Of a stretch of DNA of 43,564 nt, positions 1 to 43,564 are shown piece after piece. Under the pieces are notes generated by a model. That model ran no database searches and was not told where the DNA came from. It saw only the letters and a list, made by a program, of their open reading frames with translations. Every line of letters starts with the position of its first letter. The first letter of the stretch is position 1. The translations under genes were made by a program, and so were the position numbers. Where the stretch lies: the NCBI GenBank assembly GCA_903905455.1, contig CAIVGN010000128.1:1-43564 (forward strand), written 5' to 3'. The DNA is from an uncultured Archangium sp. Its GTDB lineage: Bacteria > Myxococcota > Myxococcia > Myxococcales > Myxococcaceae.

Positions 1-785
1 CCGCTTCAACACCTCGGTCTACGCGAGCTGCAACACCACCGGCGCCGTCTGGGCCTTCAGCGTCAGCCTCTACCCGGGCACGTACTCGGTGACCGCGCGG
101 CGCAACACCAACAACACCGACAACCTCCCGAGTTGGGAGACCATCGTCTCCCCGTCCTTCGCAGTCAGCGCGCCGCAGTCGAACGTCACCTTCGACATTC
201 CCGTGCCCGTGCAGCACGTCGTCGCCGGCAAGGTCACCCGCAACGGCGTCAACCCCGCGGCGACCTACTGCAACAGCACGAGCTACGGAGAGCTGCTGGA
301 GTTCACCCACCTCACCGACACCCGCTTCAACACCTCGGTCTACGCGAGCTGCAACACCACCGGCGCCGCCTGGGCCTTCAGCGTCAGCCTCTACCCGGGC
401 ACGTACTCGGTGACCGCGCGGCGCAACACCAACAACACCGACAACCTCCCGAGTTGGACGACCGATGTCTCGCCGTCCTTCGTGGTGAGCGCGCCCCAGT
501 CGAACGTCACCTTCAACATTCCCGTGCCGCCGCAGACCGTGGTGTCAGGGACGGTCACCCGCAACGGCGTCAACCCCGCGGCGACCTACTGCAACAGCAC
601 CAGCTACGGCGAGTTGCTCGACTTCACCCACCTCACCGACACCCGCTTCAACACCTCGGTCTACGCGAGCTGCAACACCACCGGCGCCGCCTGGACCTTC
701 ACCGTGAGCCTCTACCCGGGGACGTACAAGGTGACCGCCCGGCGCAACACCAACAACACCGACAACCTCCCGGGTTGGGAGACCG
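1..785 (+). repeat. Tandem 321-bp coding repeats
   Basis: The unit recurs at exactly 321 bases: the same bases appear at 1, 322 and 643, and the GTGACCGC motif at 89, 410 and 731. Identity between units looks very high at the DNA level, including synonymous positions. This points to recent duplication or gene conversion rather than old divergence. Copies are complete except for the first, cut by the window edge, and the last, which ends at the C-terminus of the protein. Confidence 0.95.
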
Positions 786-814
786 TGGTGGTGGAGCGGC
801 TCACGGTCCCCTGA
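2..814 (+). CDS. Secreted tandem-repeat protein, 5' end outside the window
   Basis: The reading frame is open from the window edge, so the N-terminus and any signal peptide are missing. What is seen is about 2.5 copies of a 107-residue unit. Each unit has a beta-sandwich-like part starting near SGTVTRNGVNPAA, two Cys (TYCNST and YASCNTT), and a closing LYPGTYSVTARR segment. The pattern of G-x-V near the start and L-x-PGTY-x-V-x-A at the end resembles carboxypeptidase-regulatory-like or transthyretin-like domains found in surface proteins; that is an inference from pattern. The many Asn, Thr and Ser residues and evenly spaced Cys suit an extracellular protein. The last unit ends in a short tail (VVVERLTVP) with no membrane anchor or sorting signal. 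Function unknown; a structural or adhesive surface role is a guess. Confidence 0.8.
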   Translation, partial: RFNTSVYASCNTTGAVWAFSVSLYPGTYSVTARRNTNNTDNLPSWETIVSPSFAVSAPQSNVTFDIPVPVQHVVAGKVTRNGVNPAATYCNSTSYGELLEFTHLTDTRFNTSVYASCNTTGAAWAFSVSLYPGTYSVTARRNTNNTDNLPSWTTDVSPSFVVSAPQSNVTFNIPVPPQTVVSGTVTRNGVNPAATYCNSTSYGELLDFTHLTDTRFNTSVYASCNTTGAAWTFTVSLYPGTYKVTARRNTNNTDNLPGWETVVVERLTVP

Positions 815-879
815 GGGCGCAGCGGGACCCCGGTCAGCGGAGCGCGTGGCGCTTCTTCCCCGAGGTAGCCTGCCGCGCC

Positions 880-1407
880 ATGACCCAACCGAGCGTGTAC
901 GCGGTGCAGAAGCCGCTGAAGGCGAAGTACCAGTCGGCCCCGGAGCTGGCGACGGTGGTGGACCACGCGAGGACCTCCGGTGACGTCGCGGAGGATCCGT
1001 TTCACTCGCGGGTGGAGCCCATGGACGGCTGCGGGGTATCCATCCCGGTCGGCGTGCACGCGGGGGTGGGCGGCCTGCACGACGCGCCGACGCCCGGTGA
1101 CCTCCTGTGTGCCGCGCTCGCGGCGTGCCAGGACTCGGCGATTCGCATGGTCGCGAACCTGCTCGGCATCGAACTGACCGCGCTGGAGGTCCGGGTCAGC
1201 GCGACCGTCGACCTCCGGGGCGCCCTGGGCATGGAGGCTTCGGTGCCGGTGGGCTTTCAGTCGATGACCTGTGACGTGCAGCTGAAGGTGAAGGAGGGAA
1301 CTTCACCGGCGCTGCTGGAGAAGCTGCAGGTGGCCGCGCAGCGGTGCTGCGTGGTGCGGCAGACGCTCCACGCGCCGCCGCCGATCGTGACGCGCTTCTC
1401 GACCTGA
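880..1407 (+). CDS. OsmC/Ohr-family protein
   Basis: 175 residues, starting at the ATG at 880. The fold signature of OsmC-like thiol peroxidases is present: TPGDLLCAALAACQDSAI at about 71-88, with the candidate peroxidatic Cys83, and AQRCCVVRQTL at about 154-164, with candidate second Cys156/157. OsmC and Ohr proteins reduce organic hydroperoxides in the cytoplasm with these two Cys. This one belongs to the broader OsmC-like group rather than clear Ohr, and some members of that group have other or unknown activities. It stands alone on this strand and converges on the SPFH operon, with stop codons 30 bases apart. No signal peptide is seen. Confidence 0.88.
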   Translation: MTQPSVYAVQKPLKAKYQSAPELATVVDHARTSGDVAEDPFHSRVEPMDGCGVSIPVGVHAGVGGLHDAPTPGDLLCAALAACQDSAIRMVANLLGIELTALEVRVSATVDLRGALGMEASVPVGFQSMTCDVQLKVKEGTSPALLEKLQVAAQRCCVVRQTLHAPPPIVTRFST

Positions 1408-1437
1408 CGCCGGGATCTACCGCGGCAACGCCCAGGG

Positions 1438-2319
1438 CTACTTCGTGACCGCCGACTGCTCCGGCAGCATCGCGGCGTCGACGGCGCGCACCTCGTTGCC
1501 GTCGAACCCCCGGAAGGCCACCGTGCGCGGCCCCCGCAGCTGCGCCAGCTCATAGAGCTCGTTGTACGCCTCGAACACCGGGGCGGACTTCGCCAGCCGC
1601 TCCAGCGCGCGCCCCACGGCGAGCGGGTACTGCGCCTTCGCCTCGGCGACGAGGGAGGCGACCTGCTGCGCGGTGTTGGCCTCGAGCTGGGCCGCGTCGA
1701 GGCGCCCCTCTTCGAAGAGCACCGCCCGGGCCTGCTCGAGCCGCGTGGCCACCATGCCGAACACCTGCCGCGAGACCTCGGGGGTGAGCGCCACGTTGCG
1801 CACGAAGACCTGGTCGACCTTCACGCCCCAGCGCTCGGTCTCGGCGGAGACATCGCGCTGCAGCTGCGCGCCGAGCTCGCTGCGGTCGTCGAGGATCTGC
1901 TGGAAGTCGCGGCTGCCGAGGATGGACATCGCCGCGTGCACCACGAGGTTCTGCGTCGCCTGGTCCCAGTCTTCGACGGCGAAGAGCGCCTTCTCGGCGT
2001 CGATGACCCGCAGCTCGACCCACAGGTCGGCCACCACCGTGGTGCCCCGCGCGTCGTTGACGTGCAGGTCGTGAATCACGCGGAAGTCGCGCGCCAGCGA
2101 CACCTGCTGCACCTTCACCCACGGCAGCCACTTCGTCGGCAGCACGTGGAGGCCCGGCTTCTCGAGCCTGGCGATGAGCTTGCCGAAGCTGGTCACCAGG
2201 GCCACGTGCTCGTCCTCCACGCCCACCCCGAAGCCGCTGGCGAAGAGCCCGAGCAACGAGCACGCCACCACGCCCGCCGCGGCGCCGCCAAACAGCATCA
2301 TCCAGTCCTGGGCGTTCAT
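1438..2319 (-). CDS. SPFH/Band-7 membrane protein B
   Basis: 293 residues; ATG at 2319 overlaps the stop of the gene before it by four bases (ATGA), so the two are probably co-translated. One N-terminal membrane segment (about 7-30) is followed by an SPFH domain: EDEHVALVTSFGKLIARLEKPGLHVL at about 35-60, the Band-7 entry signature, then strand-rich sequence and a helical C-terminal part with ARAVLFEEGRLDAAQLEANT typical of stomatin/HflC coiled coils. SPFH proteins form membrane-bound oligomeric cages that organise or control other membrane proteins. This one pairs with the next upstream gene as HflK pairs with HflC, but no FtsH protease gene is nearby. The partner encoded in the same operon is the SulP-carbonic anhydrase fusion. 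Confidence 0.9.
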   Translation of the reverse strand: MNAQDWMMLFGGAAAGVVACSLLGLFASGFGVGVEDEHVALVTSFGKLIARLEKPGLHVLPTKWLPWVKVQQVSLARDFRVIHDLHVNDARGTTVVADLWVELRVIDAEKALFAVEDWDQATQNLVVHAAMSILGSRDFQQILDDRSELGAQLQRDVSAETERWGVKVDQVFVRNVALTPEVSRQVFGMVATRLEQARAVLFEEGRLDAAQLEANTAQQVASLVAEAKAQYPLAVGRALERLAKSAPVFEAYNELYELAQLRGPRTVAFRGFDGNEVRAVDAAMLPEQSAVTK

Positions 2320-3167
2320 GACGTCCCCCCTTCCTTGACGAAGAGCGTGCGCGCCTCGGACCACACCTCGGCCTTGCGCCGCGAGCGGTACGCCGGCAGC
2401 ACGCCGGCCACGTGCAGCGCGCCCAGGTGCCGGCCGAGCACGTCGATCTCCGACTCCACCGCGGCGGCCTTCGCCGAGGCGATCTGCACGCCGCGCTCGG
2501 CGGCCATCACCTTCTGCGCGCACTCGCTCTCGGCGCGGAAGCGCATCGAGTCCGCTTCGGCCCGGGCGCTCATCACCGCGTTGAGCGCGTCGGCCAGCTC
2601 GTCGGGCGGGTGGATGTCGGTGATGTCCACGGCCTGGAAGTCGACGCCGTAGCGGTCGTTCAGCTGCTTGCGCGCGAAGTCCGCGATGCGCTGGTTGACC
2701 AACTGCCGGTCCTTGCGCACCACGGCGAAGGCCCCACCCAGCGCCTCGCCCTGGGCCGCCTTCACGTTGGCGATCTCGTTGCGCAGCAGGCTCGAGAACA
2801 GGCCGGCCACGTGCTCTTTGCGGTGGTGCAGCCCGAAGAGGTACTTGGCGATGCCCTCGCGCCGGGGCGCGTAGCGCAGCATCGACTGGAGCCGGATGAC
2901 CGTGCCGTCGTTGAGCATCACGTGCTCTGCCGACTCGCCGCCCAGGGTCACCAACTGCTCGCGCAACGAGACGATGTGCGCGACCTCGAAGGGCCACTTG
3001 AAGTGCAGGCCGGGGCCCGCGAGGGCCAGCGCGCCGTCGGGGCCGTGCTTCGCCGCGCCGAAACGACACAGCACGCCGACCTGCCCCTCTTCCACGCGGA
3101 AGTAGCTGTCGCGCGCCTTCCACACGAGGAAGAGCGCGATGCCGATGATGATGCCCAGGAAGAACAT
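2316..3167 (-). CDS. SPFH/Band-7 membrane protein A
   Basis: 283 residues with an N-terminal membrane helix (about 2-17, FFLGIIIGIALFLVW). An SPFH domain follows: RVEEGQVGVLCRFGAAK at about 24-40, AGPGLHFKWPFEVAHIVSLREQ, and NGTV-like beta segments. A long Ala/Glu-rich helix (SARAEADSMRFRAESECAQKV, about 200-220) is typical of stomatin and HflK oligomerisation helices. The start lies 15 bases after the stop of the transporter gene, so the operon reads transporter, SPFH-A, SPFH-B. HflK/HflC-like pairs usually restrain a membrane protease; stomatins modulate transporters and channels. The operon partner makes the second role the more likely one, but that is inference. Confidence 0.9.
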   Translation of the reverse strand: MFFLGIIIGIALFLVWKARDSYFRVEEGQVGVLCRFGAAKHGPDGALALAGPGLHFKWPFEVAHIVSLREQLVTLGGESAEHVMLNDGTVIRLQSMLRYAPRREGIAKYLFGLHHRKEHVAGLFSSLLRNEIANVKAAQGEALGGAFAVVRKDRQLVNQRIADFARKQLNDRYGVDFQAVDITDIHPPDELADALNAVMSARAEADSMRFRAESECAQKVMAAERGVQIASAKAAAVESEIDVLGRHLGALHVAGVLPAYRSRRKAEVWSEARTLFVKEGGTS

Positions 3168-3182
3168 GCGACCTCGCCTTGC

Positions 3183-5264
3183 TTAGAAACGTTCGTTGGA
3201 GGGGCGAGCCCAGCGCTCGTCCCAGGATGCGGGCTCGTCACCACCAGCGTCGAGACGCGGCGGCGGGTGCCCGGCGATGACCAGCCGGCGGTACGCGGCG
3301 GCCAGCCCGCGGTTCACGTCGACCACGTCTTCATTGAAGTGCCGGTGGGCCTCGGTCGAGGGCGGCAGCGCGTCGGCCTTGGCCTGGGTGTCCACCACCG
3401 TGCCCGCGGGCACGTGGCGCCCGTCCGCCACCTCCACGCCCACCACCACCGCGGCGATGCCCACCGAGCAGCCGCTGCCCAGCACGGTGTCGTGCACCAC
3501 GGCCTTGAAGCCGATGAAGGTGTCGTCGCCCACGTAGCTGGGCCCGTGCACCAGGGCGTCGTGCGCGATGGACACGTTGCGGCCCACGTAGACCGCCCAC
3601 TTCTCGCCGCCGACCTCCACGTGCTTCTGCTTGAGCGCGTGGATGACGGCCCCATCCTGGATGTTGGAGTTGGCGCCGATGAAGAACGGCGTGCCCTCGT
3701 CAGCCCGCACCGAGCTGCCCGCGGCGATGTGCACGTTCTCGCCGAGCACCACCTGCCCGATGACGCTCGCCTGCGGGTGCACGTAGGCCGTGGCCGGAAT
3801 GTGTGGGCGGCTGCGCACGTGGCTGAGCCATTCGGCGGCGCTCCCCGTGGTGTCGACCGTGGGCCGCCGCGCCAGCGCCCGCTCGTGGCCCAGCTGCGCG
3901 CGCACGCCCGCCTCGAGCTGCGGGGCCTCTTCGGGCTCGGTCTGGTTGCGGTGAAAGAGGAACCAGTCGACCCCGTGGAGCGCGAGGCCGGCGAGCAGGC
4001 CCAGCATCAGGTGCCCGCCCACGGTGCCCACGCAGGTCACCACGAACGCCAGCGCCTCGAGCTTCGACTCCTTGAAGAGGTGCCCCAGCGTCGCGAGGTC
4101 GACGAGGCGCACCCCGATGACGCACAGCAACCCCGCGAGCGCCGCCAGCGGCACGCGCGCGATGAGGCTGCTCATCAACAACACCGCCGCGCCCAGGAAG
4201 AGCGCGTGGAGCACCGTGGCCACCTTGGTGCGCGCGCCGCTCTGCACGTTGACGCCGCTGCGCACCACGACGCCCGTCACCGGCATGCCCGCGAACAGGC
4301 CCACCACCACGTTCGCCAGGCCCTGGCCGAAGAGCTCGAGGCTCGGCTGGTAGGGCCGCACCGCGTCCTTGCCCAGCATGCGGTCGACGGCGCGCGCGGC
4401 GAGCAAGGACTCGGCCGAGGCGAGGAAGGCCAGCGGCACCACCGCGAGCAGCAGCTCCCCGAAGCGAGCCAGCTCGATCTGCGGGAACACCAACGGAGGG
4501 AAGGTGCTCGGCACGTCGCCCACGCGCGTAATGTCCCAGCCCACGTAGTTGGCCACGAAGGTCACCAGGCCCACGCCGACGATGGCCGCGGGGAAGCGCT
4601 TGAAGCGCGCCATGCCCACCACCAGCAGCGCCACGAAGAGCCCCGAGACGACCGCCAGCCACTCCACCTCGTGCAGCCAGGAGGGCCGGCCGATCATCGC
4701 CGCCAGCTCCGACACCCGGTAGTCAAAGCCGAGCAGCTCAGGCAACTGCTGGTCGAGCAGCTTGAGGCCCACGCCGGTGGTGAAGCCCGCCAGCACGCTC
4801 TCGGGCACGTGCTTCATCAGGTGGCCGGCGCGGGTGAAGGCCAACACCAGCTGGAAGGCCCCCACCAACACCGCCGCCAACGCCACGCCCACGGGCCCGA
4901 AACCCAGCGCGATGGCCGCGACGATGGACGCCAACGCCGCCGCCGGCCCGGTCACCTGCAACGGCGCGCCGCCCACGAGACCTGCGATCAGCCCGCCGAT
5001 GGCCCCGGCCACCAGCCCCGCGGACGGAGGCAACCCGCTCGCCACCGCCAGCGCCAGGTTGAGCGGCAGCGCCACCGCGGCGACCGTCAGCCCGGCCAGC
5101 ACGTCCTGCGGCAGGCTCTTCTGCTGGTGGATGTCGGTGAAGGTTCCCCAGAAGCTCGAGCGCATCTGGCGCCAGTCGGCGACGAGGGGCGTCCAGAAGG
5201 ACAGGACCGGCGGTTTGAGGCCCCGGCCGATGCGCCGGATACGTGGGGCTTTTTGGGACACCAC
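3183..5264 (-). CDS. SulP-type anion transporter fused to gamma-carbonic anhydrase
   Basis: 693 residues, GTG start at 5264. Residues about 50-435 are a SulP (SLC26-type) transporter: DVLAGLTVAAVALPLNLALA (54-73), GGAPLQVTGPAA (98-109), then many membrane helices up to LALHGVDWFLF. The STAS domain normally found after the last helix is absent. In its place residues about 484-660 form a left-handed beta-helix gamma-carbonic anhydrase. The match to the archaeal Cam signature is close: RADEG with Arg520, Asp522 and Glu523; NIQDGAVIHA with Gln536, Asp537 and zinc ligand His542; SIAHDALVHGP with zinc ligands His568 and His573. The Cam proton-shuttle Glu84 (HALE) is Lys545 here, and the following loop is about 10 residues shorter. 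The likely role is bicarbonate import with CO2/HCO3- interconversion at the inner face. Sulfate as substrate is the alternative. Confidence 0.93.
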   Translation of the reverse strand: MVSQKAPRIRRIGRGLKPPVLSFWTPLVADWRQMRSSFWGTFTDIHQQKSLPQDVLAGLTVAAVALPLNLALAVASGLPPSAGLVAGAIGGLIAGLVGGAPLQVTGPAAALASIVAAIALGFGPVGVALAAVLVGAFQLVLAFTRAGHLMKHVPESVLAGFTTGVGLKLLDQQLPELLGFDYRVSELAAMIGRPSWLHEVEWLAVVSGLFVALLVVGMARFKRFPAAIVGVGLVTFVANYVGWDITRVGDVPSTFPPLVFPQIELARFGELLLAVVPLAFLASAESLLAARAVDRMLGKDAVRPYQPSLELFGQGLANVVVGLFAGMPVTGVVVRSGVNVQSGARTKVATVLHALFLGAAVLLMSSLIARVPLAALAGLLCVIGVRLVDLATLGHLFKESKLEALAFVVTCVGTVGGHLMLGLLAGLALHGVDWFLFHRNQTEPEEAPQLEAGVRAQLGHERALARRPTVDTTGSAAEWLSHVRSRPHIPATAYVHPQASVIGQVVLGENVHIAAGSSVRADEGTPFFIGANSNIQDGAVIHALKQKHVEVGGEKWAVYVGRNVSIAHDALVHGPSYVGDDTFIGFKAVVHDTVLGSGCSVGIAAVVVGVEVADGRHVPAGTVVDTQAKADALPPSTEAHRHFNEDVVDVNRGLAAAYRRLVIAGHPPPRLDAGGDEPASWDERWARPSNERF

Positions 5265-5271
5265 GCCAAGC

Positions 5272-5281
5272 TATCTAGATA
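5272..5281. promoter_or_regulatory. 10-bp palindrome upstream of the SulP operon
   Basis: TATCTAGATA is a perfect palindrome in an AT-rich patch 8 bases before the GTG start of the SulP fusion gene. It could be an operator or overlap the -10 region of the operon promoter. The short distance to the start is unusual for a promoter unless the mRNA is nearly leaderless. Low confidence. Confidence 0.3.
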
Positions 5282-5570
5282 ACTAGGTTATTGCCAGTGA
5301 GAATGGGGCACATCACCCCGGAATTCGGCTGGGAGCGCGGGAAGCGCGAGCACCTGCACCACGAGGCCGAGGCGCCGAAGCGCACCTGTTCCCCGTGCTG
5401 AGCTTCGTTCGGCCCACACCATCGCGCGGAGCCCACTGCGTGACCGTTACCTCGAGCGGTGTCGCCATGTGAGGGGTCAGCCTGCGCGGTGGCCGAGGCG
5501 CTGGCGCCGGTTCTGCTGACTGCAGCGGTCGACCGCGGGCGGGCGTTTCGAGGCCTTCGATGGAGAGCTT

Positions 5571-6076
5571 GCGTCTCCTGCGATCGGCAGAGGTCGTGTG
5601 TTTGTTTGGGTGCCCGGGATCGCCCCAATCCCTTCCTTTCCCCCCGGGGAAAGGGGAGCGCTCATCTGCCGCGCGGGCTAGACGAGCGCACAGAAATTCG
5701 GGGCGTGGCCTCAAGTTTCAGGAACGGTCGGTGGTGGTTCATCCACCGTCGGCCCTCGACGGTTTTCGTCAAGTGGCGACGCGGGGCGCTGAAGCAGCAG
5801 CATCTAACGGCTGCCGCTGCCCTTCGGCAGCAACTGCGGGAAGTCAGATGTTGCTGCCTGGGCGGTGGATCCGGCGCATGCCAAGACCATCGAGAAGAAG
5901 CGTCGGTATTCTGCGCGGCGGTCGGTCCTGCAAATCGAGGCCTTGCTCCATTCGACTCTGCATCCCGTCTGGCCCCCGCGGCGAGCGGTCCCCTTTCCCC
6001 AGGGGGGAAAGGAAGGGATAGGGGCGATCCCGGGCACCCGAACAACGAAGGGACCTCGGCCGATCGCAGGAGACGC
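5571..6076. mobile_element. Inverted-repeat element without genes (MITE-like or nested REP)
   Basis: The gene-free stretch 5265-6123 contains two long inverted arms, about 5571-5690 and 5950-6076. Read on opposite strands they agree at most positions, starting with GCGTCTCCTGCGATCGG and continuing through GGGTGCCCGGGATCGCCCC. Each arm also holds its own hairpin: CCTTTCCCC/GGGGAAAGG at 5635-5654 and at 5992-6012. The interior (about 5691-5949) has no frame with coding-like codon use. The structure fits a non-autonomous inverted-repeat element or a pair of REP-like elements. No target-site duplication was identified. The rest of the gap (5282-5570 and 6077-6123) shows nothing recognisable. Confidence 0.6.
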
Positions 6077-6123
6077 GACCCTCCCGCCGAAGTCGCCGCG
6101 CGACTCAACAGACCAACGCGCAG

Positions 6124-6615
6124 TCAGCTCGCGCGCTCGTGCGCACCGGCGACGGTGCCGTCGAGGAGCGCGTCGGCGAGCGACAGGATGATGCGCTGGG
6201 CGACGGCCATGTCTTCGGCGTTGGCCTTCTTGAGGATCTTCTTCACCGCGCCTTCCACCGAGAAGTCGACCGGCGTGGCGTGCTTCTCGCCCGAGCGGGT
6301 CAACGAGAACAGCGCGCGGCGGCCGTCGGCCTTGTCGCGCGAGCGCGCCAGCAGGCCCTGGGTCTCGAGGCGCTGCAGCACGCCGGTCAACGTCGAGGGG
6401 TGCACGTGCAGCACGCGCGAGAGCTCGCCGGAGCTGATGTTGGGGAAGGCGCCGATGATGCGCAGCGCGAGGCGCTGGGGCCCGGTCAGCCCGCCCTTCT
6501 TCGCCATCGCCTTGCTGCGCGCGTGGAGCGCGTGGTCGAGGGCCCAGATGCTGCTCAAGAAATCGAGCGTCTTGCCGAGCTGCAGCTCCACCGGGGCCCC
6601 ATCTTTTGCGCTCAT
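6124..6615 (-). CDS. MarR-family transcriptional regulator
   Basis: 163 residues. The winged helix-turn-helix of MarR dimers is clear: LTGPQRLALRIIGAFPNISS (about 43-62), ELSRVLHVHPSTLTGVLQRL (recognition helix region), and the wing with the DxR motif RSRDKADGRRALFSLT (about 91-106). Helices before and after would form the dimer interface. MarR proteins are usually repressors released by small phenolic or oxidant ligands and often control a divergent neighbour. Here the divergent gene is the iron-sulfur oxidoreductase at 6827, with 211 bases between the starts, but no convincing palindrome was found there. Its target is therefore unknown. Confidence 0.93.
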   Translation of the reverse strand: MSAKDGAPVELQLGKTLDFLSSIWALDHALHARSKAMAKKGGLTGPQRLALRIIGAFPNISSGELSRVLHVHPSTLTGVLQRLETQGLLARSRDKADGRRALFSLTRSGEKHATPVDFSVEGAVKKILKKANAEDMAVAQRIILSLADALLDGTVAGAHERAS

Positions 6616-6826
6616 GAACGACGGTGCATAGGCAGGCGCTCAGCCCAGAAGCGAATGCCAATTCTGCGCGTCCCCTGGGTCATTTGCGGCGAATTGCCAC
6701 GGAGGTTCCGGGGGCCTGATTTTCCTCGAGGCGCCTGAAGCTGTGGTGATGCCCCCGTGAACGACGGCCGATTCGTGGCCCACCAAAAGTCATCTCGGCC
6801 CCGATTTCCTGATAGTTGGAGCCGCG

Positions 6827-9010
6827 ATGAATCCGATCCTCGTGACGGTCTTTCTGTTCTGCGGGCTGAGCTTCTTCCTCGTCACCATGCTCGGTCGCAT
6901 CAAGGCGATCCGGTCGCTGGCCATCGAGCCGGGCAACCGCATGGACCGCACCTCCGACCGCATCAAGGCGCTGCTGCAGTTCGGCTTCGGCCAGAAGCGC
7001 ATGGTCGACCGCGAGGAGTTCGTGCCCGGCCTGATGCACGTGATGATCTTCGCCGCGTTCCTGACGGTGCAGGCGCGCACCATGATGCTCTTCGCCATGG
7101 CGTACTCGAACGACGCCACGGTGCTGCTGACCGACCTGGGCGCCCCCTTCTGGATCGAGGCGCCCGCGCTGGCCGCCGTCTACAAGGCGTACCTCTTCGC
7201 CAAGGACCTCATCGCCGGCCTGTCGGTGCTGGCCGTGGCGTACTTCTTCTGGCTGCGCATCGTGGTCAAGCCCAAGCGGCTCACGCAGTCGGGTGAGGCC
7301 CTGCTCATCCTGGGCTTCATCGGCGGCCTGATGATCACCGAGTTCATCTTCGGGGCCTCGCACTTCCGCGCGCAGGGCATCACCTGGTCGTCCTACGAGC
7401 CGGTCACCTCGCTGGTCACCCGGGCGTTCTCGGGCTGGTCCACCGAGGCGCTGCACGAGCTGGGCATCCTCTGCTTCTGGACGCACCTGCTGATCGTCGT
7501 GACGTTCCTGAACTTCCTCCCCTACGGGAAGCACTTCCACGTCATCGTCGGCCTGCCCAACGTCTTCATGAAGAAGCTGGCGCCGCTCGACAAGCCGAAC
7601 ATCTCCTCGAGCGCGAAGCTGTCCACGCCCAACCTCGAGAAGGAAGAGTTCGGCGCGAAGGTCATCACCCAGCTCTCGTGGAAGCAGGCGCTCGACGTCA
7701 ACACCTGCACCGAGTGCGGCCGCTGCCAGACGCACTGCCCCACGTACATCACCGGCAAGCCGCTGACGCACAAGGCGGTCAACTCGGCGCTCAAGCACTT
7801 CCTGTGGGACCACGAGGCGCAGCTCCCCACGGCGAAGAAGACCGAGGACGGTCGCTTCGTGTGGAACGGGCTCGACGGGAAAGAGACCGAGATGCCCCCG
7901 CTGGTCGCCTCCGAGGGCGGCATCCTCAAGCCGGAGACCGTGTGGGCGTGCACCACCTGCGGCTGGTGCGAGACGGCCTGCCCGGTGTTCATCGAGAACG
8001 TGCCCCGCCTCATCGACATGCGCCGCTACAAGGTGCAGGTCGAGGCCGACTTCCCGCCGGAACTGCAGCGCGTCTTCGAAGGCGTCGAGCGCCAGGGCAA
8101 CCCGTGGGGCATCGGCCAGGACAAGCGCGACGAGTGGGAAGGCGAGTTCCCGCTGCCCAAGTGGGGCGACGGCGGCGAGTACGAGTACCTCTTCTACGTG
8201 GGCTGCGCGGGCTCCTACGACGACCGCATGAAGAAGGTGTCGCGCGCGGTGGCCAAGATCCTCACCGAGGGCGGCGTGAAGTTCGCCACCCTGGGCAAGG
8301 ACGAGACCTGCAACGGTGAGCTCGCCCGGCGCGGCGGCAACGAATACCTGTACCAGACGATGGCGAAGATGAACGTCGAGTCGTGGAACGCCAAGGGCGT
8401 CAAGACGATCGTCACCCAGTGCCCGCACTGCTTCAACACCATCAAGAACGAGTACCCGGAGTTCGGCGGCAACTACCGCGTCATCTCGCACACCGAGCTG
8501 ATCAACGAGCTCATCCAGACCAAGCGCATCAAGCTGGGCAAGGTGATGAACGAGAAGCTCACCTTCCACGACCCCTGCTACCTGGGCCGGCACAACGGCG
8601 TGTACGACGCCCCCCGGCAGGCGCTGGCGGCCATCCCCGGCCTCGAGGTCGTCGAGATGCAGCGCAGCAAGCGCGAGTCCTTCTGCTGCGGCGCCGGCGG
8701 CGCCCGCATGTGGATGGAGGAGCACGAGGGCACGCGCATCAACCACAACCGCGCGAACGAAGTGGCGCTGACCCTGGCCCACGCCAACGACGCGAGCGTG
8801 CCGTTCCCCTCGGCGACCGACAAGGCGCACCCCGGCCAGGTGGGCGACTACGCGGGCCCGGCCGAAGGCACCGTCGCGGTGGCCTGCCCGTTCTGCCACA
8901 CCATGCTCAAGGACGGCCTCGCCGACACCCAGCGCGAGCAGGTCAAGGTGCGTGACGTGGCCGAGCTGGTGGCCGACGCCATGGACACCAAGGCGGCGTC
9001 CCCGGCGTGA
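6827..9010 (+). CDS. Membrane iron-sulfur oxidoreductase (NarI-like cytochrome b + HdrD-like, EtfD type)
   Basis: 727 residues. Residues about 1-245 contain several membrane helices of the NarI-like cytochrome b kind, with His71, His210, His220, His236 and His238 as possible haem ligands. Two [4Fe-4S] ferredoxin motifs follow: C294-C297-C300-C304 (CTECGRCQTHCP) and C375-C378-C381-C385 (CTTCGWCETACP). Two CCG (heterodisulfide reductase) domains come last. The first is degenerate, with C460, a single C495 (TCNGE instead of CCG) and C532PHC535. The second is complete, with C584, C620-C621-G and C687PFC690. Proteins of this layout pass electrons from electron-transfer flavoprotein to menaquinone in fatty-acid oxidation. 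No etfAB genes are adjacent, so the donor is inferred. Coupled to the peroxiredoxin downstream. Confidence 0.9.
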   Translation: MNPILVTVFLFCGLSFFLVTMLGRIKAIRSLAIEPGNRMDRTSDRIKALLQFGFGQKRMVDREEFVPGLMHVMIFAAFLTVQARTMMLFAMAYSNDATVLLTDLGAPFWIEAPALAAVYKAYLFAKDLIAGLSVLAVAYFFWLRIVVKPKRLTQSGEALLILGFIGGLMITEFIFGASHFRAQGITWSSYEPVTSLVTRAFSGWSTEALHELGILCFWTHLLIVVTFLNFLPYGKHFHVIVGLPNVFMKKLAPLDKPNISSSAKLSTPNLEKEEFGAKVITQLSWKQALDVNTCTECGRCQTHCPTYITGKPLTHKAVNSALKHFLWDHEAQLPTAKKTEDGRFVWNGLDGKETEMPPLVASEGGILKPETVWACTTCGWCETACPVFIENVPRLIDMRRYKVQVEADFPPELQRVFEGVERQGNPWGIGQDKRDEWEGEFPLPKWGDGGEYEYLFYVGCAGSYDDRMKKVSRAVAKILTEGGVKFATLGKDETCNGELARRGGNEYLYQTMAKMNVESWNAKGVKTIVTQCPHCFNTIKNEYPEFGGNYRVISHTELINELIQTKRIKLGKVMNEKLTFHDPCYLGRHNGVYDAPRQALAAIPGLEVVEMQRSKRESFCCGAGGARMWMEEHEGTRINHNRANEVALTLAHANDASVPFPSATDKAHPGQVGDYAGPAEGTVAVACPFCHTMLKDGLADTQREQVKVRDVAELVADAMDTKAASPA

Positions 9011-9483
9011 CCGGAATCAGCCCCACGTTGCTCAAGCGGGGTGACCTCGCCCCCGACTTCGAGGCGCTCGACTGCCGCGGGCAGCGCATCGCGCTCGCGG
9101 ACTACCGGGGCAAGAAGAAGGTGGTGCTCTTCTTCTTCCCCCGCGCCTTCACCCCGGCCTGCACGCTCGAGGTGCGCAACTTCCGCGACAACCACGTGCG
9201 CATCACCAACGCGGGCGCCGAGCTGATCGGCGTGTCCGTGGACAAGAGCGAGAAGAACTGCCGCTTCGCCGAGGCCGAGGGGCTGCAGTTCCGGCTCATC
9301 GGCGACGAGTCGCGGGTCATCAGCGAGAAGTACGGCGTGGTGTGGCCGGTGCTGCGCATCGACCGCCGGGCCACCTTCGTCATCGATCAAAAGGGAATCA
9401 TCGAAGAGGTGATTCACCACGAGGTGCAGGTGTACCGGCACCTCGAAGACGTGCTCGAGCGCCTGGGCGCCGAGACGCCGTAG
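9007..9483 (+). CDS. bcp: Peroxiredoxin, Bcp/PrxQ type
   Basis: 158 residues. The GTG start overlaps the stop of the oxidoreductase by four bases (GTGA). AhpC/TSA thioredoxin fold: APDFEALDCRGQ, then FFFPRAFTPACTLEV with peroxidatic Cys52 and the conserved Pro/Thr, and Arg near the end of the active site (GVVWPVLRIDRRATFVID). The usual resolving Cys five residues after the first is absent (Val56-Arg57 there). Cys85 in the next helix (SEKNC) could serve instead, as in PrxQ proteins that use a Cys in helix 3. It reduces hydrogen peroxide and organic peroxides in the cytoplasm. The link with an iron-sulfur enzyme suggests protection of oxygen-sensitive clusters, which is inference. Confidence 0.92.
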   Translation: MTGISPTLLKRGDLAPDFEALDCRGQRIALADYRGKKKVVLFFFPRAFTPACTLEVRNFRDNHVRITNAGAELIGVSVDKSEKNCRFAEAEGLQFRLIGDESRVISEKYGVVWPVLRIDRRATFVIDQKGIIEEVIHHEVQVYRHLEDVLERLGAETP

Positions 9484-9487
9484 GCCG

Positions 9488-9898
9488 TCACCGCAGCCAG
9501 TCGACGACCTTCAGCCGTGGCACGCGGCGAAGCTCGCGGGTGTTGTTGGTCACCACCACGGCGCCCAGCGACAGCGCGTGCGCGGCGATCATCGTGTCCA
9601 GGGGTCCGATGGGGGTCCCCGCGGACGCCAGTTGGTGGCGAACCTCGCCGTAGGTCCGCGCCGCCGCCTCGTCGAAGGGCGCCAGCTCGAACTCGGCCAG
9701 GAAACGATTCAGCTTGGCCTCGTTCGCCGCCGGCCTCGCGCTGTGCGCCACGCCGTAGAAGAGCTCGCCCGCCGTCACCGACGAGACGAAGACCTGCGCC
9801 CGCTCCACCTCGTCGAGGTGTCGAGCGACCTTGAGGAAGTGGTGCTCCTGGTTGACCAACGCGATGCAGGTGTTGCTGTCGAGCAGCCAGCGCTTCAC
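9488..9898 (-). CDS. vapC: VapC-type PIN-domain toxin
   Basis: 136 residues of PIN domain. The acidic metal-binding residues are visible: Asp7 (LLDSNTC), Glu45 (TAGELFYG) and Asp101 (IGPLDTMIAAHAL), followed by the VVTNNTRE loop near 116-122. VapC toxins are Mg-dependent RNases that cut tRNA or rRNA. All catalytic positions are intact, so it looks active. The ATG overlaps the antitoxin stop by four bases. It converges on the peroxiredoxin gene with a gap of 4 bases. Confidence 0.93.
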   Translation of the reverse strand: MKRWLLDSNTCIALVNQEHHFLKVARHLDEVERAQVFVSSVTAGELFYGVAHSARPAANEAKLNRFLAEFELAPFDEAAARTYGEVRHQLASAGTPIGPLDTMIAAHALSLGAVVVTNNTRELRRVPRLKVVDWLR

Positions 9899-10113
9899 GG
9901 CCGCTCGGCCCGCTTCGGCTGCTCCCGGGTGAGTCCCATGGGGCCCAGCTCGCCGAGCAGCTCACGGAAGGCCCGCGCCGAGAACTTCCGGGGCAGCAGC
10001 ATCACCACGTGCCCCACCTTCTTGATGACCACCTCGGCCTCGTCGAAGCGGAACTCCCGCGGGAGCCGGACTGCCTGGCTATTGCCACTCTTGAAGACGC
10101 GTGCGGTCTGCAT
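9895..10113 (-). CDS. vapB: VapB-type antitoxin (AbrB/SpoVT fold)
   Basis: 72 residues from the ATG at 10113. A longer frame begins with GTG at 10131, but the Shine-Dalgarno sequence GGAGG (10119-10123) sits just before ATG 10113. Starting there also gives the family's usual first residues MQTARVFKSGNSQAVRLP. The N-terminal swapped-hairpin beta domain binds DNA. The C-terminal part (about 45-72, LGELGPMGLTREQPKRAERP) would wrap the toxin. VapB neutralises VapC and represses its own promoter together with it; the palindrome over its ribosome-binding site supports this. Confidence 0.9.
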   Translation of the reverse strand: MQTARVFKSGNSQAVRLPREFRFDEAEVVIKKVGHVVMLLPRKFSARAFRELLGELGPMGLTREQPKRAERP

Positions 10114-10119
10114 GATGAC

Positions 10120-10142
10120 CTCCGTATTCACGGAGTATATAC
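10120..10142. promoter_or_regulatory. vapBC operator candidate and ribosome-binding site
   Basis: CTCCGT (10120-10125), four bases, then ACGGAG (10130-10135) is a perfect inverted repeat overlapping the vapB Shine-Dalgarno sequence. It is followed by a second palindrome GTATATAC (10135-10142), which may form the -10 region. Binding of VapBC here would block both promoter and ribosome access. The palindromes are seen directly; the operator role is inferred from how VapBC modules work. Confidence 0.5.
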
Positions 10143-10155
10143 GCGCGTCACGAGT

Positions 10156-10325
10156 TCAGGGACAGGCCTCGACGTCGAGTACCCAGGTGAAGCTGTCCAC
10201 GCCGCCGTCGCCCGCGGTGACCGTGCCGTTGACCACCTCGTCGACCACGAAGACGCTCAGCAGGTGGAAGGCACGGGCCCAGCCCCGCACCCGGCGAGCA
10301 GCAGCCCCAGCAAGACCCGCCTCAC
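10156..10325 (-). pseudogene. Frameshifted small lipoprotein
   Basis: A GTG at 10325 overlaps the stop of the coiled-coil gene (GTGA, 10322-10325). It begins a textbook lipoprotein signal, MRRVLLGLLLAGCGAGPVP with lipobox Cys13. This frame hits a stop after 22 codons at 10257. From the same point another frame carries on with coding-like codons (LLSVFVVDEVVNGTVTAGDG, then a segment ending DVEACP) to a stop at 10156. The total length of 170 bases is not a multiple of three. So one base is missing or two are extra, near 10255-10275. It may be a true frameshift, a sequencing error or programmed frameshifting. The intact product would be about 56 residues, function unknown. Confidence 0.55.
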
Positions 10326-11707
10326 CGGCGGCCGTCGAGCTCGCGCCGCGCTTCGTCTCGCTGATCGAGGATGAGCAGCATCTCGCGGTGCAGCGACTCG
10401 TACTGCCGCTCGACGTGACGCCACTCGGTGGTCGCGGTCTCGAGCTGCGCGGTGAGCGCGCCGACCTGCGCGTGGAGCTCGCGCACCGACGCCTCGTGGG
10501 CGCGCTGCGTCTCGTTGACCGCGAGCTGGTGCGCGGAGGTCAGCGCCTCGACCTCGGCGCTCAGCTCGGCGTGGCTGGCGTGGCTGCGGTGCACCGCGTC
10601 CTCGAGCTCGCGCTGCTTGCCGCGGGCCTCGAGCAGCTTCTGCGCGGTGATCTGGTGCTTCTCCTTCTCGCGCGAGAGCTGCAGCTCGAGCTCCGAGCGC
10701 TGGTGGTGCGCGGCGTCGAGGGTGGCCCGGTGCTCGGCGGTGAGCTGCTCGCGGACCTGCTGCGCGGCCTGCTCGAGCTCGGCGGCCCGGTTGCGCGCGG
10801 CGTTGCGCTCGTTCTCGACCTTGCCGATCTCCACGTTGAGCTCGTCGCGCCGGCCCTTGAGCCCGGCCATCTCGACCTCGAGCTGGGCGATGCGGCTGGT
10901 GGCCTCGAACAAGCGCATCTGCTCGTTGCTCGAGCCCTGCTCCAGCGAGCGCAGCTGCTCGTCTTGCGCCTGGGTGCGCGCGCGCTCGGTGGTCAGCTCG
11001 GTCTCGACCTGGCTCAGCTGCCCGGCGAGCTGGTCGAGCTGCGCGAGCTCGTCGTCGGCGGTCTGGCGGGTGGCGATGAGGGACTGCTCGAGGTCCTGGC
11101 TGCGCGCTTCCCAGGCCTGCAGCCGGGTGAGGAGATCCGCCCCGCGCGCCTGCTCCACGATGAGCTGCTGGCGGGTGTTCGACAGCTCGTGCTCCAGCTC
11201 TCCCTGGCGGCGCGTCGACTCCAGCGACTCGCGCGGAGTGGCCAGCTCGGCCTCGAGCGAGGCCACGCGCCCGGCCGCCTCGTCCCGCTCGGCCTCCAGC
11301 GACGAGACCCGGGCGCCGAGTTCCTCGCGCGCGGCCTGGGCCTCCCCGAGCTGCCCTTTCAGCGCGCGGCGCTCGTCTTCGAGCACGGTGAGCTCGTCTT
11401 GCAGCCCCTGCACGCGCTCGCCCATCAACCCCGCATCGTCGCCGCCGACGCTGGTCTTCTCGTCGCGCGCGAGCGGCGACTTCATGAAGGGGGTCGTCTT
11501 CAGCGCACCGGGAGGCAGGGTCACCTGGCCCACCCCGGCCGAGACGCGGCGCTCGTCGACCAGCGCCCGCTCGGAGGCGGCGAGCTGGTCCTGCAGCGAC
11601 TTCACCTCGGCGCGGGCGGCCAGGGTGTCGCGCTGCGAGCCCTTGAGCTCATCGGCCGCGCGTTGCAGCAGCTCGAGCAGGTGCTGCGCGTCGGGGAGCG
11701 GCGCCAT
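10322..11707 (-). CDS. Long coiled-coil protein
   Basis: 461 residues from the ATG at 11707 (MAPLPDAQHLLELLQ). A GTG/ATG-less extension of ten residues is possible but adds only low-complexity sequence. Nearly the whole protein is predicted coiled coil: heptads of Leu and Ala with abundant Glu, Arg, Gln and Ser from about residue 10 to the end, broken only by a Gly/Pro-rich linker at about 62-95 (VGQVTLPPGALKTTPFMKS). There is no signal peptide, membrane segment or enzymatic motif. Length and composition resemble SMC-arm or filament-forming scaffold proteins of myxobacteria, but no specific family is recognised. It is followed by the frameshifted lipoprotein through a four-base overlap. Confidence 0.85.
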   Translation of the reverse strand: MAPLPDAQHLLELLQRAADELKGSQRDTLAARAEVKSLQDQLAASERALVDERRVSAGVGQVTLPPGALKTTPFMKSPLARDEKTSVGGDDAGLMGERVQGLQDELTVLEDERRALKGQLGEAQAAREELGARVSSLEAERDEAAGRVASLEAELATPRESLESTRRQGELEHELSNTRQQLIVEQARGADLLTRLQAWEARSQDLEQSLIATRQTADDELAQLDQLAGQLSQVETELTTERARTQAQDEQLRSLEQGSSNEQMRLFEATSRIAQLEVEMAGLKGRRDELNVEIGKVENERNAARNRAAELEQAAQQVREQLTAEHRATLDAAHHQRSELELQLSREKEKHQITAQKLLEARGKQRELEDAVHRSHASHAELSAEVEALTSAHQLAVNETQRAHEASVRELHAQVGALTAQLETATTEWRHVERQYESLHREMLLILDQRDEARRELDGRR

Positions 11708-11763
11708 GGGCCCCGCAGATCTACACCAGAAACCCACCGCCCAGCCGTGCTACCTCTCGGGCC

Positions 11764-12096
11764 GTGACTCGCGGACTCGTTCTCCTCGCATGCCTCTGGG
11801 CGCTACCGGCGCTGGCCCAGGCCGATCTCCCCGACGCGGGGCTGCCCGACACCGTGGTGGGCGGTACCGGCGCCGAGCGCGCGTCCGAGGAGCAGGACAC
11901 CACCTCGCCGACCTCCACGCCGTGCCAGTCAGACAACGACTGCGACCGCGGCTTCCAGTGCCTCAACCTCAAGTGCAGCTACCGCCAGTACCGCGACGCG
12001 ACCTTCCGCGGCTGCGAGGCGACGCCCGGCCTGTGGCTGGCCGGGCTGGTGCTGCTGCTGCGCCGCCGTCACTTCTTCGAAAAGTTCACGAAGTAG
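11764..12096 (+). CDS. Small secreted Cys-rich protein with C-terminal anchor
   Basis: 110 residues, GTG start. A signal peptide is evident (TRGLVLLACLWALPALAQA). A Ser/Thr/Asp-rich stretch comes next, then a compact Cys cluster CQSDNDCDRGFQCLNLKC at about 54-71 of the kind seen in myxobacterial and metazoan EGF/dickkopf-like knots. The end (GCEATPGLWLAGLVLLLRRR) is a hydrophobic segment with Arg cluster preceded by Cys, similar to a short MYXO-CTERM anchor but continued by HFFEKFTK. The last 28 bases overlap the convergent ATPase gene. Function unknown; surface location likely. Confidence 0.7.
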   Translation: MTRGLVLLACLWALPALAQADLPDAGLPDTVVGGTGAERASEEQDTTSPTSTPCQSDNDCDRGFQCLNLKCSYRQYRDATFRGCEATPGLWLAGLVLLLRRRHFFEKFTK

Positions 12097-13619
12097 TTCT
12101 TCGCCGCGGCGTCGAGCAGCTCGGGCGTCAGCGCCGGCACCTCGCCGCGGTAGTGCGCGATGTCGATGACCTGCCCCAACAAGTCACGGGGCTGGCAGGC
12201 CGCGAAGGGGCGCTTGGTGGGGCGGTAGTGGGTGTTCACCAGCCACTCGATGGCGTCGCCGTCGTAGGCCACGCGCTTGGCGTTGCAGACGGTCGCCCAG
12301 ATGTCGTGGAACTGCTGCTCGTCGGGCGGCTGCACCGCGAGCTTGTAGCGAACGCGCCGGAGGAAGGCGTCGTCCACCAGGTCCGCCGGGTCGAGGTTGG
12401 TGGAGAAGGCCACGAAGACGTCGAAGGGCGTCTGCAGCTTCTTGCCGGTGTGCAGGGTGAGGAAGTCGATCTCGCTCTCCAGCGGGACGATCCACCGGTT
12501 GAGCAGGTCCTTGGGGCTGACGCGCTGGCGACCGAAGTCGTCGATGAGCAGCATGCCGTTGGTGGCCTTGAGCTGGAACGGCGCCTCGTAGAACTTCACG
12601 TCGGGCGAATAGATGAGGTCGAGCGTCTCGAGGGTGAGCTCACCGCCGACGACCACCAGCGGCCGCTTGCAGCGCACCCAGCGCGCGTCGTTGGCCGGGG
12701 CGTTCTCGTCCTGGGGCACGGCCTCGTGGAGGTTGGAGTCGTAGACGCGGATGATGAAGTCGTCGACCAGCAGCGCGTACGGCACCCAGATGTCGCCGTC
12801 GTAGCAACGCACCAACGCCTGGCAGAGCGCGGTCTTGCCGTTGCCGGGGGGGCCGTAGAAGAAGATGGCCTTGCCCGAGTTCATCGCCGGACCCAGGCCG
12901 TCGAAGACCGCGTCCTTCACGATGAGGTTGGTGCCGAAGCGCTCCTTCATGCGCTCCTTGGTGATGCGCATGCCGCGCACGGTCTGGGCGGTGACCGCCT
13001 CGAACCAGTCTTCGAGCCGCACCGGCGCCGGGCCGTTGTAGCGGTTGCGATCGAGGATCTGCCGCAGCACGTCGGTGGCGAACGTGGTCAGGGTGTAGAT
13101 CATCGACGACTTGCCGACGCCGAGGCCGGCGCCGCCCTTGAGGTCGACGAACTTCTGCTTGCGCAGGCCCTCGATGATCTCGTCGACGATCAACTGGGGC
13201 AGCTTGATGCGGTTGCTGATGTCGGCGCCGCGGAGCTCACCGGCGAAGAACAGCGCCTTGAGCACCAGCTCCTCGCCCATGGTCTGGGAGATGCCGGCCT
13301 CCTGCAGCGAGCGCGGCTGCGGGGGGAAGAACTTGGCGTTCGAGCGGGCGGGACCACCGGTGTTGCCCGTACCCGGCACGCGCCCCGAAGAGGACGGCTG
13401 CGACGACGGCGGTCGCGGCGGGAGCCGCTGGCCCTGGGCGGTCGAGTTGGGGCCCGGCATGCGGCCTGACTGCGGCGCGCCGAAGCCGGAAGACTGCTGC
13501 CCGGTGCCGCGACGCTGCGGGATGTTGGTCGTCGGCGGCATCGACGGCCGGGGACCCGTGGGGCGCAGATCGTCATCGTCGGGAGGGGGCGAACCGACGA
13601 ACGTGTTTTCCTTCACCAT
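12069..13619 (-). CDS. wHTH-AAA+ ATPase
   Basis: 516 residues from the ATG at 13619. Residues 1-100 are disordered, rich in Pro, Ser and Gly (PPRPPSSQPSSSGRVPG). Residues about 113-190 form a winged-helix-like domain (GADISNRIKLPQLIVDEIIE, then YTLTTFATDVLRQ). An AAA+ module follows: Walker A GPPGNGKT (256-263), Walker B LLIDD (357-361), sensor-1 STN (406-408) and paired Arg421-Arg422 as arginine-finger candidates. No protease, helicase or sigma-54 motifs are present. Such ATPases occur alone in many myxobacterial genomes; a regulatory or remodelling role is likely but the partner is unknown. No obvious operon mates. Confidence 0.88.
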   Translation of the reverse strand: MVKENTFVGSPPPDDDDLRPTGPRPSMPPTTNIPQRRGTGQQSSGFGAPQSGRMPGPNSTAQGQRLPPRPPSSQPSSSGRVPGTGNTGGPARSNAKFFPPQPRSLQEAGISQTMGEELVLKALFFAGELRGADISNRIKLPQLIVDEIIEGLRKQKFVDLKGGAGLGVGKSSMIYTLTTFATDVLRQILDRNRYNGPAPVRLEDWFEAVTAQTVRGMRITKERMKERFGTNLIVKDAVFDGLGPAMNSGKAIFFYGPPGNGKTALCQALVRCYDGDIWVPYALLVDDFIIRVYDSNLHEAVPQDENAPANDARWVRCKRPLVVVGGELTLETLDLIYSPDVKFYEAPFQLKATNGMLLIDDFGRQRVSPKDLLNRWIVPLESEIDFLTLHTGKKLQTPFDVFVAFSTNLDPADLVDDAFLRRVRYKLAVQPPDEQQFHDIWATVCNAKRVAYDGDAIEWLVNTHYRPTKRPFAACQPRDLLGQVIDIAHYRGEVPALTPELLDAAAKNYFVNFSKK

Positions 13620-13701
13620 GGGCGTCAGCGTACCCGCATTCCCCCACGCACACGCGCCAGTCGTTTGTCCCACATCAGCGCGGTGTGTCACGGTGTCCGC
13701 C

Positions 13702-14343
13702 ATGAACACCCTCGTGCTGCTGTCCTTGCTCGCCGCCGACCCTGCGCCGCTGCTCCCGCTGCCCTCGCAGCTCTACAAGGCCGTGAGCGAAGCGGCGGGG
13801 GTGCTCGAGCTCGAGGTGCCGCTGATCAGCGAAGAGCGGCCCACGCCCCGGTGGGAAGACGGGGTGAAGAAGGCGAAGGTGCTCGGCCTCATCGCCACGC
13901 GCGCGCCCATCGACCCGCCGGTGGGGCTCTCGCTCAAGCCCTGGGAGATCATTCGCAGCTGCCTGCACCGCATGGACGGGCGCTCGTCGGTGAAGGTGCT
14001 GCTGCTCGTCGCGCCGGGCACCGGGGCTCCGATGGTCTTCCCGCTCTCGGAGTTCGGCTTCGCCCTGGAGTCGACCAAGGGCTACGCGCCGCTCAAGGCC
14101 GCGCTCGTCGAGTCCTTCACCTGGCACGAAGAGCGGATGCGCGCGGTCGGTGCGGGGCAGCTGTGGCAGGCGCAGCGCAAGGCGCTGACCAGCGACAACC
14201 CGTACCTGCGTCACCTCGCCGCGGAGTTCCTCGCGCAGCACGAAGCGCAGGACGTGGTCGACACGGCGTGGGGACTCAAGGGAACGCCCGAGCGTCAGAA
14301 GAACGAGGCGGCCTCGAAGGTCGTCCCCGACTGCCGCCCCTGA
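13702..14343 (+). CDS. Exported protein of unknown function
   Basis: 213 residues from the ATG at 13702; a GTG at 13693 is an alternative adding three residues. The N-terminus MNTLVLLSLLAADPAPLLPLP looks like a signal peptide. The body is mixed alpha/beta with conserved-looking pieces (KPWEIIRSCLHRMDGRSSVK, VFPLSEFGFALE) and a helical end (LWQAQRKALTSDNPYLRHLAAEFL) that resembles a HEAT-like hairpin. No enzyme motif is recognised. It is divergent from the AAA+ ATPase (82 bases between starts) and converges on the MFS pump gene with a 3-base gap. Confidence 0.75.
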   Translation: MNTLVLLSLLAADPAPLLPLPSQLYKAVSEAAGVLELEVPLISEERPTPRWEDGVKKAKVLGLIATRAPIDPPVGLSLKPWEIIRSCLHRMDGRSSVKVLLLVAPGTGAPMVFPLSEFGFALESTKGYAPLKAALVESFTWHEERMRAVGAGQLWQAQRKALTSDNPYLRHLAAEFLAQHEAQDVVDTAWGLKGTPERQKNEAASKVVPDCRP

Positions 14344-14346
14344 AGC

Positions 14347-15816
14347 TCAGTGGGACTCCAGCTCGGCGAGGTCCACGGGCTTCAGGCTCGCCTGCAGCAC
14401 GACGATCAACACCAGCGTCACCCCGAGCACGGTGAGCAGGTCTCCGAACGCGAGCACCCAGGCCTCCCGGGCCACCGCGCGCGTGGTGAGCAGCACCGAG
14501 CGGGCGCGCTCGCGCAGCATCGAGTCGTGAAAGCGCTGGCTGTGCCCGAGGAAGGTGCCCATCAACGCGACCCCCAGCGCGTTGCCGCCCGCGCGGATGA
14601 GGTTGGTGAGCGCCATGGCCGTGGGCCGGTGCGCGTCGTCGAGGTCCTGGGTGAGCAGCAACAACAGCGGCACGAAGAGCAACCCCTGCCCTGCCCCGTG
14701 CAGCAGCACCACCGGCAACAACTCCTCGACCTTCCACTCGCCGGTCAACGCCGCCGCGCGCAGCAGCGCCATGCCCTGCAACGCGATGGACGTGGCGAAC
14801 ACCAACCGCGGCTCGAGGCGCCGGGCGAAGCGCGCGAGGCCCAGCGGCAACACCACCTGGGGCACGGCCATCACCAGGAACAACACCCCGAAGTCGAGCG
14901 GCCTCAGCTTCTGCGCGCGCACCAGGAAGTCGGGGATGACGGAGCCCACCACCATCAGCGAGAGGCGCACCACGCCGTAGGTGCCCAGGGCCACCATCAG
15001 GTTGCGCTGCGTGAGGACGTCGTGGGTGTACGCCGCGCTGGGGTGCTTGCGCGTGTGGTGCCACGCGAGGCCCAGCAGCATCGCCCCGGCGGCGAAGAAG
15101 CCCGTCACCCAGCGCGCATCGAACCAGTCGAGGCGGAAGGCCTGGTCGGCGCCGAGCACCAGGCAGGCCAGCCCCAGGCCCACCGAGCTGAGCCCGACGA
15201 GGTCCACCTTGCGCGCGTTCTCCCAGTGAAACGGCAGGTGCGGCATGCCCCACGTGCCCCCCGCGGCGGCCAGCAACGAGAGCGCTGCGGGCGCGAGGAA
15301 GATGGCGCGCCAGGAGAACGACTCGGTGAGCGCGGCGTCGAGCGCGGGCCCCAGCGCGAAGGGCAACGTCGCGGCCATGCCGTACAGCGCGAAGGCCGTC
15401 ACCCGCGGCCCCAGCGGCAGCTTGCGCCGGAAGGTGGGCGTGGCCATGGGAATGAGCGCGCCCCCGGTGAGCCCCTGCAGGAAGCGCAGGGCCACCAACT
15501 GCTCGATGCTCGTCACCCACATCGCCGCGAGGCAGCTCAGGGCGAAGAAGAACGCCGCGGGCACCAGCACGCGCCGAATGGTGCCGACGCTGCCGAACCA
15601 GATGGCGAAGGGGATGACGACCACCTCGCCCACGGCGTAGGCGGTGTTCACCCAGATGGTCTCGTCACGTGAGGCGCCGAGGCTGCCCTGCACGTCTGCG
15701 AGCGCGAAGCCCACCAGCCGCGCGTTGAGCACCGCCGCGAAGACGCCCGCGAGGACCGCGCTGACGGCGATGAGGTGCCGCACCGGAGGACGCCAGGGGT
15801 TGAGCTCTGTCGTCAT
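14347..15816 (-). CDS. MFS drug-efflux pump, EmrB/QacA (DHA2) type
   Basis: 489 residues with about 14 membrane helices, the DHA2 layout. The motif after helix 2 is FGSVGTIRRVLVPAAFFFAL, and the helix-5 antiporter region (ALGPALDAALTESFSWRAIF) has the WRWIF-type signature. It is the inner-membrane, proton-driven member of a tripartite system: the adaptor gene ends 3 bases before this start and the outer-membrane factor precedes it. Likely exports hydrophobic toxic compounds or a secondary metabolite from the cell. Substrate cannot be read from the sequence. Confidence 0.93.
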   Translation of the reverse strand: MTTELNPWRPPVRHLIAVSAVLAGVFAAVLNARLVGFALADVQGSLGASRDETIWVNTAYAVGEVVVIPFAIWFGSVGTIRRVLVPAAFFFALSCLAAMWVTSIEQLVALRFLQGLTGGALIPMATPTFRRKLPLGPRVTAFALYGMAATLPFALGPALDAALTESFSWRAIFLAPAALSLLAAAGGTWGMPHLPFHWENARKVDLVGLSSVGLGLACLVLGADQAFRLDWFDARWVTGFFAAGAMLLGLAWHHTRKHPSAAYTHDVLTQRNLMVALGTYGVVRLSLMVVGSVIPDFLVRAQKLRPLDFGVLFLVMAVPQVVLPLGLARFARRLEPRLVFATSIALQGMALLRAAALTGEWKVEELLPVVLLHGAGQGLLFVPLLLLLTQDLDDAHRPTAMALTNLIRAGGNALGVALMGTFLGHSQRFHDSMLRERARSVLLTTRAVAREAWVLAFGDLLTVLGVTLVLIVVLQASLKPVDLAELESH

Positions 15817-15819
15817 CGC

Positions 15820-16845
15820 TCAGCTCTTCTCGAGGGAAACCACGGCCGACATGCCCGGCAGCAGGCGACCGCGCAGCGCCTCGGGCACCTCGAGGGTCAC
15901 CTTCACCGGCACGCGCTGGACGATCTTCGTGAAGTTGCCCGTGGCGTTGTCCGGCGGCATCACGCTGAACTGCGCGCCGCTCGCAGGCGAGAGGCTGTCG
16001 ACGGTGCCCGCCAGGGTGACGCCGGGAAAGGTGTCCACGGTCACGCGCACCGAGGCGCCGGGGACCAGCGTGGCGAGCTGGTTCTCCTTGAAGTTCGCGG
16101 TGACCCACACGGTGTCGAGCTCCACGAGGGTGATGACCGGGGTACCCGCGCGCACGAGCTGACCCACGTGTACCCCGCGCTCGCCCACCACTCCGTCGGC
16201 CGGCGCGACGATGCGGGTGTACTCGAGCTGCAGCCTGGCGAAGGTGAGCTGGGCCTCACACGCGGCGAGCTGGGCCGCGGCTTCCTTGACCTGCGAGCGC
16301 AGCGTCGAGACGTCGGCGTCGGCCTTGTGGCGATCGGCCGTGCGGCGCCGCAGCTCGGCCTCGGCGCGCGTCACCTCGAAGGTCGCGCGCTCGAGCTCCT
16401 GGCCGGTGGTCAGCTGCTGCGCCGAGAGGGTCTTCTGCCGCGTGGCCTCGAGCGTGCGCTGCTCCAGCTCGGCGTGCGTCTCGTCGATGGCGGCCAGCGT
16501 GGCGCTCACCGTGGCGCGCTGCGCGACGGCCCGGGGCTCGAGCGTCTCGAGCACGGCCCGCGCGGAGGCGACGTGGGCCTCGGCCTCCTGCGCGCGCGCG
16601 GCCCAGTCAGCGGGGTCGAGCTCCACGAGCACGTCACCGCGCTTCACGCGCTGGTGGTCCTTGACGCGCACCGCCAGCACGAAGCCCTCGACGCGCGCGG
16701 CCAGCGGGGTGATGTCGGCGCGCACGTAGGCGTCGTCGGTGGAGTCGCCCCAGCGGGGCAGCCGCACGAGGCGATCTCCCGCGGCGGTCCACGCAGTGAA
16801 GAGGGCCAGGCTGAGGATGAGGGGGGTCAGGAGTCGGCGGCGCAT
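15820..16845 (-). CDS. Membrane-fusion adaptor, EmrA/HlyD type
   Basis: 341 residues. One N-terminal membrane helix (RLLTPLILSLALFTAWTAAG) is followed by the EmrA signature STDDAYVRADITPLAARVEG at about 35-54. Then come a lipoyl half-motif (KDHQRVKRGDVLVELDPADW), a long alpha-hairpin (about 85-205), the second lipoyl half (RIVAPADGVVGERGVHVGQL) and a beta-barrel domain ending in PGMSAVVSLEKS. It links the MFS pump to the outer-membrane channel across the periplasm. Nine bases separate it from the outer-membrane factor gene. Confidence 0.94.
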   Translation of the reverse strand: MRRRLLTPLILSLALFTAWTAAGDRLVRLPRWGDSTDDAYVRADITPLAARVEGFVLAVRVKDHQRVKRGDVLVELDPADWAARAQEAEAHVASARAVLETLEPRAVAQRATVSATLAAIDETHAELEQRTLEATRQKTLSAQQLTTGQELERATFEVTRAEAELRRRTADRHKADADVSTLRSQVKEAAAQLAACEAQLTFARLQLEYTRIVAPADGVVGERGVHVGQLVRAGTPVITLVELDTVWVTANFKENQLATLVPGASVRVTVDTFPGVTLAGTVDSLSPASGAQFSVMPPDNATGNFTKIVQRVPVKVTLEVPEALRGRLLPGMSAVVSLEKS

Positions 16846-16854
16846 GGAGAGCTT

Positions 16855-18093
16855 TCAGGGAAGGAGGAGCTGGCCACTGGAGGCCAGGACTTCGAGGCCG
16901 GCGACGCGCACGGCGTCTTCGGCGAGGGCCACGGCGATGTCCGCGTCACGCGATTCCCGCAGCGCGTCGATGACGTCGAGGTCGGTGCCCACGCCGGTGC
17001 CAAAGCGCGCCTGCGTCAGCTGCAGCGCCTGGAGGGCGAAGGTGTCGGCCTCCTGGGCTCGCTCGAGGGCGGTGCGGGCGCGACGCTGCTCTTCGAGGCC
17101 GGTGCGGGCCTCGGCCTGCGCGGTGCGCGCGGCGTCGTCGAGGCGGGCCTGGGCGAGGGCCTCCAGCGCGAGGCGCTCGTGCTGCCGGCCATAGCGGCGC
17201 CCACCGTCGTACAGCGGCAAGCGCACCACCACCTGGGCGATCCACCCCACGCCCGTCACGGGCAGCGAGGGCGTCGGCAGGTCTTGCAGGAAGCCCTGGG
17301 CCACCACCGCCACCGTGGGCAGGTAGTCGGTGTACCCATGCCGCACCTCCTCGTGGAGCGCGTGCGCCGCGCGCTCGGCCTGCTGCACGTCGGGGCGCGT
17401 GCCGGTCCACTCCGCGGCCTCGAGCACGTGGGCGTCGTCGGCGTCGACCTCCACGGCGTGGTCGGCGCCGACGAGGACCCCGAGACTCTCCCGGGCAGCG
17501 ACCAACTGGGCCTCGGCGCGCTCGACGAGGGCCGCCACGGCCGCGCGTTCCCGCTGGGCTCGGGCCAGCTCGAGCTGGGTGGTGGCGCGCTGCTCGAGGC
17601 GGCCGCGGGTGTACGCGAGGTGCGCCTCGGCGGTGCGCAGCGCCTCTTGCCGCGAGGCGAGCACGCGGGTGTGAAAGACCACCGCGGTCCACGCGCGGCC
17701 CGACGCGAGGGCGACGCGGCGGCGTAGGGCAAGCGCCCCCGACTCGGCGACGTCGACGTTCTCCAGCGCCTCGGCCCAGTCCGCCCAGGCGCGCGGCTCG
17801 AACAGCGGAAAGCGCACCGTGGTGCTCGCCAGCGTGGCGCTCAACTGCCCGCGGGTGGCCGTCGGGTCGAGCGAGACCGACTGGAGCCAGACGTGCGAGA
17901 GCCCCACGTCCCAGCTGGGCAACGACTCGGCGCGCACCTGCTCGACCTGGCTCCTGGCCCGCGACACCTCGGCCTTCGCCGCGCGGGCGCGGGGGCTCGC
18001 CTCGAGCGCGCGCGTGATGGCCTGCTCGAAGGTGAGCGGCTCGCTCCACGCGAGCGCGGGGGTCAAGCAACAGAGGAAGAGGAGGCGGCCCAT
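16855..18093 (-). CDS. Outer-membrane factor, TolC family
   Basis: 412 residues. A signal peptide (MGRLLFLCCLTPALAWS) precedes two repeats of the OEP domain: LTFEQAITRALEASPRARAA at about 19-38, the usual first helix, and the second-half helix QARFGTGVGTDLDVIDALRE at about 367-386. Long helices between would form the periplasmic tunnel. No lipobox is convincing, so it is not an NodT-type lipoprotein. First gene of the efflux operon. The CCCTGC/GCAGGG hairpin directly before its start may affect translation. Confidence 0.92.
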   Translation of the reverse strand: MGRLLFLCCLTPALAWSEPLTFEQAITRALEASPRARAAKAEVSRARSQVEQVRAESLPSWDVGLSHVWLQSVSLDPTATRGQLSATLASTTVRFPLFEPRAWADWAEALENVDVAESGALALRRRVALASGRAWTAVVFHTRVLASRQEALRTAEAHLAYTRGRLEQRATTQLELARAQRERAAVAALVERAEAQLVAARESLGVLVGADHAVEVDADDAHVLEAAEWTGTRPDVQQAERAAHALHEEVRHGYTDYLPTVAVVAQGFLQDLPTPSLPVTGVGWIAQVVVRLPLYDGGRRYGRQHERLALEALAQARLDDAARTAQAEARTGLEEQRRARTALERAQEADTFALQALQLTQARFGTGVGTDLDVIDALRESRDADIAVALAEDAVRVAGLEVLASSGQLLLP

Positions 18094-18094
18094 G

Positions 18095-18112
18095 CCCTGC
18101 CCTTGAGCAGGG
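18095..18112. promoter_or_regulatory. Inverted repeat just before the efflux operon start
   Basis: CCCTGC (18095-18100), six bases, GCAGGG (18107-18112). On the mRNA it would form a hairpin ending one base before the ATG of the TolC-like gene and would cover its ribosome-binding site. It could be an operator or an attenuating structure. Seen directly; role uncertain. Confidence 0.35.
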
Positions 18113-18168
18113 GTCGTGCCGCGTCAGGCCGGCCGTGATTTCGGTGGCTTGCGTGGTTTGTCGCGCCC

Positions 18169-19176
18169 CTATGATGCAGCTCTCGCAGGGGCTGCATGCG
18201 AGGGTTGCAGGTCGCCGCCCCAGCGCTGGAGGCGCGCGTAGAGCGTGCGCAGGCTGATGCCGAGCGACTTCGCGGCGGCCTCGCGAGACGGGGAGTGGCG
18301 CAGCCGGTCTTCGATGAGCGCGCGCTCGGCGTCTTCGAGGGTGACGGTGGCAGGGAACTGGAGGGCCACGCGCTTGCCATGGTGGTGGTCCGCGAAGTCG
18401 CTGGCCTCGGCGTCGGCCTCGGTGATCTGCCGGCCCTCGGCCATCACCGCGGCGCTCTCTACTGCGTTGCGCAGCTCGCGAATGTTGCCCGGCCACTCGT
18501 GCCGCAGGAAGCGCGAGAGCAGGCCCGGGGTGATGCCCGTCAGGGCCACGCGGTTGCGCCGGTTGAAGTCGCGGAGGAAGGCGTCGACGAGCTGGGGGAT
18601 GTCGTCCTTGCGCTCGCGCAGCGGGGGCACGCGCAGGGTGACCACCTTGAGGCGGTAGTAGAGATCGTCGCGGAACCGCCCGGCCTCGATCAACTCGGGG
18701 AGCGACTGGTTGGTGGCGGCGATGATGCCCACGTCGACGCTGAGCACCGTGGTGCCGCCGAGGCGCCGGAAGCGGTTGTGCTCGAGCACGCGCAACAGCT
18801 TGGCCTGGGTGGCGAGGTCCAACTCGGCGATCTCATCGAGGAAGAGCGTGCCGCCGTCCGCCACCTCGAAGAGCCCGGCCTTCTGGGTGTGCGCGCCGGT
18901 GAAGGAGCCGCGCTCGTGGCCGAAGAGCTCGCTCTCCAGCAGCTCGCGGCTCAGCGTGGCGCAGTTCTGCGGCTCGAAGCGCTCACCGCGACGCGGTCCC
19001 TTCGCGTGCAGCGTGCGGGCGAGCAGGTCCTTGCCGGTGCCGCTCTCGCCGAGCAGCAACACGTTGGTGCGGTAGCGCGAGATGCGCTCGATGGTCGCGA
19101 GCACCTGGCCCATGGCCTTCGAGGTGCCGAGCATGGGCACCACCGGGAGTTCGAGGCCGACGCGCGGGGACTTCAT
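18169..19176 (-). CDS. Sigma-54-dependent activator without sensor domain
   Basis: 335 residues. The protein begins almost at the AAA+ domain: Walker A GESGTGKD (43-50), sigma-54 contact loop GSFTGA (90-95, a GAFTGA variant with Ser), Walker B LFLDEI (111-116), ATNQ sensor and RFRDDLYYRLKVV. The C-terminal Fis-type helix-turn-helix is REAAAKSLGISLRTLYARLQ (about 300-319). There is no receiver, GAF, FHA or PAS domain, as in PspF, so control must be by expression or by a separate partner. It lies 75 bases upstream of the efflux operon on the same strand. No -24/-12 sigma-54 promoter was found in that gap, so it may be co-transcribed with it. Confidence 0.93.
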   Translation of the reverse strand: MKSPRVGLELPVVPMLGTSKAMGQVLATIERISRYRTNVLLLGESGTGKDLLARTLHAKGPRRGERFEPQNCATLSRELLESELFGHERGSFTGAHTQKAGLFEVADGGTLFLDEIAELDLATQAKLLRVLEHNRFRRLGGTTVLSVDVGIIAATNQSLPELIEAGRFRDDLYYRLKVVTLRVPPLRERKDDIPQLVDAFLRDFNRRNRVALTGITPGLLSRFLRHEWPGNIRELRNAVESAAVMAEGRQITEADAEASDFADHHHGKRVALQFPATVTLEDAERALIEDRLRHSPSREAAAKSLGISLRTLYARLQRWGGDLQPSHAAPARAAS

Positions 19177-19231
19177 GCAGCGTGAACATCACGGAGCCGG
19201 GGTGTTGTCGATGGTCTCGACGACACATTAC

Positions 19232-19249
19232 GGACTCATGCATGAGTCC
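19232..19249. promoter_or_regulatory. hipBA operator palindrome
   Basis: GGACTCATGCATGAGTCC is a perfect 18-base palindrome, 36 bases before the hipB start. Its right half, ATGAGTCC (19242-19249), recurs at 19273-19280, exactly 31 bases on, which is about three helical turns. The arrangement fits cooperative binding by a HipB-type dimer and autorepression. The sigma-54 activator starts at 19176 on the other strand, so this region may control both. The repeats are seen directly; binding is inferred. Confidence 0.75.
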
Positions 19250-19272
19250 TAAACGCATCCAATGGCTGATAT

Positions 19273-19280
19273 ATGAGTCC
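19273..19280 (+). promoter_or_regulatory. Second hip operator half-site
   Basis: ATGAGTCC repeats one arm of the palindrome at 19232-19249 and ends five bases before the hipB ATG. A protein bound here would block the ribosome-binding region. Single half-site, so weaker evidence than the palindrome. Confidence 0.45.
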
Positions 19281-19285
19281 TTCAG

Positions 19286-19618
19286 ATGCGCTCCTCGGTC
19301 CTCAACCTCCTCCCGCCCCCCCTGCGCCGCTCCCTGACGAAGATGGGCGGAGACCTGGCGCTGGCGCGGCGCAAGCGGAGGCTCACCAGCGCGATGATGG
19401 CCGAGCGCGTCGGCGTCTCGAAGAGCACCTACCTGCGCCTCGAGAAGGGCGACCCGACGGTGTCGCTGGGCGCCTATGCGATGGCGCTCTTCGTGCTCGG
19501 CTTCGGCGCGGCGTTGGGTGAGCTCGTCGATCCCGGGAGGGATGAGCAGGGCCTGCTGCTCGACGCGCAGCGGTCTCCGAAGCGAGTTCGGGTGAAGAAG
19601 GAACCGACCGCCCTATGA
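19286..19618 (+). CDS. hipB: HipB-type antitoxin (Xre helix-turn-helix)
   Basis: 110 residues. The helix-turn-helix is at about 23-60: LALARRKRRLTSAMMAERVG, SKSTYLRLEKGDPTVSLGAY. The C-terminal tail is basic (RSPKRVRVKKE). The stop overlaps the hipA start by four bases (ATGA). The N-terminal residues LLPPPLRRSLTKMGGDLALA fit the family, so the ATG at 19286 is kept although no Shine-Dalgarno sequence precedes it; ATG 19343 is the alternative. It would bind HipA and the palindrome upstream to repress the operon. Confidence 0.88.
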   Translation: MRSSVLNLLPPPLRRSLTKMGGDLALARRKRRLTSAMMAERVGVSKSTYLRLEKGDPTVSLGAYAMALFVLGFGAALGELVDPGRDEQGLLLDAQRSPKRVRVKKEPTAL

Positions 19619-20895
19619 GACGAACCATCGGAGTCTTCATCGGCCAGGGCCCGCGGCGCGTGGGGTCGATCCACTTCGACGCAGCCGGAGCCAGGGAGAG
19701 CGCGGCCTTCCAGTACGACGCCGCGTGGTTGGAGGCGCCCGACCGCTTTGCGCTCGCGCCCACCCTGCCCCTGGTCGCCGGCGCCCAGTTCCACCGCAAA
19801 CCGAAGGACGGCTCGGTCTTTCACGCCCCCATCGCCGACACCGAGCCCGATGGCTGGGGACGTCGGGTCATCCTTCGGGACTCCGCCAAGCAGCGACAGG
19901 CCGCGCGTCGCAGTGGCACGCGAGACGGAGCGAGGGCCCCCCTGGGGTCGCTCGACTTCCTGCTCGCGGTCGACGACTTCAGCCGCGCCGGAGCGCTGCG
20001 CTTTCAGGACGAGCAGGCGGTGTTTCAGCGCGCCCCGGAGGACGGTCGGCGCACCGCGCCTCCTCTGATCGAGTTGGGACTGCTGCTCAGCGCGACGCGC
20101 GCCGTGGAGAACAACACCGAGACAGCGGCCGATCTCGCCTTTCTGCGCGGGCGCGGCACCTCGCTCGGGGGCGCGCGACCGAAGTGCAGCGTGATCGACG
20201 AGAAGGGCCAACTGTCCATCGGCAAGTTCCCGAGCGTTACCGACGAGCGGGCGGTGACCAGGGGAGAGGTGCTCGCGCTGCGACTGGCCGCCGCGGCGAA
20301 GATCCGGGCCGCCGAGGCGCACGTCGTCGACAGCGATGGGAGCCCCGTGGCGCTCATTCGCCGGTTCGATCGCGCGCCGGGCGGCAAGCGGCTCATGTAC
20401 GTCTCGGCGGCCACGATGCTGGGGGTCGCGCCGGGTGACACGACGGAACACACCTACACGGAGATCGTCGACGCCCTTCGCGTGCACGGCGCCGCGGCCC
20501 AGGAAGACATCGAGGAACTCTGGCGACGGGTGGCGTTCTCGATCTTGATCACCAACGTCGATGACCACCTGCTCAACCACGGCTTCCTCCACGTCGAGAG
20601 CGGCAAGTGGCGCCTGTCGCCGGCCTTCGACCTGAACCCGTTTCCCGAGCGCGTGCGGGAGTTGAAGACGTGGATCTCCGAGGACACGGGGCCGGAGGCG
20701 TCGGTGGCGGCGCTGCTCTCGGTCATCAAGTACTTCCGCATCTCGTCGGCACGAGCGAAGCAGATCCTCAGGGAGGTCGAGCACGCGGTGTCTGGATGGC
20801 GGAAGACCGGTCGCGCGCTCGGCATGAGCAGCGCTGAGCTCGATCAGTTCGAAGAGGCCTTCGAACATTCAGAGCGGAGCGCTGCCGCCCGCTGA
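19615..20895 (+). CDS. hipA: HipA-family serine/threonine kinase toxin
   Basis: 426 residues. The kinase features of HipA are all visible: Gly-rich loop GTSLGGARPK (181-190), Lys204 in SIGKF, the RRFDR segment (249-253), catalytic loop NVDDHLLNHGFL (314-325) with Asp316/Asp317 and Asn321, and the DFG-like AFDLNP with Asp339. N-terminal beta-rich HipA_N-like part: VFIGQGPRRVGSIHF. HipA phosphorylates glutamyl-tRNA synthetase or another tRNA synthetase and induces dormancy. The catalytic residues look intact, so it should be active. Codon use matches its neighbours, so no recent transfer is evident. Confidence 0.93.
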   Translation: MRRTIGVFIGQGPRRVGSIHFDAAGARESAAFQYDAAWLEAPDRFALAPTLPLVAGAQFHRKPKDGSVFHAPIADTEPDGWGRRVILRDSAKQRQAARRSGTRDGARAPLGSLDFLLAVDDFSRAGALRFQDEQAVFQRAPEDGRRTAPPLIELGLLLSATRAVENNTETAADLAFLRGRGTSLGGARPKCSVIDEKGQLSIGKFPSVTDERAVTRGEVLALRLAAAAKIRAAEAHVVDSDGSPVALIRRFDRAPGGKRLMYVSAATMLGVAPGDTTEHTYTEIVDALRVHGAAAQEDIEELWRRVAFSILITNVDDHLLNHGFLHVESGKWRLSPAFDLNPFPERVRELKTWISEDTGPEASVAALLSVIKYFRISSARAKQILREVEHAVSGWRKTGRALGMSSAELDQFEEAFEHSERSAAAR

Positions 20896-20909
20896 CGCGC
20901 CCTCGTTGC

Positions 20910-21401
20910 TCAGGCCGACAGCCCGGACAGAAGCAGCGACCAGACTTCGTGCCGCTCTCGCTGCCCATCCGTTGAAATGCCCGCTGCACGCTGCTGGACG
21001 CGGTGCGCCACCACCGAACTCACGGTCGACTCCGCGGCTTCGTGGGCGCGACTGAGGCTCTTGATCGGTACGCGCCAAACTTCGAGGCATGCGTCGAGTT
21101 CCTCGACTGCATCCATGAGCTCTTCCGCGCCGGGGAACGCCCACTCGGCAGCCACGATGATCTGAGGCGTCGTGCCGCTGACGACGCCGCGGACGGGCGT
21201 GAAATCCCAGCTCGAGTTCAGCTCCAACTGCCCGATGGCGCGGACCATCAGCTCGCGAAGAAACTGCTCGAGTTCCCTGCGTGTCATCGCCGCGAAGAGC
21301 GCCACCAGCGAACGTTCGCTCGGGCCCGCGGCTTCCCACGACGATTGCTCGAGCGCCGACCGAAGCGCTGCCTGCACCGAGGCCTCGCGGAGGTCGCTCA
21401 T
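20910..21401 (-). CDS. Protein of unknown function, 163 residues
   Basis: Starts at the ATG at 21401, which overlaps the stop of the lipoprotein gene before it by four bases. Mostly helical, with one beta-rich middle (SSWDFTPVRGVVSGTTPQII), no signal peptide, membrane helix or recognised motif. The first part (SERSLVALFAAMTRRELEQF) is amphipathic. Likely cytoplasmic and co-expressed with the lipoprotein and the EcsC-like protein. It converges on hipA with a 14-base gap. No family recognised. Confidence 0.7.
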   Translation of the reverse strand: MSDLREASVQAALRSALEQSSWEAAGPSERSLVALFAAMTRRELEQFLRELMVRAIGQLELNSSWDFTPVRGVVSGTTPQIIVAAEWAFPGAEELMDAVEELDACLEVWRVPIKSLSRAHEAAESTVSSVVAHRVQQRAAGISTDGQRERHEVWSLLLSGLSA

Positions 21402-21655
21402 CGTCGCTGCAGCGTCCGCGGCCCGGAGACCATCTTCGGCATGTCGTCGGCGTCGAGCTCGTATTCGGCTTCCTGCCAGCACCCGCGCGCGAGGTAGCGG
21501 TTGTCCGTGCCGGGAACCACGCTGACCTTCACCCCGAACGTGTGGCAGCCGAGATCTCGCGCCGCGCGCTTGCGCAGCCGCGTGCTCTTGAACGCGCAGC
21601 CCGAGAGTACCAGCGCGCCCACGCACGCCCCCACCGCCAACCGTCGAAGCCTCAT
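21398..21655 (-). CDS. Small lipoprotein
   Basis: 85 residues. Signal peptide with lipobox LVLSGC, so Cys20 would be lipidated (MRLRRLAVGACVGALVLSGC). The mature part is basic at first (KSTRLRKRAARD), then has two further Cys (LGCHTFG, RGCWQEAEYE) that could form a disulfide. Nine bases separate it from the EcsC-like gene. Unknown role at the cell envelope. Confidence 0.8.
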   Translation of the reverse strand: MRLRRLAVGACVGALVLSGCAFKSTRLRKRAARDLGCHTFGVKVSVVPGTDNRYLARGCWQEAEYELDADDMPKMVSGPRTLQRR

Positions 21656-21664
21656 CCGGCGCTC

Positions 21665-22285
21665 TTAGTGCCCCGAGGCCTTCTTTGTCTTCTCGTGGGC
21701 GTGCACCCAGCCGTCGTAGTGCCGGATGGCCGAGTCACCGACCTGCTGAATGTGCTGGTTGTTGAGGTACGCAGAAATCGGCGCCGCCACCAGCGGCATG
21801 GCCTTGGACAACGACTTGAGGCCGCCCTTCGCCAGCAACATCGCCGCGACGCTGCCCAGCACTCGCGGGCTCGCGCGCTGCACCGGGCCAATGCCGTTGG
21901 CGTAGCCGAGGAGATCGATGACCTCCTGCCGCTCGCGCTCGCTCTTGAGCGGCATCTTGAACACCGTCGCCACCTCGGTGAGCAGCGCCACCTGCAGGTA
22001 CAACATGCCCACCAGGTCCAGCGGCACCGTCACCGCGCCGAACACGCCCGACACGCCGCCCACCAGCGACGCCACGCCCTTCTTGCTGTCGATGAGGTGC
22101 TGGCTCAGCTCGCGCGGGCCGGCCGAGGGGTAGCGCTTCTGCAGCGCGTCCACCCGGGTGCGCGCGCGCACGGCCTCCTGGTCGATGAGGTCGGACAGCT
22201 TCTCGTTGCTCAGTTGGCGCAGGCGCCTCGGCGACAGCTTGCGGACCACCTTCACCTGTTCGAGGAGCGGATCAAAGAAGCCCAT
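21665..22285 (-). CDS. EcsC-like membrane-associated protein
   Basis: 206 residues. After an amphipathic N-terminus (LLEQVKVVRKLSPRRLRQLS) there is a hydrophobic region typical of EcsC-family proteins: GVASLVGGVSGVFGAVTVPL, then DLVGMLYLQVALLTEVATVF, at about 70-110. A second hydrophobic piece is near 140-170 (PRVLGSVAAMLLAKGG). EcsC proteins are of unclear biochemical function and named after a B. subtilis ABC-exporter operon. Same strand as the hook-like lipoprotein upstream (72-base gap with a hairpin) and coupled to the two genes downstream. Confidence 0.75.
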   Translation of the reverse strand: MGFFDPLLEQVKVVRKLSPRRLRQLSNEKLSDLIDQEAVRARTRVDALQKRYPSAGPRELSQHLIDSKKGVASLVGGVSGVFGAVTVPLDLVGMLYLQVALLTEVATVFKMPLKSERERQEVIDLLGYANGIGPVQRASPRVLGSVAAMLLAKGGLKSLSKAMPLVAAPISAYLNNQHIQQVGDSAIRHYDGWVHAHEKTKKASGH

Positions 22286-22310
22286 GGGCTTGAGTATGTC
22301 GCGACGGGGC

Positions 22311-22359
22311 GAAACAGTTCCACCTGTCCCGCCCGGTCGCTCAGGAAAGGTGCTGTTTC
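22311..22359 (-). terminator. Hairpin at the stop codon of the hook-like gene
   Basis: GAAACAG (22311-22317) pairs with CTGTTTC (22353-22359), and CACCT/AGGTG extend the stem with a small bulge. On the minus-strand transcript the stem begins inside the stop codon of the hook-like gene. There is no T run after it, so it may be a weak terminator, an mRNA-end stabiliser, or a structure between two co-transcribed genes. Confidence 0.4.
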
Positions 22360-23437
22360 ACTTCGGCGCGGGGAAACAGCGGTGCTCGCCCGACGGGAGC
22401 TGCTCCAGCGCAAACGAGATGAGCGAGCCGAGCCCACCATCACCGGGCCGGCCGAGGATCGCCTCGCCCGACTCCGCGCTCGACAGCAGCAGGTCATGGT
22501 TCACGGCGTGAAGGCCGGTGGGAAAGGGGAACCTCGCCAGCGCCACCTGGCCCAGCGTGAAGACGTGGCCGTTGCTGTAGCGCCCCTCGAGGCGGCCGGA
22601 GAGGTCGATGCTGAAGTCCAGGAGCAACCCCATGGGGTAGCCGTCCTGCGCGAGGAAGCTCGTCGTGCTCGGCGACGAGAACCCGGTGACGCCCTCGAGC
22701 CCGCCGCCGCCGAGCGAGGTCGGGAGGCCGAAGTCGAAGGTGAGCGCTTGAGGCGCGCTCGCGCCCAGCGGCGTGAAGTCGCTGCGTTGCGACACCTGGC
22801 GCAGTCTCCCCTGGTCATCGAAGTCGAGGCTGCCGGTCGCGACCTCCTGCAGCATGCCCGGCGCGCCTCCCTCCAGCAGGACGCCGTCAGCCATGGCGTG
22901 AAACGCCCACGAGCCGGGGCCCGTCCGATTCCAGAACAACTCCACCTCGTGCGCGCGGCCCAGCAGGTCGTAGATGGTCAGCGTTGACGAGGAGTTCGCC
23001 GTGACCTGGGGACCCGACGGGTCGAAGACCTGCACCGGTGCGCTGGCATCGAGGTTGGCGTGGACCGTGACGTTCTGGGTGGGCTGCGGCGGCTGAACCG
23101 AAGGGCCCACCTCGAGCGCCGTCACGAGGGTCGAGCCGGCCATGAACCCCTGCAAGCGGTAGGGCCCGGCGCCGCGCAGGAAGCCCTCGCCGTCGACGTC
23201 GAAGTGGCCGTTGCGCGTGTAGACGACCGAGCCGCGGTCCTCGAGTTGGAAGAAGCCGGAACCCGACAACGCGAGGTCTGTGGGGTGCATCGTCTCCACG
23301 AGAGCCCCCTGGCGGTAGGCGTCGCTGCCCAGCAGCAAGCTGCAGCCCGCCTCGACGGCCCAGGCAGGTTCAGCGGTCGAACCAGGAAGCACCGCGCCGC
23401 ACCCGCTCAACAACACCACCCAGGCCCACCTGTGCAT
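22358..23437 (-). CDS. FlgE (flagellar hook)-like lipoprotein
   Basis: 359 residues from the ATG at 23437; a frame extending 17 codons further lacks support. MHRWAWVVLLSGCGA is a lipoprotein signal with Cys13. The mature part follows FlgE domain order. It has the hook/rod D1 entry (TDLALSGSGFFQLEDRGS, then YTRNGHFDVDGEGFL, about 53-87). It has the FlgE D2 domain (SSSTLTIYDLLGRAHEVELF, about 149-168, and GSWAFHAMADG). It has the second D1 half with FLAQDGYPMG, YSNGHVFTLGQVALARF and PGDGGLGSLISFALEQ (about 261-346). Both D0 helices needed to assemble a hook are gone: the signal replaces the first, and the chain stops before the second. No other flagellar genes are nearby. It looks like an exapted hook domain displayed on a membrane. 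Confidence 0.88.
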   Translation of the reverse strand: MHRWAWVVLLSGCGAVLPGSTAEPAWAVEAGCSLLLGSDAYRQGALVETMHPTDLALSGSGFFQLEDRGSVVYTRNGHFDVDGEGFLRGAGPYRLQGFMAGSTLVTALEVGPSVQPPQPTQNVTVHANLDASAPVQVFDPSGPQVTANSSSTLTIYDLLGRAHEVELFWNRTGPGSWAFHAMADGVLLEGGAPGMLQEVATGSLDFDDQGRLRQVSQRSDFTPLGASAPQALTFDFGLPTSLGGGGLEGVTGFSSPSTTSFLAQDGYPMGLLLDFSIDLSGRLEGRYSNGHVFTLGQVALARFPFPTGLHAVNHDLLLSSAESGEAILGRPGDGGLGSLISFALEQLPSGEHRCFPAPK

Positions 23438-23540
23438 GTTCCCGCTCCGTGTCGAAGACGGCGTGGACCAGAGCAAGCGGTGGACCATCTGCGGATCTCG
23501 CGGACATGCATCGTCATGCGTCAGGGAGCTGTCGCGCAGA

Positions 23541-23556
23541 GGTCACTGCGCTGACC
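23541..23556. promoter_or_regulatory. Inverted repeat in the divergent region
   Basis: GGTCA (23541-23545), six bases, TGACC (23552-23556), within the 188-base region between the hook-like lipoprotein gene and the plus-strand gene at 23626. A short repeat of this kind may be an operator for either gene, but it could also arise by chance. Confidence 0.25.
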
Positions 23557-23625
23557 GCAGACGGCGAGGCCCGGTCTTGCAGCCTTGTCTTGCGCCCCTA
23601 CCCCGCCCGGGCTGTCATCGCCCCG

Positions 23626-24360
23626 GTGAGTGACCTCTCCGCCGCGCGCATTCGCCTCGAAGGGGCGCTGGAGATCGTCGAGACGGTGACCACCTCCCTC
23701 GAGCGCGCCGAGGCCGACCTGGCGCTGGGTCACACCGAGCAGGTAGCCGCGACCCTCGCGCTGCGCGACGAACCCCGCACGCTGCACGCGCGGGCCGCCC
23801 TCGAGCGGTTGCTGGACGACGAGCCCGCGCTGGGCCCGGTGCTGGAGCGCTTCTCGAGCGCGAAGCGGGCGCTCGACGGCCGCGTCAGGGCACGGGCCGC
23901 GCTGCTGGGCCTCGAGGGCGAAGCGGTGAACACCGCGCTCGAGACGCTCCACGCCGAGCCCCTGCTCTACGCGGGCCGCGTGGGCGCCTGGGGCCTGCTG
24001 CTGGTATTGGGCGTGGGCTTCGTGGTGATGGGCGTGGTGACCTGGGGAGAACGCGGCTGGGGCCTGTTCATCGCCGTCGCCGCGGCCGCCATGGCCTACG
24101 TCTTCTTCGGTGCGCCCCGCGTGGTGGTGACGCGCCGGCGCGTGTGCATCGGGCCCCAGGTGGTGCTGCTGGCCGAAGTGCGCAGCGTGCAGGTGGCGCG
24201 GGTGATCACGCGAGGCGCCAGGAACAACAGGCACGTGCACTACGAGCTGAGCTTCGAGGGCGACCCGTCGGGGCCGCGCACCTTCCGGCTCCCTGCGTTC
24301 CCCTCGAGCCTGCGTCGCGCGCTCGAAGCGACGGGCCTGCCGTGCCACTGCGCGTGGTGA
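23626..24360 (+). CDS. Membrane protein with helical N-terminus and PH-like C-terminus
   Basis: 244 residues from the GTG at 23626 (VSDLSAARIRLEGALEIVET). Upstream in-frame sequence has poor codon use and was left out. Residues 1-115 are helical and acidic (TSLERAEADLALGHTEQVAA). Two membrane helices follow at about 120-160 (AWGLLLVLGVGFVVMGVVTW and FIAVAAAAMAYVFFG). The C-terminal part (VTRRRVCIGPQVVLLAEVRS, HYELSFEG, RTFRLPAFPSSLRRALEATG) has the look of a bacterial PH domain of the YdbT/photosystem type. Function unknown; the start is the least certain part. Confidence 0.7.
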   Translation: MSDLSAARIRLEGALEIVETVTTSLERAEADLALGHTEQVAATLALRDEPRTLHARAALERLLDDEPALGPVLERFSSAKRALDGRVRARAALLGLEGEAVNTALETLHAEPLLYAGRVGAWGLLLVLGVGFVVMGVVTWGERGWGLFIAVAAAAMAYVFFGAPRVVVTRRRVCIGPQVVLLAEVRSVQVARVITRGARNNRHVHYELSFEGDPSGPRTFRLPAFPSSLRRALEATGLPCHCAW

Positions 24361-24376
24361 GGCGAAACCGCGAAGG

Positions 24377-24802
24377 TCAGTACCCGTGCTCGGCGATGTA
24401 GAGGTCGACCAGCGCGCCCTCTTCGAACCAGAACTGGCTCTGCTCGTGGCTGAACCACTTCGACTCGGGCTTGCTCTGGCGAATCTCCACCAGCACCCGG
24501 TTGGTCGCGGTGTCGACGATGGCCGCGCGCGACAGGCAGGCGCCCGTGGGCTCGTCACCGAAGCCGCCCTCGAGGCAGATCTCGTCACCCGACGCGAGGC
24601 GCCGCACGTAGATCTCCGCGAGGTACTTCGACTCGGCGCAGTTCGCCGCCGGGGCGCCGCCCGCCTTGTACCTGGCGCAGCGCTGCTCCTTGGGAGCCGG
24701 GTAGCTGGCCGCGCGGTGGGACCAGTCTTCGACCCCGCGATCGCGCGTGGAGATGCAGCCCACGCCCACCAGCGTCGTCACCACCAGCACCAGGACTTTC
24801 AC
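24377..24802 (-). CDS. Lipoprotein of unknown function
   Basis: 141 residues; the N-terminus MKVLVLVVTTLVGVGC is a lipoprotein signal with Cys16. The mature domain has four further Cys (QRCARYK, ANCAESK, EICLEGG, GACLSRA) that may form two disulfides, and a beta-rich end (NRVLVEIRQSK, FWFEEGALVDLYIAEHGY). No family recognised. Its ATG overlaps the PilZ gene stop by four bases, so a c-di-GMP signalling protein and an envelope lipoprotein are translated together. Confidence 0.8.
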   Translation of the reverse strand: MKVLVLVVTTLVGVGCISTRDRGVEDWSHRAASYPAPKEQRCARYKAGGAPAANCAESKYLAEIYVRRLASGDEICLEGGFGDEPTGACLSRAAIVDTATNRVLVEIRQSKPESKWFSHEQSQFWFEEGALVDLYIAEHGY

Positions 24803-25125
24803 ACGCCCTCCAGGAACTCGCGCGCAAAGGCCTCGAGCAACGCCGCGTCACCGGGCGAGAGATCGAGGAACCGGATGCCCATGCCGTAGCCGCGCTTGTC
24901 GGGCACGTTCACCACTTCACCGTCACATCGGATGGCTTTCTGATCGCCGGGCAGCGTGAACGCGAGCTGCACGCGGGCGCCCACCTGGTGCGGGATGGCG
25001 CGGTCGAAGTACAGGCCGCCGCTCGACACGTCGCGGGTGGAGTGCAGCGAGAAGCCGCGGGCGTCACGCACCTCGACGGCGATGACGACGTTGGCGCGGA
25101 GGGCTTGGCGTCGCTCGAAGGACAT
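24799..25125 (-). CDS. PilZ-domain c-di-GMP receptor, single domain
   Basis: 108 residues, essentially one PilZ domain. Both c-di-GMP binding motifs are present: RRQALR (about 5-10, the RxxxR element) and RDVSSGGLYF (about 31-40, the D/N-x-S-x-x-G element). So it should bind c-di-GMP. Single PilZ domains relay c-di-GMP levels to motility or exopolysaccharide machinery through protein contacts. Follows a second PilZ gene after 27 bases and overlaps the lipoprotein gene by four. Confidence 0.92.
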   Translation of the reverse strand: MSFERRQALRANVVIAVEVRDARGFSLHSTRDVSSGGLYFDRAIPHQVGARVQLAFTLPGDQKAIRCDGEVVNVPDKRGYGMGIRFLDLSPGDAALLEAFAREFLEGV

Positions 25126-25152
25126 GGGGAACGCAGACCTTACCTGAACGCG

Positions 25153-25623
25153 CTACTTCACGAGCTTGTGAATGCGGCGCACGGCCTCGAGATCCGGCTT
25201 GAGGAAGCGCACGCGCACCCCGCCGTCGGCCCCCAGCGGCCCCAGCACTTCACCCTCGAGCAGCAGGGGCTCGGTGGGCTCGTCGGGGAGGAAGAGCTTG
25301 AGGGTCAGCCGGGTTCCCTTCTTCGGCGTGGCGCCCCCGCTGATCGACAAGCCGAAGGTCGACAGGTCGTGCGTGATGAGCCGCATCGTCTCTTCGCCCG
25401 AGCCGGCGTCTGCCTCGAGCGCGAGACCCACGTTCACCCTCGGCGTGGCCCGGCGCTCGCGGAAGCTGCGGCGCTCACCTTCGCCCTGCTTGATGCGGTC
25501 GAAGAGCTTCACCATCGCCTCGCCGGTGTTGCTGCGGCGGTCGAGCGTCTGGGGGAGCTTCGGCGTGAGCAGCGGCAGGATCGCCTCGGGCTGAGACTTG
25601 GTGCGGGTGCGCTTCGTCGCCAT
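25153..25623 (-). CDS. PilZ-domain protein with N-terminal extension
   Basis: 156 residues from the ATG at 25623; a TTG nine bases earlier is less likely. The first 55 residues are basic and Pro-rich, with no motif (TKRTRTKSQPEAILPLLTPK). The PilZ domain follows, with the RxxxR element in RRATPRVNV (about 57-65) and DLSTFGLSISGG (about 85-96). The second motif has D-x-S-x-x-G as required for c-di-GMP. Second gene of the apparent set Gre-like, PilZ, PilZ, lipoprotein; 21 bases from the Gre-like gene. Confidence 0.9.
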   Translation of the reverse strand: MATKRTRTKSQPEAILPLLTPKLPQTLDRRSNTGEAMVKLFDRIKQGEGERRSFRERRATPRVNVGLALEADAGSGEETMRLITHDLSTFGLSISGGATPKKGTRLTLKLFLPDEPTEPLLLEGEVLGPLGADGGVRVRFLKPDLEAVRRIHKLVK

Positions 25624-25644
25624 CGACGCCAAAGGTTACGCCCT

Positions 25645-26118
25645 TCAGCGCACGGACACGAGCGTCGCGGTGGAAACTCCGCGGGGGCGGACCACCTCGA
25701 CCTCCTCGCCTTCGTGGTGCTCGAGCAGGGTGCGGGCCAGCGGAGACTCGACGTTGATGCGTCCGTCCTTGCCGTCGGCCTCGTCGGGCCCCACCAGGCG
25801 GATGACCTGCGTCTTCCCGTCTTCCCACGAAAGGGTCACCACGCTGCCGAAGCGCACCGTGCCGTCGGCCAGCGGCAACTCGACCACGCGCACGCTCTCG
25901 AGGGTCGCCTGGAGCAACGCGAGGCGGTGATCGAGCTGCGCCCGGGCCTCGGGCTCCTTGACCTGGGGCCGGGAGCTCGCGAGCTGCTGCTGTTCGGCGA
26001 CCAGCGCCTTGTACCCCCCGGGCGTCATGGGGCGCTCCTGGCCCCGCGCGGCGCGCGTCACCGGCCGGCCGAGCACCGGCGCCTCGGGCGTCTCTTCGCT
26101 GGTGAAGGCCTTGGACAC
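25645..26118 (-). CDS. Gre-family factor lacking the catalytic coiled-coil tip
   Basis: 157 residues from the GTG at 26118. This start gives VSKAFTSEE, like the MSKAFT of many GreB-type proteins, and avoids a longer frame from ATG 26139 that overlaps the divergent gene's start. The N-terminal hairpin begins normally (TPGGYKALVAEQQQL) and the C-terminal FKBP-like domain is complete (FGSVVTLSWEDGKTQ, LVGPDEADGKDGRINVESPL). Between SSRPQV and VRVVEL the hairpin is about 20 residues shorter than in GreB. The conserved acidic tip (GDxSENAEY, whose Asp and Glu activate RNA cleavage) is missing. It should bind the RNA polymerase secondary channel but not stimulate transcript cleavage. Confidence 0.85.
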   Translation of the reverse strand: MSKAFTSEETPEAPVLGRPVTRAARGQERPMTPGGYKALVAEQQQLASSRPQVKEPEARAQLDHRLALLQATLESVRVVELPLADGTVRFGSVVTLSWEDGKTQVIRLVGPDEADGKDGRINVESPLARTLLEHHEGEEVEVVRPRGVSTATLVSVR

Positions 26119-26137
26119 GAGGTGGAGTGTAGCCCCC

Positions 26138-27028
26138 ATGAAGCTCGAGACGCCGCTGTCGAAGAAGCTGGGCCTCAAGTACCCGTTCGTCGCCGCCCCC
26201 ATGTTCCTCATCTCCAACAAGGAGATGGTGCTCGCCTGCGCCGAGGCGGGGATCCTGGGGTGCATGCCGTCGCTCAACGCGCGCACCCCGGAACAGTTCC
26301 GCGAAGACCTCGCGTGGCTCCGCGCGAAGACGGACAAGCCCATCGGCATCAACCTGACCATCGGCCTCACGCCGCCCGAGCGCATCGAGCAGGACCTCGC
26401 CGCGTGCCTCGAGTTCGACGTGCCGGTGCTCGTCACCAGCTACGGCAACCCCACCGAGCTGGTGAAGCGCGCGCACGAGAAGCAGCGCCTGGTGTTCCAC
26501 GACGTCATCTCGCTGCAGCACGGGAAGAAGGCCGTGGGCGCGGGGGTGGACGCGATCATCGCCGTGGGCGCGGGCGCCGGGGGCCACGCGGGGCGCATCT
26601 CCCCCTTCGTGCTCGTGCCGTGGCTCAAGGAAGAACTCAAGGTGCCGATCATCGCCGCCGGCTGCATCAGTGACGGGCGCCAGGTGGTCGCCTCGCTGAG
26701 CCTGGGCGCCGAGCTCTGCTACCTGGGCACCCGGTTCATCGCCTCGACCGAGTGCGGGGCCGTCGACGCGTACAAGAAGATGGTCGTCGACGCCGGGCCG
26801 GAAGACGTCGTCTACACCGACGCCGTGTCGGGCATTCACGCCAACTTCTTGAAGGCCACCGTGCCCGAGAACTTCGTCGCCGACCGCTCGCACGAAGGCG
26901 CGAAGCGCTGGAAGGACATCTGGAGCGCGGGGCAAGGCGTGGGCCTCATCCACGAGATCAAGCCCATCGGGGCCATCGTCGAAGACCTCGCGCGCGAGGC
27001 CCACGACACCCTGCAGGGGTTGCTGTGA
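26138..27028 (+). CDS. Nitronate monooxygenase / NPD-type FMN oxidoreductase
   Basis: 296 residues from the ATG at 26138, with GGTGGAG as ribosome-binding site at about 26121-26127. TIM-barrel FMN protein: FVAAPMFLISNKEMVLACAEAG, a Met-rich substrate lid region, GINLTIGLTPPERIEQDL, the phosphate/FMN-binding GAGAGGHAGR at about 147-156, and IIAAGCISDGRQV with SLGAELCYLGTRF. Nitronate monooxygenases oxidise nitronates such as 3-nitropropionate; related enzymes act as enoyl-ACP reductases (FabK), so substrate is not certain. Coupled to the deformylase gene by a four-base overlap. The divergent Gre-like gene starts 19 bases upstream. Confidence 0.9.
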   Translation: MKLETPLSKKLGLKYPFVAAPMFLISNKEMVLACAEAGILGCMPSLNARTPEQFREDLAWLRAKTDKPIGINLTIGLTPPERIEQDLAACLEFDVPVLVTSYGNPTELVKRAHEKQRLVFHDVISLQHGKKAVGAGVDAIIAVGAGAGGHAGRISPFVLVPWLKEELKVPIIAAGCISDGRQVVASLSLGAELCYLGTRFIASTECGAVDAYKKMVVDAGPEDVVYTDAVSGIHANFLKATVPENFVADRSHEGAKRWKDIWSAGQGVGLIHEIKPIGAIVEDLAREAHDTLQGLL

Positions 27029-27684
27029 GGGTCGCGCTCGTCGCGCTGGTCGTGTTGAGCGGGTGCGTGAAGTCGGTGCCGGGAGGCAAGGTCATGGAAG
27101 AGAACCCCATCGTGCAGACCGGGGCCCCGGTGCTCCGCGCGAAGGCGCAGGACGTTCCCGTCGAGCAGATCGCCACGCCCGAGTTCCAGGCGCTGCTCAG
27201 CCGGATGATCGACACCATGCGCCAGGCCCCGGGCGTCGGGCTGGCGGCGCCGCAAATCGGCGTGCCCTGGCGCGTGCTGGTGCTCGAAGACCGGGAAGAG
27301 TTGATGGCGTCGCTCAGCGAGGCCGAGCGGGCGGAGCGCATGCGCGTGGTGGTCCCGGTGCGCGTGTTCATCAACCCCACGCTCACCCTCATCGGAGAAG
27401 AGAAGGCCACGTTCTTCGAGGGGTGCCTCTCCGTCGCCGGGTTCGCCGGGTTGGTGGAGCGGTCGCTGGAGGTCGAGGTCTCGGGGCTCGACGAGAAGGG
27501 GCAGCCGGCGACCTGGCGCGTGCGGGGCTGGCCCGCGCGCATCCTGCAGCACGAGGTCGATCACCTCGCGGGCACTCTCTACGTCGACCGCATGATGACC
27601 CGGAGCTTCGGGACGTTGCCCCAGGTCAAGGCGCGGTTCGGCGGGAAGCCCATCGAGCAGGTGCGGCGCGAGCTGGGGCTGTAG
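27025..27684 (+). CDS. def: Peptide deformylase with apparent lipoprotein signal
   Basis: 219 residues from the GTG at 27025, which overlaps the preceding stop (GTGA). All three deformylase motifs are intact: GVGLAAPQIG (70-79), EGCLS (132-136) with Cys134, and QHEVDHL (175-181) with His176, Glu177 and His180, so it should remove N-formyl groups from nascent proteins. The odd part is the first 14 residues, VRVALVALVVLSGC, a short lipoprotein signal with lipobox LSGC. An internal ATG at 27094 has a good GGGAGG ribosome-binding site seven bases ahead and would give a normal cytosolic enzyme of 196 residues. Either or both starts may be used. Confidence 0.85.
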   Translation: MRVALVALVVLSGCVKSVPGGKVMEENPIVQTGAPVLRAKAQDVPVEQIATPEFQALLSRMIDTMRQAPGVGLAAPQIGVPWRVLVLEDREELMASLSEAERAERMRVVVPVRVFINPTLTLIGEEKATFFEGCLSVAGFAGLVERSLEVEVSGLDEKGQPATWRVRGWPARILQHEVDHLAGTLYVDRMMTRSFGTLPQVKARFGGKPIEQVRRELGL

Positions 27685-29721
27685 TCAGTAGGTCTGCAGC
27701 AGCGCGCTCAGCTCGGATTCTTCGGGCCGGCCCTGGCCCGAGAGATCGACCTGCTGGTGCGGGTCGCTCAGCATGTCGTAGAGCCGGTGAATCGGCCGCG
27801 TCTTCCCGGGGATCTCGATCAGCTTCCACCGCGCGGTGCGCACCATGCGGTCCTTCGCGGCGATGACCGCGGCCCGGTACGAGGGCGTCAGCACCAGGTT
27901 GTGGTGGAAGGTCGCGTCCACCTCGAGCGTGTCGGCGGCGCCCGCGAGCTCCACCACCTCGGCCCGTTCGGCCTCCGTCAGCGAGGTCATCGCCTTCGCC
28001 TTGGGGAAGAACAGGTAGCAAGTCTCGGCGAACGAGGAGAGCCCGAGGTCCTTCACCTCGCCGCGCAGCAGCGGCGTGAGGCTCGTGCCCTGCATGACCT
28101 TCGGCACCGCCTCGCCCAGCAACGTGAGCAGCGTGGGCGCGACGTCCACCGAGCGGGTGAGCGCCTCGACCCGGCCCGGCGCCTGCCCCGGCACGCGGAT
28201 GAGGAAGGGGATGTGCGTGCTCTGGTCGCCGCCGAAGAAGTTGGTGCCGTGGCCCAGCGTCGAGCCCGGGTCGTAGAGATCTTCGCCGTGGTCGGTGGTG
28301 AGGATGACGATGGTGTTCTTCGAGAGCCCCCGCTGCTCGAGCTCGGCGAGCACCGTGCCCACCGTGTCGTCGAAGTCGCTCACCGCGCCGTCGTAGAGGT
28401 CGCGCACGTGCTGGATCGCCGCGGGGGCCAGCGTGGGCGCGAAGCCGGTGGTGATGAGCTCGTGCGCGTTGACCTCCACCTGGTAGCGGTGCGGCCCGTC
28501 GTAGTTCGGCGCCGAGTACTTCACGTTGAAGGGCGAGCGGGCGTTGTACGGGATGTGCGTGGGGCTCAGGAAGAGCAGGCCGAAGAACGGGCGCCTTGCC
28601 ACCACGCTCTGGTCGATGTCGTCGAAGAGCTGGTCGACCAGCGCCGCCGGCCGCGCCGCCGACGCGAGCGACGACCGCCCCGGCACCAACACGTCACCGA
28701 GGATTCCGGGCATGGCCCCGAAGAACAGCGGCACCAGCGGGTGCGCCCGCACCGTGGCCTCGAGCAGCAGCGCCTCGAAGTTCTGCACCCGCCCCACCTG
28801 CGACTTCGTGAAGCCCAGGTCCACCAGGTCGAAGCAGTTCCCCACCCAGTCCGACGAGACGAAGGTGTCGTAGCCGCGCGCCGCGAGCAGGCGCGGCACT
28901 ACCTCGGCGCGCGCGGCCACCGCGGCCACCTCGTCGCGGCTGGGGTACATGCTGCGAATGCCGTGGGCCGGGGGAAAGAGCCCGGTGAAGAAGGTCACCC
29001 ACGACTCGAGCGTGCTCGCCGTGGCCACGTGGTGGTTGGTGAAGTCGACCGCGGTCTTCGAGAAGGCGTCGATGTTCGGCGTCAGGTCGGGGTGCGCCGC
29101 GCCGTGCACGCCCACGCGATCGAAGCGCCACGAGTCGGTGGCGATGATCAACACGTTGGGCCGCGGCACGTCGGTGGCCAGCGGGGGGGCCGGCTTGCGC
29201 ATCGACAGCAACCCCAGCGCGACGAAGGCCACCGCCGAGACGAACCGCGCGCGGCGGCCCTGCACGACGTGGAGGAAGGCCACCCCGGCCAGCAGCAGGA
29301 ACAGCACGGTGAGCCCCTGCGGCACGTGCCAGCGCTGCAACGAGTACAGGTCGATCGAGGGCAGCTTGCGCGCCACCGTGTCGAGCAGCCCCGGCGCCGA
29401 GAGCAGCACCGGCCCCAGCGCGACGAGCAGCAGCACCCCGTCGGCCAGCAGCACCTGCAGCACCAGGCCCACGCGCGTTCCCGCCCGCAGGAAGGGCCGC
29501 GAGAGCAGGGTCAGCCCCAGCGCGAGCACCGCGTATGCCGGCAGGGCCCGCGCCTGGCTGAGCAACACCGTGCCCAGGTACGGGCCCCGGGCCAGGGCGG
29601 CGAAGCGATCGGCGATGCCCTCGGCGAGCGTGACGAAGGCCACCAGCGACGCCACGTACAGCGCCCCCATCAGCAGGCACTGGAGCGCGAACAACTGTCG
29701 AAAGGAGGGCCGCGGCGACAA
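27685..29721 (-). CDS. Membrane phosphotransferase or sulfatase-like protein (alkaline-phosphatase fold)
   Basis: 678 residues. The frame opens with TTG at 29721; ATG 29670 is the alternative. Five or so N-terminal membrane helices (about 10-172) precede a periplasmic catalytic domain. First metal site: IIATDSWRFDRVG with Asp196. The usual sulfatase CxPxR position is replaced by ASTLESW with Thr237 in the nucleophile place. This matches lipoteichoic-acid-synthase or EptA-type transferases rather than formylglycine sulfatases. Further metal ligands: TTDHGEDLYDP and STHIPFLIRVPG. Likely moves a phospho-group, such as phosphoethanolamine or phosphoglycerol, onto an envelope lipid or glycan. Substrate not readable. 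Confidence 0.88.
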   Translation of the reverse strand: MSPRPSFRQLFALQCLLMGALYVASLVAFVTLAEGIADRFAALARGPYLGTVLLSQARALPAYAVLALGLTLLSRPFLRAGTRVGLVLQVLLADGVLLLVALGPVLLSAPGLLDTVARKLPSIDLYSLQRWHVPQGLTVLFLLLAGVAFLHVVQGRRARFVSAVAFVALGLLSMRKPAPPLATDVPRPNVLIIATDSWRFDRVGVHGAAHPDLTPNIDAFSKTAVDFTNHHVATASTLESWVTFFTGLFPPAHGIRSMYPSRDEVAAVAARAEVVPRLLAARGYDTFVSSDWVGNCFDLVDLGFTKSQVGRVQNFEALLLEATVRAHPLVPLFFGAMPGILGDVLVPGRSSLASAARPAALVDQLFDDIDQSVVARRPFFGLLFLSPTHIPYNARSPFNVKYSAPNYDGPHRYQVEVNAHELITTGFAPTLAPAAIQHVRDLYDGAVSDFDDTVGTVLAELEQRGLSKNTIVILTTDHGEDLYDPGSTLGHGTNFFGGDQSTHIPFLIRVPGQAPGRVEALTRSVDVAPTLLTLLGEAVPKVMQGTSLTPLLRGEVKDLGLSSFAETCYLFFPKAKAMTSLTEAERAEVVELAGAADTLEVDATFHHNLVLTPSYRAAVIAAKDRMVRTARWKLIEIPGKTRPIHRLYDMLSDPHQQVDLSGQGRPEESELSALLQTY

Positions 29722-29771
29722 GGGACGCGGCTCGTACTCCTATTGCGCGGCCCACGGCGCGCCGATCGACG

Positions 29772-31328
29772 TCAGCCCCCGAGCTCTTCCCCGGTGACCA
29801 GGGCCCGCAGCTCGCCGACCACCCCGCGGAGATCGCCGGCCTGCTTGTTGAGCTCCTCCGACGCGCTGGCGCTCTCTTCGGCGCCCGCGGCGTTGCTCTG
29901 GGTCAGCTTGTCCATGAGGGTGACCGAGGTGTTCACGTGGCTGATGCCCTTGCTCTGCTCGACCGACGCCGAGGAGATCTGGGCCACGAGGTCGTCGACC
30001 TGCCGCGCGTGGGCCACGATGGCCGCCAGCCGCTCGGACACCTTGGCGCTGAGCGCCACCCCCGCGTGGGTGCGGGCGATGGAGTCTTCGATCTTCGTCG
30101 CGGTCTCGCGCGCGGCCTCGGCGCTGCGCAGCGCCAGGGCCCGCACCTCGTCGGCCACCACCGCGAAGCCCTTGCCCGCCTCGCCCGCGCGCGCCGCTTC
30201 GATGGCCGCGTTGAGCGCGAGGATGTTGGTCTGGAAGGCGATCTCGTCGATGGTCTTGACGATCTTCGCGATGTTGTCGCTGCCCTCCTTGATGTTGTGC
30301 ATCGCGCTGTTCATTTCCTGCATGTCGCCGGCGCCGGCGTCGGCGGCCTCGCGGGTCTCGGTGGCCAGCCGCTTGGCGTTCGCCGCGTGGCTCGCGTTGA
30401 GCTCGGTGACGCTGGCGATCTCCTCGAGCGCCGCGCTGGTTTCCTCGAGGGAAGCGGCCTGCTGGCTGGCGCCGTTGGCGAAGGCCTGGCTGGCCGAAGA
30501 GACCTCGACCGACGAGCTCTCGAGCTGGTCAGAGCCCTCGTTGAGCCGCAACATGGTCGCGTTGAGGCGGCTGTTGATGTTGCGCACGACGACGAGCGCG
30601 GCGAGCAACACCAGCAGGCCGGCCGGCAGCACGAAGGCCGCCGACTTGAGCGTGCCCGACATCAACGGGCCGTCGAGGTCACTGACCGGCACGGTCAAGA
30701 TGTACGCCCCGCGGCGCTCGCCCGTCTTCCAGTTCTCCATGCGGTAGCCCAGCGGGTCCTTGCCGTCGCCGCTGCGGCTGGTGGCGGGGTCGCCGTGGCA
30801 GCCCATGCAGCTCTCGCTCATGACGATCGGCCGCGCGTAGGCGATGAGCCCTGCGCCGCGATCTTCGATGAAGACCTCCCTGGTCGCGTTGTCGTTGAGG
30901 GCCGTGAGGATGCGGCGCTGGAGCTCGGTCTGGGGCTCGTTCTTCTTGTTGCGCGCGCCGTCACGCGAGATTTGGAACTCCATGGAGGTGCCGTCGATGG
31001 CGCTCTTGATGGCCTGCCACGCGGCGACCACGGGCACGGTACGGAAGAAGGTCGTCTCCTTGACCCGGCTGGGATCGACCTTCTTGAGCTCCGCGGTGAG
31101 CTTCGGGTAGTCGAAGGCCCCGTCGCGCGAGAGGTCGCCCACCGAGTTGGTCATGCTCTCGGCCTGGAGCAGGACCCCCCGCATGCGGCCCTCGATGTCA
31201 GTGGAGATTTGTGTGCGCATGGTGGCGCGCAGCACGAAGATGCAGACCAGCAACGTGACCACGATGCCGACGGCCGAAATGGCCATGATTCGCCCCCCCA
31301 GAGACAGCGCGAAACGAGATTGGTGCAT
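29772..31328 (-). CDS. Methyl-accepting chemotaxis protein with c-type haem motif
   Basis: 518 residues. TM1 is about 15-34 and TM2 about 229-249. The periplasmic domain resembles the Tll0287-like (DUF3365) sensor: it ends with [20 protein letters not shown], where Cys174-Met-Gly-Cys177-His178 is a CxxCH haem attachment site. No clear HAMP domain follows TM2. The signalling domain is complete, with the hairpin tip [20 protein letters not shown], and methylation-type helices rich in Ala/Glu. The receptor could sense oxygen, NO or redox state through the haem. The receptor stands apart from any che operon, so its kinase partner must be encoded elsewhere. Confidence 0.92.
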
Positions 31329-31406
31329 TCCGATCAGCTAACGGTGCAGTCCATTATTTTGCACGCCGCAGAAATGACGCTGATCAGGTCGGCGCCCCTG
31401 CGCGGT

Positions 31407-31432
31407 GGGTGACACCCGCCAGTGACACCCGC
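31407..31432. promoter_or_regulatory. Direct repeats between chemoreceptor and lysozyme genes
   Basis: GTGACACCCGC occurs at 31409-31419 and again at 31422-31432, 13 bases apart; the first copy also lies in the near-palindrome GGGTGACACCC (31407-31417). They sit in the 146-base divergent region between the haem-motif chemoreceptor and the GH25 gene. A shared activator or repressor site for both is possible. Confidence 0.35.
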
Positions 31433-31474
31433 GGCCGCGCGACGTTGTGTGAACACGAACGATCCGGCGACCCT

Positions 31475-33136
31475 ATGTGCATGAGAATGCTCAAGCCGCT
31501 GCTGCTGGTGGTCACGCTCGCCGCGTGTGGACCCGCGGTCGAACTCGACGCGGACGAGTATGGGACGACCTCTCAGGACCTCGTGGTCTGCGCCGCCGGC
31601 CCGACCGTTCAGGGCATCGACGTGAGCACCTACCAGGGAACCATCAACTGGGCGCAGGTGCACGCCGCGGGAAAAGAGTTCGGGATTGCCCGCATCGGTG
31701 ATGGCCTGGGCAAGGACCCGACCTTCCCCGGCCACTGGGCGGCGATGAAGGCCAACGGGATGATCCGCGGCGCGTACCAGTTCTTCCGCCCCACGCTCGA
31801 CCCCATCGCCCAGGCCGACCTGGTGGTCGCCGCGGTGGGCCGCCTGGGGCCCGGCGACCTCCCGGTCACACTCGACGTGGAGGCCGGCGGCACCCTGCCC
31901 GCCCCCGCCACCTACAACACGCGCATCCACCAGTGGGTCGACCGGGTGCAACTGGGCACGGGCAAGAAGCCCATCATCTACGTGGGCAAGTACTACTGGC
32001 CGAACATCAACACCGCCGACTTCGCCGGCTACCCGCTGTGGCACCCCCAGTACACGACGGCTGCCTGCCCCAACATCGCCAACGCCTGGAGCAGTTGGAA
32101 GATGTGGCAGTACCGCGGCGGCCCGGTGTCCGGCATTCCCGGGGGCACCTGCCCCGGCATCAACGGCTACGTCGACCTCGACGTCTTCAACGGCTCGCTC
32201 ACCGACTTGAAGGCCTTCGCCGGCGCGCAGACCTGCACCGCCCACTGCGAGGGCACGGTGATGGTCGACGCCGCCTGCGGGCGCGGGGACTGCGGCGCCT
32301 TCGGCTCGGGTTGCGTCAACGACGCCCTGGGCCTGCGCTGCGTCTTCAGCGCCTGCCCCGCGACCGGCGAGCGCGACGTGTGCCTCGACGACCAGCGCCT
32401 CGCCCACTGCAAGAACGGGGTGCTGCAGCCGCCCGGTGACTGCTCGGCCTTCGCCGCGCGGTGCTCGACGGCCGACGCCCCCACCGGCGCGCGCTGCGTC
32501 TCGCTGTTCTGCGCGGCGAGCATGACCGAGGTGCCCCAGCCTGGCGAAGGCTGCTGGCCGCAGAGCCCCGCGCGCATCGCCACCTGTGATGCCACCGGAG
32601 CGTTCAGCTTCACCGACTGCGCGGCCGGCGAGCAGTGCTCGGTGGTGGGCGGGGTGCACTGCGAGCCGAAGTTCTGCCCTGCCACCGGCACCCTCGACGT
32701 GTGCGACGGCGACACCGTGGCCCACTGCGCCGGGGGCCAGGTGGTCTCGGCCATCGACTGCGGCGCCTCGAGCGCGCGCTGCAGCCCGGCGGGTGGCGTG
32801 GCCCGCTGCGTGTCGCGCGACTGCGTGAGCGACGTGTCCCAGGTGCCGGTGGCTCACACCGCGTGCCTGCCCACCGGCTGGCTGGCCACCTGCGGCGACG
32901 ACGGCCGCGTCACCCAGGCCGCGCCCTGCGACCCGGGGCTGAGCTGCGTGGCCCTCGAGGGCCAGGCGAGCTGCACCGTGGGTCCCCCCGACGCGGGCGC
33001 GGCCATGGGCGCGGGTGAGACCGTCGACGGCGGCGTGGAGCCCATGCCAGTGAAGGGCCAGGGCTGCGGCTGCACCTCGGGTCCCGCCGCGGCGGCGGGG
33101 CTCCTGGCGCTCGGGCTGTTGCGGCGACGTCGCTGA
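31475..33136 (+). CDS. GH25 lysozyme-like lipoprotein with Cys-rich repeats and MYXO-CTERM end
   Basis: 553 residues; ATG 31481 is equally possible as start. MCMRMLKPLLLVVTLAACGP is a lipoprotein signal (Cys18). Residues about 45-250 are a glycoside hydrolase 25 muramidase: QGIDVSTYQGTINW at the first strand and the acid pair in VTLDVEAGG, which cleaves bacterial cell walls. The rest (about 255-525) holds repeated Cys-rich modules of the form CPATGERDVCLDDQRLAHCK, CPATGTLDVCDGDTVAHC and CVSxxV. The tail KGQGCGCTSGPAAAAGLLAL, then LLRRRR, is a MYXO-CTERM sorting signal. This suggests a surface-displayed enzyme that digests prey walls or remodels the cell's own wall. Confidence 0.93.
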   Translation: MCMRMLKPLLLVVTLAACGPAVELDADEYGTTSQDLVVCAAGPTVQGIDVSTYQGTINWAQVHAAGKEFGIARIGDGLGKDPTFPGHWAAMKANGMIRGAYQFFRPTLDPIAQADLVVAAVGRLGPGDLPVTLDVEAGGTLPAPATYNTRIHQWVDRVQLGTGKKPIIYVGKYYWPNINTADFAGYPLWHPQYTTAACPNIANAWSSWKMWQYRGGPVSGIPGGTCPGINGYVDLDVFNGSLTDLKAFAGAQTCTAHCEGTVMVDAACGRGDCGAFGSGCVNDALGLRCVFSACPATGERDVCLDDQRLAHCKNGVLQPPGDCSAFAARCSTADAPTGARCVSLFCAASMTEVPQPGEGCWPQSPARIATCDATGAFSFTDCAAGEQCSVVGGVHCEPKFCPATGTLDVCDGDTVAHCAGGQVVSAIDCGASSARCSPAGGVARCVSRDCVSDVSQVPVAHTACLPTGWLATCGDDGRVTQAAPCDPGLSCVALEGQASCTVGPPDAGAAMGAGETVDGGVEPMPVKGQGCGCTSGPAAAAGLLALGLLRRRR

Positions 33137-34957
33137 TCAGGCGGCGCGGCGCCCCCCGACCAGGGTGCTCAGCTCGCGCACCCAGGCGTTGAGCTGCTCC
33201 GACTGCGCGCTGAGCTGCTCGGCGGCCGCGGCCGACTCTTCGGCGGTGGCGGCGGTGCGCTGCACCACCTGGTTCATCTCGCCCATGGCGATGCTCACCT
33301 GTCCCAGGCCGTCGGCCTGCTCCCGCGAGGCGGTGGCGATCTGCCCCACGAGGGTCGAGGTGCTGCCCCCGGTGGTGGAGATGTGGCTGAGCGCCTCGCT
33401 CAGGTGCTGGAGCACCGTGGCGCCGCTGCCGGTCGTCTTCATCGCCTCGCCCACCTGCTCGGCGCTCTCGCGCGACGCCACGAGGGCGCGCTGGGCCAGC
33501 GAGCGCACCTCCTCGGCCACGACCGCGAAGCCGTGCCCGTGTTCACCGGCCCGGGCGGCCTCCACGGCGGCGTTGAGGGCGAGCATGTTGGTCTGGAAGG
33601 CGATGTCGTCGATGGCCTTCATGATGCGGGAGATCTCCCGCGAGGCGCGCGTGATGTCGGCCATCGCGCCCTCCATCTCGCGCATGGACTGGGTGCCCGA
33701 GGCGATGAAGCCCGCGGTCTGGGTGGCCGCGAGGTTGGCCTCCTGCGAGCTCTGCGCGTTCTGGGCGCTGCGGTGCGAGACGTCGCCCAGCGAGCGGGTG
33801 GTCTGCTCGAGCGCGGCGGCCTGCTGCGTGGCGCCGGCGGCCAGCGACTGGCTCGAGGCGGCGATGCTGCCCGAGGCGTCGGCCACCTGCCGCGAGCCCT
33901 CGGACAGGCCCTCGATGACCGCGTTGATCGGCGCGACCACCTTCACCCGAATGAAGCGCAACACGAACATGAAGGTGCCGAAGGCCAGCACGACGAGCGC
34001 CGCCGTCAACCACAGGCTCCCCTGGGCCGACGAGGCAATGCTGGCCGCCGAGCGCCGGGAGAGCTCGCCCACCGCGGCCGAGACCGCGAGGCTGGAGTCG
34101 ATGGCCTTCGTCGACCGGGCGATCCACTCCTGGCCGGTGAGCGGGTACGGGGCCTTCGCGTCGCTGGCGGCGTACACGCCCAGGCGCAGGGCCTGGTACT
34201 CGCCGAGGAACTCGCGCTCGAAGTTGCCCACCGCCACCTTGAGCTCGGGCGGGGTGGAGGGGCTCTCCTTGAGGCCCAGCACCTGCGCCGCGGCGACGTC
34301 GACCACCGCGCGGAAACCCAGCAGCGTCGAGCGGAGCTCCGGGGAGATGGGTTGGTTCGAGGCAATGACGCCGCCCAGGTTCGCGCGCTCGCGGCCGGCA
34401 TATTCGGCCAGGGTGGCCACGTTGGCGCGCAGCACCGCGTTGAGCAGCAGCACCCGCTCGCGCTCGTCGGCGGGGCTGAGCACCGCGCCGCGCAGCTCGA
34501 ACTCGCGCGAGATGGTGGCCGTGGCCGAGCCCACCCACTCCTTCGCCGACACCTGGTGCCCCAGCACCCGCTCGCGATCGGCCCGCGTGGCCACCAGGGC
34601 CTTGCGCCACTGGGCGGCGGCGCGGGTCACGCCTTCGTCGGGGGCGAGGCTCGCGAGCACGGCGAGGTGCGCCTCCGCCTGGCTGGTGGCGAGGTCGGCC
34701 CGGGCGCCGACGTCCTTGAAGCGATCGACCAGGGGCTGCGGGGGCTTCTCGGTGTTGAGCAGCGTGGTGCCGGTGCCGCGCTCGATGGCCTGCCACCCGG
34801 CTGCGTCGTTGAGCGCGCCGGCGATGGCCTCGAGTTCCCCGTAGCGGGCGGCGAGCGTTCGCGCCTGGAGCGCCCCGTTGACCTGCACGCCCATCAGGAT
34901 GAGGGACACCGACAGCAGCAGCGACAACATGAAGGTCAACCTGGCCTGGAGCCCCAT
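33137..34957 (-). CDS. Methyl-accepting chemotaxis protein, NIT-like sensor
   Basis: 606 residues from the ATG at 34957. TM1 about 9-29; a large periplasmic region of about 270 residues; TM2 about 310-330. The sensor has two similar halves around [12 protein letters not shown] and [16 protein letters not shown], each with the E-R-x-x motif of nitrate/nitrite-sensing (NIT) domains; this is a tentative match. After TM2 comes a HAMP-like linker ([20 protein letters not shown]) and the signalling domain with tip [20 protein letters not shown]. It faces the lysozyme gene (stop codons adjacent). No che genes accompany it. Confidence 0.9.
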
Positions 34958-35011
34958 GGTGAACGCTAACGCCGCCGCCCGGGCTGACCCTGCCAATCAC
35001 GTGGAACCTCA

Positions 35012-35036
35012 ACGGGCAGCGCCCTGACCTGCCCGT
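35012..35036. promoter_or_regulatory. Inverted repeat in the divergent region
   Basis: ACGGGCAG (35012-35019) and CTGCCCGT (35029-35036) form a perfect 8-base inverted repeat with a nine-base centre, about 55 bases upstream of the chemoreceptor start and 150 upstream of the membrane-protein start. It may be an operator or a hairpin of the leader. Confidence 0.4.
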
Positions 35037-35154
35037 GAGGCGTCCGCGAAACGGGCCCCTGCGCCCCAGGCGCGAGGAATGCGCTCCGGGCCCGGCGGTC
35101 GCCGCGGCGCGGCGTCTGCGAGCTCAAGGAGTTGGGCAGGGTACGAGCGATGCA

Positions 35155-35169
35155 CACCCCGCCGGGGTG
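35155..35169. promoter_or_regulatory. Leader hairpin before the small membrane protein
   Basis: CACCCC, GCC, GGGGTG is a perfect hairpin ending six bases before the GGAGG ribosome-binding site (35175-35179) of the gene at 35185. Such a stem beside the ribosome site may tune translation. Confidence 0.35.
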
Positions 35170-35184
35170 CAGCCGGAGGTGGCC

Positions 35185-35610
35185 ATGAACCAGCCCTACC
35201 CACGCGAGCGAAGCCGGCTGCGCTGCTTCCTCGCGGCGCTGGTGAGCGGCTTGATCTTGATCACGGCCAACGCCCACGAGGCCTGGCGCCCCTGGCTCGG
35301 CGGTCACGTCACCGCCGACTGGGCGCGGGTGCTGTGGGTCATCAACCTCGGGGCCGGGGCGCACGTGGCGGCGAACCTGCTGCTGCTGGTGACGTGCCCC
35401 CCGCTGCTGCGGCGCGTGTGCGAGTCCTTCTTCGCGGTCACCGCGCTGATCACCGTGGCCGTGCTCTCCGCCGTCTTTCCCTTCGAGGGCATCACGGTGC
35501 TGATGCGCGGGGTGTTGCTCTTCGGCTTCGTGGCCGCCTCGGTGCACCTCATCAAGAAGCTCTTCAAGCTGACCATGGGCGGCACGAAGCCCAACCCCGT
35601 GCACCACTGA
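35185..35610 (+). CDS. Small membrane protein, four helices
   Basis: 141 residues from the ATG at 35185, chosen because GGAGGTGGCC stands directly before it. Four membrane helices are evident: LRCFLAALVSGLILITANAH, VLWVINLGAGAHVAANLLLL, ESFFAVTALITVAVLSAVFP and ITVLMRGVLLFGFVAASVHL. The C-terminus is a short basic tail (KKLFKLTMGGTKPN). No family recognised. The next gene follows after 34 bases on the same strand. Confidence 0.75.
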   Translation: MNQPYPRERSRLRCFLAALVSGLILITANAHEAWRPWLGGHVTADWARVLWVINLGAGAHVAANLLLLVTCPPLLRRVCESFFAVTALITVAVLSAVFPFEGITVLMRGVLLFGFVAASVHLIKKLFKLTMGGTKPNPVHH

Positions 35611-35644
35611 CGGCGCCGCAGCGAGGCCGTGGTAAGGCCCGCGG

Positions 35645-37930
35645 ATGCGGTCCGACGTGAAGGCCTGGGGGGTGCGCGCGCTGGGCATCGCGGTGCTGTT
35701 GGCGCTCGTGGGGGGCGAGGCCGTGCTCCCCGGCACCTACCTCTCGCGGCGCGACACCTTCCGGCTCCACCTGCCGCTGCGCGAGTTCGTGGTGCGCGAG
35801 CTGGACGCCGGGCGCTTCCCCACGTGGAACGATCTCGACGGCCTGGGGGTCTCGGTGCCGGGCACGGCCATCGCCGCGGTGATGCACCCGCTGCAGGTGC
35901 TGCTCGCGGTGCTGCCGCCGGACGTGGCGCTCAAGTGGCAGGTGCTGCTGTGCCTGGTCTTCGCGGGACTGGGCGCGGGGCTGCTCGCGCGCCGCCTGGG
36001 AGGCACCGAGGCCACGTGGTGGCTGGCCGGCATCGCCTACGCGACCAGCGGGTACCTCGTCTCGAGCACCGACAACTTCACCTACCTCCACGGCGCGGCG
36101 CTGCTCCCGTGGGCGCTGTTGACCGCCGAGCGCCTGGCGCAGCGGCCCTCGCTGGCGCGCGCGGTGGGCCTGGGCGGGGTGCTCGCCCTGGGCGTGCACG
36201 GCGGCGACGTGCAGGGGGCGCTGGTCGCCTCGCTGCTCGCCTCGGTGTGGGCCGTGGCGGTGAGCGCCCAGCGCAAGGCGACGGCGCTGCACGTGGTGGC
36301 CGCGGGCGTGGTGACGGTGCTGCTCACCGCGCCGCTGCTGCCGGCCATCGCGGCGACGGCCCTCGACTCGGGCCGGGCCGCGGGGCTCAGCGCCGACGAG
36401 GTGCTGCGCTGGAGCCTCAACCCGCTGCGCCTGCTGGAGCTGCCGCTCGGGCCCCTGGTGCCCATCGAGCTGCTCGACTTCCACGGCGTGCTGCTCTCGG
36501 TGCCGCTGGGCGGGCACACCGGCGCGCTGTGGTCGGCCTCGGAGTTCGTCGGCGTCGCGGTGCTGGTGCTCGCGCCGCTGGGGCTGGTGCGGAGCCCGTC
36601 GCCTTCGGCCCGGCGCTTCGGGGTCCTGGCCGTGGTGGGGCTGTCGCTGGCGCTGGGCAGCGCGGGCGGGATCTACCCCCTGTTGCTGAAGCTGGTGCCC
36701 GGGTGGAGCGCGTTTCGTTACCCCGAGAAGATGATGCCCCTGGCGGTGCTGGGGCTGGCCGTGCTGGCCGCGCGCGGCGCCTCGGTCGAGGTGGGGCGCG
36801 CGCACCTGTGGAGCGCCGGGGTGCTGGGCGCGGCGATGCTGCCCTTCGCCGCGGCGATGACCCCCGACGCCGTGGCCTGGGCCTTCACCCGGCTCAACAC
36901 CGCGAACACCACGCTCTCGCCGGAGCTGGCCGAGGCCCTGGCCGACGGGCTGCGCGCGCGGGGCTCGGCGGCGCTGCTGGTGTGCCTGGCGCTGGGCCTG
37001 GTGGCATGGCGAAGGCCGGCGTCGCTGGCGTGGGTGGCCGTGGGCGCGATGACCCTGCAGGCCGCGTGGTGTGCGCGGGGCCTGATGGAGACGCGGCCGC
37101 GGGAAGACCTCGCGCTGACCCCCACCCTGCTCGGCGCGGTGCAGGAGGCCGGCGCCGCGCGCACGCGCCTGGCGGCGTGGCCCGAGCGGTACACCTACAA
37201 GGGCGAGCGCTTCGCGGCGACGGCGGCCTCACGGCGCGGCGACTTCGAGGCCCTCGCGCCGGATCACAACGTGCGCTTCGGCGTGGCCAACCTCTACGCG
37301 TACATGCCCGGCGCGGTGGGGGAGATCGATCGCGCGTGCTCCGTGCGCCCCCAGTGCACCAGCGCCTGCGCGCGCCGTCTCGGGGCGCAGCTGTGCATCG
37401 TCGCCCAGGAGCTGGTGCCGCCGATGGTCGAGCGCGGCGCAGTGGTGTTGGTGCGCACCGAGCAACCGCGGCTGGCGCTGCTGCGCGACGAGCGGGCGCG
37501 GGCCTGGGCCTCGTTCCCCGGCATCAAGCGGCTGGAGCGCCCCGAGGACCTGCGCGCCGCGTTCTCGGCAGAAGGCGACGCGATGCCCGCGCTGCTGCTG
37601 GGCGCCACGCACGACTCGCCGCCGGTCGCCGACGGCGTCACCGGCTGGCAGCGCCTGGGCCCGGCGCTGGCCGAGGTGCAGGTGACGCTCGAGGCGGAGA
37701 ACGTCCTCGTGGTCGCCGAGCAGTGCGCGCGGGGCTGGCGCGCCCGCGTCGATGGGGAGCCGGTGGCCCCGCTGCGCGTCGACGGCGGGCTGTGCGCGGT
37801 GCCGGTGCCCGCGGGGAGCCACCTGGTGCAACTGCGCTACGTGCCGCCGGGGTGGCCGTGGGCGTGGGGCGCGTTCGTGGCCGGGGTGTTGGGCTGCGCG
37901 GTGATCCTCGCGCGCGCCCGAAGGCCGTAG
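35645..37930 (+). CDS. YfhO-like integral membrane protein (GT-C fold)
   Basis: 761 residues with about twelve membrane helices and a C-terminal beta domain. The beginning has the YfhO/GT-C signature: GTYLSRRDTFRLHLPLREFV with Asp37 in the first periplasmic loop, then PTWNDLDGLG, like the LP-x-WN-x-x-x-GxP motif. Later YPEKMMPLAVLGL resembles the FRYP-x-K-x segment of this family. The end (QCARGWRARVDGEPVAPLRV) is a beta-sandwich-like domain with WRA-V-DG that recurs in YfhO proteins. These are thought to be lipid-linked sugar transferases in cell-surface glycosylation. Acceptor and donor are unknown. Confidence 0.85.
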   Translation: MRSDVKAWGVRALGIAVLLALVGGEAVLPGTYLSRRDTFRLHLPLREFVVRELDAGRFPTWNDLDGLGVSVPGTAIAAVMHPLQVLLAVLPPDVALKWQVLLCLVFAGLGAGLLARRLGGTEATWWLAGIAYATSGYLVSSTDNFTYLHGAALLPWALLTAERLAQRPSLARAVGLGGVLALGVHGGDVQGALVASLLASVWAVAVSAQRKATALHVVAAGVVTVLLTAPLLPAIAATALDSGRAAGLSADEVLRWSLNPLRLLELPLGPLVPIELLDFHGVLLSVPLGGHTGALWSASEFVGVAVLVLAPLGLVRSPSPSARRFGVLAVVGLSLALGSAGGIYPLLLKLVPGWSAFRYPEKMMPLAVLGLAVLAARGASVEVGRAHLWSAGVLGAAMLPFAAAMTPDAVAWAFTRLNTANTTLSPELAEALADGLRARGSAALLVCLALGLVAWRRPASLAWVAVGAMTLQAAWCARGLMETRPREDLALTPTLLGAVQEAGAARTRLAAWPERYTYKGERFAATAASRRGDFEALAPDHNVRFGVANLYAYMPGAVGEIDRACSVRPQCTSACARRLGAQLCIVAQELVPPMVERGAVVLVRTEQPRLALLRDERARAWASFPGIKRLERPEDLRAAFSAEGDAMPALLLGATHDSPPVADGVTGWQRLGPALAEVQVTLEAENVLVVAEQCARGWRARVDGEPVAPLRVDGGLCAVPVPAGSHLVQLRYVPPGWPWAWGAFVAGVLGCAVILARARRP

Positions 37931-39967
37931 TCAGGGCGGCTGGGTGGGCAGCGCCGAGAAGTCGCCGCCCGGGAAGAGGCCCACCTTGCGGTTGTTCTCG
38001 GTCCCCAGCAGGCCGCAGTTGCCCTGCGTCGCGTACACGTCGGAAGTGCCGTCCGTGTACACGCAGTAGTTCTGCGCCACGTTGTGCAAGCGCATGGGGA
38101 AGTTCGGGTCGAAGCCGCTGGTGGTGTAGCGCTCCCCGGTCCACTGCTGCGCGCCGCTGCCGAGGTCGCAGGGGCTCATGCCGATGACGCCGGCCCAGGT
38201 CTGGGCGGTGAGGCACTGCTGGGTGCCCAGGTTGCGGAAGGCCGAGTGCCCCCCACCGACGTCGAGCACCTCCCAGCGCTGGTTGGGCTGGCCCGGGTCG
38301 CAGGCCGAGGTCGAGCGCACGTCACCGCCGTTGTCGTAGAGGCACCGCCCGAGGCGCACCTTGATCAGCGAGAACGCCGGCTCGCCATTCGGGGTCGGGT
38401 CGCACGCGTCGCCGGCACCGTCGAGATCAGCGTCACCCTGCGTGGGGTTGGCGGCCGTGGGGCAGTTGTCGCGCGCGTCGATGACGCCGTCCTGGTCGGT
38501 GTCGGGGTCCACCGTGGGGTCGCAGGCGTCGCCCAGGCCGTCGTGGTCGGTGTCCTGCTGCGCGGGGTTGGCGGCCACGGGGCAGTTGTCGCCGTCGTCG
38601 GGCACGCCGTCCTGGTCGGTGTCGGCGGTGCTCGTGGAGGTGTCGCACGCATCACCCAGCGCGTCGAAGTCGGCGTTGGCCTGGGTGGGGTTCGCGGTGC
38701 TGGGGCAGTTGTCGTACGGGTCGAAGACGCCGTCGCCGTCGGGGTCCTTCAGGGGCGGCGGCGGGGCAGCACAGGCGCCGGGCTGGCACGCCCAGTCGGG
38801 GTACACGTAGTTCACGAAGAGGTTGTTCGGCGCGCACTGCGCCTGGTCGAGGGGGTCGGCGATGCAGGCGACCGAGAAGTAGCTCCCCGCGGCCCGGTCG
38901 GTGCTGTTGATCAGGACGTGCGAGGCGATGGTGCCGGTGAACGCGCCGGTGACGGTCACCGTGCCGCTCTCGTTGCCGGTGCCGTTGAAGTCCGTGTCCT
39001 GCACCAACTGGCCCTCGAGCACGAGCGGCAGCGACAGGGGCACGGTCGCCGCGGGGTCGGTGTTGGCCGGGTCGGTGGCCCAGTCGTGCACGTCGACGGT
39101 CACGGCGTGCGCGCAGCCGCGGTAGGTGAAGGTGCTGATGGCGCGCAGCCCGTTGAGGGTGACGGCCCAGTCTTCGGTGCCCGCGCCGTCGCAGTCCGTG
39201 TGCCACGAGCCGGTGCCACCGGGGTTGTTGCAGCCGTTGAGGCGGCACTTCATCTCGTCCTTCCAGGTGACGAAGGCACGGGCGAGCACGTCGTTGTCCC
39301 AGGGGAGCGGCGGCGGGCCCCGCGGCGTGGGGTCGCAGACGTTGCCCAGGCCGTCATGGTCGTCGTCGCCCTGGCTCACGTTCCACACGTTCACGCAGTT
39401 GTCCGCGGTGTCGGGGCGGCCGTCGCGGTCGGCGTCGGGGGCGCCGTTGGCCTCGCACACGTTGCCGATGCCGTCGTGGTCGTCGTCGGCCTGGTCCGCG
39501 TTCGCAGTGACCGGGCAGTTGTCCTGCGCGTCGTCGATGCCGTCGCCGTCAGCGTCCACCGGGGCCTTCGTGCAATCGAGCGCGAAGTTCCCCGACACGG
39601 TCTGCACGGTGGGGCCGCTGCGCCCGGGCCAGTCGAAGGCGAGGCGCAGCCCGACGATGGCGTGGGTCGAGAGGTCGCCCGGGGCGCAGGCGACGGTGAC
39701 GACCTTGCCCTCGGGGAGCGCCGCGGTGGTGCCGCCGGTGCACGTGCCCTCGGCGTACGCAGGGTCGCTGCCGTCGGTGGTGAAGCAGACGGTGCGGCCG
39801 TCGAGCGCGTCGATGCGCACCGCGCCGGTGACGGCCTGGAAGTCGTGGTTCGGGTCGGGCTCGAAGATCTCCTCGGGCGTGGGCACCGCCGGGGGCGAGG
39901 CGCAGGAGACGGACAACGCGAGCGCGCAGAGGAGCGCGAGGGGCCGCAGGGCGTCGGGGTGGCGCAC
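37931..39967 (-). CDS. Lipoprotein with thrombospondin type-3 repeats and ricin-like C-terminus
   Basis: 678 residues, GTG start. The N-terminus has lipobox LSVSC (Cys22). Then comes a chitobiase-C-like/FN3-type module (VCFTTDGSDPAYAEGTC). Two clusters of calcium-binding TSP3 repeats follow (DADGDGIDDAQDNCP, DADRDGRPDTADNCV; later DPDGDGVFDPYDNCP, DTDQDGVPDDGDNCP and DTDQDGVIDARDNCP), separated by a beta-rich domain of about 200 residues. The C-terminal 130 residues carry QxW-like elements (GQPNQRW, SGAQQWTGERY) and paired Cys of a ricin B-type lectin. A calcium-stiffened surface stalk carrying a carbohydrate-binding head is the likely design. Stop codons abut the YfhO-like gene. Confidence 0.88.
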   Translation of the reverse strand: MRHPDALRPLALLCALALSVSCASPPAVPTPEEIFEPDPNHDFQAVTGAVRIDALDGRTVCFTTDGSDPAYAEGTCTGGTTAALPEGKVVTVACAPGDLSTHAIVGLRLAFDWPGRSGPTVQTVSGNFALDCTKAPVDADGDGIDDAQDNCPVTANADQADDDHDGIGNVCEANGAPDADRDGRPDTADNCVNVWNVSQGDDDHDGLGNVCDPTPRGPPPLPWDNDVLARAFVTWKDEMKCRLNGCNNPGGTGSWHTDCDGAGTEDWAVTLNGLRAISTFTYRGCAHAVTVDVHDWATDPANTDPAATVPLSLPLVLEGQLVQDTDFNGTGNESGTVTVTGAFTGTIASHVLINSTDRAAGSYFSVACIADPLDQAQCAPNNLFVNYVYPDWACQPGACAAPPPPLKDPDGDGVFDPYDNCPSTANPTQANADFDALGDACDTSTSTADTDQDGVPDDGDNCPVAANPAQQDTDHDGLGDACDPTVDPDTDQDGVIDARDNCPTAANPTQGDADLDGAGDACDPTPNGEPAFSLIKVRLGRCLYDNGGDVRSTSACDPGQPNQRWEVLDVGGGHSAFRNLGTQQCLTAQTWAGVIGMSPCDLGSGAQQWTGERYTTSGFDPNFPMRLHNVAQNYCVYTDGTSDVYATQGNCGLLGTENNRKVGLFPGGDFSALPTQPP

Positions 39968-40019
39968 GGCGCGAGGCTACGCGAACTCGCGCCGGGTGCG
40001 GGGTGAGACGTGGCCTCGC

Positions 40020-41627
40020 CTACAACAGGTAGTCGGAGCTCAAGACCGCCGAGAGCCGCCCGGTGAGGATGTCGCGCACCGCGCGCTTGTTGGCCTCGGT
40101 GTTCTTCGCTGCGATGAGGGTGCGGATCGAGAACACCCGCAGGGCGTCACCAATGGACAGGGTGCCCTCGGCCGAGTCCTTGCGCCCGTTGAAGGGGAAC
40201 GAGTCGGGCCCGCGCTGGCACTGGGTGTTGAGGTTCACCCGGCCCACCTGGTGCGCGGTCGAGTCGATGAGGTGGCCCAGCTCCTTCGGGTCGCGGCCGA
40301 AGATGGACAGCTGCTGCCCGAAGGGCGACTCCACCACCGCGTCGATGGCGTCCTGCACGTCGTCGAACACGCCGATGGGCACGATGGGGCCGAACTGCTC
40401 CTCGTGCCACAGGCGCATGGCCCGCGTGACCGGGTACACCACGGCCGGCGCGAAGTGCGTGCCGGTCACCTCGCCGCCGCCCTCGTTGATCACCCGGGCG
40501 CCGTGCTGCTGCGCGTCGGCCACCAGGCCCGTGAGGTACGCGGTCTTGGTCGGCTCCGGCAGCGGCGTCAGCGACACGCCCGCCTCCCACGGCATGCCCG
40601 CGCGCAGCTTCGAGACGGCCGCGGTGAGCTTCTGGGCGAAGACCTCGGCGACGCTGCGGTGCACCAGCAGCAACTTGAGCGCGGTGCAGCGCTGCCCGTT
40701 GAACGAGAGCGCCCCGGTGACGCACTCGGAGACGGCCTCGTCGAGATCGGCGTCGGCCATCACCAGGCCCAGGTTCTTCGCGTCCAGCCCGAGCACCGAC
40801 TTGAGCCGGTGGAGCCGCGGGTGGAGCTTCTTCAGGTCACTGGCGGCCTTGCTGGTGCCGATGAAGGCCAGCACGTCGACCTTGCCGCTCTCCATCAGCG
40901 CGCCGACCGTCTCGCGGCCGCGGCCGTAGATGACGTTCACCACCCCCGGGGGGAAGCAGTCGCGCAGGGCCTCGAGCAGCGGCTGCACCAGGAGCACGCC
41001 GAACTTCGCCGGCTTGAGCACCACGGGGTTCCCCATGAGCAGCGCGGGGAACATGGTGCTGAAGGTCTCGTTGAGCGGGTAGTTGTACGGCCCCATGCAC
41101 AGCGCGACGCCCAGCGGCACGCGGCGCACCTGGCCCATGATGCCCTGCTCGTGCAGCAGCTTCGTCGAGTCGCGGTCCACCTCCTTGAGCGCGGAGATGG
41201 TCTCCACCACGTAGTCGACGGTGCGGTCGAACTCCTTCTCTGCGTCCTTGAGGGTCTTGCCGATCTCCCACATCAACAGGCGCACCACCTCGGCCCGGCG
41301 GGCGCGCATGGCGACGAGGAAGCGCTCGACGTGGTCGATGCGCGCGGCCACGCCCATCGTCGGCCAGGCCCCGCGGCCCAGGTCCCAGGCGCGCACCGCG
41401 GCGTCGAGGGCGGCCAGGGATTCTTTCGAGGTGAGCAAGGGCGTGCTGCCCAGCACCTTCGGTACGAGGCCCGCGGGCGTCTGCATCAGCACCGGAGAGA
41501 CGACCTCGTTCTGCGGGCCGTCCCAGCGCAGCAGTTGGCCGCCCACGAGGTACTCGCGCTGCTCGAGGGGCGCGCCCAGCCGGAACGCTTCGGGGACTTC
41601 GGCCTCGGTGGGGAAACGGATGTTCAT
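40020..41627 (-). CDS. NADP-type aldehyde dehydrogenase, GapN-like
   Basis: 535 residues from the ATG at 41627. ALDH fold with GPYNYP (179-184, catalytic Asn182), FIGTSKAA at the Rossmann turn and SFNGQRCTALK with catalytic Cys314. Overall shape, with W-x-G-x-x-x-x-V-x-SPV near the start, fits non-phosphorylating glyceraldehyde-3-phosphate dehydrogenase, which makes NADPH and 3-phosphoglycerate. The ELGGK motif that supplies the general base Glu, 34 residues before the Cys, reads GLDAK here, so Gly280 stands in its place with Asp282 nearby. The substrate may differ from that of classic GapN. Alone on its strand, 52 bases from the TSP3 gene start. Confidence 0.9.
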   Translation of the reverse strand: MNIRFPTEAEVPEAFRLGAPLEQREYLVGGQLLRWDGPQNEVVSPVLMQTPAGLVPKVLGSTPLLTSKESLAALDAAVRAWDLGRGAWPTMGVAARIDHVERFLVAMRARRAEVVRLLMWEIGKTLKDAEKEFDRTVDYVVETISALKEVDRDSTKLLHEQGIMGQVRRVPLGVALCMGPYNYPLNETFSTMFPALLMGNPVVLKPAKFGVLLVQPLLEALRDCFPPGVVNVIYGRGRETVGALMESGKVDVLAFIGTSKAASDLKKLHPRLHRLKSVLGLDAKNLGLVMADADLDEAVSECVTGALSFNGQRCTALKLLLVHRSVAEVFAQKLTAAVSKLRAGMPWEAGVSLTPLPEPTKTAYLTGLVADAQQHGARVINEGGGEVTGTHFAPAVVYPVTRAMRLWHEEQFGPIVPIGVFDDVQDAIDAVVESPFGQQLSIFGRDPKELGHLIDSTAHQVGRVNLNTQCQRGPDSFPFNGRKDSAEGTLSIGDALRVFSIRTLIAAKNTEANKRAVRDILTGRLSAVLSSDYLL

Positions 41628-41681
41628 GGCGCGCAGCGTGGGCACCGCGCGCGCGGGATTCAAGCGGGCTTTCGAAACGCG

Positions 41682-42659
41682 CTACGCGTCGGCGAGCTCG
41701 CGCAGCAAGGTGTACGAGCGCAGCCGCGCCTCGGGCACCGCGGCCGTGCACAGCACCATCAGCTCGTCGGCGCGCGTCTCCTCGAGCAACTGCGCGAGCT
41801 GCCGCTTCACCGAGCGCGGCCCGCCGATGACGTTCTTCGTCATCCAGTCTTCGGCGAAGGCGCGCTCGGGGTCCGTCCACGCGTAGCGCTCGGCGTCCTC
41901 CACCGTGGGGTACGGCCCCGCGCGGCCCGTGTGCAGCCGGAGCATCGCCAGCGCGCTGGGCAACGCGAGCCGCAGCGCCTCGCCGTCGGTCTCGGCGACG
42001 ATGACCATGGCGGCCACCAGCGCGTACGGCTGCGCCAACGCCTTCGAAGGCGTGAAGCGCGCGCGGTAGGCCTGCAGCGCGGGCAGCGTGTTGGCCTGGC
42101 TGAAGTGGTGGGCGAAGCCGAAGGGCAGGCCGAGTTGGCCGGCGAGCCGCGCGCTGAAGTCGCTCGAGCCCAGCAGCCACACCGGCAGCTCCGAGGCGCC
42201 CTGGGGCACCGCCTTGATGGGGAGCTCGCCGCGCAGGTAACCGAAGACCTCCGCGAGCTGCTGGGGGAAGTCTTCGGCCGAGAGGTCGCCGGTGCGCCGC
42301 AGGGCGCGCGCGGTGCGGCCGTCCGTGCCCGGCGCGCGGCCGATGCCGAGGTCAATGCGCCCGGGGAAGAGGGCCTCGAGGGTGCCGAAGGTCTCGGCCA
42401 CGGTGAGCGGCGCGTGGTTGGGCAACATCACGCCTCCCGAGCCCACCCGCAGGGTGCGCGTGGCGGCGGCGACCTGGCCGATGAGCAGCGAGGGCACCGA
42501 CGAGGCGATGCCGCCCATGCCGTGGTGCTCGGCGAACCAGTAGCGGCGAAAGCCGAGCTGCTCGACGTGCTTCGCCAGGGCGAGCGTTTCCTGCAGGGCG
42601 ATGGCGGCGGTCGAGTCACGGCGCACCGGCACGACGTCGAGGACAGAGAGGGGAACCAT
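41682..42659 (-). CDS. Luciferase-like flavin-dependent monooxygenase
   Basis: 325 residues from the ATG at 42659. Bacterial-luciferase TIM barrel: [20 protein letters not shown] at the start, [20 protein letters not shown] (about 37-56) which is diagnostic for the family with His45/His46, [18 protein letters not shown] and [20 protein letters not shown]. It uses reduced FMN or F420 and oxygen to act on an unknown substrate; many of this subgroup are annotated MsnO8-like. It lies 54 bases upstream of the aldehyde dehydrogenase on the same strand, so the aldehyde may be a product passed on; that is speculative. Confidence 0.92.
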
Positions 42660-42723
42660 GGGCGCGGGAGCACTAACGCGTTCGAGGCGTCGACGCCCGC
42701 GCCGGTGCTGGCACAATCACTTG

Positions 42724-43090
42724 GTGGACTTCTCCATCGGCTGGCAGCACGCGGCGGTGGGTGGCGCGCTGTGGAAGCGGCACCAGCCCATCGTCAAGGG
42801 CTGCGTGCGCGTCGAGCAGGGCGCGCGGGCTGCGGAGGCTGCGCTGCCTCTACGTGGTCGATGCCCTCCCCCGCTCGTTTGGCGACGTGGGCGCGTGGCT
42901 CGAGGCGCGCGTGGCCACGGACCATGACGTCGAGCGCTTCGCCGGCCGCGTCGGCCGCAGCCTCCCCCAGGTGATGCCGCTGGTGCGGGCGGTGCACGCC
43001 CCGCACCACGACACGGCCCGGCTGGCGATCACCGTCGCCCGCTGGTTGCCAGTGCACCGCCAGGTCAGCCTCGGGTTACGGGCAGGAGAC
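42724..43090 (+). pseudogene. Frameshifted remnant, unknown gene
   Basis: Codons from GTG 42724 to about 42822 end almost always in G or C and read VDFSIGWQHAAVGGALWKRH and onward to VRVEQGARA. The frame then loses that quality. From about 42825 the next frame takes over (RCLYVVDALPRSFGDVGAWL, ending ARWLPVHRQVSLGLRAGD) with equally strong third-position bias to about 43075. The switch lies in the GCGCGC run at 42821-42830. So this is probably one gene with a one-base change, overlapping the pilin stop at its 3' end. No family recognised. It fills the otherwise empty stretch between the luciferase-like and pilin genes. Confidence 0.45.
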
Positions 43091-43564
43091 GTCGTTGTAC
43101 GTGTTGACCGCGATGCCACCGGGGCCGTTCTGCGAGTCCGAGCAGGTGCTCGCCGCGACCGTGAGGGTCACGCCGCCACCCAACGCCCAGATGTCGTCGG
43201 CGCTGTCGTTGTCGACCGTGCCCGCGGCCATGGCGACGAAGGCGCCGTTGGAGCCGGTGACGACGCCAGGGGCCGCGGGGGCCGTGGGGACGCCGGGCTC
43301 GAGAGTGATGGAGGGGGTCGAACCGACGCCGCCGGTGGTCAGCGAACCGCCGAGCTTGTACGAGTCGATGTTGATGATGTTGAAGCCGTTGGTGCTGGAC
43401 GGCGACGAGAGGGTCGCGGCGGCGCGCGTCTGGCTGTTGGTCGAACCGAGGTGGTACGAGTAGCGGTTACCACGCTCCGGGATGTAGCCGATCTGGTTGA
43501 ACGCCGACGAGTACGAGTCCTTCTCGGCGAAGTACGACTTCTGGGCCTGGAAGATGCCCTTGAG
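43076..43564 (-). CDS. pilA: Type IV major pilin, C-terminal part
   Basis: 162 residues are visible before the TAA at 43078-43076; the N-terminal cleavage site and helix are outside the window. The visible start LKGIFQAQKSYFAEKDSYSS, followed by AFNQIGYIPERGNRYSYHL, matches the end of the helix and the alpha-beta loop of Myxococcus PilA, which has LKALYTAQKSFFSEKD and PERGNRY. The rest is beta-rich, with Cys near the end (STCSDSQ, DVSC) that would close the pilin D-loop, and a DDIWALGG strand. It would build the pili for social gliding. Low hydrophobicity and many Gly, Thr and Ser fit a surface-exposed domain. Confidence 0.85.
   Translation of the reverse strand, partial: LKGIFQAQKSYFAEKDSYSSAFNQIGYIPERGNRYSYHLGSTNSQTRAAATLSSPSSTNGFNIINIDSYKLGGSLTTGGVGSTPSITLEPGVPTAPAAPGVVTGSNGAFVAMAAGTVDNDSADDIWALGGGVTLTVAASTCSDSQNGPGGIAVNTYNDVSCP

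Follow-up and report, generated by a model that had tools for sequence, protein, structure and literature searches.

Fusions of a SulP carrier with a beta-class carbonic anhydrase (CA), for example Rv3273, were reportedly described by Felce and Saier in 2004 and taken as bicarbonate transporters. For gamma-class CAs, it is established from Cam that the active sites sit between the subunits of a trimer. Among SPFH proteins, the stomatin dome encloses AQP1 and the UT-B trimer (PMC12407830), and the SPFH domains of HflK/C are periplasmic (PMC10434171). We analysed a window of 43,564 nucleotides (the whole stretch of DNA studied, contig CAIVGN010000128.1), in which a SulP-gamma-CA fusion gene is followed on the minus strand by two SPFH/Band-7 genes, SPFH-A and SPFH-B (table 1). 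A gap of 15 nt separates the fusion from SPFH-A, which overlaps SPFH-B by 4 nt, exactly as in the original prediction. Our reading of the whole is a bicarbonate carrier/gamma-CA with its STAS domain swapped out, trimeric and surrounded by a cytosolic SPFH cage, to which we give a probability of roughly one half.

Table 1. Features of the three-gene unit on contig CAIVGN010000128.1.
Feature	Position	Strand	Details
SulP-gamma-carbonic-anhydrase fusion gene	3183..5264	-	693 aa, GTG start; one open reading frame; 17 genomes have full-length orthologues
SulP/SLC26 membrane domain	4035..5108	-	residues 53-410; PF00916 8e-60, SLC26Dg fold; E285 (TM8), R335 (TM10) invariant
Linker	3822..3974	-	residues 431-481; STAS would not fit, no STAS match
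Gamma-class carbonic anhydrase domain	3285..3821	-	residues 482-660
Variable C-terminal tail	3186..3284	-	ends in (almost) invariant Arg-Phe
SPFH-A, Band_7 protein	2316..3167	-	283 aa, one N-terminal TM segment
SPFH-B, Band_7 protein	1438..2319	-	293 aa, one N-terminal TM segment

Carbonic anhydrase models for CcmM (2e-58) and Cam (7e-58) matched the C-terminal domain of the fusion, as did the solved Cam/CcmM chains (about 1e-49). Identity is 45–54% to Cam and 44–54% over CcmM and Cam together, and Pfam placed hexapeptide repeats within this domain. No beta-class (Pro_CA) domain was matched in the fusion by Pfam or the models. Residues H542, H568 and H573 correspond to the Cam zinc ligands H81, H117 and H122, and R520, D522, E523, N534, Q536, D537 and N651 to Cam R59, D61, E62, N73, Q75, D76 and N202; all are identical in 15/15 fusions, CcmM and Cam. 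Ten of the 11 Cam catalytic positions are thereby kept in every one of the 15 orthologues. The one missing is the proton-shuttle E84, whose acidic loop is absent from the 15 aligned fusions and from CcmM too. Because the predicted structure of the whole fusion is of low confidence (pLDDT 52) and the fold searches returned no rows for the CA domain, the gamma-CA assignment rests on sequence. At that level, the original prediction of a complete gamma-CA standing in place of STAS is confirmed by Pfam, the CcmM/Cam models and the catalytic residues, which make it one of the Cam/CcmM type, and the invariant ligands indicate that the domain should be able to bind zinc. The chain ends 33 residues past the CA domain, with F693 invariant and R692 present in 12 of 13 orthologues, and this Arg-Phe end is a possible docking peptide.

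Upstream of a linker of about 50 residues, Pfam identified the Sulfate_transp domain and no match to STAS anywhere in the protein. The fusion stays a SulP/SLC26 protein by virtue of its membrane domain, since STAS typifies most, not all, SulP proteins. In a fold search, the SulP part matched SLC26Dg (Z 31.1) and BicA (Z 28.6). The fused SulPs form one clade. It groups with SulPs that are fused to a CA or encoded beside one, away from BicA, DauA and SLC26Dg; it is separate from the SulP-beta-CA fusions and has a STAS-type sister clade. Within the source's bacterial family, CA was joined to SulP independently at least twice (beta and gamma). SLC26 relatives carry many anions, which counts against the bicarbonate reading, and SLC26 selectivity is not readable from sequence (PMC8298490). 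The protein might hence carry another anion, such as sulfate, oxalate or chloride, with the gamma-CA acting mainly as a trimeric holder or as a pH/CO2 sensor in the regulatory place of STAS; the gamma-CA does occupy the exact STAS position of the sister proteins. We consider this quite improbable, as all catalytic residues common to Cam and CcmM are invariant, which a mere holder would not need; that a CA was joined to related SulPs more than once, independently, also speaks for bicarbonate.

The substrate pocket bears on the coupling and direction of transport. For TM8, the pairwise HMMER alignment with AtSULTR4;1 was 4 residues off, so positions were matched by the multiple alignment and the ES motif. 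E285 and R335 then align with the Glu347/Arg393 pair of AtSULTR4;1, which is an H+/sulfate symporter (PMC8298490). The Na+ site of BicA (D258/T262/T302) corresponds to E285/A289/V333 in the fusion, and in a model search the fusion scored far under the BicA cut-off. BicA-type Na+ coupling was rejected on these pocket residues, and the pocket resembles, as far as the alignment goes, the H+-coupled type. The components might also work in the opposite direction, the gamma-CA hydrating respiratory CO2 and the carrier exporting or exchanging bicarbonate, for CO2 disposal and pH balance. In red cells, carbonic anhydrase has been proposed to hand bicarbonate over to band 3 in a comparable way. Anion exchangers do occur among SLC26 members, and the SulP/Can2 pair of A. 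ferrooxidans has been discussed as a pH device (PMC6458275). The Rubisco large subunit was not found in 14 carriers of the fusion, in support of the heterotrophy originally assumed, and these carriers have no evident need for concentrated CO2, which again suits export. The TM8 glutamate, however, is typical of H+-coupled symporters and missing in most mammalian exchangers (PMC8298490), and export on the whole appears unlikely. A carboxysome reading, with a CcmM-like CA, was rejected, because these 14 carriers lack Rubisco and the protein has no small-subunit repeats.

The full fusion was found in 17 of 195 Myxococcota genomes, each time as one uninterrupted frame (58–78% identity); together with the recurring gene order described below, this shows that it is no product of chance. 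SPFH-A adjoins it in 17/17 carriers and its orthologue group occurs in 0/178 other genomes; SPFH-B adjoins in 16/17, the contig ending in the exception. Both SPFH genes are thus conserved beside the fusion elsewhere, as had been anticipated. Within the source's bacterial family, SPFH-B orthologues were present in 15 of 16 carriers (the 16th lying at the contig end) and in none of 80 non-carriers. The SPFH genes as chance neighbours were rejected, given the 17/17 against 0/178 distribution of SPFH-A. The three-gene order was repeated in 14 further loci, and the flanking genes differ while the trio stays together, which marks the three genes as one unit; no further conserved gene lies beside the trio in the 14 loci, and the unit holds no NfeD or FtsH gene. 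All three genes are under purifying selection, with dN/dS of 0.07–0.46 across them. One copy of the trio occurs in a distant myxobacterial lineage (genome G186), where misbinning is unlikely because other genes on its contig match a congener, and the trio apparently moved whole into this lineage. A plasmid search returned SulP only and no SulP-gamma-CA fusion. Beyond Myxococcota, the search was one scan of 84,980 species with six window-specific peptides, which distant fusions would escape.

The two SPFH proteins matched Band_7 in Pfam (3e-23 and 2e-19), and the structure model of SPFH-B matched stomatin, HflK/C and QmcA. In both proteins, Lys/Arg residues are absent ahead of the TM segment and present behind it, a charge pattern that predicts the SPFH domains to lie on the cytosolic side. 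The proposed cage has a direct structural precedent in the stomatin dome (PMC12407830). Against caging, the two proteins could instead act on the ordering of the membrane or in the quality control of proteins. The pair might, for instance, resemble HflK/C and work with FtsH, as a chaperone or membrane-domain scaffold of general use that helps in the assembly or turnover of the fusion but takes no part in its catalysis. SPFH-A and SPFH-B do score against the HflC/HflK models (37 and 47 bits), far under the equivalog cut-offs of 134 and 159, and a paralogous SPFH pair stands alone in many Myxococcota with no SulP beside it. This orthologue pair, on the other hand, occurs only with this fusion, and its predicted cytosolic orientation would differ from that of periplasmic HflK/C (PMC10434171). 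We regard a general scaffold as possible, though on the unlikely side.

We return to the caged bicarbonate carrier, which draws support from the intact gamma-CA residues, the CA-linked SulP clade, the strict SPFH linkage and the purifying selection. The observed linkage of the three genes is strict, and that they form one functional unit is part of this explanation. The fusion would be an inner-membrane elevator carrier of the SulP/SLC26 type, probably for bicarbonate, with an active CA domain and with H+ rather than Na+ coupling, as the pocket suggests. As gamma-CA active sites lie between trimer subunits, the carrier would assemble in threes, or multiples of three, and not as the usual STAS-linked dimer. 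Bicarbonate emerging on the cytosolic side would be immediately interconverted with CO2; alternatively, CO2 would be hydrated by the gamma-CA and then offered to the carrier. SPFH-A and SPFH-B would co-assemble into a hetero-oligomeric ring or dome that surrounds the trimeric carrier and confines both carrier and enzyme, as stomatin does with UT-B. The unit's overall task in these heterotrophs would probably be to supply carboxylases with bicarbonate and/or to keep pH in balance. The carriers already own 1–7 beta-CA genes each and have no obvious need for a further CA, which speaks against this explanation. We use 'inorganic-carbon uptake system' as a hypothesis, because an electroneutral 1:1 H+/HCO3- carrier alone cannot concentrate carbon.

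This conserved three-gene unit of some myxobacteria suggests a caged bicarbonate machine and, in bacteria that have no Rubisco, a controlled handling of bicarbonate. A cage of SPFH proteins would here be encoded and inherited together with the membrane protein that it presumably encloses, making the content of bacterial SPFH rings directly testable. The fusion also shows that STAS, the linker of SLC26 dimers, is replaceable by an enzyme class working as a trimer, which should alter the oligomeric state of the carrier. Tentatively, a dedicated SPFH dome over carrier/gamma-CA trimers might even be a membrane microcompartment coupling transport to CO2/HCO3- conversion under the cage. Heterotrophs would then possess an organelle-like device for inorganic carbon that does without a carboxysome, its three genes being inherited and transferred together as a cassette.

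The original prediction of a 'new kind' of system was too strong, as SulP-CA fusions are an already known kind, of which the gamma-class, STAS-less, SPFH-linked form is a variant. SulP-beta-CA fusions likewise join a SulP carrier and a CA on one chain and have a related SulP pocket. Those of the source's bacterial family, however, carry the beta-class CA behind a retained STAS, whereas here a gamma-CA takes the place of STAS, the SulP belongs to a separate clade and two SPFH genes come next. With CcmM and Cam the fusion has all zinc ligands in common, and with CcmM also the missing E84 loop, but its CA is tethered to a membrane carrier and, unlike CcmM, lacks Rubisco-small-subunit-like repeats. 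The SulP/SLC26 fold is common to the fusion and BicA, the cyanobacterial Na+/HCO3- symporter, yet the fusion has neither the Na+ site nor STAS and carries an Arg on TM10. Finally, the stomatin dome, HflK/C-FtsH and QmcA-YbbJ belong to SPFH families whose rings or domes enclose membrane proteins, as we suppose here; unlike in those systems, the presumed cargo shares an operon with its SPFH genes.

The window, contig 128 of an 8.6 Mb source genome in 251 contigs, has Archangium and Myxococcaceae MAGs as its nearest named relatives among public genomes. The original prediction described an operon of a SulP-gamma carbonic anhydrase (CA) fusion and two SPFH genes (here called SPFH-A and SPFH-B); its description and coordinates were correct, including the gap and the overlap between genes. 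The linker of about 50 residues between the SulP and gamma-CA domains gave no match to STAS. In all aligned orthologues the fusion ends, after a variable tail, in Arg-Phe (window 3186-3191; Lys-Phe in one), a possible docking motif. The gap that separates the operon from a MarR-type gene (6124-6615, minus strand) holds an imperfect 102-nt inverted repeat (5555-5656 and 5991-6092, 82%), suggestive of a small mobile element. Close to the window start, an ORF consisting of nearly identical repeat units, each about 100 residues long (89-814; NPAATYCNSTSYGELL...), possibly encodes a secreted repeat protein.

Features of the operon and domains of the fusion
Feature	Position	Strand	Detail
SulP-gamma-CA fusion gene	3183-5264	minus	693 aa
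SulP membrane domain	fusion residues 53-410		
Gamma carbonic anhydrase domain	fusion residues 482-660		
SPFH-A	2316-3167	minus	15 nt downstream of fusion
SPFH-B	1438-2319	minus	4-nt overlap with SPFH-A

Our survey covered Myxococcota well (195 genomes) and other phyla by a narrow scan. The full fusion was found in 17/195 Myxococcota genomes, many of these carriers being MAGs. Fourteen further loci from six genera retain the order fusion, SPFH-A, SPFH-B, most of them with the 4-nt SPFH overlap, while identity falls to about 44-60%; beyond close relatives, these loci share no other conserved neighbours. An SPFH-A orthologue (at least 308 bits) adjoins the fusion in all 17 carriers and occurs in none of the 178 non-carrier Myxococcota genomes, where the top SPFH score was 131. 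SPFH-B orthologues were present in 15 of the 16 carriers of the family, the contig of the 16th ending within SPFH-A, and in 0/80 of its non-carriers. Purifying selection acts on each of the three genes (dN/dS 0.07-0.46 by a simple counting method). In G186, a carrier from another myxobacterial lineage, the trio has apparently moved as a unit, because it adjoins genes that are collinear in the congener G184, where the fusion was not found. After the trio in a distant myxobacterial lineage lies a peroxiredoxin-like gene (L130:8741-9331). Its DNA is 78% identical to that of another such gene elsewhere in the genome of the window, and it may have been transferred together with the trio.

The top solved relatives of the CA domain were T. 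elongatus CcmM and M. thermophila Cam (2e-50 to 1e-48), with 44-47% and 45-54% identity, respectively. Residues at Cam positions 59, 61, 62, 73, 75, 76, 81, 117, 122 and 202 are identical in 15/15 fusions, CcmM and Cam. Among the positions compared, only the E84 loop of Cam is missing, as it is from CcmM. Myxococcota hold no close stand-alone homologue of this domain (fusion domains at least 284 bits, next gamma-CA at most 69), which suggests that it came from outside the phylum.

The structure model of the fusion was weak (13 sequences, pLDDT 52), but nevertheless matched SLC26 structures (SLC26Dg, Z 31; BicA, Z 28.6). In a tree of 38 SulP domains, to be read with its long branches and midpoint rooting in mind, all gamma-CA-fused SulPs form a single clade (100/100), and the family's STAS-type SulPs are its sister group (96/93). 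Both lie in a wider group (97/95) that also contains beta-CA-fused and beta-CA-adjacent SulPs, with BicA, SLC26Dg and DauA outside. Beta-CA fusions of the same family retain STAS, so the beta- and gamma-CA fusions to SulP arose separately. SulP-beta-CA fusions occur within Myxococcota at L119, L120, L121, L122, L123 and L125, and some genomes (G033, G047, G053) hold both classes. As read from ORFs, sensor-kinase and NtrC-type regulator genes adjoin sister STAS-type SulPs at L056 and L058.

The pocket contains Glu285 on TM8 and Arg335 on TM10, each invariant in the fusions, which align with Glu347 and Arg393 of the H+/sulfate symporter AtSULTR4;1, where H+-driven transport requires Glu347 (PMC8298490). 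The Na+ ligands of BicA, D258, T262 and T302 (PMC13249358), are E, A and V in the fusion. From this match and these replacements, we predict H+-coupled rather than Na+-coupled transport.

Paralogous SPFH pairs without SulP are common across Myxococcota, and the operon pair probably derives from them. Stand-alone tandem pairs (L164:3669-5272, that is G000:C198:73668-75271, and L165-L170) are 25-29% identical to the operon pair and have no conserved neighbours. Correctly called SPFH N-termini carry no Lys/Arg ahead of the TM segment and, except in the window's own SPFH-B, at least one past it, a pattern that predicts cytosolic SPFH domains, as in QmcA but unlike HflK/C (PMC10434171). The predicted structure of SPFH-B (pLDDT 76) has matches to stomatin, HflK/C and QmcA.

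Gamma-CA active sites, as established for Cam, lie between trimer subunits. An active fusion would therefore have to gather at least three carrier domains, where STAS would pair two. A UT-B trimer has been observed within a stomatin dome (PMC12407830), which sets a precedent for SPFH domes that house trimeric carriers. The likely task of the unit is to exchange membrane-crossing bicarbonate rapidly with cytosolic CO2, serving carboxylases or the balance of pH. A search of 14 carriers found no Rubisco. Since carriers also have other beta-CAs, the unit must give more than CA activity, for example location. Electroneutral H+/HCO3- symport is thermodynamically equivalent to CO2 entry, so concentrating would need another stoichiometry.

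SulP-CA fusions were already known (Felce and Saier 2004, a reference given by PMC6458275 and other papers). Those examples that these papers and our own analysis pursued carry a beta-class CA; the window fusion has a gamma-class CA. In the open-access papers searched, neither a gamma-class SulP fusion nor an SPFH partner was described. The system is best filed as a known type, the SulP-CA fusion, with the gamma class as a new variant and SPFH as a new partner.

Follow-up and report, generated by a model that had tools for sequence, protein, structure and literature searches.

Results

A lipoprotein-type copy of the hook gene

The window, by which we mean the whole 43,564-nucleotide stretch of DNA analysed, carries on its reverse strand (22358–23437) a gene with an ATG start and gene-like codon usage, whose 359-amino-acid product (P0001) is a lipoprotein-type paralogue of the flagellar hook protein FlgE that lacks D0. 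Pfam matches above the curated cut-offs placed the FlgE/F/G D1 domain at residues 56–127 (E = 8e-10), ahead of FlgE_D2 at residues 128–267 (E = 4e-19), and the NCBIfam match and a fold match to solved hooks agreed with this order, which an earlier note on this DNA had already read from the letters. From Pfam, alignment and fold match, the first half of D1 spans residues 40–121 (23075–23320, reverse strand); it is followed by D2, the outermost hook domain (residues 122–270; 22628–23074, reverse strand), which is 58% identical to that of the FlgE encoded in the same genome, and by the second half of D1 (residues 271–346; 22400–22627, reverse strand), which stops at ALEQ, the start of the C-terminal D0 helix in FlgE. 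The AlphaFold model (mean pLDDT 84.9, with unreliable tails at residues 1–39 and 350–359) matched the Salmonella hook 6k9q_Q with a Z score of 25.1 over 301 residues at 3.1 Å.

Only positions 65–374 of the 414 in the NCBIfam FlgE profile aligned to the product, so both D0 ends are absent, and the alignment showed each end replaced, with neither the N- and C-terminal D0 helices nor the Dc hairpin present. In FlgE these elements are required for polymerisation and for export through the flagellar channel. Judged by sequence, a lipoprotein signal with the lipobox L-S-G-C (LLSG/C) and glycine at +2 forms the N-terminus, MHRWAWVVLLSGCG; the earlier note's description of a lipoprotein signal where the N-terminal D0 helix should be, and of a missing C-terminal one, thus stands. 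The predicted signal peptide (residues 1–12, MHRWAWVVLLSG; 23402–23437, reverse strand) lies where the N-terminal D0 helix and Dc hairpin would be, and Cys13 (23399–23401, reverse strand) is the predicted lipidated +1 cysteine. Since the +2 residue is glycine, the inner-membrane Lys+2 signal of Myxococcus xanthus (PMC3222651) is lacking, and this residue is compatible with sorting to the outer membrane.

The gene does not lie in the flgD-flgE position among flagellar genes, and the open reading frames read in the window, together with the neighbours scanned, are consistent with the earlier statement that the window holds no other flagellar gene, the flagellar set being on other contigs. Downstream on the same strand (20910–22285) are genes for an EcsC-family protein, a small lipoprotein and a protein of unknown function, which are possibly co-transcribed with the lipoprotein gene; this arrangement was not conserved at the other loci with lipoprotein-type copies. 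Further genes, all on the forward strand, encode a HipBA-type toxin-antitoxin pair made up of an HTH protein and then a HipA-like kinase (HipA_C, E = 1e-44; 19286–20895), a peptide-deformylase-like protein (EGCLS and HEVDH, by eye) with a lipoprotein signal, VVLSGC, at its start (27025–27684), and a protein that combines a lipoprotein signal and a lysozyme-like N-terminal region with a MYXO-CTERM-like C-terminus (CGC...RRRR, by eye; 31487–33136). A phage or viral origin of the lipoprotein gene was rejected after no match was found in phage records or viral contigs, and the plasmid matches, among those listed, were more distant FlgE-like sequences with at most 32.5% identity.

The host genome encodes a flagellum and a normal hook protein

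The genome of the window (G000; 8.6 Mb, 97.8% complete) has a near-complete flagellar gene set. On contig C189, an operon runs from a sigma-54 regulator through flgB, flgC, fliE, fliF, fliG, fliH, fliI, fliJ, fliK, flgD and flgE to motA, motB, fliL, fliM, fliN, fliO, fliP, fliQ, fliR and flhB, and contig C81 carries flgF, flgG, flgA, flgH, flgI, flgJ, flgM, flgN, flgK, flgL, fliC and fliD. Profile searches backed FliF, FliG, FliI, FlgE, MotA, FliM, FliP, FlhB, FlgG, FlgH (L006:10202-10870), FlgI, FlgK and FliC, and the remaining genes on both contigs were identified by operon order and reading of their products. The resident FlgE (428 aa; L005:9310-10596) occupies the flgD-flgE place and has both D0 helices, so the gene at 22358–23437 is a second hook-like gene; its product is 48% identical to the resident protein, and 49% over D1–D2.

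These results overturn the view of the earlier note that the host had lost its flagella: the flagellar genes that it proposed to look for, fliF among them, are there. They also dispose of the case that it had set against its own reading, a full flagellar set with this gene supplying the sole hook protein, because a normal FlgE is present as well.

Related copies are rare and confined to flagellated genomes

We surveyed 195 genomes of the Myxococcota, the phylum covered in depth, of which 49 carry FlgE_D2. Lipoprotein-type, D0-less FlgE copies were found in four of these 49 (G000, G002, G095 and G089), which belong to one family and two genera and are all flagellated, and no further copy was detected in the other 45; the family was represented by 96 genomes, 18 with an FlgE-like match. 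G003 and G004, of the same genus as G000 and with intact flgE, have no such copy. The sample of four includes two frameshifted copies (the frameshifts being real or errors), and all are derived from metagenome-assembled genomes (MAGs), with the possible exception of the window's own.

The copy in G002, an 'Archangium sp.' MAG (JAEUJS01) of the same genus as G000, is intact (L038:9008-10045) and has the lipobox LTAC. The copies of G000 and G002 comprise 345–359 codons and, at 43% mutual identity, have kept the lipobox and both cysteines. In G095 (JAUXRI01, genus g26) the copy lies upstream of and within L039:9344-10360 and has one frameshift, with a lipobox-like VCGC and the hook part in neighbouring frames. 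An eroded remnant with at least two frameshifts occupies L040:11862-13140 in G089 (also g26); its D1 pieces are closest to the other lipoprotein-type copies and its D2 piece to its own FlgE. The four loci share no gene neighbourhood, their surroundings being wholly different. Upstream sigma-54 sites were no more frequent than expected by chance in the window, L005, L006, L038 and L039, and no promoter or operon link between the lipoprotein-type genes and flagellar genes was found in this set.

With type II signal peptides bearing a lipobox in both the window (LSGC) and G002 (LTAC), judged by sequence, the idea that a sequence error hides a normal D0 N-terminus was rejected as unlikely, the G002 copy coming from an independent MAG with the same architecture. 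Orthologues retaining the lipobox, which the earlier note had suggested looking for, thus exist, G095 having only the lipobox-like VCGC, a weaker fit to the rule L-[AST]-[GA]-C (PMC3222651). Extra FlgE_D2 matches in G050, G187 and G190 look, from coordinates only, like FlgE genes broken by a contig end or a frameshift. Another in G184 was rejected as a lipoprotein-type copy; it belongs to an 817-aa flagellin-like protein (L100:698-3148 on C335; Flagellin_C and Flagellin_IN) with an inserted FlgE_D2.

The aligned lipoprotein-type copies have a common cysteine plan that comprises the +1 cysteine, one a little ahead of D1 and one at the extreme C-terminus straight after ALEQ, the G095 copy having two candidate N-side cysteines close to its frameshift, while 26 of 27 aligned FlgE sequences are cysteine-free. 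In the window's protein, Cys32 (23342–23344, reverse strand), just ahead of D1 in a stretch where all three aligned copies have a cysteine, is the predicted partner of Cys354 (22376–22378, reverse strand), which aligns near the C-terminus where the C-terminal D0 helix would be. In FlgE, both ends of D1 continue into the paired D0 helices (PMC6769732). The placement of the pair at the start of D1 and at the C-terminus, and its absence from nearly all FlgE, suggest that a disulfide probably substitutes for D0, and a Cys32–Cys354 bond would probably close D1–D2 in this way.

The outer domain follows the resident hook

Identity to the cognate FlgE was markedly higher in D2 than in D1, at 81% versus 37% for the G095 copy (Fisher P = 3e-15), 58% versus 39% for the G000 copy (P = 0.001) and 61% versus 39% for the G002 copy (P = 0.0002), the last scored against the FlgE of G000 since only a fragment of G002's own FlgE is available. 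D1 identity of the copies to FlgE stayed within 37–40%, and no excess of D2 over D1 was seen between ordinary FlgE–FlgE pairs. A parallel pattern was observed for genus-specific hook residues, which were retained in D2 at 25/35 (G095), 13/32 (G000) and 11/32 (G002) positions, compared with 6/26, 2/27 and 4/24 in D1, and D2 residues in common with the hook of the other genus were rare (3–4 of 32–34).

Trees of D2 likewise had the outer domain following the cognate FlgE, with the G095 copy falling within the g26 FlgE clade (100/100), beside the FlgE of G095 and G093 (96/84), and the copies of g1, the genus of G000 and G002, grouping with G000 FlgE (87/88). A single clade of lipoprotein-type copies was rejected in the D2 tree (AU P = 2.7e-7; 0.0005 in a quick tree), with D1 and D2 joined (P = 0.0126) and with the G000 copy left out (P = 0.023), which indicates either that the hook gene was duplicated independently, with D2 retained each time, or that the resident hook gene has renewed D2. 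In the D1 tree the three copies lay on one side (85/86, not significant), a grouping that may be an artefact of their very long branches. Substitution rates bear on this choice. In D2 versus D1, dS was 0.90 versus 1.18/1.09 for G095 and 0.57 versus 0.59/0.65 for G000, while dN was about 2–5 times lower in D2; because dS is near saturation, this rate contrast is rough, as are the dN/dS values between copies and FlgE (about 0.2–0.7 in D2 and 0.6–1.2 in D1). Lower dN at about equal dS points to purifying constraint on D2, and the similar dS makes a recent conversion of D2 less likely than duplications of the whole gene with later constraint on its D2.

The gene is, on its sequence, an FlgE paralogue that arose within flagellated lineages. 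The flagellar origin that the earlier note proposed is therefore upheld by the phylogeny, as is the conversion to a lipid-anchored protein by the lipobox-like cysteine in relatives and the constraint on D2; its picture of a relic in a flagellum-less glider has to be given up.

Discussion

A proposed tethered mimic of the hook surface

The protein is most likely an envelope-anchored mimic of the outer surface of the hook, acting either as a decoy for hook-binding agents or as a partner of the hook. We give a probability of roughly 0.4 to the reading that a duplicated hook gene became such a mimic with decoy as its likeliest role; the stronger version, that the cell's own hook protein has repeatedly been made into a lipid-anchored, disulfide-clipped display of its outer domain, matched to the current hook and working against hook-binding phages or competitors, seems doubtful. 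The protein would be exported by Sec and not by the flagellar channel, lipidated and then sorted to the outer membrane, with a Cys32–Cys354 disulfide clipping the two ends otherwise joined by D0. Because the hook has D0 on its core side and D2 on its exterior, a tether at the D0 end would direct D2 away from the membrane, as it is directed away from the core in the hook, and the predicted lipid anchor, the lost D0 and the own-hook-like D2 together suggest that a piece of false hook is presented on the cell envelope. Outer-membrane lipoproteins may also face the periplasm, which counts against surface display. As a decoy, the protein would soak up agents that bind hooks, such as a phage or a factor of a competitor or predator. 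Hooks can serve, weakly at least, as a phage receptor, by analogy with phage chi, which binds polyhooks, though poorly (PMC9266447). Against a decoy, there is to our knowledge no phage or factor that exploits the hooks of these bacteria.

In Salmonella hooks, D2 is the outermost domain and contacts D2 alone, along the 6-start line (PMC6769732). Since it touches nothing else apart from the medium, a hook-like outer surface is what has been preserved, and the feature concerned may be either the medium-facing side, as for a decoy or bait, or the D2–D2 face. The latter would suit a protein whose tethered D2 packs on the D2 of the hook and steadies or guides it, at its exit through the outer membrane or inside a putative membrane sheath. 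Such homotypic binding, through the only kind of contact known for D2 within the hook (PMC6769732), would likewise keep the sequence of D2 close to that of the cognate FlgE, and the +2 glycine agrees with the location; the copies, however, are missing from most flagellated relatives, G003 and G004 included, lie outside flagellar operons and have decayed in other genomes, which makes this role unlikely. An optional, fast-turnover decoy accounts better than a part of the flagellum for copies that occur patchily, that have arisen or been refreshed repeatedly, and that have decayed in sister lineages.

The same frameshifts, one in G095 and at least two in G089, and the fast evolution of D1 could instead mark a functionless duplicate seen at different stages of decay. 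We regard this as improbable, given the purifying selection on D2 and the intact copies of G000 and G002, which have diverged widely with lipobox and cysteines in place. A rather unlikely history, which concerns the origin of the protein and not what it displays, is that of a single old lipoprotein gene, its anchor and D1 of one origin and its D2 repeatedly overwritten from resident flgE by gene conversion (concerted evolution). The shared cysteine plan, the joining of the three copies in the D1 tree and the split affinities of the G089 remnant speak for it, but that joining may be a long-branch artefact, and dS, itself near saturation, shows no clear drop in D2 relative to D1 for G095 or G000. 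Finally, the hook fold might merely scaffold an adhesin or matrix protein unrelated to hooks. Alanine at +7 of the mature protein, a mark of matrix lipoproteins in M. xanthus (PMC3222651), is present in two of three copies (G002 and G095), and the genes sit away from flagellar ones; this reading leaves the retention of genus-specific hook residues in D2 unexplained and is decidedly improbable.

Relation to known proteins and significance

The preferred reading, a mimic of the hook surface, concerns a protein with the D1–D2 fold and sequence of FlgE (PF07559 and PF22692; NF004238, TIGR03506) that differs in lacking the D0 helices and Dc hairpin, in having a Sec lipoprotein signal and two extra cysteines, and in being encoded outside the flagellar operon beside a normal FlgE. 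The second hook protein of Helicobacter pylori, FlgE2 (5npy; fold match to our model, Z = 19.0), is likewise an extra protein of the FlgE type in a bacterium with flagella, although we know of no FlgE2 with a lipobox. FlgH, the L-ring lipoprotein, is an outer-membrane lipoprotein of the flagellum that is unrelated in family and role. What defines the axial proteins of flagella is that D0 drives their polymerisation and that they are exported through the flagellum itself. In the flagellin-like protein of G184, the D2 of FlgE has also moved into another protein context, but that protein keeps the flagellin C-terminal region and is thus axial, whereas ours is a predicted lipoprotein. We found no precedent for a D0-less FlgE lipoprotein in open-access text.

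If our reading is true, a Sec lipoprotein of which only the outer domain is held to the resident hook would represent a new reuse of a flagellar part, and its likeness to the hook would hint at hook-recognising agents that are yet to be discovered. Any binder of the hook of these bacteria should then also bind the lipoprotein.
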